Origin: Candidatus Bipolaricaulota bacterium
GTDB taxonomy: Bacteria; Bipolaricaulota; Bipolaricaulia; Bipolaricaulales; Bipolaricaulaceae
Length of the DNA: 37,226 nucleotides
Direction: 5' to 3'
Assembly: GCA_937921255.1 (NCBI GenBank)
Contig: CAKZSO010000009.1
Span: 1-37,226 of the forward strand
Made by a program: the position numbers and the translations under genes
The notes under the pieces: model-generated
Databases searched by the model: none
What the model saw: only the letters and a program-made list of their open reading frames with translations
Told to the model about the DNA's origin: nothing
Shown here: positions 1 through 37,226 of the stretch, one piece after another
Layout: every line of letters begins with the position of its first letter
Numbering within the stretch: position 1 is the first letter of the stretch

Positions 1-180
1 GAGCCCCTCGGGGGTGTCGGCCTCGGCCTCCACGGCCACCTCGCCCTCGGGGCGGACGGAGTCGAGGTCCGCCATCAGGGCGAACGTCCCCCGGGCCGCC
101 TCGGCGAACGCCTCCTCGAGGGTCGCCCCGATCCCCCGCACTCCGGCGTCGGCGGTGTGGTCGAGGATTTCATACGGCAC
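1..180 (-). CDS. Archease, partial (C-terminus beyond window edge)
   Basis: The first 60 codons of a minus-strand gene that runs off the left edge. The N-terminus reads VPYEILDHTADAGVRG, followed by TLEEAFAEAARGTFALMADL. This matches archease, including the DHTAD motif (D7, H8, D11) that carries metal-binding residues in the family. Archease activates the RNA ligase RtcB in tRNA splicing and RNA repair. The start is GTG at 180, preceded by GAGGGAG at a suitable distance, and it overlaps the 3' end of thpR by 11 bases, so the two genes are probably co-transcribed and translationally coupled. A nearer ATG at 173 is in the wrong frame. RtcB is not in the window and may lie further left. The family call is firm from the N-terminus; the length and C-terminus cannot be judged. 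Confidence 0.85.
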   Translation of the reverse strand, partial: MPYEILDHTADAGVRGIGATLEEAFAEAARGTFALMADLDSVRPEGEVAVEAEADTPEGL

Positions 181-733
181 GGGATCTCCCTCGGAGAGGC
201 CAGCGTTCGACCGGGGTGTAAAGGGGGCCGTGGGGCCGGAGCTCGGAGCACATCAAGGTGATCCTGCTCACGCGAGCGCGCAGAGCGGGCAGGGCGGTCC
301 CCTCGACGAGGGCCGCCAGGTCTTGGGGGATCCGCAGCCGGGCCAGCGTCACGTGGGGAAGGGCGAGCTTCCGCTCCGGGGGAAAACCCAGGGCCTGGAC
401 GTCCTCCTCAATCCGCTGGGCAAGGATCGCGAACGGGGCGCTGTCGGCCGTCGGGCCAGCCCACACCACGCGGGCCCGACCCGGGTGGGGAAACGCCCCC
501 AGCCGTTCCAAGGGAAGATCAAACGGCGCGATTCCTCCAGCGACCGCCGCCCCGAGATCGCGGAGCGCGGGCAGGAAGTCCTCGCCCACGTCCCCCAAGA
601 ACCGCAGCGTGAGGTGGAGGTTGTCCTCGGCAACCCATGTCGCCCCGCGGATGCGAATCTGCAGGGGACGGATGCCCCGGGCGAGCGTTGCCCGCACCTC
701 CGCGGGAAGCTCCACGCAGTAGAACAGGCGCAT
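170..733 (-). CDS. thpR: RNA 2',3'-cyclic phosphodiesterase (ThpR/LigT family)
   Basis: A protein of 187 residues of the 2H phosphoesterase superfamily. Two H-x-T motifs are visible, HLTL at residue 40 and HVTL at residue 127, spaced as in the family, where they form the active site. Family members open 2',3'-cyclic phosphates to 2'-phosphates and can join tRNA halves in vitro. The reading frame extends upstream, but I chose ATG 733 because family proteins begin close to the MRLFYCVELP motif. A perfect TATAAT lies at 746-741, only 7 bases before this ATG, which suggests a leaderless transcript. The gene precedes archease in one operon, so a shared role in tRNA or RNA repair is likely. Confidence 0.9.
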   Translation of the reverse strand: MRLFYCVELPAEVRATLARGIRPLQIRIRGATWVAEDNLHLTLRFLGDVGEDFLPALRDLGAAVAGGIAPFDLPLERLGAFPHPGRARVVWAGPTADSAPFAILAQRIEEDVQALGFPPERKLALPHVTLARLRIPQDLAALVEGTALPALRARVSRITLMCSELRPHGPLYTPVERWPLRGRSRAV

Positions 734-740
734 TGCGGCG

Positions 741-746
741 ATTATA
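741..746 (-). promoter_or_regulatory. -10 element of thpR-archease promoter
   Basis: A perfect TATAAT on the minus strand, 7 bases upstream of the thpR ATG. No good -35 hexamer is visible 16-18 bases further up. Transcription starting about 7 bases downstream would begin at or next to the start codon, giving leaderless mRNA. Confidence 0.55.
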
Positions 747-778
747 GCCCCGGTGTAGCGCGCCTCGGGGTCGCGCGC

Positions 779-784
779 TACCAT
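779..784 (+). promoter_or_regulatory. Possible -10 element of cdc48 promoter
   Basis: TACCAT on the plus strand, 23 bases before the cdc48 ATG. The gene has its own Shine-Dalgarno sequence (GAGGGAG) between this element and the start. The -35 region is not recognisable, so the call is weak. Confidence 0.3.
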
Positions 785-807
785 CTCCCAACGCGAGGGA
801 GATCGCG

Positions 808-3117
808 ATGGCACCGAAAGAAGAACAGGTTGAGCTCAAACTGAAGGTGGCCGAGGCCCATCAACCAGACGTGGGACGGGGGATCGCCCGCCTCACGTCC
901 GAGCACATCGAATCGCTCGGGGTGTCGCCCGGCGAGCCGATCGAGCTCGAGGGGGCCCGGGTGACCGGGGCCATTGCTGCCGTGGCCTACCAGGCTGACG
1001 CTGGGCTCGACATCGTCCGCATCGACGGCCTGATCCGCGCCAACGCCGGGGTCGGCGTGGGAGAAACGGTGCAGGTGCGGAAGGCGAAGTGGAAGCCCGC
1101 AACCCACGTCACCCTCGCCCCGGCGCGAAAGGGGCTCCACCTCGTCGCCCCCCCGGACAGCCTGCGGGCGATCCTCGCTGGGCGGGTCGTGCGGACAGGG
1201 GACGTCGTCTCCACCGCGGCCCGGGCCGAGGGGAGCCCGTTCGGGGACAACCTCCTGTTCGAGCGCATCTTCCGCGAGTTCACCCAGATGGCGCCTGGGA
1301 TTGCCCCAGGGTTCGGCCTCGGGGAGATCCACCTCAAGGTGGTGAGCACCCAGCCCGGCGGCCTCGTGCGGATCACCGCCGAGACGGGGATCGAACTCCT
1401 CCCCGAACACGTCGAGGTTGCCGAGCGGGGGCGGGAGGTTCCCGAGGTCGCCTACGAGGACATCGGCGGCCTCAAGGACGTGATCCACAAGATCCGCGAG
1501 ATGGTCGAGCTCCCCTTGAAGAAACCCGAGCTGTTCGACCGACTGGGGATCGAGCCCCCGCGCGGGGTGCTCCTCCACGGCCCGCCGGGGACGGGGAAGA
1601 CGCTCCTCGCCAAAGCGGTGGCCACGGAGACCGACGCCCACTTCATCGCTCTGTCCGGACCGGAGATCATGTCCCGCTTCTACGGGGAGTCGGAGGGCCG
1701 GCTGCGGGAGATCTTCGAGCAGGCGGAGAAGAACGCCCCGGCGATCATCTTCATCGACGAGCTCGATTCGATTGCCCCCCGCCGGGCGGAGGTCACGGGC
1801 GAGGTCGAGCGACGGGTCGTGGCCCAGCTCCTCACCCTCATGGATGGCCTCAAGCAGCGGCGGAACGTGATCGTGATCGGGGCCACGAACCGGGTCGAGG
1901 CGATCGACCCTGCCCTGCGCCGGCCGGGGCGGTTCGACCGGGAGATCGAGGTCCGCGTTCCCGACCGCGACGGGCGGAAAGAGATCCTGATGGTCCATAC
2001 CCGGGGGATGCCCCTGGCTCCCGATGTGGACCTCGACAAGCTGGCGGGACTCACCCACGGGTTCGTGGGCTCGGACATCGCCGCGCTGGCCCGCGAGGCG
2101 GCGATGAACGTCCTCCGGAAGCTCCTGCCCAAGATCAACCTCGACGAAGAAGGGATCCCCCCCGAGGTGATCGAGGAGCTCGTCGTGCGGTGGGCGGACT
2201 TCGACCGGGCAATGAAGGAGGTTCGCCCCTCGGCGATGCGCGAAGTGATGGTCGAGGTCCCGACCGTGACCTGGGCGGACATCGGGGGGCTGGAGGAGGT
2301 CCAGCAGCTCCTCCGCGAGGCGGTGGAGCTCCCCCTGACGACGCCGGAGGCGTTCCAGCGGCTCGGGGTCACGCCCCCGAAGGGGATCCTCCTCTACGGG
2401 CCCCCCGGGACGGGGAAGACCACGCTCGCCAAGGCGGTGGCGAGTGAATCTCAGGCCAACTTCATCACCGCCAAGGGGTCCGAGCTCCTCTCCAAGTGGT
2501 ACGGGGAGAGCGAGCAGCGGATCGCCGAGGTGTTCCGCCGGGCACGGCAGGTGGCCCCCGCCGTGGTGTTCCTCGATGAGCTCGACGCCCTCGTCCCCCG
2601 AAGGGGGTCGGCAGTGGGAGAGCCCCACGCCACGGAGCGGATCGTGAACCAGATGCTCGCCGAGATGGACGGGCTCGAGGAGCTGCGGCGGGTGGTCGTC
2701 ATCGGGGCCACGAACCGGCCCGACCTCGTGGATCCGGCTCTCCTCCGGCCGGGGCGGTTCGACGAGCTCATCTACGTCCCGATCCCCGACTTAGGGGCAC
2801 GGCGGGCGATTTTCGGCGTCCACACCCGGGGGATGCCCCTGTCCCCCGACGTGGACCTCGAGGTGCTCGCCGCCCGCACCGCGGGGTACACGGGGGCCGA
2901 CATCGCCGAGGTGTGCCGCAAGGCGGGCCGGATCGCCCTGCGCGAGTCCCTCACCTCCACCAAGGTCACGATGCCCCACTTCGAGGCGGCCCTCGAGAAG
3001 ACCCCGCGGTCGGTGACCCCAGAGATCGAGGAGCAGTACAAGCGCCTGGCCAAGAACCTCCGCGGGGCGGTGCGGCGAATCGGGCTCGTCCCCGAGGACA
3101 AGGAGACCCCGTCGTGA
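808..3117 (+). CDS. Cdc48/VAT-type double AAA+ ATPase (p97 family unfoldase)
   Basis: A protein of 769 residues with the full Cdc48/VAT layout: an N-terminal double-psi barrel and CDC48 domain 2 (about 10-200), then two AAA+ modules. D1 has Walker A GPPGTGKT at 258-265 and Walker B IIFIDE at 313-318. D2 has GPPGTGKT at 531-538 and VVFLDE at 586-591. Both have ATNR and [17 protein letters not shown] sensor and arginine-finger regions. Family members are hexameric unfoldases that thread proteins through a central pore. The family is universal in archaea and eukaryotes but patchy in bacteria, so ancient transfer is a reasonable inference. ATG 808 follows GAGGGAG. The stop overlaps the next gene as GTGA. 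The partner protease or adaptor cannot be seen here. Confidence 0.95.
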
Positions 3118-3800
3118 TTCGCCTCGTCCTCGCCCTTGCCCTCGTCCTGGGCGGAGTGGCCCTGGCCCGCGACCCGGTCGCGGTCGTCAACGGCGAGCCG
3201 ATCTCCCGGGAGGACCTCGACCGGGCGAGCGGCCTCGCGGAGATCGTGTTCGTTCTCGCCCAGCAGTTCCCCGCGTTCGCCCAGACCATCCTCCTCACCG
3301 AGGAAGGGAAAGCGCTCGTCGCCCGCTACGAGCGAGACGTCCTGGAGAAGCTCATCCTCCGGCGGATCCAGCTCCAGGAGGCAGCCCGGCGTGGCCTGGC
3401 CGCCGACGAAGACGAGGTCGCCCGACGCACCGACGCCACGCTTGCCCAGGTCTGCGCCCACTACAACCTGACCGAGGACGCGTTCGCTGCCCAGCTTCTC
3501 ACCCAGGGGTACAGCCTTGCCCAGTACCGCGAGGACATTGCCCGCGGGCATCGGGAGAACCTCCTCCTCGCGGCCCTCAAAGGGGCGCTCCTCGCGGAGA
3601 TCGCGGTCAGCGACGAGGAGATCCAAGCCTACTACGACGAGGATCCCCTCCGGTTCGTCGATGACGACGGAAACCCCCTTCCCCTGAGCAAGGTCTGGGA
3701 GAGGATCGCCGCCTTCCTTCGCCGTGACAAGGAGGAGGCGCACTGGCTCGCCTGGCTCCGCCAAGCCCGGGAGGGAGCAAAGGTCGAGATCAACCTCTAA
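3114..3800 (+). CDS. Exported SurA N-terminal-domain-like protein without a PPIase domain
   Basis: A protein of 228 residues. It starts at GTG 3114, overlapping the cdc48 stop as GTGA, with AAGGAGA upstream. Residues 1-18 form a signal peptide (hydrophobic [11 protein letters not shown], then ALAR). The mature part opens with [17 protein letters not shown], the signature of the SurA/PrsA/trigger-factor-like chaperone fold. The rest is helical and acidic, and ends before any parvulin domain would begin. It is therefore probably a periplasmic holdase-type chaperone or a shortened SurA. A second, similar low-complexity stretch near 165-185 ([11 protein letters not shown]) is typical of the C-terminal helix of this domain. 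The stop overlaps the convergent glgB stop by 3 bases. The fold call is good; the exact role is unknown. Confidence 0.7.
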
Positions 3801-5713
3801 GCCGGCTTGAGGAAGAGGATCCCCAGCGGGGGCAGGGTCAAGGAGAGCGACTGGGCGAACCCTTGACCGGGAATGGGTTCAGCCTCCACCCCGCCGAGGT
3901 TCCCCTGGCCGCTCCCGCTGTAGTCGGTCGCATCGCTGTTCAAGAGCTCGCCCCACCGACCGGGGTACGGCACCCCGACCCGGTACCCCAAGCGCACCAC
4001 CGGGGTGAAGTTCCCCACCACGAGGACCACCTCTCGCTCGCCCCGTCCCCAGCGCAGAAACGCGACCACGCTCGACGCGGCGTCGTTCGGTTCCACCCAT
4101 TGGAACCCGATGTCTCCGCAGTCCCGGGCGTGCAAGGCGGGCTCGCTTCGGTAGAGGCGATTCAGGTCCGCCACCCAACGCTGAAGGCCTCGGTGGGGAC
4201 CGTACTCGAGGAGCGACCACTCGAGCGTCCGCTCGTGGTCCCACTCCCCCCACGGGCCAAGCTCTCCGCCCATGAAGAGGAGCTTCTTCCCCGCGCTCCC
4301 GTACATGTAGCCGAGGAGGAGCCGGAGGTTGGCGAACTTCTGCCAGTCGTCCCCCGGCATCTTCCCGACGAGCGATCCCTTCCCGTGGACGACCTCGTCG
4401 TGGGAAAGGGGTAGGACGAAGTTCTCGTGGGAAGCGTAGAGCATCCGGAACGTGAGCCGGTCGTGGTGGTGCTTGCGGTGGATCGGGTCCTTGGACATGT
4501 AGAGGAGCGTGTCGTGCATCCACCCCATGTCCCACTTCAGGCCGAACCCGAGCCCCCCCATCGAGGTCGGTCGCGACACCATCGGCCACGCGGTCGACTC
4601 CTCGGCGTAGGTCTGCACGTCGGGGTGCTCCCCGTACACCGCCTCGTTGAGCTGGCGCAGGAACGCGATCGCTGCGAGGTCCTCCCGCCCTCCCCGTTCG
4701 TTTGGGATCCACTCCCCGGCCTTGCGGGAGTAGTCGAGGTAGAGCATGGATGCCACCGCATCGAGCCGCAGCCCATCCGCGTGGTAGACCTCGAGCCAGA
4801 ACAGAGCGCTCGAGAGGAGGAAGCTCCGCACCTCGTGCCGGCTGTAGTTGAACGTGTAGCTCCCCCAGTCGGGGTGGATCCCCCGGCGGGGGTCGGCGTG
4901 CTCGTAGAGGTGGGACCCGTCGAACTGCCCGAGCCCGTGGCCGTCGGTGGCAAAGTGGGACGGGACCCAGTCCAGGATCACCCCGATCCCACGTTGGTGC
5001 AGGTGGTCCACCAACGCCATGAACTCCTGGGGCGTCCCGTAGCGGGAGGTGGGGGCGAAGTAGCCCGTGGTCTGGTACCCCCACGAGCCGTAGTACGGGT
5101 GCTCCATCACTGGGAGGAACTCGACGTGGGTGAACCCCATCTCCTTCACGTACGCGGCGAGGAGAGGAGCCAGCTCGCGGTAGGGGAGGTACCGCCCGTC
5201 GTCCATCCTCCGCCAGGAGCCGAGGTGGACCTCGTAGATCGCGATCGGGGCGTCAAGGGCATGCCGTCGGCCGCGCTCGCGAAGCCAAGGGGCGTCCCCC
5301 CACCGGTAGGAAAGGTCCCACACGACCGACGCCGAGCGCGGCGGAACCTCGCAGTAGAAGGCGAACGGATCCGCCTTGAGAACCCGCGGGCCGTGGCGTG
5401 AGACGAGGTGGTACTTGTACAGGGCGCCCCGCCCCACGCCGGGGACGAAGCACTCCCAGATCCCGGACTCCCGGTGCGGCCGCATCGGGTTCCGATCCCC
5501 GTGCCAACCGTTGAAGTCCCCGACCACGGACACCGCCTCGGCCTCGGGCGCCCACACCGAGAACAAGGTGCCCGCCTTCCCGCCCACGGTGACCAGGTGA
5601 GCCCCCAACACCTCGTAGAGGCGGCGGTGGGCCCCCTCGGCAAAAAGCCACAGGTCCTCCTCGGTGAGGAGGGTCGGCGTACCGTCTTGGTTTCGCACCC
5701 CACGCTCGCCCAT
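3797..5713 (-). CDS. glgB: 1,4-alpha-glucan branching enzyme (GH13)
   Basis: A protein of 638 residues that creates alpha-1,6 branches in glycogen. The N-terminus has a carbohydrate-binding module 48 region (FSVWAPEAEAVSVVGDFNGW, about 50-70). The GH13 barrel carries the expected residues: nucleophile D318 in GLRLDAV, acid/base glutamate in AEEST (E371/E372) and D439 in SHDEVVHGKGSL. The length is normal for the short-form enzyme. ATG 5713 is preceded by a clear GAGGAGG. A promoter is visible at 5735-5763. It is divergent from alpha-glucan phosphorylase, 98 bases away, so glycogen synthesis and breakdown share one control region. No glgA or glgC is in the window. Confidence 0.96.
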   Translation of the reverse strand: MGERGVRNQDGTPTLLTEEDLWLFAEGAHRRLYEVLGAHLVTVGGKAGTLFSVWAPEAEAVSVVGDFNGWHGDRNPMRPHRESGIWECFVPGVGRGALYKYHLVSRHGPRVLKADPFAFYCEVPPRSASVVWDLSYRWGDAPWLRERGRRHALDAPIAIYEVHLGSWRRMDDGRYLPYRELAPLLAAYVKEMGFTHVEFLPVMEHPYYGSWGYQTTGYFAPTSRYGTPQEFMALVDHLHQRGIGVILDWVPSHFATDGHGLGQFDGSHLYEHADPRRGIHPDWGSYTFNYSRHEVRSFLLSSALFWLEVYHADGLRLDAVASMLYLDYSRKAGEWIPNERGGREDLAAIAFLRQLNEAVYGEHPDVQTYAEESTAWPMVSRPTSMGGLGFGLKWDMGWMHDTLLYMSKDPIHRKHHHDRLTFRMLYASHENFVLPLSHDEVVHGKGSLVGKMPGDDWQKFANLRLLLGYMYGSAGKKLLFMGGELGPWGEWDHERTLEWSLLEYGPHRGLQRWVADLNRLYRSEPALHARDCGDIGFQWVEPNDAASSVVAFLRWGRGEREVVLVVGNFTPVVRLGYRVGVPYPGRWGELLNSDATDYSGSGQGNLGGVEAEPIPGQGFAQSLSLTLPPLGILFLKPA

Positions 5714-5734
5714 CGTGGCCTCCTCGCGGGAACC

Positions 5735-5763
5735 ATGATAGGGTTCAGGTCAGGGATCGGCAA
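5735..5763 (-). promoter_or_regulatory. Promoter of glgB
   Basis: On the minus strand, TTGCCG (5763-5758), a 17-base spacer, then TATCAT (5740-5735), matching the sigma-70 consensus at 4/6 and 5/6. The leader is about 20 bases and contains the GAGGAGG ribosome binding site. Confidence 0.55.
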
Positions 5764-5795
5764 CTCGCCCCCTGGGGCGAGGACCCCCGCCTCGC

Positions 5796-5801
5796 TACAA
5801 T
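5796..5801 (+). promoter_or_regulatory. -10 element of glgP, near-leaderless
   Basis: TACAAT on the plus strand, 10 bases before the glgP ATG. No Shine-Dalgarno sequence fits in between, so the transcript is probably leaderless or has only a few leader bases. Confidence 0.45.
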
Positions 5802-5811
5802 CGTTTCCCAA

Positions 5812-7926
5812 ATGGACACTCCTCGTCCCCCAGCCCTGCCCGACCGGATCGGTGGCCTGACCGAACTCGCGTACAACCTGTGGTGGAGCTGGAGCCCCGA
5901 GGCGCGGGAGCTCCTTCGGGCCCTCGACCTCCAGGCGTACCGCGAAAGCGGGCACAACCCTGTCCTGATGCTCCGCATGGTCGAACCCCGGACCCTCGCC
6001 CGCGCGGCCCAGGACCCGGCGTTCCTTGGCCGGTACGACGAGGTGATGGCGCGGTTCAAGGAGGAGACCGAGCCCAGTTCCCTTGCGTTTCCATCCCACC
6101 CCGGGCCCATTCCCGGCCCGGTGGCGTACTTCTCGGCGGAGTTCGGGGTGCACGTCTCCCTCCCCGTGTACGCCGGTGGCCTGGGGATCCTCGCCGGGGA
6201 CACGCTCAAGGAGGCAAGCGACCTCCGCCTCCCCCTGGTGGGGGTCGGGCTCATCTACTCCCACGGCTACGTGCGGCAGAGGATCAACGCCGACGGGTGG
6301 CAGGAGGAAACCCACGAGCCCCTTGACGCCTCAAGCTACCCGATCCGCCCCGCGCGGGACGCCGCCGGCCGCCCGCTGGTCGTGGTGGTACCGGCGTTCG
6401 ATCCCCCCGTCCACGTCGGGGTGTGGCAGGCCCAGGTCGGTCGGGTGCCCCTGTACCTCCTCACCACGGACCTCGAGCAGAACCAGCCGTGGGACCGTGC
6501 GATCTCCCAGCACCTGTACACGGGCGACCTCGAGGGGCGGCTGCGCCAGGAGATCGTGCTTGGGTTAGGGGGAATGGTGGCGCTGCGCAGCTTGGGGATC
6601 GACCCCGGCGCCGTGCACCTGAACGAGGGCCACCCCGCGTTCGCGGCCCTGGAGCGCCTGGGGAGCTCCGTCTCCCGAGGCGCCTCGTGGGCGGACGCCC
6701 TCGCAGCCGTGCGGAAGAGCACCCTCTTCACCACCCACACCCCTCTCCACGCGGGGACCGACGTGTTCCCGTACCCGTTGATCGAGCGGTACCTCCTCCC
6801 CTACCTCGACCGGGCGGGGCTTCCCCGCGACGCGTTCCTCGCGCTCGGGCTCGACCCCGCCAACCCAGGGGCGGGGTTCAACATGACCGCGTTTGCGATC
6901 CGCGTCAGTCAGACCACGAACGCCGTCAGCGCCCGCCACGCCGAGGTCGCCCGCGGGATCTGGTCCGGAGTGCGGTTCGACGACCACCCCGTCCCGATCC
7001 GCGGGATCACGAACGGGATCCACCTCCGGACGTGGATCGAGCCGCTCCGGATCCAGAAACTGTTCGATCGGTACCTCGGCCCGGAGTGGCGGGAGCGACC
7101 GGACGACCCGGAGGTGTGGGCCCGGGTGGACCGAATCCCAGATGAAGAGCTGTGGCGGGTCCACGAGGAGCGCAAGGCGGCCCTCGCCGCCGAGGTCGAC
7201 AGCCGGGCCCGGCGGCGGTGGGGGGAGGGGACCGCGAGCGCGGCGCGGATCATCACCGCTGGCCCGTTCCTCGACCCCCGGATCCTCACCCTCGGGTTTG
7301 CCCGCCGGTTTACCGCCTACAAGCGGCCGACGCTTCTCATGCACGATCCGGAGCGGCTCCGCCGGTTGCTCACCGACCCCCTGCGGCCGGTCCAGATCGT
7401 ATTCGCCGGGAAGGCCCACCCCGCCGATCACGACGGAAAGCGCCTTATCCAGGAGGTGTACCGGCTGGCCCTCGATCCCCGGTTCGCCGGGCGGATCGCG
7501 TTTGTGGAGGAGTACGACCAGCACCTGGCGAAGTACCTCGTGGCCGGGGTCGACGTGTGGCTCAACACCCCCCTCCCCCCCCTCGAGGCGAGCGGGACGA
7601 GCGGGATGAAGGCGTCCGTCAACGGCGTACCCGTCCTGTCGGTCCTCGATGGGTGGTGGCCGGAGGGGTACACCGGGGACAACGGGTGGGCGTTCGGGGG
7701 AGAGGAGATCGCCGGCGACCGCACCGCGGCCGATGCCGCGGCCCTGTACCGGATCCTCGAGGAGGCGGTCGTTCCCCTGTTCTACGATCGCGGCCCCGAC
7801 GAGATCCCCCACGGGTTCGTGCGGGTGATGAAACAGGCGATCAAGACCGTCGCCCCCCGCTTCTCGGCACGACGGATGATGCGGGAGTACGGCGAGGTCT
7901 ACCTCTCAGCGCTCGGGCTTGCGTAG
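5812..7926 (+). CDS. glgP: Alpha-glucan (glycogen/maltodextrin) phosphorylase, GT35
   Basis: A protein of 704 residues of the shorter GT35 type found in many thermophiles and anaerobes. It releases glucose 1-phosphate from alpha-1,4-glucan ends using inorganic phosphate. Diagnostic segments are YFSAEFGVH (about 104), VHLNEGHPAF (about 267), NGIHLRTW (about 402) and the cofactor site EASGTSGMKASVNG, in which K600 should bind pyridoxal phosphate. The usual GTSNMK is GTSGMK here, as in the short-form branch. The start at ATG 5812 has no ribosome binding site but a TACAAT 10 bases upstream. A hairpin follows the gene at 7951-7978. Confidence 0.94.
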   Translation: MDTPRPPALPDRIGGLTELAYNLWWSWSPEARELLRALDLQAYRESGHNPVLMLRMVEPRTLARAAQDPAFLGRYDEVMARFKEETEPSSLAFPSHPGPIPGPVAYFSAEFGVHVSLPVYAGGLGILAGDTLKEASDLRLPLVGVGLIYSHGYVRQRINADGWQEETHEPLDASSYPIRPARDAAGRPLVVVVPAFDPPVHVGVWQAQVGRVPLYLLTTDLEQNQPWDRAISQHLYTGDLEGRLRQEIVLGLGGMVALRSLGIDPGAVHLNEGHPAFAALERLGSSVSRGASWADALAAVRKSTLFTTHTPLHAGTDVFPYPLIERYLLPYLDRAGLPRDAFLALGLDPANPGAGFNMTAFAIRVSQTTNAVSARHAEVARGIWSGVRFDDHPVPIRGITNGIHLRTWIEPLRIQKLFDRYLGPEWRERPDDPEVWARVDRIPDEELWRVHEERKAALAAEVDSRARRRWGEGTASAARIITAGPFLDPRILTLGFARRFTAYKRPTLLMHDPERLRRLLTDPLRPVQIVFAGKAHPADHDGKRLIQEVYRLALDPRFAGRIAFVEEYDQHLAKYLVAGVDVWLNTPLPPLEASGTSGMKASVNGVPVLSVLDGWWPEGYTGDNGWAFGGEEIAGDRTAADAAALYRILEEAVVPLFYDRGPDEIPHGFVRVMKQAIKTVAPRFSARRMMREYGEVYLSALGLA

Positions 7927-7950
7927 ACCGACTGATGCCCCCCAGGCGAA

Positions 7951-7978
7951 CGCGGTGGGGCTCAAGGCTCCCACCGCG
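7951..7978. terminator. Hairpin between convergent genes, possible bidirectional terminator
   Basis: A perfect 9-bp inverted repeat, CGCGGTGGG (7951-7959) and CCCACCGCG (7970-7978), with a 10-base loop. It lies between the glgP stop and the convergent small exported protein gene. There is no long T run on either side, so intrinsic termination is plausible but not certain. Confidence 0.5.
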
Positions 7979-8003
7979 GCTTCACCTTGCGGACAACCAG
8001 TCC

Positions 8004-8459
8004 CTAGGGGGCTTTCCGATCCCGCATCATCCGCCCGATCGGCATCCGCCCGCGGGGCCCACAGCCTCGGGGGTCCCCGCCGCCCCGGTCGAGGATCCCT
8101 GCTCGCCCCCGGAGGAGGGTGAGCTGGTTGGGGGTGATCTTCCCCTCCTTGACCGCCTGGTCGAGCACCTCTCGCAGGGCCTGACGGGCCTCGATCCGAG
8201 CCTTCATCGCCTGGGCCTGTTCCTCGGTGATCCGCCCCGCGGCCACCGCCTCGTCGATCATCTCCAGACGGGCATCCAAGAACGCGCCGACGAGCTCTTC
8301 CACGCTTACGCCGAGGTTCGCCGCCACCTTGGAAAGCAGGCCATCCCGCTTTCCAGCGGCAGTCGCACCCTCGGTCTGACCCCACACCACAACCGCCACG
8401 GCCGTCGCGGCCACGAGAGCGAGGACTGTAAGCACAATAACCTTCGTTCGTCTGATCAT
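8004..8459 (-). CDS. Small exported helical protein, DUF2680-like
   Basis: A protein of 151 residues. Residues 1-28 form a signal or anchor segment (IRRTKVIVLTVLALVAATAVAVVVW). The middle (about 42-105) has helical repeats such as VAANLGVSVEELVGAFLDAR and AVAAGRITEEQAQAMKARIE, the pattern of DUF2680-type exported proteins, where short helices alternate with the A-x-G-x-I/L-T-x-x-Q/E motif. The C-terminus is rich in glycine and arginine. ATG 8459 is chosen because AAAGGAGG lies 7 bases upstream; another ATG at this site is in a dead frame. It stands alone between convergent glgP and the rubredoxin reductase gene. The function is unknown. Confidence 0.7.
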   Translation of the reverse strand: MIRRTKVIVLTVLALVAATAVAVVVWGQTEGATAAGKRDGLLSKVAANLGVSVEELVGAFLDARLEMIDEAVAAGRITEEQAQAMKARIEARQALREVLDQAVKEGKITPNQLTLLRGRAGILDRGGGDPRGCGPRGRMPIGRMMRDRKAP

Positions 8460-8591
8460 CGCATGTCCCTCCTTTCGCCTGATGCGGATGCAAGATTGCC
8501 CTCGATCTGTGGAGCCTCCCGTCCACCGATGTGGCAGAGTTGTGGAGACGCCGGCCGCGAGGCGCGCCCGCCGTTCACGGTTGGCGCGAGC

Positions 8592-9782
8592 TCAGGCCAC
8601 GGAGGAGAGGAGCCGGTGGAGGTCGTCCTCGGCGGGGACACCCGCCCGAGCCAGTTCCTCCACCGGATCGGTAAGCTCGGGGGTTCCGAGGAGAATTGCC
8701 CCGTGGAGCTCGCCCTCCGTCCCAAGGACGAACTTCACGTACCGCCCGCCCGCTGGGTCGGCGTGCCTCAGCTCCCGCCGCGGCCCGCCCTGGGGCTGGG
8801 TGTCCCCAACGCACACCAGGTCCAACCCTGCCACCTTGAGCTTGTTCGACGGCGTGGTCCCAGGGTAGCGGACGCTCCCCGGAGCGAGCATGTTCCGCGC
8901 CGCAGCCTCACCCTGCTCCCGCGCCGCCGCGACAATCCCGTACACCCTCCCCGCCCACTCCGCGACGTCCCCGGCCGCGAACACGTCGGGGGCGGAGGTG
9001 GCGAGGTGATCGTCCACCACCACCCCTTGCTTCGTGGTCAGGCCCGCGGCCTGCGCCAGCCCAACCCGTGAACGGATCCCCGCCGCGACCACGACCAGGC
9101 CCGCGGCTATGCGGTTACCGTCTGCAAGCACGACCTCCTCTGCCTCGCGCTTCCCACGGATCGCCGCGGGGGCCACGCCCACCTGAACCTCGATCCCCTG
9201 GGAGGCGAGGACCCCCGCGAGGATCGCCGCTCCACCCTGGTCGAGCTGGCGACAGAGGATCCACGGCCCACGCTCGAGGAGGGCGACCGAGAGGCCGTGG
9301 TCGCGGAGCGCCCGAGCGACCTCGATCCCCAACCACCCTCCCCCGACCACAGCGGATCCGGACACCTCCCCAGCCCGGGTGCGGATCCGCTCGACGTCCG
9401 CCGCCGAGCGGAGGGTGAACACCCCCTCGAGGTCGGCCCCGGGGAGCTCAAGCCGCGCTGCCTCGGCCCCACAGGCAAGGAGCACCCGGTCGTAGGCGAG
9501 GGTCTCCCCGGACGCAAGCTCGACCTCATGCCGCTCCGGGCGCAGCGCGACCGCCGTGGCCCCCGAGCGGTAGGTGATCCTCCGGTGCTCAAACCACACG
9601 CGGGGAAACGGGGTGATCTCGGCCAAGGTCCTCCTCCCGGCGAGGACTTCGATCAGGCCTGGCCGCAGGTAGTAGGGGGAAGTCTCCGCCTCGAGGACCA
9701 CGATCTCCCCCACCGCCTCAAGCGACCGCAGCGTCCGGGCAGCCGTGACCCCAGCGAGCCCCCCCCCCAAGATGAGGTACAT
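8592..9782 (-). CDS. FAD/NAD(P)H-dependent rubredoxin reductase-like oxidoreductase
   Basis: A protein of 396 residues of the pyridine nucleotide-disulfide oxidoreductase family. The N-terminal FAD motif is ILGGGLAGVTAART (4-17). The NAD(P)-binding motif is VVGGGWLGIEVAR, near residue 145. The second FAD motif is DVFAAGDVAEW, near 268-277. No redox-active CxxxxC is seen at the disulfide position, as expected for NADH:rubredoxin or NADH oxidase-type enzymes. The ATG follows the rubredoxin stop directly (TAG then ATG), so the enzyme very likely passes electrons from NAD(P)H to that rubredoxin. Such pairs usually serve oxygen or superoxide detoxification in anaerobes. The terminal acceptor is not in the window. 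Confidence 0.85.
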   Translation of the reverse strand: MYLILGGGLAGVTAARTLRSLEAVGEIVVLEAETSPYYLRPGLIEVLAGRRTLAEITPFPRVWFEHRRITYRSGATAVALRPERHEVELASGETLAYDRVLLACGAEAARLELPGADLEGVFTLRSAADVERIRTRAGEVSGSAVVGGGWLGIEVARALRDHGLSVALLERGPWILCRQLDQGGAAILAGVLASQGIEVQVGVAPAAIRGKREAEEVVLADGNRIAAGLVVVAAGIRSRVGLAQAAGLTTKQGVVVDDHLATSAPDVFAAGDVAEWAGRVYGIVAAAREQGEAAARNMLAPGSVRYPGTTPSNKLKVAGLDLVCVGDTQPQGGPRRELRHADPAGGRYVKFVLGTEGELHGAILLGTPELTDPVEELARAGVPAEDDLHRLLSSVA

Positions 9783-9944
9783 CTAACCGACGATCTCGAA
9801 CATGTCCTTCGGGGCTCCGCACTCCGGGCACAACCAGTCTTCGGGGAGATCCTCAAACGCCGTGCGCGGGGAGATCCCTTGGCTCGGGTCCCCCTTCGCC
9901 GGATCGTAGATCCATCCACACACGGTGCACTCCCACTTTTCCAT
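9783..9944 (-). CDS. Rubredoxin
   Basis: A protein of 53 residues. It reads [19 protein letters not shown], then a middle segment with [14 protein letters not shown], then [11 protein letters not shown]. The two CxxCG pairs (C6/C9 and C39/C42) that hold the single iron are intact, with the conserved tyrosine and tryptophan between them. Rubredoxin is a one-electron carrier in the cytoplasm. A strong AGGAGGTG lies 5 bases before the ATG, and a TATAAT is found at 9976-9971. The stop abuts the start of the reductase gene, giving a two-gene operon. Confidence 0.96.
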
Positions 9945-9970
9945 CGCACACCTCCTGGTAAGGTTGCGCC

Positions 9971-9976
9971 ATTATA
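9971..9976 (-). promoter_or_regulatory. -10 element of the rubredoxin operon
   Basis: A perfect TATAAT on the minus strand, 26 bases upstream of the rubredoxin ATG. The short leader contains the AGGAGGTG ribosome binding site. No convincing -35 is seen. Confidence 0.5.
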
Positions 9977-9998
9977 GCGACCGATCCTGCGCGGTGCG

Positions 9999-11255
9999 TC
10001 AGAGGGCGAACGCGAGGCCCACCCCCACCACAAGCATTGCCGCGAGGACCGGGGCGATCGCCCGCCGGAGCGACCGCCCGCCGAGGACGACCACCATCCC
10101 CCCCTTCACGAGGGTGTTCGCCATCGCTGCAATCACGATCGCCCGCGCCGCGGTCGCCGGATCCACTCCCCCGCCCGGGCGCCCGAGATCGGCCATGGTG
10201 AGCGTGATCGCGTCCACGTCGGCAACAGACGCCACGACGCTCGACAGGTACACCCCCAGGTTCCCCAAGTAGAGGTGCGCGGCCCGCGCAGCAACGAGGA
10301 TTCCAGCGTAGAGGAGCCCGAACCTCACCGCCGGCCCCAGCTCGAACGGGGCCTCCACCTCGAGCGCTGCGGCCTCCCCGCGGCGCGCCGCGCGAAGGAG
10401 GACGAGCGAGGACAGGAGACCAACGAGCCCAGAGGCGATCACCGGGAAGGCAATCCGCGCGAGGAGGGCAACGTTGACCACGGACACCACAACCAGGACC
10501 CGGCCGAACATCACCGTCCAGGCGGCAACGATCCCGAGGGCGAGGGCCGGAGCGAGGCCGGCCTCGCGCCGCGCGCGTTGGGCGAACGAGAGCGTGACCG
10601 CAGTGCTCGACACGAGCCCACCGACCAGGCCGGTGAGGCCGATCCCCTTCCCCGGGCCGAGCCGCTTCATGAGGACGTAGCCGGCGAATCCGACCCCGGA
10701 GACGAGGACGACCATCAGCCAAACCCGGTAAGGGTTGAACGCGTCCCACGGCGGGACGCCGAACGTACGGTTGGGGAGAAGCGGGAGCACGATTGCCGTG
10801 ATCACCGCAAGCTTGAGGGCAGCCAGAACGTCCGCCTGGGTGAGCTTTTGGGCGAACCGACGCACCTCGCCCTTGAACGAGAGAAGCACTGTCACCGTCA
10901 CCCCCAGCGCGGCGGCAAGCTCAAGCATCCCCCAGTAGCAGAACGCGCCGACGAGGAACGTGACGAGAGCCGCCATCTCCGTGGTCAGGCCGACCGCACC
11001 CCGCCACGAGCTGATCCCGTGCGAGACCACAATCAGGAGGCCCACCACCGCGAGGACGACCAGGTACGCCCCGGGATGGGCGAGAACCTCAGCCAAGAGC
11101 GCCCCGGCCGCGCCCACAAGCGAGAACAGGGCGAACGTGCGCACCCCGGCAAACAGCTCCCCTTTCCCGCCCTCGGCGTGCTCCCGCTGCAAGCCCACCA
11201 GGCCCCCAATCACGAGGGCGAGCCCGAACCGGTAGAAAAGCGTGACCGGATCCAT
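9999..11255 (-). CDS. MgtC/SapB-DUF4010 family integral membrane protein
   Basis: A protein of 418 residues with about a dozen hydrophobic segments. Residues 1-135 form an MgtC/SapB-like domain (FGLALVIGGLVGLQREH, then GVRTFALFSLVGA). The remainder matches DUF4010, with KLAVITAIVLPLLPN and a glycine-rich GLTGLVGGLVSSTAVTLSFA segment. MgtC-type proteins are linked to magnesium limitation and ATP synthase control in pathogens, but the role of MgtC-DUF4010 fusions is not settled. The start is ATG 11255 with no ribosome binding site. TAGGAT at 11267-11262 ends 6 bases before it, which fits leaderless transcription. The gene stands alone. Confidence 0.85.
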   Translation of the reverse strand: MDPVTLFYRFGLALVIGGLVGLQREHAEGGKGELFAGVRTFALFSLVGAAGALLAEVLAHPGAYLVVLAVVGLLIVVSHGISSWRGAVGLTTEMAALVTFLVGAFCYWGMLELAAALGVTVTVLLSFKGEVRRFAQKLTQADVLAALKLAVITAIVLPLLPNRTFGVPPWDAFNPYRVWLMVVLVSGVGFAGYVLMKRLGPGKGIGLTGLVGGLVSSTAVTLSFAQRARREAGLAPALALGIVAAWTVMFGRVLVVVSVVNVALLARIAFPVIASGLVGLLSSLVLLRAARRGEAAALEVEAPFELGPAVRFGLLYAGILVAARAAHLYLGNLGVYLSSVVASVADVDAITLTMADLGRPGGGVDPATAARAIVIAAMANTLVKGGMVVVLGGRSLRRAIAPVLAAMLVVGVGLAFAL

Positions 11256-11261
11256 GGGACG

Positions 11262-11267
11262 ATCCTA
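11262..11267 (-). promoter_or_regulatory. -10 element of the MgtC/DUF4010 gene, leaderless
   Basis: TAGGAT on the minus strand, 6 bases before the ATG. It leaves no room for a ribosome binding site. Confidence 0.4.
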
Positions 11268-11293
11268 CCACGAGCCGAACGAGAAGGCCCTAG

Positions 11294-11311
11294 CCTGGGG
11301 GCTACCCCAGG
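11294..11311 (-). terminator. Hairpin at the end of the oxidoreductase operon
   Basis: CCTGGGG (11294-11300) and CCCCAGG (11305-11311) form a perfect 7-bp stem. The stop codon of the gamma subunit gene lies in its four-base loop. There is no T run after it, so it could be a weak terminator or an mRNA 3' end stabiliser. Confidence 0.4.
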
Positions 11312-11829
11312 GAGTGCCCGCGGAAAATGAGCTCCCGGTTGTCGGCGAACCCGGCGTCCACCCCGATTGCCGCCAGCAGGGGGTCGAGGTCCACCACGCC
11401 CCGTCGGGAGAGGAACCCCAGGGCGAGAAGCGGGCTCGCCCGCCCCGCGTCCCCCGGCTGGGCCTCCTCAACCCAGGACAGGAACGGCCGCACCTCGACC
11501 TGCACCCCGTCCGGGACGCTAACGGGGCCGACCTCCGCGTCGAGAACGAGGAGCGCCCCCCCCGCGAGCCGGGGGAGGACCTCGTCCACCGCCGCCCGGT
11601 GCAAGACAACGGCCACGTCGGCCGTCTCGAGGTACGGGCACAGGATCGGCGATTCCGAGACCACGAGCTCGGAGTGGACCGCAGTCCCCATCACCTCCGC
11701 CCCGTAGGCGTGGCGGAGCGCAACGTGCTTCCCCTGGGAAAACCACGCCCGGGCCAGGAGCCGGCCGGCGAACACGATCCCCTGCCCCCCGACCCCCGAG
11801 ATGAGAAGGCCCTGTTCACCCTTACTCAT
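11302..11829 (-). CDS. 2-oxoacid:ferredoxin oxidoreductase, gamma subunit
   Basis: A protein of 175 residues of the pyruvate/2-oxoglutarate:ferredoxin oxidoreductase gamma family. The signature GVGGQGIVFAGRLLARA is near residues 12-28, and HAYGAEVMGTAVHSELVVS follows. The reading frame is open further upstream, but ATG 11829 (MSKGEQGLLISGVGGQG) is chosen because the family begins here. It overlaps the beta subunit stop by 8 bases. This is the last gene of an alpha-beta-gamma operon. With its partners it should oxidise a 2-oxoacid, most likely 2-oxoglutarate, with CoA and ferredoxin. The substrate is not certain from sequence alone. Confidence 0.88.
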   Translation of the reverse strand: MSKGEQGLLISGVGGQGIVFAGRLLARAWFSQGKHVALRHAYGAEVMGTAVHSELVVSESPILCPYLETADVAVVLHRAAVDEVLPRLAGGALLVLDAEVGPVSVPDGVQVEVRPFLSWVEEAQPGDAGRASPLLALGFLSRRGVVDLDPLLAAIGVDAGFADNRELIFRGHSLG

Positions 11830-12634
11830 CCCGTCCCCCCTTCGGGCGGAGCCCAGCCAGGGTCTCCCCAAGCCCGGGCCGGTCCCGAGCCGTGTACTCG
11901 CCGACCGTGAATCGCTCGCCAACAGCGTCCTCCCCCGCCTCTCCCAGGGGGACGCTCCTCAACTTGAGCCAGTTCAGAAAGGCAGCCGGCTCCACCTTGA
12001 GCCGCCCCCCGACCCTCGCCGGGCACTGCGACAGGGCCTCCACGAACCGGAACCCCGTGCGCCCAAGCGCCGTGTAGATCGCCTCCTCGAGCCGACGCGG
12101 GTGGGCGACCGTCCACCGCGCGGCGTAGTTCGCCCCCGCCGCGGCGACCACCGCGGCGGTGTCCATCGGTTGTTCCGGGTTTCCGTATGGCGTAGTCGAG
12201 GTGGGGAGACCGTGCGGCGTGGCCGGTCCGACCTGGCCTCCCGTCATCCCGTAGACGAGGTTGTTGACCATCAGGACGACGATATCTGCGTTGCGGCGTG
12301 CGGCGTGGACGAGGTGGTTCCCCCCGATTCCGGCGATGTCCCCATCCCCGCCAACGACGATCACGTTTAGGTCGGGACGCCGCAACTTGACCCCGATTGC
12401 GGTCGGGACCGCCCGGCCGTGGGCGACGTGGAGGCTGTCCGCCTTGAGGTGGGGGCTTGGGATCCACGCCGCGCAACCAATCCCGCTCACGAACACGAAC
12501 TCCCGAAGGTCGGCGTGCCCGGCGCGGGCGATCGCGCGAACGAGCGCCCCAAGCACCAGGCCGTTCCCACACCCCGGGCAGAACGGGCCCGGCAGGACCT
12601 CCTCCCGCAGGTAGCGGTGCAGGGGGTGGTTCAC
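11822..12634 (-). CDS. 2-oxoacid:ferredoxin oxidoreductase, beta subunit (TPP-binding)
   Basis: A protein of 270 residues. It has the conserved PFCPGCGNGLVLGAL near 15-30 and the thiamine diphosphate motif GGDGDIAGIGGNHLVHAARR, followed by VLMVNNLVYGMTGGQVGPAT. The family is close to KorB. The start is GTG 12634, overlapping the alpha subunit stop as GTGA; the upstream extension of the frame is rich in arginine and proline and is rejected. The beta subunit holds thiamine diphosphate and, with the alpha subunit, forms the catalytic core. Only one CxxC is visible near the N-terminus. No separate ferredoxin-like delta subunit gene is present in the operon. Confidence 0.92.
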   Translation of the reverse strand: MNHPLHRYLREEVLPGPFCPGCGNGLVLGALVRAIARAGHADLREFVFVSGIGCAAWIPSPHLKADSLHVAHGRAVPTAIGVKLRRPDLNVIVVGGDGDIAGIGGNHLVHAARRNADIVVLMVNNLVYGMTGGQVGPATPHGLPTSTTPYGNPEQPMDTAAVVAAAGANYAARWTVAHPRRLEEAIYTALGRTGFRFVEALSQCPARVGGRLKVEPAAFLNWLKLRSVPLGEAGEDAVGERFTVGEYTARDRPGLGETLAGLRPKGGRDE

Positions 12635-13761
12635 CGCACGACCTCCCGAACCCGGGCCGCGATCTCGGACGGGAAAAGCGGGAGCCCACCCCCGATCTTG
12701 CCCACCCCGTAGACGGGACACCGACCCGCCGCAATCCTCTCCACGTCGAGGACGAGCTGCCCGAGGGCGAGCTCGGGGACGACGATCGCCCGGGCCCGCT
12801 CCGCGAGCCGGCGGATCGGCTCCTCGGGAAGCGGCCACAGGGTCTTCGGAACGACCACCCCCAGCCGCACCCCTTGCGGCCGGAGGAGCTCCCGCGCCGC
12901 AACCGCGGACCGGGCCATCGACCCGTAGGCGACCACCCCCACCTCGGCGTCCGCCAGCCCGTGCTCCTCGCCCACGGCGAGCGCGTCAGCGTTCAGCCGG
13001 ACTTTGTCCACAAGGCGGGTGGCGAGCGTCCGATGGACGAAGGGGTCCGCGGTGAACCGGACCCCGCGGCCGTCGTGGGTGGACCCCGTCATCAGGACCC
13101 CGTGGCCCTCGCCGAGGCCGGGCATCGGCGGGGCAATCCGCGGGTCGTCCGAGTGGAACGGTAGGCCTTCCCCCGCGAACCGCGGACGCTCCGCCCGGTG
13201 AACCTCCTCGGGCACGGCCACGTCCTCCCAGGTGTGGGCGACAAGCTCATCCGAGAGGAGAACCACCGGGACCCGGAGCCTCTCCGCTGTGTTCACCGCC
13301 CGCACGGCGAGGTCGAAGCAGTCCTGGGCCGAGGTCGGTGCGTACACGACGAGGTGTTGGTCTCCGTGCCGACCCCAGCGGGCCTGCATGAGATCCCCCT
13401 GGCCCGCCTTCGACGCCTGGCCCGTCCCCGGCCCGAGCCGCATCACGTCGACCACGACGAGCGGGGTCTCGGTCATGATCGCGATCCCCAAGCCCTCCTG
13501 CATGAGGGAAAACCCCGGGCCGCTCGTCGCGGTGAGGGCCCGGCCGCCGGCCCACGAGGCGCCGATGAGCATGAACACGCTGGCGATCTCGTCTTCGGCC
13601 TGGAGGAACGTGCCCCCGCGCTTGGGAAGCTCGCGGGCGAGGTGCTCCATAATCGCCGAGGACGGGGTGATCGGGTACCCGGCGTAGAAATCGACCCCCG
13701 CGGCGAGGGCCCCCTCGGCCACGGCGACGTTCCCCGACCACAGCTTGCGCGTCGCGCCCAC
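12631..13761 (-). CDS. 2-oxoacid:ferredoxin oxidoreductase, alpha subunit
   Basis: A protein of 376 residues if it begins at GTG 13761. Typical segments are GNVAVAEGALAAGVDFYAGYPITPSS (two overlapping family motifs), FLQAEDEIASVFMLIGASWAGG, TATSGPGFSLMQEGLG and GDQHLVVYAPTS. The family is KorA. There is no in-frame ATG near the conserved start. GTG 13761 is preferred because TATCCT (13775-13770) ends 8 bases before it, like other leaderless genes here; TTG 13770 behind GGGGAG is the alternative. The reading frame extends upstream into a repeat-rich intergenic region and is rejected there. The gene is first in the operon and overlaps beta by GTGA. Confidence 0.9.
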   Translation of the reverse strand: MGATRKLWSGNVAVAEGALAAGVDFYAGYPITPSSAIMEHLARELPKRGGTFLQAEDEIASVFMLIGASWAGGRALTATSGPGFSLMQEGLGIAIMTETPLVVVDVMRLGPGTGQASKAGQGDLMQARWGRHGDQHLVVYAPTSAQDCFDLAVRAVNTAERLRVPVVLLSDELVAHTWEDVAVPEEVHRAERPRFAGEGLPFHSDDPRIAPPMPGLGEGHGVLMTGSTHDGRGVRFTADPFVHRTLATRLVDKVRLNADALAVGEEHGLADAEVGVVAYGSMARSAVAARELLRPQGVRLGVVVPKTLWPLPEEPIRRLAERARAIVVPELALGQLVLDVERIAAGRCPVYGVGKIGGGLPLFPSEIAARVREVVR

Positions 13762-13769
13762 GACGGCCA

Positions 13770-13775
13770 AGGATA
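13770..13775 (-). promoter_or_regulatory. Possible -10 element of the 2-oxoacid oxidoreductase operon
   Basis: TATCCT on the minus strand, 8 bases before GTG 13761. The spacing matches the leaderless pattern of other genes in the window. If TTG 13770 is the true start, this element overlaps it and the call fails. Confidence 0.3.
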
Positions 13776-13805
13776 GCCGCTCCCCGCCGCCGGCGACAGA
13801 ACGAT

Positions 13806-13826
13806 GGGCGGACACGAGGTCCGCCC
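13806..13826. repeat. Palindromic element with GGGCGGAC arms
   Basis: GGGCGGAC (13806-13813) and GTCCGCCC (13819-13826) form a perfect 8-bp stem around a 5-base loop, followed by CTACAG. Elements of this shape are dispersed in many bacterial genomes. Only one copy is in this window, so dispersal here is inferred. Confidence 0.5.
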
Positions 13827-13849
13827 CTACAGAATCACGGCCCACGGTT

Positions 13850-13882
13850 GACGGACAACGGGTAACGGACAACGGACTCCGG
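13850..13882. repeat. Short degenerate tandem repeat of ACGGACAACGG type
   Basis: ACGGACAACGG occurs twice (13850-13860 and 13865-13875) separated by GTAA, with a third degraded unit after it. It lies in the 150-base gap between the oxidoreductase operon and nagA, next to the palindrome at 13806. Confidence 0.5.
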
Positions 13883-13895
13883 ATAACCGGGGGCG

Positions 13896-13901
13896 TAGAA
13901 T
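13896..13901 (+). promoter_or_regulatory. -10 element of nagA
   Basis: TAGAAT on the plus strand, 12 bases before the nagA ATG, with no ribosome binding site between them. The leader would be about 5 bases. Confidence 0.4.
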
Positions 13902-13913
13902 GCCCTCGCAACC

Positions 13914-15065
13914 ATGGAGAGCACCGCAAACCTTCTCATCCGCAACGCGCGGCTGGTGACCCCGACCGGCGTGCGCGTGGGCAACTGCTTCGTCCGGGAT
14001 GGGCGGATCGCTGCCCTCGGCGAGGTGAAGAGCCCGGGCCGCGTCCCCGAGCTCGATACCGACGGGCGCTATCTTGCCCCCGGGTTCCTCGACCTCCACG
14101 TCCACGGCGGGGCAGGGGCCGACTTCTCCGCGGGTGACCCGGACGCGGCGCGGGCGATCGCCGCGTTCCATGCTCAGCACGGGACAACCGGCCTCCTCGC
14201 CACGATCGTCCCCGGCCCCCGCGACCGGATGCGACGGGCGATGGCCGCCGCGGTGGGCGTTCCGGGAGTCCTCGGGATCCACCTCGAAGGCCCGTTCCTG
14301 AACCCCGAGAAGGCGGGGGCCCTCGACCCCACCTGGTTCCTTCCGCCGAGCCGCGATGCGTTTCGGAAGCTCGTCGCCGGGTTCGAGGGCGCGATCAAGC
14401 TCGTCACGCTCGCCCCCGAGCTCCCCGGCGCGCTCGACCTCGTCGCCGAAATCGGGGCAATCGGGGCTGTCCCTGCACTCGGCCACACCGCGGCAACGTT
14501 CGACCAGGCCACCGCGGCCTTCCACCGTGGAGCGCATCACGTAACCCACCTCGGGAATGCGATGACCGGCCTCCACCACCGGAACCCGGGGGGCGTGGGA
14601 GCGGCACTCCTCTCGGGTGCCTCGCTCGAATTGGTCTGTGATGGGGTCCACGTCCACCCCGCGTTCGTCCGCCTCGTGGTCGAGTTCCTTCGCGGGCGGG
14701 GGGAGCTCGGCCGACTGTCTCTCGTCTCCGACGCCACCGCTCCCGCGGGGATGCCGGATGGGAGCTACCGCCTGGGGGACCGCGATGTCCACCTGCAGCG
14801 GGGGGAGGTGCGCCTCTCCGACGAAACCCTCGCTGGCTCAACCCTAACGCTGGACCAGGCGATGCAGAATGCCCTCCAGTTGGCACACCTCTCGCTCGAG
14901 GACGCCCTGACCCTCGTCACCGCCAACCCCGCCCGGGTCCTGGGATTGGACAGCCAACTCGGAACCCTCACCGTCGGCGCCAGGGCCGACCTCGTCCTCC
15001 TCGACCCCGACCTCACCGTCTCATCCACGCTCCACCGCGGTGAGATCACGTCTCGCGGCAGTTAG
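13914..15065 (+). CDS. nagA: N-acetylglucosamine-6-phosphate deacetylase
   Basis: A protein of 383 residues of the amidohydrolase superfamily. Metal and catalytic positions are all visible: DLHVHGG (H62, H64), HLEGPFL (E125), the GHT histidine near 191, HLGNAM near 212, CDGVHV near 242, and SDAT with D273 as the catalytic base. The enzyme converts GlcNAc-6-phosphate to glucosamine-6-phosphate in amino-sugar recycling and chitin use. The length is normal. ATG 13914 is used. No nagB or transporter lies next to it, so it looks like a single-gene unit; it is divergent from the oxidoreductase operon. Confidence 0.95.
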   Translation: MESTANLLIRNARLVTPTGVRVGNCFVRDGRIAALGEVKSPGRVPELDTDGRYLAPGFLDLHVHGGAGADFSAGDPDAARAIAAFHAQHGTTGLLATIVPGPRDRMRRAMAAAVGVPGVLGIHLEGPFLNPEKAGALDPTWFLPPSRDAFRKLVAGFEGAIKLVTLAPELPGALDLVAEIGAIGAVPALGHTAATFDQATAAFHRGAHHVTHLGNAMTGLHHRNPGGVGAALLSGASLELVCDGVHVHPAFVRLVVEFLRGRGELGRLSLVSDATAPAGMPDGSYRLGDRDVHLQRGEVRLSDETLAGSTLTLDQAMQNALQLAHLSLEDALTLVTANPARVLGLDSQLGTLTVGARADLVLLDPDLTVSSTLHRGEITSRGS

Positions 15066-15157
15066 GCCCGCGCAGACTCGGGTGTCGAGTCCCATTGGAT
15101 GGGGAAAGACGCAACTACGCCCGTTCACCTATTCAGCTATCCTAAGAATGAAGGTCT

Positions 15158-15219
15158 GACCCCGGTACGGCGTGTGACCCCGGTACGGCGTGACCTCGGT
15201 ACGGATGACCCCGGTACGG
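15158..15219. repeat. Four direct copies of a 13-mer, GACCCCGGTACGG
   Basis: Copies begin at 15158, 15176, 15192 and 15207. Three are identical and the third has one change (GACCTCGGTACGG). Spacing shortens from 18 to 16 to 15 bases. The array lies at the truncated end of the transposase remnant and is preceded by AAGGTCT. Confidence 0.85.
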
Positions 15220-15221
15220 AT

Positions 15222-15442
15222 GCTGTGCTCTCGTGATGGGCATCCCGAAGGGATCCCGCTGACACCCGTGGGCTCGACAGGAAGCGGTACACCGCCTTGA
15301 CCTCGGCCCACCCGGAGAACGCCTGGGGGATGCTTGTCTCCGGTCGCTCTGCCAGTACCTGCACCACCTGCACCGCACGCTCGTCTAGACGCCTGTCCCC
15401 AAGATCGATAGTCGCAAGCTCCTGATCAGTCCAATGTTCCAT
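15222..15442 (-). pseudogene. Tn5/IS4-type transposase, N-terminal remnant
   Basis: The frame begins at ATG 15442 with MEHWTDQELATIDLGDRRLD, continues through TSIPQAFSGWAEVKAVYRFL and ends near DAHHEST. This is the N-terminal DNA-binding domain of Tn5-like IS4-family transposases, covering about 73 residues of a protein that normally exceeds 400. The DDE catalytic domain is missing. After residue 73 the frame runs into the 13-mer tandem array. It is a decayed insertion sequence, lying between nagA and polA. The right boundary may be near 15490, where GTTGTGGGTAATGC resembles the end of such elements, but no matching left end was found. Confidence 0.75.
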
Positions 15443-15528
15443 GAACTCACCTTAGCAGACTCCCGTCCCCAACGGCCAATCACGAGTTGTGGGTAATGCT
15501 TAGCCCTCCAGGGAGGAGAGAGGAGCGC

Positions 15529-18243
15529 TTAGATCTCGCTCCAAGTGCGGCCAACGGTAACGTCGACGGCGAGGGGGACGCGGAGGTCGGCAACCCGTTC
15601 CATGATCCCCTTGACCGTTTGCGCGGCGCGGTCGGCGTCCTCTTCGTCGCACTCGAACACGAGCTCGTCGTGGATCTGGAGGATCATCTCCGCGGGGAGG
15701 TCCCCGTCCCGCCACGCCGCATGGAGCCGGAGCATGGCGAGCTTGATGAGGTCGGCCGCCGAGCCCTGGATCGGGGTGTTGATCGCGTTTCGCTCTTCGT
15801 ACCCCCCCGCCCCGACAAGCGGTAGCCGCTCCACCCCGAGGTTGACCGGCCGCCTCCGCCCGAGCAGGGTCCGCGCGTAGCCCGTCCTCCGCGCCTCGGC
15901 CACGAGCCCCTCCAGGAACGGGCCGACCTTGGGGTAGGCCGCGAAGAACCGGTCGATGTGGGCCTTGGCCTCGGCCTGGGGAATCCCGAGGTCGCGCGCC
16001 AGCCCGTACGGGCTGATCCCGTACAGGATCCCGAAGTTCACCCGCTTGGCGATCGTCCGCATCCGGCCGTCCACCCGCTCCGGCGGGACGTCGAACAGGG
16101 TCGCCGCCGTCCGCCGGTGAAGGTCCTCCCCCCGCCCGAACGCCGCGCTCAGGTTCTCGTCCCCTGACATGTGGGCGAGCACCCGAAGCTCGATCTGGGA
16201 GTAATCGGCGCCGAGGAGAACCCGCCCGCGAGGGGCGACGAACGCCCGGCGAATGTCCACCCCGGCCTCGTGGGCCGCGGGGATGTTCTGGAGGTTCGGG
16301 TCGGAGGACGACAGGCGTCCGGTGGCGGTCCCGGTCTGGTTCCACGACGTGTGGACCCGCCCCGTGCAGGGGTGGACGTAGGAGGGGAGCTTCTCGATGT
16401 ACGTGTTCCGGAGCTTCTCGAGCTCCCGGTACGCGGCGAGCTTCCCCGGAAACTCGTGGTACCCGGCGAGCTCGCGGAGGACGAACGCGTCGGTCGCCGG
16501 CCCGGTCTTCCGCCGGCCGCGGACGGGGAGCTTGAGCTTCTCATAGAGGATCTCCCGCACCTGGGGGGTGGAGTTGGGGTTGAACGGCCCGCCCGCCAGG
16601 GCGAACAGCTCCTCCCGCAGCTGGCCAAGGAGGATCTCAAGCTCTTTGCCCTGCTCGCGGAGGGCGTCCACGTCGAGGAGGACCCCCCGCCGCTCCATCG
16701 CCCGCAGGACCTCAACGAGCGGGATCTCCACCTCAGCGAACAGCTTCGCGAGCCCTGCCTCCTCGAGCTTGGCGGTGAGGCCTGGCCGGAGCCGGCACAC
16801 CACGGCTGCGTCCTCGCCCGCGTAGCGGGCAGCGCGGTCCACCGGCACCTCGGCGATCCCCTCCTCCCCGCCGAAGGCGAGGAGCTCCCTGTAGGTCTGA
16901 ACACGGACCCCGAGCTCGGAGCGGGCGATCACGTCCAACCCGTGGGCCGGGGCGTCAGGATAGAGGAGCCAGTGAGCGATCATCGCGTCGAACGCAACCC
17001 CGCCCGCCTCGATCCCGTGGCCGGCGAGGACCTGGAGGTCGTACTTCAGGTTCTGGCCGAGGATCCGCGGCACATCTCCCTCGAGGAGCGGCCGGAGTCC
17101 CTCCAGGACGCGGCGCACCGGGAGCTGAGCCGGGGCACCGGGGTAGCGGTGCCCGACGGGGACGTACCACGCTCGATCAGGCTCCACGGCGAGGGCGATC
17201 CCGACGATCTCCGCGGAGAGGGGATCCGTGCCCGTCGTCTCCAAGTCGAGCGCGAACTCCTCCGCCCGGCGCAGGGTCTCGAGTAGTGAGGTGAACGCGT
17301 CCTCGCGCGTGACAACCTCGCACGTCCCTTCCGGTGCCGCGGGCCGGTCAAGCGCGAGCTCGGACAGGATCGTCCGGAACTCGAGGGCGCCGAGGGTCAA
17401 GCGCAGCTTCTCCGGGTCGAGCGGCCGGGGCGCGCAGTCGTTGACGGAGAGCGAGAGCGGAACCTCGCGCAGGGCCACGAGCTCCCGCGACAGGAGCGCG
17501 TCCTCCCGGTGGGCGGAAAGGGCGTTTGCGACCCGCTTGTTGCGGATCTTGTCCACGGAAGCGAGGACGGCGTCGAGGGAGCCGTGCTCCTGGAGGAGCA
17601 CGCGGGCTGTCTTCTCCCCAATCCCCCTCACCCCCGGCACGTTGTCCGAGGCGTCGCCCTCGAGGGCGAGGAGGTCCCCGACCCGCTCCGGGGGGACGCC
17701 GAACTTCGCGAGGACCCCCTCTCGGTCGAGGACGGTCACCCGGTCCGCAGGCCCGCGGCCGGGGCGAAGGAGCTTCACCCGGTCGGAGACAAGCTGAGCC
17801 ATGTCCTTATCACCAGTGAGGTGGAGAACGGGAATCCCCACCCGCTCCGCCCCCCAGGATAGGGTGGCCATCACGTCGTCCGCCTCGTAGCCGGGGACGA
17901 CGAGGCACGGGATCCCGAGCGCCGCGAGGAGCTCGGGGACGCGGGGGATCTGCGCCGCAAGGGGCTCTGGAGTCGGCTTCCGGGTCGCCTTGTAGGCGAG
18001 GTACTCCTCGTGGCGCACCGTGACCCCGCCGGCGTCGAGGGCCACAGCCACGTACCGGGACGGGTAGTCGCGCAGCACCTTGAGCAGGGTGCGGAGGAAC
18101 CCGTACAGGGCGCCCACCGGCTCCCCGCGGGAGGTAGTGAGGTCGGGGACGGCGTAGAACGAACGGTAGAGGGCGGAGTGGCCGTCCACGACAAGGAGCC
18201 GCTCCGGCACCTCACCAACGCCGAGCGCATCGTAGATTGTCAC
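15529..18243 (-). CDS. polA: DNA polymerase I with 5'-3' and 3'-5' exonuclease domains
   Basis: A protein of 904 residues with the complete three-domain layout. The 5'-3' nuclease (1-290) starts with LLVVDGHSALYRSFYAVPDL and has GDKDMAQLV and EGDASDNVPGVRGIGEKTA. The proofreading domain appears active: D333 and E335 in LDLETTGTDP, then QNLKYDLQVL and YAGEDAAVV. The polymerase has motif A GADYSQIELR (D680), motif B with AKRVNFGILYG, and motif C QIHDELV (D859). This differs from Thermus-type enzymes, which lost proofreading. The start is GTG 18243, preceded by CCGGAG. It lies 83 bases after ruvC, with a tiny ORF between them. Roles are Okazaki fragment processing and repair. Confidence 0.97.
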   Translation of the reverse strand: MTIYDALGVGEVPERLLVVDGHSALYRSFYAVPDLTTSRGEPVGALYGFLRTLLKVLRDYPSRYVAVALDAGGVTVRHEEYLAYKATRKPTPEPLAAQIPRVPELLAALGIPCLVVPGYEADDVMATLSWGAERVGIPVLHLTGDKDMAQLVSDRVKLLRPGRGPADRVTVLDREGVLAKFGVPPERVGDLLALEGDASDNVPGVRGIGEKTARVLLQEHGSLDAVLASVDKIRNKRVANALSAHREDALLSRELVALREVPLSLSVNDCAPRPLDPEKLRLTLGALEFRTILSELALDRPAAPEGTCEVVTREDAFTSLLETLRRAEEFALDLETTGTDPLSAEIVGIALAVEPDRAWYVPVGHRYPGAPAQLPVRRVLEGLRPLLEGDVPRILGQNLKYDLQVLAGHGIEAGGVAFDAMIAHWLLYPDAPAHGLDVIARSELGVRVQTYRELLAFGGEEGIAEVPVDRAARYAGEDAAVVCRLRPGLTAKLEEAGLAKLFAEVEIPLVEVLRAMERRGVLLDVDALREQGKELEILLGQLREELFALAGGPFNPNSTPQVREILYEKLKLPVRGRRKTGPATDAFVLRELAGYHEFPGKLAAYRELEKLRNTYIEKLPSYVHPCTGRVHTSWNQTGTATGRLSSSDPNLQNIPAAHEAGVDIRRAFVAPRGRVLLGADYSQIELRVLAHMSGDENLSAAFGRGEDLHRRTAATLFDVPPERVDGRMRTIAKRVNFGILYGISPYGLARDLGIPQAEAKAHIDRFFAAYPKVGPFLEGLVAEARRTGYARTLLGRRRPVNLGVERLPLVGAGGYEERNAINTPIQGSAADLIKLAMLRLHAAWRDGDLPAEMILQIHDELVFECDEEDADRAAQTVKGIMERVADLRVPLAVDVTVGRTWSEI

Positions 18244-18244
18244 G

Positions 18245-18301
18245 TCAGCTCCGGAACACCACCACTGCGCCCCCCCCCGAGTGCACCGAGCAGCGGATCA
18301 T
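18245..18301 (-). CDS. Possible 18-residue upstream ORF before polA
   Basis: MIRCSVHSGGGAVVVFRS, starting at ATG 18301 behind GGAGGGAG and stopping one base before the polA GTG. It contains a run of nine G on the coding strand (18270-18278). Its placement suggests translational coupling to polA, but nothing shows that it is translated. No family is recognised. Confidence 0.3.
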   Translation of the reverse strand: MIRCSVHSGGGAVVVFRS

Positions 18302-18326
18302 CTGGGGATCTCCCTCCCGTCCCCCG

Positions 18327-18857
18327 TCACCGGAGCAACCCGCCGTCGAAGAACGCGCACAGGGCAATCGCCACCGCATCGCCAGCGTGATCGGACCACT
18401 TCGCCATCTTCGCCCCGTCAGCGGACACGAGGGCCTTCACCATCGCCAGCATCTGCTCCTTGGGGGCGGAACCGTTCCCGCAGATCCACTTCTTCACCTG
18501 CCGCGGGGGGAACGCGCGGAGCTCCCGGCCGCGGGCGAGGAACTTCACGAGCCCGATCACCTCGGCCGTCCCCATCGCCGAGGGGGCGTTGCGGGCGAGG
18601 AACACCTCCTCCACCGCCACCGCCTGCGGGTGATACGCGGCGATCGTGTGCGCCAGGACGTCGTGGATCTGCCCCAGCCGCTCCGGGAGGACCGTCCCGG
18701 GCTCGGTGCGGATCGTCCCCGCTTCGAGCACGGCAAACGCCCGGCCCCTGCCCTCGACCACCGCGTACCCGGTCGCAGACAGGCCGGGGTCCACCCCGAG
18801 GACCCGTACCGCCGGCGGCTCGCCAGACGCGCGACGCTCGCCCACGCGATGGATCAT
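18327..18857 (-). CDS. ruvC: Holliday junction resolvase RuvC
   Basis: A protein of 176 residues, the normal RuvC size. The first catalytic aspartate is D23 in VLGVDPGLSATGYAV. The glutamate is in VAVEEVFLARN. The C-terminal acidic pair is in SDHAGDAVAIA. RuvC cuts Holliday junctions as a dimer with RuvAB, neither of which is in the window. ATG 18857 overlaps the stop of the preceding DUF177 gene as ATGA, so the two are coupled; the open frame upstream of this ATG is only the shadow of that gene. An alternative start nearer VRVLGVDPG would shorten it by about 16 residues. Confidence 0.94.
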   Translation of the reverse strand: MIHRVGERRASGEPPAVRVLGVDPGLSATGYAVVEGRGRAFAVLEAGTIRTEPGTVLPERLGQIHDVLAHTIAAYHPQAVAVEEVFLARNAPSAMGTAEVIGLVKFLARGRELRAFPPRQVKKWICGNGSAPKEQMLAMVKALVSADGAKMAKWSDHAGDAVAIALCAFFDGGLLR

Positions 18858-19351
18858 CGCTCCGACGGGGGCTCGTCGAGGAGCTTCCGCAGGACGGAAA
18901 GCCGGGGATCGAGCCGTTTCGTCTGACCGTGGCAACCCTCCCGGTGCCGCTCCCAGTTGAGGTCCGCTCCGCACTCCGGGCAGATCCCGAGGCACCCCGG
19001 CGTGCAGAGGGGCTTGGGAGACAGGCCCAGCCGCAGCCCGGCCTCGATGAACGGCCTGAGCTCGAGGGTCGGGCCGGCGACCTCGGCGGGGTGGACCTCC
19101 GGCGTCCCCTCCTCGTGCACGTCCTCCACCAGCTCCACCAGGCACCGCGAGCACTTCCGCCGCACCCGGCCGCGCACAGCGACGTTAAGGATGAACTCCC
19201 CCTCTTGGTAAACCGCGCTGGCCACGACGTGCACCGGCCCCAACACGCGCAAGATCTCCCCCTGCCACTCCAGGTCCGGAAGGTCCACATCCCGAGTCAG
19301 GCTCACCGAACGTCCGGGCTCCGTCCGCAACGCCTCAAGGTCGAACTTCAT
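18854..19351 (-). CDS. DUF177/YceD family protein
   Basis: A protein of 165 residues. It carries the family pattern: a beta-rich N-terminal part, then CSRCLVELVEDV near 72 and a second cysteine cluster CTPGCLGICPECGADLN near 120. YceD proteins usually sit beside rpmF (ribosomal protein L32) and are linked to 23S rRNA and ribosome maturation; here rpmF is absent and ruvC follows. ATG 19351 is chosen over the GTG two codons upstream because GAGG lies 6 bases before it. The cysteines could bind zinc. A TATACT lies upstream, divergent from rplI. Confidence 0.85.
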   Translation of the reverse strand: MKFDLEALRTEPGRSVSLTRDVDLPDLEWQGEILRVLGPVHVVASAVYQEGEFILNVAVRGRVRRKCSRCLVELVEDVHEEGTPEVHPAEVAGPTLELRPFIEAGLRLGLSPKPLCTPGCLGICPECGADLNWERHREGCHGQTKRLDPRLSVLRKLLDEPPSER

Positions 19352-19377
19352 CGTCACCTCGCTTGGTCCGACGAGAA

Positions 19378-19383
19378 AGTATA
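19378..19383 (-). promoter_or_regulatory. -10 element of DUF177-ruvC(-polA)
   Basis: TATACT on the minus strand, 26 bases upstream of the DUF177 ATG. A good -35 is not seen. Confidence 0.4.
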
Positions 19384-19390
19384 GCGGCGT

Positions 19391-19419
19391 TTGAACTTCC
19401 GACAGGGTGCCTCTACCAT
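19391..19419 (+). promoter_or_regulatory. Promoter of rplI-murJ
   Basis: TTGAAC (19391-19396), a 17-base spacer, then TACCAT (19414-19419). The leader holds AAGGAGGG before the GTG start of rplI. Confidence 0.5.
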
Positions 19420-19442
19420 TGCCTGGTCAAGGAGGGATACCG

Positions 19443-19889
19443 GTGAAGGTTCTGTTGACCCGTGAGGTGGCCGGATTGGGGATCCCGGGAGACGTCGTCG
19501 AGGTCAAGGACGGCTACGCCCGCAACTACATCCTGCCCCGAAAGCTCGGCGTGCTCCCCACGCCCCACGAGCTGGCCCGGTTCGGCGAGCTCCGCTCCCG
19601 CTACGAGGCCGAGCTCGCCGATCGCCACACCCAAGCCCAAGTCCTGGCCGACAAGCTCAACGGGGTGGAGCTCGTGTTCACGCGCCGCGTCCACGACGCG
19701 GACAAGCTGTACGCCACGGTGCGCCCCCAGGACGTGGCCAAGGAGATCGCCGACCGGTTCGGCGTGAAGCTCGACCCCGACCGGATCCGCATGGAGACGG
19801 TGGAGACCCTGGGCGAGCACCAGGCCGAGCTCGTCCTCTACGAGAACATCACTGCCACCGTCAAGCTGACGGTCACCCCGGCCGCGTAG
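19443..19889 (+). CDS. rplI: 50S ribosomal protein L9
   Basis: A protein of 148 residues, the usual full length. The N-terminus, after the GTG start, is VKVLLTREVAGLGIPGDVVEVKDGYARNYILPR in two overlapping family motifs, including the conserved GDVVEVKDGYARNYL-type stretch. The C-terminal rRNA-binding domain starts near 75. AAGGAGGG precedes GTG 19443. L9 binds 23S rRNA near the L1 stalk. Here it is followed 7 bases later by murJ rather than by rpsF, ssb or rpsR. Confidence 0.97.
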   Translation: MKVLLTREVAGLGIPGDVVEVKDGYARNYILPRKLGVLPTPHELARFGELRSRYEAELADRHTQAQVLADKLNGVELVFTRRVHDADKLYATVRPQDVAKEIADRFGVKLDPDRIRMETVETLGEHQAELVLYENITATVKLTVTPAA

Positions 19890-19896
19890 CCCGACG

Positions 19897-21459
19897 GTGG
19901 GGGACGCCACGGACTCCCCGCGCCGGCCCCGAGAAGAACCGCCAGCCCCTCCGCTCAGCCCCCACGGGGTCAGGGGGGGGGCGTTCCTCGGCGACGTGGT
20001 CCGCGGTGCCGGGGGAACGGTTCTGTCGCGGATCGTGGGCCTTGCCCGCGACGCAGCGATCGCCTACGCGTTCGGGGCGTCGGCGGGGTACGACGCGTTC
20101 CTCGTTGCTCTCTACATCCCCCAGGCCCTGCGCCAGGTCCTCGGGGAGGGAGGGCTGGCCGCGGCGTTCCTCCCCGTGTACGCCCGAGCGCGGGAGGAGG
20201 GGGAGGGGGAAGCGCTCGCCCGGTCGGCGTTTCTCTACCTTCTCCTCGTCCTCCCGGTGATCTGCGCGGGGGGCGCCTTGTTTGCGCCCGCCTACCTCCC
20301 CGTCCTCGCCGCGGGGTTCGCGCAGGAGACGATGGCCCAGAGCGTGACCCTTGCCCGGTGGCTGTTCCCCCTGATCGGGTTCATCTCCGTCTCTGCCCTC
20401 GCCGGGGGGATCCTGAACGCCCACGGCCGGTTCTTCCTCCCCGCCCTCGCCCCGGCCGTGCTCAACGTGGGGATGGTCGTCGGCGCGGTTCTCCTGGCAC
20501 GGATCGCCAGCCCACCGATCCTGGGCCTCGCCCTGGGATCGCTCGTCGGCGGGGCAGGGATGGCGATCCTCCTCCTCCCGCCGCTTCGCTCGACCTTCCG
20601 CGGCCCGTGGCGGATCCGCCCCCACCCCGCCCTCCGGGAGGTGGCGTGGCGGCTTCTCCCCGCGCTCGGCGCGCTCGTCGTTGCCGAGCTGAACACCCTC
20701 GTCGACAACCGGCTTGCCTCCTACCTCGAGCCGGGCTCGATCGCCACCCTCCAGTACGCGATGCGTCTTTTTCAGCTCCCGTTAGGGATCCTCGCCGTAT
20801 CGGTAACGACGGCGGCTCTCCCCTGGCTTTCCCGCCTCGTTGCCCAGGCGGACGATCACGGCTTCCGGCGCGCGCTCGAGCAGGGGTTCCTCGTCACCGC
20901 CGCCCTCGTCCTCCCGGCCTTGGCCGGGCTCCTCATCCTCGGGGTGCCGATCGTCACGATCCTGTTTGAGCGAGGGGCGTTCACATCCGCCGACACGGCG
21001 CGCACCTACGCCGCGCTGGCCGGGTACCTGTGCGGCCTGTGGGCGTACGCGCTCGTGTACCTCCTCTCCCGGGCGTGGTTTGCCCTCGGCCGGCCCCTCC
21101 TCCCCGTCCTCGCCGGCGCGGTGGCCCTCGTCGTCAACATCGGGCTCAACCTGTGGTGGGTGAAGCTCTGGGGGACGTTCGGCCTCGCCCTCGCCACTGG
21201 AGTGGCGGGCTGGGTCCACGCAGTCCTCCTCGGGACCCTCCTCTGGAAGCGTTGCCCAGGGTGGATTCCCGCCCGAAGCGCGCTCCGGGTGTTCCTCGCG
21301 GTGGGGGGGATGGCGGGTGGTCTCCTCCTCGTCCGGCCGATCGTCGCCCCCCACGGGCCGTGGGCCGCGGTCGGCGCGGGTGTTCCGCTTGGGATCGCCC
21401 TCTACGCAGCCCTCATCTGGGGGCTTGGGGTCAAGCGAGCCCTGGTGGGCGGACGATGA
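19897..21459 (+). CDS. murJ: Lipid II flippase MurJ
   Basis: A protein of 520 residues with about 14 membrane segments, of the MATE/MOP superfamily. The hallmark N-terminal stretch is TVLSRIVGLARDAAIAYAFG, then YDAFLVALYIPQALRQVLGEG and AFLPVYARAREEG. It moves lipid II across the inner membrane for peptidoglycan synthesis. GTG 19897 has no clear ribosome binding site and gives about 30 extra polar residues before the first conserved helix; GTG 19996 is a possible alternative. A run of nine G at 19973-19981 lies in that N-terminal extension. The 3' end overlaps the convergent Cys-rich gene by 29 bases. Confidence 0.93.
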   Translation: MGDATDSPRRPREEPPAPPLSPHGVRGGAFLGDVVRGAGGTVLSRIVGLARDAAIAYAFGASAGYDAFLVALYIPQALRQVLGEGGLAAAFLPVYARAREEGEGEALARSAFLYLLLVLPVICAGGALFAPAYLPVLAAGFAQETMAQSVTLARWLFPLIGFISVSALAGGILNAHGRFFLPALAPAVLNVGMVVGAVLLARIASPPILGLALGSLVGGAGMAILLLPPLRSTFRGPWRIRPHPALREVAWRLLPALGALVVAELNTLVDNRLASYLEPGSIATLQYAMRLFQLPLGILAVSVTTAALPWLSRLVAQADDHGFRRALEQGFLVTAALVLPALAGLLILGVPIVTILFERGAFTSADTARTYAALAGYLCGLWAYALVYLLSRAWFALGRPLLPVLAGAVALVVNIGLNLWWVKLWGTFGLALATGVAGWVHAVLLGTLLWKRCPGWIPARSALRVFLAVGGMAGGLLLVRPIVAPHGPWAAVGAGVPLGIALYAALIWGLGVKRALVGGR

Positions 21460-22036
21460 GGCCGGGGGGCGGCTCGGGAACGGGCGGGAACAGCCCCACC
21501 AGGCCGCGGGCAAACCGCAGGGGATCGTCGGACCGGTAGGCCGCAAGCCACACCGAAAGCGCCTGGGCCGCCCGCCGCAGCTTCTCGCGATCGAACTTCC
21601 CCTCCTGCACCAGGGGAAGGAACCCTTCATCCACCAGGGCCCGCCCGAGCGGAGACGGGGGGGAGGAGACGAGGACCACCGGGGACAAGGCCTGATCGAG
21701 GTGCCGGAGCGCTCCCTCGACCTCAAAATCCGTGGCCAGTCCGCGGTGGAGAAGTGCGGCCAGCGCTTCGGCGAGGAGCTCGACGTGGGGCCAGATTCCC
21801 TCGCTTCCCGCGGAGACGAGGTCGCGGTACCAGACGGCCCACGCCCGCGTGAGCTCCTGCGCACGCTTCTCGCGCAACCGCTCCTCCGCCTGGCGGCCGT
21901 ACGGGCAATCGGGGACGCACCGGACGCCCTTCCCGCGGTGGGAACCGCAGCAGCGGCTGCACAGGGCCTTGTCGAGAACCGGACAGCGCCGGTCTCCAAT
22001 GCGCTCGCCGCACAGGGCGCACCGCTCGCGGGTCAC
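21431..22036 (-). CDS. Cysteine-rich (zinc-binding-like) protein of unknown function
   Basis: A protein of 201 residues. Eight cysteines lie in the first 44 residues (C6, C9, C18, C26, C29, C30, C40, C44) in a pattern CxxCG, RRCPVLDKALCSRCCGSHR and CVPDCPYG. Similar cysteine patterns occur in uncharacterised bacterial proteins, which I recall only as a motif. The rest (50-185) is helical, with no motif I recognise. GTG 22036 overlaps the stop of the MIP18-family gene as GTGA, so it is coupled to an Fe-S-related operon. The cysteines could bind zinc or an Fe-S cluster. The 3' end overlaps murJ on the other strand. Confidence 0.75.
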   Translation of the reverse strand: MTRERCALCGERIGDRRCPVLDKALCSRCCGSHRGKGVRCVPDCPYGRQAEERLREKRAQELTRAWAVWYRDLVSAGSEGIWPHVELLAEALAALLHRGLATDFEVEGALRHLDQALSPVVLVSSPPSPLGRALVDEGFLPLVQEGKFDREKLRRAAQALSVWLAAYRSDDPLRFARGLVGLFPPVPEPPPGLIVRPPGLA

Positions 22037-22332
22037 GACGTACCGAGTCGGCGCCGCACGTCCTCCGCAATCCGCTCCGGCGTCCAGTGCGGATCCCAGA
22101 CGAGGGCGACCTCCACTTCGTAAGCGGCGAACCGATCCCGGAGGAGGGATTCAACCTCGGCCGGGAGCGAGGAAGAAAACGGGCAGGAGGGGGACGTGAG
22201 CGTCATCTCCACGAGGATCCGGTTCCCCGTGGTCTCGATCCGGTAGACGAGCCCGAGGTCGACGATGTTGATCCCCAGCTCGGGGTCGCTGACCCCGCGC
22301 AGGACCTCGCGGACTTCGCCGACCGTGGGCAA
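22033..22332 (-). CDS. MIP18/DUF59 family protein (SufT/PaaD-like Fe-S maturation factor)
   Basis: A protein of 99 residues. The core reads VREVLRGVSDPELGINIVDL, then GLVYRIE, and TLTSPSCPFSSSLPAEVE with the family's TLTxxxCP motif. Members help to deliver Fe-S clusters to target proteins. The start is TTG 22332, two bases after the rrf2 stop; there is no closer ATG or GTG, and the upstream frame overlaps rrf2. Its place between an Rrf2 regulator and a cysteine-rich protein supports a role in Fe-S metabolism. Confidence 0.85.
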   Translation of the reverse strand: MPTVGEVREVLRGVSDPELGINIVDLGLVYRIETTGNRILVEMTLTSPSCPFSSSLPAEVESLLRDRFAAYEVEVALVWDPHWTPERIAEDVRRRLGTS

Positions 22333-22334
22333 GG

Positions 22335-22811
22335 CTAGGCGCGGCCCTTCTTCCGGGCCCGCGGGGCGGCCACCTTCGCCGCCGGCGTCCGCTTCTTGGC
22401 GGGAACGCGCGATTGGTTCACCACATCGGCGAGCGTGCTCTCCGCCAGGGCCTGGGTGAACACCGTCTCCAGTCCTTGCCAAAACGGAGCGACCGGGCAT
22501 TCCTCTCCCGTGGCGAAGCCGCCCCCGCGCTGCCGACCGTAGACCAGGTTGGGGGTGACGGGCTCGAGGGCCTTGATGAGCTGCCCGAGCTTGATCGCCT
22601 TCGGCGCGTGGGCAAGCCGGTACCCGCCGGTGCGCCCCTTCTGCGCCGTGACGAGGCCCGCCCGCCGGAGGTCGAGAAGGATCTTCCGCACAAACGCTTC
22701 CGGAACACGATACCCCTCGGCGACGTCCCGCGCCGAGTGGTAGCCATCCTTGCGGACTGCAAGCTCGTACAGCACGCATACTCCATAACCCAAACGCTTG
22801 CTCGTAATCAT
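22335..22811 (-). CDS. Rrf2 family transcriptional regulator
   Basis: A protein of 158 residues. The N-terminal winged helix is typical: GYGVCVLYELAVRKDGY, then ARDVAEGYRVPEAFVRKILL and GRTGGYRLAHAPKAI. Relatives such as IscR sense Fe-S clusters through three cysteines. Here the region near 105 has only one (EECPVAP), so cluster binding of the IscR type is doubtful. The C-terminus is a lysine/arginine/alanine-rich tail of about 25 residues, which is unusual for the family and could aid DNA binding. It has its own possible -10 (TATAAA, 22827-22822) inside the 3' end of dxr. Confidence 0.88.
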   Translation of the reverse strand: MITSKRLGYGVCVLYELAVRKDGYHSARDVAEGYRVPEAFVRKILLDLRRAGLVTAQKGRTGGYRLAHAPKAIKLGQLIKALEPVTPNLVYGRQRGGGFATGEECPVAPFWQGLETVFTQALAESTLADVVNQSRVPAKKRTPAAKVAAPRARKKGRA

Positions 22812-22821
22812 GGCAGTTGAG

Positions 22822-22827
22822 TTTATA
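22822..22827 (-). promoter_or_regulatory. -10 element of rrf2, near-leaderless
   Basis: TATAAA on the minus strand, 10 bases before the rrf2 ATG, overlapping the stop region of dxr. No ribosome binding site fits between them. Confidence 0.35.
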
Positions 22828-24001
22828 CGCCGCGGCCCCTCTCCGCCACAAACGCGCGCGCTCTCTCCCGCGCCCAGTTGTCGGCCGCCCAGACGTCGGC
22901 CACGGTCCCGACGGGAGACGGGACGTGCTCAGCGCACACGGCCGTTATCCCCTCGGCAATCGCCGTGAACGGGATCGCCCCACGCAGAAACGCCTCCACC
23001 AGCACCTCGTCGGCGGCATTGGCGACCGCCGGCGCCGTTCCCCCGCCTTTTCCTGCTTCCAAAACCACGTCAAACGCGGGGTACCGGCCGGGGAGAAGCT
23101 CCTCAAACGACAGGTTGAGCCCGGAGAGCGCAAGCTGCTCGGAGGGGAACGGGCACCGGCCGGGGTAGGCGAGGGCCGCCGCGATCGGGATCCGCATGTC
23201 GGGGGGGGCGAGCTGAGCGAGCACCGTTCCGTCCGAGAACTCGACGAGGGCGTGGACCCGGGCCTGGGGGTGAACGAGAACCCCGATCCTGTCCCACGGG
23301 AGGGCAAACAGGTGATGGGCCTCGATCACCTCGAACGCCTTGTTGGCCACGGTCGCCGAGTCCACGCTGATCCGCCTGCCCATCGCCCACACGGGGTGGG
23401 CGAGCGCCTCGGCAGGGGTCACCACGGCGAGCGCGGCCGGCGGTCGATCCCGGAACGGGCCGCCCGAGGCGGTGATCCACACCCGCCCCACCTCGCGCGC
23501 GTTGCTCCCCTGGAGGATCTGGAACAGGGCCGCGTGCTCGGAGTCCACAGGGATGATCTGATCGGCCGCCCGGCACGCGCGACGGACGAGCTCCCCTCCG
23601 ATCACAAGGGACTCCTTGTTCGCCAGCGCAACCCTCTTCCCCGCCCCAAGCGCAGCGAGGGTTGGAACGAGTCCCACCGCGCCCACGACCGCGTTCAGGA
23701 CGAGGTCCACCTCGGGCAACGCGGCGAGATAGGCAAGCCCAGCGGGGCCGTGGACGATGTGTAGAGTCCGGGAAACGAGGTTCCGCAGGCGGTCCGCTTC
23801 CTCCGGGCCGGCCACCCCAACCCACCGCACGCCGAACTCCGCGGTGGCGGACGCCAACGGCTCGACGTTTCTCCCCCCCGCGAGGGCAACGACCTCGAGC
23901 GGGTGGCCCACCCGCTGGAGCTCGCGCACGACGGCAAGCGCCTGCGTTCCGATTGAGCCCGTCGCCCCGAGGATCGCCACCCGGGTCGGTGGGGAGCTCA
24001 T
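22823..24001 (-). CDS. dxr: 1-deoxy-D-xylulose 5-phosphate reductoisomerase
   Basis: A protein of 392 residues, the normal length. The NADPH motif is VAILGATGSIGTQAL (8-22). Active-site stretches are PVDSEHAALFQIL near 177, ITASGGPFRD near 203, and MGRRISVDSATVANKAFEVIEAH (two overlapping motifs) near 230-252. It makes 2-C-methyl-D-erythritol 4-phosphate, the committed step of the MEP isoprenoid pathway. ATG 24001 overlaps the ftsH stop as ATGA. Later MEP enzymes (IspG, IspH) are Fe-S proteins, which gives a loose functional link to the downstream genes. Confidence 0.96.
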   Translation of the reverse strand: MSSPPTRVAILGATGSIGTQALAVVRELQRVGHPLEVVALAGGRNVEPLASATAEFGVRWVGVAGPEEADRLRNLVSRTLHIVHGPAGLAYLAALPEVDLVLNAVVGAVGLVPTLAALGAGKRVALANKESLVIGGELVRRACRAADQIIPVDSEHAALFQILQGSNAREVGRVWITASGGPFRDRPPAALAVVTPAEALAHPVWAMGRRISVDSATVANKAFEVIEAHHLFALPWDRIGVLVHPQARVHALVEFSDGTVLAQLAPPDMRIPIAAALAYPGRCPFPSEQLALSGLNLSFEELLPGRYPAFDVVLEAGKGGGTAPAVANAADEVLVEAFLRGAIPFTAIAEGITAVCAEHVPSPVGTVADVWAADNWARERARAFVAERGRGV

Positions 24002-25842
24002 CCCGCGGGCTGGAGGGTGAGGTCACCGAGGACGGTGTTGATCTCCTCGCCATCGAGGGACTCGCGGCGCAAGAGCTCCTGCGCGATCCGGTCGAGCGCG
24101 GGGCGGTTCCGAGCAAGGAGGTCCTTCGCTCGCTCGTAGGCGCGCGTGAGGAGGGCGCGGATCTCGCGGTCCACCACCGCGGCCAGCTCCTCGGAGTGGT
24201 TTTCGCTCCGGACGATCTCCTCGCCCAGAAACACGTTTGTCCGCTCCTTGCCCAGGTTCATCGGCCCCACCACGTCGGACATCCCGTACTCGACAACCAT
24301 CTTCGTCGCCAGCTCGGTCGCGTCGCGGAGGTCGTTCGCCGCACCGGTGCTCTGCTCAGAAAACACAAGCTCCTCGGCGGCGCGGCCGCCGAACGTCCAC
24401 GTCAACACATCGACGAGGTCGTCCTTCGAGGTCCAGTACTTGTCCTCGAGCAGGCGCTGCGAGAACCCAAGGACCCCGGTCCCACGGGGGATGATCGTCA
24501 CCTTGTGCACAGGGCCCAGACGGGCGAGAAGTTTGTTGAGGAGGGCGTGACCTGTCTCGTGGTAGGCGATGCGGAGCCGCTCCTCCTCCTTGATGTACAT
24601 CCCCTTCCGAGCGAGGCCGGTGAGGACCCGATCGAGCGCCTCCTCGAAGTCGTCGAGCTCGACGCGGTCCTTGTTCCGTCGCGCGGCCAGGAGCGCCGCC
24701 TCGTTGCAGAGGTTCTCGAGGTCCGCGCCCACGAACCCCGGGGTGCGCTTGGCGAGGTGCGCGAGGTCGACGTCGGTGGCGAGCTTCTTCTCCCGGATGT
24801 GGATCCTCAGGATCGCCTCCCGACCGCGGAGGTCCGGCGAGGGAACGGCGATCTTGCGGTCGAAGCGCCCAGGGCGGAGGAGGGCAAGGTCGAGGACGTC
24901 GGGGCGGTTCGTAGCTGCGAGGACGATCACCCCGGCGTTCCCTTCGAAGCCGTCCATCTCCGAGAGGAGCTGGTTCAAGGTCTGCTCCCGCTCGTCGTGC
25001 CCCCCGCCGAGGCCCGCGCCGCGCTTGCGGCCCACCGCGTCGATCTCGTCGATGAACACGATGCACGGGGCGCTCGCCTTCGCCTTTTGGAACATGTCCC
25101 GGACCCTCGCTGCACCTACGCCGACGAACATCTCCACGAAGTCGGATCCGGAGATGGAGAAGAACGGGACCCCCGCCTCGCCGGCGATCGCCCGGGCCAG
25201 CAGGGTCTTCCCCGTCCCCGGCGGGCCAACAAGGAGGATCCCTTTCGGGATCTTCGCCCCCAGCCGGACGAACCGCCCGGGGTCCTTCAAGTAGTCCACG
25301 ATCTCCCGAACCTCATCCAGGACCTCGTCGATCCCCGCCACGTCCTTGAACGTGACCTTGGTGAACTCCTTGGTCACGAGTTTGGCCCGGGACTGGCCGA
25401 ACGTGAACGCGCTCCCGCCCTGCATCCGGCGCATCATGAACACGAGAAAGAGTGGGAACAAGACGAGCAAGAGTGCGAACGGGAGCAGCGACACGAGAAA
25501 CTGGGTCACGCCGCTGGGGGTCTGGAACCGGTACACGACTCCCCGGGCGTCCATCTCCCGGGCGAGATCGGCGTAGAGGGGAGAACCCTCGGGCGGGCCC
25601 TGGACGACGAACCCCCTCACCTCGCCCGCCTTGAGCACCCCCTCGATCCGCGTGCCCTGGATCACGACCTCGGCCACGTTCCCTGTTTCAATCTGAAAGA
25701 GGAGGTCGGAGTACGTGAAGTCCAGGAGGCGGCGCGGGGCCGGCCAGAAGGACTGGGCGATGAGAAGCCCGACCATGACCAGGATCGCGAGGAACACCAT
25801 GCTCCGCAGCGTGCGCGGCGGCTGAATCGAGCGCCGGTCCAT
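23998..25842 (-). CDS. ftsH: ATP-dependent zinc metalloprotease FtsH
   Basis: A protein of 614 residues with two membrane segments (about 14-32 and 103-125), an AAA+ domain and an M41 peptidase domain. Walker A is GPPGTGKT at 206-213, Walker B is [11 protein letters not shown], and the second region of homology is [20 protein letters not shown]. The zinc site is HETGH with H428, E429 and H432; the third ligand is the aspartate in [11 protein letters not shown]. It degrades membrane and short-lived cytosolic proteins. The frame is open upstream, but ATG 25842 gives the usual N-terminus. TACAAT at 25856-25851 lies 8 bases before it. First gene of a five-gene run. Confidence 0.97.
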
Positions 25843-25850
25843 ACTCCTGC

Positions 25851-25878
25851 ATTGTAGCTCCCCCACCCAGCGGATCAA
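25851..25878 (-). promoter_or_regulatory. Promoter of the ftsH operon
   Basis: On the minus strand, TTGATC (25878-25873), a 16-base spacer, then TACAAT (25856-25851). The ATG is 8 bases after the -10, so the transcript would be leaderless, although AGGAG also precedes the ATG closely. Confidence 0.45.
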
Positions 25879-25907
25879 CGATCCTGGCCCGATCGAGAAT
25901 CCGTGGC

Positions 25908-25913
25908 TACAAT
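25908..25913 (+). promoter_or_regulatory. -10 element of the subtilase operon, leaderless
   Basis: TACAAT on the plus strand, 8 bases before the GTG start of the protease gene, with no ribosome binding site. It is divergent from the ftsH promoter, and the two overlap within about 60 bases. Confidence 0.45.
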
Positions 25914-25921
25914 GGGGCGTT

Positions 25922-28078
25922 GTGGCCGGGCTCCTGCAGTTTCTCGTTGCTGCCCTGTTCCTGCTCTCCGCCGCCGCGGTGGCCGGGCCGGAGAAACTCG
26001 ACCCGTTTCTGCGGCTCCTTCTCGCTGCGCAAGACGGGATGGGACCGGTCTCCCTTCTCGCTCCGACGGTCCTGCCCACGCTCGTCGCCTTGGGGGAGGC
26101 CCGCCACCCTCCGGGGGTGGAAGGGGGGCCAGCAATGCCGATCCAGGTGTTCGTCCGGACGGAAGACCCCAATGCCGCGCGGACACTCCCCCTGTTCCGG
26201 CCGCATCAGGTTCTGGACCGGCTCGCCACCGGCGAGGTCAACCTCGCCGACCTCACGGCCCTCGCCGCCGACCCGCAGGTGGTCTACATCGAGGCCAGCC
26301 GACCGGTGTACCCCACGCTCGACCGCTCCGTGCCCGAGACAGGGGCCCCCGCCCTGTGGTACGCGACCCCCAGTGCGACCGGCCGAGGCGTGATCATCGG
26401 CATCGTAGACACGGGTATCGACATCTTCCACCGCGACTTCCGTGTGGACCGGGACAACAACGAGAGCGAAGAGGGGTCACGGATCTTCTACCTGTGGGAT
26501 CAGACCGGGGTTGGGGCCACAGGGTTCCCGTATTGGTGGGGCGACGTACTCGCCGAAACCTACTATGGACAGGCGTTTTCTCGCGCTGAACTGGAATGGG
26601 CGATCGCCACCGGGTCCTCCCCCACCGTCGACACCCACGGCCACGGCACCCACGTCGCCGGAATTGCGGCCGGAGATGGCTCGGCATCGCCGATGGGGTT
26701 GCCGGGGCTCGCTCCCGAGGCCGAGCTGGTGGTGGTGAAGACCACGTTCTACCAGAACGCCGTGGTGGATGGAGTGCGGTTCGTGTTCGAGGCCGCGCAG
26801 GCCCGTGGCCTGCCCGCGGTCGTCAACCTGTCGCTCGGCGGCCACAGCGGCCCCCACGACGGCACCTCCCTGTTCGAGCAGATGCTTGACGCCATGCTCG
26901 ATCGTCCAGGCCGGGCAATCGTGGTCGCCGCCGGAAACGAAGGGGACCGCCGGATCCACGTCGCCGGCGACGTCCGGACTCCCACCACGTGGCACCTTGA
27001 GGTAGAGAAGAGCACGGTATCTGTTCAGCTCTGGCACACGGGCACAGCCAGCTTCTCGCTCGAGGTGAGAACCCCGGGCGGTGAGTCCGTGACCGTTCTT
27101 CCATCCAGCCAGCGCTGGGCATCCACTGCTTCAGGGGGTGTGTGGCTTGACAACACGTCCCTTCCGGACCCCCGCAACCTCGGCCGCCACATCTACATCG
27201 CCTTGAGTGACGTCACACCCGGGACGACGTGGGCCCTCACCCTCACCCCGGTTATCGGCGGGGGGCGGGTAGACGGGTGGGTGGAAAACCCCGCGGCGGC
27301 TCAGTTCAGGGAAGGGGACGCGAACTACACGATCAGCGAGCCGGGGAACGCCCACCGCGTGATCACCGTCGGCGCTTACGTCACGAAGAACCAATGGACT
27401 TCCATCTTGGGAGAGCAAACCGGCGATGGAGTCGTGGGAACGCTCGCGTCGTTCTCCTCTCGCGGACCGACCCGGGACGGTCGCCTCAAGCCTGATCTCG
27501 CTGCTCCGGGGGCGTGGATTGCGTCGGCCCGGTCGCGGCTTGCCTCCCCCGCGGGGTGGCTGGTCTTGCCGGGCGGGGAGTACACGATGCTTCTTGGGAC
27601 GAGTATGGCCGCCCCTCACGTGACGGGGGCAGTGGCCCTGCTGTTCTCGCGTCGACCGAACCTCACCTGGTCCGAGGTCAAGGACGCTCTGCTCGCTGGA
27701 GCAAGGGTCGACACGTACGTCGGCGTGGCGCCAAACCGATTGTGGGGCGCGGGAAAGCTTGACACTGCACGCAGCACAGAGGTCATTGGAGGCGGTGTGC
27801 CGACGGGAAAGCCTTCTCTTCAGACCAAGGCCAACCCTGTATCGGGCGAGGCAGTGTTCACCTACCGGTGCCCTCCCGAGACCCGGTGGGCAAGCCTTCA
27901 CGTGTACGACCTCACCGGGCGGCTTCTGTTCACCCAGCTCCTCCCGCTCCCCGCGGGCGAGGCACGGTGGCCGCTGTCCACCACGTCGGGACAGAGAGTG
28001 GCCAGCGGGCTCTACCTCGCCGTGGTCGTCACGGATCGAGCCCAGTCAGAGATGGTGCGGGTGGTGGTGCAGCGATGA
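25922..28078 (+). CDS. Secreted subtilisin-like serine protease (S8) with FlgD/Por-type C-terminal domain
   Basis: A protein of 718 residues. Residues 1-21 form a signal peptide. The S8 domain (about 150-620) has the full triad: D163 in GIVDTGID, H241 in THGHGTHVAG and S561 in GTSMAAPHVTG, with N339 in AAGNEGD as oxyanion residue. A beta-rich insert of about 150 residues separates N339 from the serine region, as in some large subtilases. The last 85 residues (about 635-718) form a beta domain with NPVSGEAVFTYR, LHVYDLTGRLL and ASGLYLAVVV, the pattern of FlgD-Ig and type IX secretion tails. It begins a three-gene operon with two barrel-like proteins, so it is probably exported to the surface. 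Substrate unknown. Confidence 0.92.
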   Translation: MAGLLQFLVAALFLLSAAAVAGPEKLDPFLRLLLAAQDGMGPVSLLAPTVLPTLVALGEARHPPGVEGGPAMPIQVFVRTEDPNAARTLPLFRPHQVLDRLATGEVNLADLTALAADPQVVYIEASRPVYPTLDRSVPETGAPALWYATPSATGRGVIIGIVDTGIDIFHRDFRVDRDNNESEEGSRIFYLWDQTGVGATGFPYWWGDVLAETYYGQAFSRAELEWAIATGSSPTVDTHGHGTHVAGIAAGDGSASPMGLPGLAPEAELVVVKTTFYQNAVVDGVRFVFEAAQARGLPAVVNLSLGGHSGPHDGTSLFEQMLDAMLDRPGRAIVVAAGNEGDRRIHVAGDVRTPTTWHLEVEKSTVSVQLWHTGTASFSLEVRTPGGESVTVLPSSQRWASTASGGVWLDNTSLPDPRNLGRHIYIALSDVTPGTTWALTLTPVIGGGRVDGWVENPAAAQFREGDANYTISEPGNAHRVITVGAYVTKNQWTSILGEQTGDGVVGTLASFSSRGPTRDGRLKPDLAAPGAWIASARSRLASPAGWLVLPGGEYTMLLGTSMAAPHVTGAVALLFSRRPNLTWSEVKDALLAGARVDTYVGVAPNRLWGAGKLDTARSTEVIGGGVPTGKPSLQTKANPVSGEAVFTYRCPPETRWASLHVYDLTGRLLFTQLLPLPAGEARWPLSTTSGQRVASGLYLAVVVTDRAQSEMVRVVVQR

Positions 28079-28881
28079 GAGCATCGGCGGCAGCGCTTGC
28101 CGTGCTTGGGGTCGCCTTGATCGGGGTCGGCGCGTACTTTGTGGGCGGGGATATCCTGTTCGAGCTGGCGGCCGGAGCCCGCACCGCAGGAATGGGTGGA
28201 GCCGGGATTGCCCTGCCCACGAGTGACGCCCTGTTCCTCAACCCGGCGGGGCTCCCGTGGCTCGAGGGTGTCCAGTTCATTTCCTCCTACGGAGACGTGT
28301 TCGGCGTCGCCCACTTCGGTGCGCTGTCGGTTGGGTTGCCGGGCGTAGCGATGGCGGGGGTGGTTCTCGACGCGGGGACGATCGGCCCGGCCCTGGCCTA
28401 CCGCACCACCGGTGCCGCGCTGGGGGCAGGCGTGCGCCTGGGACCGCTGGGTTCCGGGGTACGGGTACGGGTGGCGAGGCCCCTGGCCCCTGTTCCCAGC
28501 CTGGGCGGGGCCCTGGACATCGCCCTCCTCTGGCGCGGCGCCATCCAGGTGGGAGCCGTGTGGCGCGCCGTCCTCTCCAAAGCCCCTGTTGCCGGTGAAT
28601 TCTGGCCTGCCGAGCTAGGAGTTGGCCTCGCGGTGCCGCTCCGCGGTCCGGGCTTCAACGCGGCACTTGCCCTCGACATCACGGGCGTGGGTGCTCATCC
28701 GTCGTTCGCCATCGGCGGCGAGGTGGGGGCTGACTGGCTCCTGATTCGCGCTGGGTACGGGCCTGCCGGAATCGCCTTCGGCGGCACGGTGGGGTGGAGA
28801 TCGTTCGCCCTCGACTGGATGGTTCTTCTCCATCCCGTTCTCCCGGCCGCGTTTCGCGTATCCTTTTCAGTGAGGATCTGA
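28075..28881 (+). CDS. PorV/UPF0164-like outer-membrane barrel protein
   Basis: A protein of 268 residues. ATG 28075 overlaps the protease stop as ATGA. Near the N-terminus it has GARTAGMGGAGIALPTSDAL followed by FLNPAGLPW, the signature of PorV/PorQ, FadL-like and UPF0164 barrels. The rest alternates short beta strands and glycine-rich turns, and the protein ends FRVSFSVRI, like a barrel closing strand. The signal peptide is less clear than usual. In type IX secretion PorV carries cargo to the attachment complex. The link here is an inference from similarity and from the cargo-like protease directly upstream. Confidence 0.75.
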   Translation: MRASAAALAVLGVALIGVGAYFVGGDILFELAAGARTAGMGGAGIALPTSDALFLNPAGLPWLEGVQFISSYGDVFGVAHFGALSVGLPGVAMAGVVLDAGTIGPALAYRTTGAALGAGVRLGPLGSGVRVRVARPLAPVPSLGGALDIALLWRGAIQVGAVWRAVLSKAPVAGEFWPAELGVGLAVPLRGPGFNAALALDITGVGAHPSFAIGGEVGADWLLIRAGYGPAGIAFGGTVGWRSFALDWMVLLHPVLPAAFRVSFSVRI

Positions 28882-28882
28882 C

Positions 28883-31800
28883 ATGAGAACACTTGTGGTT
28901 GGCCTCCTGCTCGCGGGGAGCATCGCCCTGGCCCAGCAGACCCCCAGCTTCAACCTGACGGTGAGCGGGGAGAAGACCTGGACCATCTGGCTCGGCTTGG
29001 GGTCGGCAACCGTACTGGCGGATCAGAACCTGACTCCCGGTCAACCAACCCTCACCCAGACCCTGCGCGCGATGATCGAGGGCAAGGCCCTCGGGTTCAT
29101 CACCCTCAGGGCGAGTTTCAACGATCAACTCGACGTGGGGTTCCAGGACTTCCTCCTCACCGTGGAACGCACCCCGTGGACTGGGGAGCTGGGACGATTC
29201 GTGGTCGGTGCAGAAGGGGAGGGGCTAGGGGTATACAACAAACGCGTCCTCGGAGCCCGGGTGGGGTATCTCGGAGGGAACGTCAACTTGCACGGGCTCG
29301 TGACGCGGCTGGAGGGCGTTTCCGAATCCCGCACGTTCCGCGGAGAGCAAGGTCGGGGGGAGATCCTGTTCACGGTGAACGATCCCGACGAGCCGTGGCG
29401 GGAGGCACCCTACCTCCGCTCCGTCGAGGGCCTTGCGCACTGGCCGCTCCGCATCCAGTTTGTGGAGGGACTGACGAAGGTCCAGCTTCGCGTGGATGGA
29501 ACCCTTGCCCTGTGGTCTTTCCTCGCTGACTGGGGACTCGACTACATTCGAAACGACCTCACTGCTCAGCTCGCGACCCCATTGACGTCGGGCGAGTACG
29601 TTGTCCTGCGCAACGAACGGGACGATCTCGCCCTTCGCGTTGCACCATCCGTCTTGGCCCGGAAGCGCATCCAAGAGGCGATTGAGGCCCACAACGTGCG
29701 CCTCGGGTTGGCGGGGAAGGACCGCAAGACGTACCCGTTTGTCGAAGCGAGCGAGCTCGAGGGCCGGTTCCTGGGCGGGTTCATCTCGTTCCTCGCCGTC
29801 TTGGTGGACGAAGATGTCTACCCGTTCTCCGATCTCGCGCGCCGCCGGTACCTGCCCCTCGGTGAGCGGGACGTGGTCGAGGGGTCCGTCGAGGTCTGGA
29901 TCCGACGGCCGGGGGAGAGCGAGTTCCGCCCATCGACCGACCCGGCCCTTGCGGAGTACGTGTGGGTGCTCTTGCCCGCCGACGGGATGCTCCGCATTGC
30001 GTTTCCTTCGGCCTTCTTCGCGGGAGGGGCGATCCGCGCCACATTCGCCTACCATCGGGAGGGAACCACCTTCTCTCTTGGTCCCTCGCTCGTTCCGGGC
30101 TCAGAACGGGTTGCGCTCAACGGACGGCGCCTCACTCGGGGGACCGACTACAGCCTGGACTACACGTCGGGCATTCTGCTCTTGTTCCCGTCCCTCGGGC
30201 CTGATGACGAGCTGAAGGTGGACTTCGAGCGTCAGCGTGGAGGCTTGGGCGTAATCACCGACTACGAGCGCAACCTGTTTGGCCTAATCCTGACCATTGC
30301 TGACTGGGATGGGCTCAGGCTTGCCCTGTACCGAGCGATGGACCTCGGCCTGCCCCGGCCCACTACGCACACCATGCCCAACACCCACACCGTGGCCGCG
30401 CTCTCCGCGTCGGGCAAGATCGCTGGATGGACCTACAGCTTGAACCTCGCCGGATCAGAGAACATCTTCCCGGTTGACGACAACGCCCGTGTGCCCACTC
30501 CGAACCGAGTCCACACCATCGTCAGCGCTCAGGCTCCGGACGGGGAATACCTAATCCTCGGGCACGACAATGGCCTCACCGTGCACAAGGACGGGATGTT
30601 CTCCGGGTACGGTCCCGCCCACGGCCTGGCGGGGCGATCGGTGTACGCTGTCCTCCCTCTGCCTGGGCAGCTGCTCGTCGGCACAGATGCCGGACTGACA
30701 GTGGTCCGCCTCACCGAGCCGACTCCGTTCGATCGCGTGAGGAGCTGGGTCAGGGTCACGGGAACGGAGCGGCTGCCGGGAACCGAAGTCCTGGCTCTTG
30801 CCCGCGGAGACGGGCTCGTCTACCTCACCACGGAGAGCGTTCTCGTCTGGTTCGCGGTGACCGACAGCGAGGACCCCAAGAAGTGGGAGACGGCCCCCCT
30901 CCCCGAGGACGGAGGCTTCCCGACGGCCCTCCTCTGGGCCGAGGGGAGCCTCTACCTCGGGACAAGCACGGGCTTGTACGTGGGCAGCGCCGGGCTGTGG
31001 ACCCCTGTCGTCGAGGCTGCGGGGGCCGTCCACGCTCTTCTCGCCCGCGGCGGTGACGTGTACGTGGCCTCAGATCATGGGATCCGGATCCTGCGTGGTA
31101 CAAGGGGGGTGGGGTGGGTCGTGTTCGGCAAGGCCGTGTACGATCTTGCGCTTAAGGAGGGCATCCTGTGGTTCGCAGCTGAGGACGGGCTGTGGCACGA
31201 GGACCGGATCACCCCCGTCGTGACCGAGCCCGCCACTGCAGTCGGCGCGGGGCAGGGAGCCATATGGGCTGCTGCCGTGGCGCGCGAAGACTTCCAGCTC
31301 GACCTGTGGCGGGTGACCGACCGGGTGGAGCGACTGCCCCCATCGCGGACCAGGATCGACGGCCGCGACTTGGGGCGATTCCAGGACATCCCGGCGGCAG
31401 ACCACACCCGGCACGGCACCTCGGCAAGCCTTGCCCTGAGCCAGACCGTCGGCGATTGGCAGTGGGAGGTGCGAGCAGCGAGCCGCCTCCCGGGGTACGA
31501 GGAGATTGGGCGGAGCGGCCGCTCTGACGGCCACGGGATGAGCGTAGCTGCCCGCTACAGCGGCGGGCCAACGGCCTTTGCTCTCCAGGCGCGCTGGGAC
31601 GTGATCGACCTCTCCACACAGCCCCGGGGGCGTCTGGCAGCGGGTCTGGATTGGCGCTGGTCTGACGGCCCCACGGCGACCCTTTCCCTGACGCCCACCG
31701 TCACCGGGGATGGGCTGCTCTCCTTCCGGCAGCTGGAGCTAGGATGGCAGGCCGGCCTATCGAACAAGACTCAAGCGTGGACATGGGGTGTGAGCATCAC

Positions 31801-32740
31801 GGGCACACTCCGCGCACCCGCTCCTGTTGCGTGGGGTCAACTGACGGGCAACGTTTCCCTCCTTCCTCTGCCCGGGTGGACGATGGACCTAAGCTGGACG
31901 CGCCCGTTCCGAACGATTGGAGCTCCCGGCAGCGAGACCTTCCGCGCCGTACTCCGGTGGGCCACCGAGACCGATCGCCTGTCGCTGAGTGCGAGCTGGC
32001 AGGAGGAGTGGCGCCACCACCTCACCGGCGATACGTGGCGCGACGAGCGCACCCTTCAAGGCGATGCACGCTGGAAGGCGTGGTCCATCACCGGTGGCAG
32101 TCTCACCCCCCGCCTGTCCGCGACAGTCCGGCTCAGTCCCACTGAGCAGCGTTGGAGTGCCCGGGGGGAAGCCGACGTCGCTCGCGCTCCGAACGTAGTT
32201 CGCGTCAAGGTCCTGCTCGGGCAGGGTTTTCTGCCGGTGACCGAGCGGTCTGACCGCACCCTCGGTCTGTCCGCGTACTGGGAGACCACGGCATGGGAGG
32301 GGGTGCGAGCCTCTCTGCAGTGGGACAGATCGTGGATCACCCTCTCCCACCCCCGCTACCCGACACAGACCACGGACAAGGAGGAAGTTGCGTTGCGGGT
32401 GACCTGGGAACCGAAGGGCGCCGGCTGGCGCGACACCCTCACCCTAACCTGGAAACCTCGCGACCAGCAGACGACCCTGTCCAACCGACTGACATGGGTC
32501 GTGGGAACGAGTTCCCTGGCATCCGAAACGTCCGCTAGCCTGAAGGGCGAGGCCCTCGATGTGAAGACCACGGCCCAGCTCGGTTTACCCCTGGACGCCG
32601 TCCTCGTTGCTCTGGGAGCGGAGCCGATCGGCGACATGTGGGGACTCAGCGCCGAGGTGGGTCACATCGTGGCCCTCAAGGGGGAAGCCGAGCCCAAGCA
32701 CGCCCTGTTCCTGGGCGTGACCCTTGCCGTTCGGTTCTGA
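28883..32740 (+). CDS. Large exported protein with SprA-like segment, beta-propeller and C-terminal barrel
   Basis: A protein of 1285 residues. Signal peptide 1-18 (LVVGLLLAGSIALAQ). The first 500 residues are beta-rich; near 400-430 LNGRRLTRGTDYSLDYTSG resembles a motif repeated in SprA-type outer-membrane translocons. Residues about 530-820 contain at least six propeller blades, such as LILGHDNGLTV, LLVGTDAGLTVV, LYLGTSTGLYVG, VYVASDHGIRIL and LWFAAEDGLW, like two-component-regulator propellers. From 860 on, alternating aromatic strands end in FLGVTLAVRF, with a terminal F typical of outer-membrane barrels. It starts one base after the previous gene, behind GAGG. I know no family with this order of parts. 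Confidence 0.7.
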   Translation: MRTLVVGLLLAGSIALAQQTPSFNLTVSGEKTWTIWLGLGSATVLADQNLTPGQPTLTQTLRAMIEGKALGFITLRASFNDQLDVGFQDFLLTVERTPWTGELGRFVVGAEGEGLGVYNKRVLGARVGYLGGNVNLHGLVTRLEGVSESRTFRGEQGRGEILFTVNDPDEPWREAPYLRSVEGLAHWPLRIQFVEGLTKVQLRVDGTLALWSFLADWGLDYIRNDLTAQLATPLTSGEYVVLRNERDDLALRVAPSVLARKRIQEAIEAHNVRLGLAGKDRKTYPFVEASELEGRFLGGFISFLAVLVDEDVYPFSDLARRRYLPLGERDVVEGSVEVWIRRPGESEFRPSTDPALAEYVWVLLPADGMLRIAFPSAFFAGGAIRATFAYHREGTTFSLGPSLVPGSERVALNGRRLTRGTDYSLDYTSGILLLFPSLGPDDELKVDFERQRGGLGVITDYERNLFGLILTIADWDGLRLALYRAMDLGLPRPTTHTMPNTHTVAALSASGKIAGWTYSLNLAGSENIFPVDDNARVPTPNRVHTIVSAQAPDGEYLILGHDNGLTVHKDGMFSGYGPAHGLAGRSVYAVLPLPGQLLVGTDAGLTVVRLTEPTPFDRVRSWVRVTGTERLPGTEVLALARGDGLVYLTTESVLVWFAVTDSEDPKKWETAPLPEDGGFPTALLWAEGSLYLGTSTGLYVGSAGLWTPVVEAAGAVHALLARGGDVYVASDHGIRILRGTRGVGWVVFGKAVYDLALKEGILWFAAEDGLWHEDRITPVVTEPATAVGAGQGAIWAAAVAREDFQLDLWRVTDRVERLPPSRTRIDGRDLGRFQDIPAADHTRHGTSASLALSQTVGDWQWEVRAASRLPGYEEIGRSGRSDGHGMSVAARYSGGPTAFALQARWDVIDLSTQPRGRLAAGLDWRWSDGPTATLSLTPTVTGDGLLSFRQLELGWQAGLSNKTQAWTWGVSITGTLRAPAPVAWGQLTGNVSLLPLPGWTMDLSWTRPFRTIGAPGSETFRAVLRWATETDRLSLSASWQEEWRHHLTGDTWRDERTLQGDARWKAWSITGGSLTPRLSATVRLSPTEQRWSARGEADVARAPNVVRVKVLLGQGFLPVTERSDRTLGLSAYWETTAWEGVRASLQWDRSWITLSHPRYPTQTTDKEEVALRVTWEPKGAGWRDTLTLTWKPRDQQTTLSNRLTWVVGTSSLASETSASLKGEALDVKTTAQLGLPLDAVLVALGAEPIGDMWGLSAEVGHIVALKGEAEPKHALFLGVTLAVRF

Positions 32741-32792
32741 CGGGGGCGATCCGGCAGGGCTGGCGTGGGGCAACGGTCAGTTCCCCGTTTCC

Positions 32793-33641
32793 CTAGAACC
32801 GAACCCCGAACCCAAATCGGTGCGAGGCCGGCAGGACCGGGTGCGTGAGGAGTGCGTAGTCGATCAGGAACATCCCCCACTGCACCCCGAGGCCGAACGC
32901 CCACTGCAGACCTGCCTGAAGACGCATGCCCGCGCGAACCTCGAACAACCCCAGCGCCGACCATCCCACGCCCAGCGCGGTGTACTCCGCCGTCAAATCG
33001 GCAACGATGAGAAACCCGAGCGGGTTCACCAACGCCACCCCGGCCGCCAGATCCGTAGACCATCCATCCCCAGCCTCGCCCACCGTGGGCCCGAACCCCA
33101 GCTCGCGCAACGCGAGCCCGAACCGGAGCGGTCCCAGCGGCGTGGGCATCTGCCCAAGAAGCCCCACGTCGAGAGCAAAGCCACTCCCCGCCTCATCGGC
33201 AATCTGGACCCGGTGGTACTTGATCGTTGCCCCGCCCGATGCCGGGAACGGGAACACCCTCAAGGCGGTCAGATCGAACCCCGCCCCGACCACCGCTGCC
33301 AAGTGAGAGAAGGCCAGCGGATTGCCTGCCGGGTCCATAATTCCCCCAACCCCGAGATACCCTAACCCGGCGCCGAAGTTCGGGGCCGCGCCCGCGACCC
33401 ATGTCACGGAGTACAGCCCCATGACGCTCGACAGGCTCGAATCCGCGTGGATCCCCTTCGACCGCGCAAGCCCTGCCGGGTTGGTGAGGAGGGCTTCTGT
33501 TCCCTCGGCGAGGGCGATGTACGCCCCGCCGAACCCCATCGCCCGAACCCCAAGACCGACATCGAACGGGTTCGGCAAGGCTTGGCCCAGGGCCACCGCC
33601 CCGACCAAGGCCACGCTCAACAGCGCGAACGCTCGTCGCAT
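32793..33641 (-). CDS. Second PorV/UPF0164-like outer-membrane barrel protein
   Basis: A protein of 282 residues. Signal peptide 1-19 (RRAFALLSVALVGAVALGQ). The signature is GVRAMGFGGAYIALAEGTEALLTNPAGLAR in overlapping motifs, with the same layout as the barrel gene at 28075 but divergent in detail. The final residues are HRFGFGVRF, ending in F as barrel proteins do; both barrels also share the tail pattern LLTHPVLPAxxR/LLHPVLPAAFR. ATG 33641 is preferred over the adjacent ATG 33644, based on spacing from GAGGAGG. It lies 10 bases after the PKD-protein stop in the same operon, which suggests it works with that protein. Confidence 0.75.
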   Translation of the reverse strand: MRRAFALLSVALVGAVALGQALPNPFDVGLGVRAMGFGGAYIALAEGTEALLTNPAGLARSKGIHADSSLSSVMGLYSVTWVAGAAPNFGAGLGYLGVGGIMDPAGNPLAFSHLAAVVGAGFDLTALRVFPFPASGGATIKYHRVQIADEAGSGFALDVGLLGQMPTPLGPLRFGLALRELGFGPTVGEAGDGWSTDLAAGVALVNPLGFLIVADLTAEYTALGVGWSALGLFEVRAGMRLQAGLQWAFGLGVQWGMFLIDYALLTHPVLPASHRFGFGVRF

Positions 33642-33651
33642 CATCCCCTCC

Positions 33652-36642
33652 TCAGCGCACCACAAGGATCTTCCCGACTTCCGAAGAGATCGTCCCACCG
33701 GCCACGGTGGCCGTGACGAGGTAGAAGTAGAGCCCATCGGCGATCGTGCGCCCGTTCCCGTCCTTGAGATCCCACGTGAACTGCGTGCCTGGCACATCGC
33801 TCCGCCGCACCTCGCGGCCCAGCATGTCGAAGATCTGGATCCGGACCTCGGTTACGCCAGCGGGGAGGACCAGCTGGATGCGACACTGCGTCCGAGCAGG
33901 GTTGTCCAGCAGCCGCGTGCCGATCCCGCCGCCAACCGGCAACACCGTCACATCCCGTCCGAACCATTCCCCCCATCCTCCCGCGTCGCGGGCCCGTGCC
34001 TGAACCCGGAACACGCCGCTCACGGCGAAGGTGTGGATCTTGACGTTCGTGTCGGTGGCGACAGCCGTATCATCACCCAGCTTCCACTCGTACCCAGTGA
34101 TCGGGTCGCCATCCGGATCCGTGGCCGTGGCCGTGAACGTGACCGCCTGACCTGCCTGAGGATTCGCTGGGTTTGGTGTAATCGCGCTGACCACCGGCCG
34201 CCGATTCACCGGAGTGGCGGTCACCGTTACGGACTTCTCCTTTCTCCCAACCTCCCCGCGGCTGTTTGTAACCGAGAGAACTACGGTGTACGTGCCAGCC
34301 GCGGCGTAGGTATGTTTCGGATTCTGCGCCGTCGAGGTGCCGCCATCCCCGAACGCCCACGCGTACGTGTACGGGGTGAGGGGCGGTGTGGCGGGGTCCG
34401 TCACCTTCGAGGTGAACGCAACCTCCTGCCCCACGGCAGGATTGTCTGGGGCAAGGTCGAAGTCCACCACGGGCTGCTTTCCCACCACCTCCACCGTGAG
34501 CGTCTTCGAGCTGGACAGGCCTCCCTCTCCTGTCACGGTCAGCGTCACCTGGAACGTACCGCCGATCGCGTACTTGTGCTTAACCTCCGCCGAACCCGTA
34601 GTCTGAGCCGTCTTTCCGTCGCCGAATGCCCACCGGAAAATGGCCTTCGTGATGTCCCCCGATGGGTCGGCAATCCCGGCGGCCGGGGTAAAGGTAACAT
34701 CCACCCCTGCCTCTGGCGCAGTGGGTACCCAGCTGAAGCTCACCCCCGTCGGGTGCTTGCCGATGGCCGTGGTGATCACGGCGGGCCCCAGCAAGGCGGT
34801 CTTGTGGTGCGTCAGCAGGCCCTCAGAGTGCCACACCACGGTCTCCAGCTGAAGCTTGCGCCCCGCAGGAGCGGTGTCCTTCAGGGTCACCCAGATGTCG
34901 AGTTCGGCCGTTGTGTCGTCGGGGACTGTGTTGTTCGCCGTGGTCGGCACGCGTACCCCCGCCAAGCTCAGCCCCACGGGGTCGCTCAACACGCCCAGCA
35001 AGGCTCCGTCGGATCTTCGACGCACCTCGATCTTAGCCACGTGCTGGTCGGCCAGAGGACTGGCGGCTGCATTGCGGATCATGAGCGAGTTGATGATGAC
35101 GTCGTACGGATCGTCATCGTTGTCTTTGAGTTCCAGCCGTTGAGCGAGGAAGCGAACTCCCTGGAACACCGTTCGATCGGGAAGTGTGACCGGCTTCTCG
35201 CTTTCGAACCCCTGCCCGCCGGCAGGCCCGGTCACAAATTCCGCGCCCTCCAGGGGAGCATCGTGAGCCTCAGGCTTGCCGAAGATCTTCGAGTCTTCCG
35301 TGTGCCAGATGACGGTCTGCAACTGCACCTTCCGATCGAGAGGCACCGCCGGACCAAGCGTCACCCAGAGCTCGATGACCTCGCTCGTGTCATCGGCAAC
35401 GACGTTGTTCGAGCCAGTGGCGATACGTACTCCGCCTGATCGAAGCCCCGATGCGCCCGTCACCGACCCCATCACCGCGCCGTCTCGGGCGCGGATGACG
35501 TCGATGCGGGCGATGTGGTCGTCGGCGAGAGGCGACTCCGTAGCGATGTTCCACACCACGAGCGAGTTGACCGTGACATCATACGGATCGAGGTCGTCGT
35601 CGCCGACCTCGATGCGCTGAGCAAGAAACCGTTGGTTGGAGAACACCCGGCCACCAGTGAGGTTGTGGTTCTCCACCTTCTCGAATCCCGTCGGCTCCTT
35701 CACCGTGAAGACAGGGCCAGGCGGGGGCGGATCGGTTGTGATGTCTCTCCCCGCGCAACGCACGACCGCCTCCAGCTGGAGCTTGTGGCCCATTGGGGCG
35801 GTCAGCTTCAGCGTAACCCAAATCTCGAGGTAGAGGGTGCTGTACGGACCAGCTTTGGTGTTCGAAGTGGTGATCACCACGCCGGTTGTGGTGAGCGTCC
35901 CGACCTGACTTGTCACGCCCAGCTGGGCATCGTCGCTCGCCCGACGGACCTCGATCTTGTCCACATACGTACCCGTCAGCTTGGTCCCACCCGGGGCCAC
36001 ATTCGCGAGCACAACCTGGGAGATCGTGGTCTCGAACGGGAGGTCGGTCGCGTCCACCAGGATGCGGCCGGCGAGGAACCGCTGCCCGCGGTACACGTCC
36101 GCATCGGGAACCGTACCGTCGAACTTGACCACCGGCAATCGCACTGTGAACGTCGCCGCAGCGGCTCCGCCCGGAGGAGCGTAGTTGATCACTGCACTCG
36201 TTGGTGTGATCGCCGTTCCGCCCAGACTGAGCTTGAGGCTCAAGGGAACGTCAGCCTTTAGCTTGACGAAGATGTACAGGCGGTGGGTTCCTGGGGTGAA
36301 GGTGTTGTTGCTCAGACTACTGATGGTGATCCCGGTCCCGAGGTTGTCGCCCGAACCGACCGTGTACTTTCGAAGCGTGGGGCCGGTCTCGGTGTTCCGG
36401 CGGATCTCGATGAACTCCACCCCCGCCGCGGTCACCTGGCTCGTGGCCGCCGTGTTCTTCACCGTGATGCTGTTGATCGTGAGGTTGGGCCCAGAGGGAA
36501 CCGTGAACTGGATCACCTGGGCCAGGACCACGGCCCCGGGGGCCACGTTATCGTCAGGCAACCCGATGTTGTTGAACGTCTGGGCTACCACCGCCGGCGC
36601 CGCAAGGGCGACCGCCACCGCAAGCAACATGCACCGTCTCAT
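33652..36642 (-). CDS. Secreted PKD-domain protein with four novel beta modules and a FlgD/Por-type C-terminal domain
   Basis: A protein of 996 residues. Signal peptide 1-20. Residues about 30-175, 183-332, 333-490 and 493-630 are four copies of a beta module; copies 2-4 share QRFLAxR, a DxxxPYDVxxNSL region, HVAKIEVRR-like and LEIWVTLK-like strands, and LQLETVVWH-like ends. Copy 1 is the most diverged. Three PKD domains follow (about 633-715, 720-805, 813-895) with FRWAFGDG, YAWAFGDG and YEWKLGDD. The last 90 residues are a FlgD/Por-like tail with VRIQIFDMLGREVR and ADGLYFYLVTA. It starts at ATG 36642 behind AGGAGGTCG. It is probably a surface or adhesion protein; the four-copy module is not one I recognise. 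Confidence 0.8.
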   Translation of the reverse strand: MRRCMLLAVAVALAAPAVVAQTFNNIGLPDDNVAPGAVVLAQVIQFTVPSGPNLTINSITVKNTAATSQVTAAGVEFIEIRRNTETGPTLRKYTVGSGDNLGTGITISSLSNNTFTPGTHRLYIFVKLKADVPLSLKLSLGGTAITPTSAVINYAPPGGAAAATFTVRLPVVKFDGTVPDADVYRGQRFLAGRILVDATDLPFETTISQVVLANVAPGGTKLTGTYVDKIEVRRASDDAQLGVTSQVGTLTTTGVVITTSNTKAGPYSTLYLEIWVTLKLTAPMGHKLQLEAVVRCAGRDITTDPPPPGPVFTVKEPTGFEKVENHNLTGGRVFSNQRFLAQRIEVGDDDLDPYDVTVNSLVVWNIATESPLADDHIARIDVIRARDGAVMGSVTGASGLRSGGVRIATGSNNVVADDTSEVIELWVTLGPAVPLDRKVQLQTVIWHTEDSKIFGKPEAHDAPLEGAEFVTGPAGGQGFESEKPVTLPDRTVFQGVRFLAQRLELKDNDDDPYDVIINSLMIRNAAASPLADQHVAKIEVRRRSDGALLGVLSDPVGLSLAGVRVPTTANNTVPDDTTAELDIWVTLKDTAPAGRKLQLETVVWHSEGLLTHHKTALLGPAVITTAIGKHPTGVSFSWVPTAPEAGVDVTFTPAAGIADPSGDITKAIFRWAFGDGKTAQTTGSAEVKHKYAIGGTFQVTLTVTGEGGLSSSKTLTVEVVGKQPVVDFDLAPDNPAVGQEVAFTSKVTDPATPPLTPYTYAWAFGDGGTSTAQNPKHTYAAAGTYTVVLSVTNSRGEVGRKEKSVTVTATPVNRRPVVSAITPNPANPQAGQAVTFTATATDPDGDPITGYEWKLGDDTAVATDTNVKIHTFAVSGVFRVQARARDAGGWGEWFGRDVTVLPVGGGIGTRLLDNPARTQCRIQLVLPAGVTEVRIQIFDMLGREVRRSDVPGTQFTWDLKDGNGRTIADGLYFYLVTATVAGGTISSEVGKILVVR

Positions 36643-36766
36643 CGCACGACCTCCTCGCCCAGCTCGGGCCGGCCGGCGTCCGCGCGCCAGGAACCCGTTT
36701 TCGTAGGATTTACCAAGCTCATCTTCCCCTCGGTCGTGAGGCTTCTTGACACGGTCCCCAGTCTAG

Positions 36767-36780
36767 GTGATCCCCATCAC
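36767..36780. promoter_or_regulatory. Operator-like inverted repeat (CRP/FNR-type pattern)
   Basis: GTGAT (36767-36771), four bases, ATCAC (36776-36780), followed by A. This matches the core TGTGA-N6-TCACA of CRP/FNR-family sites except at one outer base. It lies 125 bases upstream of the PKD-protein gene. A 10-base palindromic match can arise by chance. Confidence 0.3.
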
Positions 36781-36914
36781 AGGGCGGAGGATTGCCGTTA
36801 CTCCCTCCCTAGGCGTTTGTCCACCCACCCCGACACCCCTGTCCACCTCCCTGATCCTACGTCGATCTCTCCCCTGAACCACGCAAAACGCGTTCGGAAG
36901 CGACCGAGAAGTGC

Positions 36915-36943
36915 TTGACACCCTGAGGGGCAGACCCTAGGAT
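36915..36943 (+). promoter_or_regulatory. Strong sigma-70-type promoter facing right
   Basis: TTGACA (36915-36920, a perfect match), a 17-base spacer, then TAGGAT (36938-36943). This is the best promoter in the window and has no obvious protein gene immediately downstream, which suggests an RNA product or a leader. Confidence 0.6.
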
Positions 36944-36949
36944 GGAAGT

Positions 36950-37050
36950 TGCGATGCGGCGGGAGATCGCTCACTGGTGGGCGCAGGCCTCGCTCCAGAG
37001 AGAGTCGGGAGGAAGGCGGCGAGAGCTCCCTCGGCCTTGGTATCTACGGG
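36950..37050 (+). ncRNA. Possible structured RNA, T-box stem I-like
   Basis: Begins just after the promoter. AGGCC (36985-36989) can pair with GGCCT (37033-37037). Inside are AGAGAG (36997-37002) and a hairpin, GGGAG (37007-37011) with CTCCC (37026-37030), whose 14-base loop contains GGCGGCGAGAG. The order of outer stem, AGAGAG and GGGAG-loop-CTCCC resembles the upper part of T-box stem I. Against this, no TGGNACC antiterminator core is seen downstream and an opposing ORF fragment follows. Confidence 0.35.
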
Positions 37051-37130
37051 CTGCCCCCTCACCCGGACCCTCTCCCACGAGGGGGGGCTGGTCCCTGGCC
37101 TGTTCCCCCCTCCCTCGACGGGCGGGGCGA
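37051..37130. repeat. C-rich imperfect inverted repeat
   Basis: A stretch with CCCTCACCCGGACCCTCTCC followed by GAGGGGGGG and later CCCCCCTCCCTCG. The GAGGGGGG and CCCCCCTC arms (about 37079-37087 and 37105-37112) can pair. This composition is typical of dispersed C-rich repeats found in many genomes. It may act as a terminator for the RNA upstream. Only this copy is seen. Confidence 0.35.
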
Positions 37131-37155
37131 GAGTAAGAGTTCCCCGGGAACCTTG

Positions 37156-37226
37156 TTACCTTCTCCCTTTGGGGCCCTGGGGGCCGGCCTCGACGACGAG
37201 GAACTCCACCGGGAGCTCCGATCGGG
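37156..37226 (-). CDS. C-terminal fragment of an ORF, cold-shock-domain-like
   Basis: The minus strand reads in from the right edge as RSELPVEFLVVEAGPQGPKG, then RR and a TAA stop (37158-37156). VEFxVVE-GPxGP resembles the C-terminal end of cold-shock domain proteins. Only 22 residues are available, so both the existence and the family of the gene are tentative. Confidence 0.35.
   Translation of the reverse strand, partial: RSELPVEFLVVEAGPQGPKGRR

Follow-up and report, generated by a model that had tools for sequence, protein, structure and literature searches.

Papers on the type IX secretion system (T9SS) confine it to Bacteroidetes or to the superphylum of that group (PMC4793230, PMC12421860, PMC11205867). 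In Bacteroidota, its outer-membrane translocon SprA forms a 36-strand pore that is capped on the outside and offers PorV a docking site at a lateral opening. Substrates carry a C-terminal sorting domain (CTD), which binds PorV loops inside the SprA pore and leaves together with PorV, the process being powered by a proton motor (PMC10994853). PorZ, PorU, PorV and PorQ make up the surface attachment complex (PMC8545088), and in F. johnsoniae cargo and shuttle are encoded by cognate gene pairs (PMC12618676). No report of a T9SS in Bipolaricaulota was found in the open-access literature searched. A published Acetothermia genome holds no LPS genes, and whether the envelope is mono- or diderm was left open (PMC6092417).

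The window analysed here is a stretch of 37,226 nucleotides from a Candidatus Bipolaricaulota bacterium. At positions 28883 to 32740 of its forward strand lies an uninterrupted reading frame of 1285 codons, which starts at an ATG and encodes an N-terminal signal peptide (residues 1 to ~18); open reading frames in other frames or on the reverse strand within these limits were taken as by-products of the long open high-GC frame. The encoded protein belongs to the core set of Bipolaricaulota/Acetothermia and is conserved at the protein level: a relative was found in 89 of 100 sampled genomes and in 37 of the 38 with at least 90% completeness and at most 5% contamination, almost always as one copy per genome. 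No relatives were met among the viral contigs and plasmids searched. Searched as a single sequence, the protein matched nothing in Pfam or the PDB; matches there came only with alignment profiles. The three-part anatomy was read from an alignment of 65 homologues. This anatomy agrees with the original prediction, which had placed a SprA-like half, a propeller and barrel strands in this order and knew of no described family of that build; no full-length family in Pfam, NCBIfam or the PDB spans it. The protein is best explained, with a probability of about 0.7, as the translocon in the outer membrane for a type IX-like secretion system of reduced make-up, which Bipolaricaulota share as a core trait. 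This reading draws on the SprA match of the N-terminal half, the recurrence of the SprA model TIGR04189 in 38 of 40 phylum genomes, the PorV and PorU CTD profile matches of the neighbouring genes, the conserved operon, and the pairing of PorV-type genes with CTD genes. From these sequence comparisons we infer that the translocon secretes protein.

A profile of the N-terminal half (residues ~20-535) was searched against 177,635 PDB sequences and had SprA (6h3i) as its sole significant match, with an E-value of 1.4e-9 and the next match at 1.1. The match falls into two colinear segments, of which residues 32-161 correspond to SprA 147-282 and residues 401-492 to SprA 695-784. On the forward strand of the window, these are the SprA N-terminal strand region at 28979 to 29362 (approximately residues 33-160) and the SprA core motif VPGSERVxLNGxxLxxGxDYSxDY... 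at 30089 to 30358 (approximately residues 403-492). This search bears out the SprA-like N-terminal half, and the barrel-like C-terminal half, used as an internal control, gave no significant PDB match, SprA included. TIGR04189 matches once per genome, at this very gene, in the 38 phylum genomes, and in 1 of 14 control genomes. In Thermus composti, a control from the Deinococcota, both the SprA and the CTD models match, the former below its cut-off, which hints at further SprA-like systems outside Bacteroidota. Weak NCBIfam and Pfam matches of a few N-terminal-half members to phage tail proteins were judged to be chance.

Compared with SprA/Sov (TIGR04189; 6h3i, 8gl6), the protein shares the signal peptide, the two colinear segments, a many-stranded outer-membrane C-terminal region and a PorV-like partner encoded next door. 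However, SprA/Sov has ~2400 residues, about twice the length found here, has no inserted propeller, and shows no detectable homology to the C-terminal half. The TIGR04189 scores also remain far below the equivalog cut-off of 200 bits, at 20.8 bits for the protein in the window and at most 36.3 bits in the phylum. The low scores, the halved length and the dissimilar C-terminal half all count against the translocon reading.

Between the two halves, at 30503 to 31357 (residues ~541-825), lies a beta-propeller of about seven Reg_prop-type blades, supported by profile matches, blade reading and consensus, where six or more blades at residues ~530-820 had been predicted. The full-protein profile matched the propellers of BT4673-type hybrid two-component sensors, with E-values of 1.2e-27 for 4a2l, the best sequence match of the propeller, and 5.5e-23 for 3ott, and the stretches matched by 4a2l lie within profile positions ~548-789. 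Unlike these sensors, the protein has a single propeller, fused to outer-membrane strands, and no histidine kinase domain by Pfam. PorZ (PG93, NF052228; 5m11), whose propellers resemble the hybrid-sensor type (PMC8545088), was matched weakly (E 2.8e-4) and shares the probable T9SS context. Yet PorZ consists of two propellers with a CTD of its own and no barrel, whereas here one propeller is placed inside the translocon chain, without a CTD. The propeller may face either the outside or the periplasm, the strand parity being uncertain.

Directly upstream, on the same strand, the gene is preceded by those of a protease and a PorV-like barrel. The first, at 25922 to 28078, encodes an S8 serine protease (PF00082, 2.8e-44) whose catalytic triad D163/H241/S561 is kept in 47-48 of 48 aligned homologues, and which ends in a T9SS-type CTD (27788 to 28075). 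The profile of this CTD matched the CTD of PorU (6za2, 1.8e-8), PorZ (0.0046) and 8glj_D (0.028), the latter being a CTD in a translocon complex of known structure, and TIGR04183 reached 0.0063 against the single protease sequence. The second gene, at 28075 to 28881, encodes a PorV/PorQ-family barrel (NF033709) and is a candidate carrier or shuttle; its profile had the PorV of the SprA complex (6h3i_F, 6.9e-5) as sole significant PDB match, and NF033709 matches 39 of 47 of its homologues in the operon. The stop codon of the protease gene and the ATG of the PorV-like gene overlap by four bases (ATGA), and a single base separates the PorV-like stop from the ATG of the SprA-like gene, as expected of coupled translation. 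Among 51 informative loci, defined by at least 3.3 kb of upstream sequence, the order of protease, PorV-like and SprA-like gene is kept in 45, whereas matches to FtsH were found nearby in less than one third of the same loci. In the other 6, both neighbours are absent from this position, which counts against the translocon reading.

Elsewhere in the genomes, PorV-family genes were found in 37 of 40, and CTDs scoring over the TIGR04183 cut-off likewise in 37 of 40, ranging from 1 to 68 per genome. The 68 belong to one Bipolaricaulota genome of 3.7 Mb, as against 1-11 in most others. For 59 of the 98 PorV-type genes listed, a CTD gene lies directly upstream, its CTD ending at most 700 bases before the PorV gene on the same strand, where ~0.09 such pairs would be expected by chance. 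This arrangement resembles the PorP/SprF pairs of F. johnsoniae, in which the carrier gene directly follows the CTD cargo gene (PMC12618676), but here the carriers are of the PorV/PorQ family and the CTDs of the kind that the type A sorting model recognises. The window holds such a pair on the reverse strand, namely a predicted cargo of 996 amino acids with PKD domains (33652 to 36642; PKD_4 2e-41, FlgD_ig 1.7e-8) and a terminal T9SS-type CTD that scores over the TIGR04183 cut-off with its neighbours, followed directly by a PorV-family gene of its own (32793 to 33797; NF033709 2e-11). The latter, a shuttle candidate for the PKD protein, is convergent to the operon, and its annotated start is probably too far upstream; a convergent PorV-family gene just downstream of the translocon gene was seen in 16 of 63 loci. 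Two genomes carry the SprA-like gene and have nothing, across the whole genome, that reaches the threshold for PorV or CTD, although local profiles found the operon carrier and protease in one of them. Omp85 was detected in 25 of 26 genomes, indicating an outer membrane. At the other end of the window (808 to 3117, forward strand), a CDC48/VAT-type double AAA+ ATPase with CDC48_N and CDC48_2 domains is encoded in this bacterial genome.

GldL, GldM, a full PorU and MotA/ExbB were not detected in the 40 phylum genomes, which counts against the translocon reading. No match to GldL or GldM exceeded the cut-off, and the few weak matches recurred in unrelated controls, which have no true GldL or GldM. 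The GldN model matched none of the 40 genomes and none of the controls. MotA/ExbB matched 0 of 40 phylum genomes as against 8 of 14 controls, so that no known proton motor of the TonB/Exb, Tol or flagellar type was detected. A full PorU, the C25 sortase, was found over the cut-off in 0 of 40, nearly all matches of the PorU model being to the CTD region only. The protein could instead be a platform in the outer membrane, similar to the PorZ/PorQ attachment complex, that receives or anchors CTD proteins exported by another route, the SprA-derived barrel being an anchor and not an open pore. This would fit the finding of no motor to power transport, the adjoining protease gene and a propeller resembling those of PorZ and the sensors. 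However, SprA itself is a pore-forming translocon, and the colinear homology covers its N-terminal strands; in addition, nothing else in the outer membrane came up as a candidate for exporting the CTD cargo, if not in a systematic search. A platform of this kind is considered unlikely.

The C-terminal region at 31418 to 32737 (residues ~846-1285) has the character of outer-membrane strands. Inside/outside residue alternation reaches z = 10 at residues 850-1285, AlphaFold2 modelled ~25 long strands of 10-15 residues (mean pLDDT 69.8, pTM 0.51), and F is the last residue in 57 of 65 homologues, in line with the predicted aromatic strands and terminal F. By sequence, the C-terminal profile detected neither SprA nor any other PDB entry at significance. 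Foldseek matches of the model were large outer-membrane barrels, with LptD ranked first and usher barrels among them. SprA (8gl6) came only 46th with a TMq of 0.35, and every TM-score stayed below 0.5, so the fold class is supported and a specific relative is not; this ranking, too, counts against the translocon reading. A model of residues 20-1219, built from five sequences only, was of low confidence (pLDDT 45.9), and its fold matches are taken as a hint only. The Foldseek ranking could point to a barrel for biogenesis or lipid transfer, functioning like LptD, an usher or Omp85, with the SprA motif as a generic outer-membrane building block, and the SprA model match in Thermus composti would also suit such a role. 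Yet the matches are generic to many-stranded barrels, the operon partners are of T9SS type, and the lack of LPS genes in the Acetothermia genome (PMC6092417) argues against an LPS exporter, making this role still less probable than that of a platform.

A surface receptor or adhesin, its propeller binding a ligand as is common among propellers and its barrel serving as anchor at the predicted outer-membrane location, is very improbable given a single-copy protein conserved phylum-wide, showing homology with a translocon but none with receptors, and encoded in an operon with a carrier and a protease. The original suggestion was a surface receptor, a plug, or a platform that acts together with the barrel and protease encoded upstream. 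The platform comes close, those two genes forming a conserved operon with this one, but a role as translocon is better supported than one as receptor or plug. The accompanying notion of a terminal barrel is right in placing outer-membrane strands at the C-terminus. It is probably too narrow, because, by the SprA homology, sequence of barrel type flanks the propeller on either side. The barrel may be common to both halves, as in SprA, and we infer that they jointly form a large one; the count is ~25 strands plus those of the N-terminal half, uncertain in number, and was not forced to the 36 of SprA.

As a translocon, the protein would receive Sec-exported CTD proteins from the periplasm, and their CTDs would bind PorV-type loops at its lateral opening. 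The cargo would then leave with a PorV-family carrier, often one encoded just downstream of it. The propeller inserted in the chain could serve as an integral cap or as a platform for docking, for which Bacteroidota would have the separate proteins PorZ and PorU. The S8-CTD protease encoded in the operon could itself be a cargo of the system and would trim CTDs instead of the C25 sortase PorU, and transport would proceed without a GldLM- or ExbB-type proton motor.

With the TIGR04189 cut-off missed and the motor and sortase not detected, the protein is not filed as SprA nor the system as a T9SS, yet it presumably works like the translocon step. It could tentatively be speculated, at slightly less than even odds, that this minimal type IX-like system diverged in ancient times and lies outside the Fibrobacteres-Chlorobi-Bacteroidetes group, with a fused translocon-propeller, PorV-type carriers beside each cargo, an S8 CTD peptidase, no proton-driven rotary motor and an envelope possibly without LPS. 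A phylum-wide module of SprA, PorV and CTD proteins without a motor would show that translocon and carriers can exist motor-free, and bears on the origin of the T9SS and on the purpose of its motor. For Bipolaricaulota, such a translocon would provide a route of protein export and would support the diderm envelope left open by the Acetothermia genome (PMC6092417).
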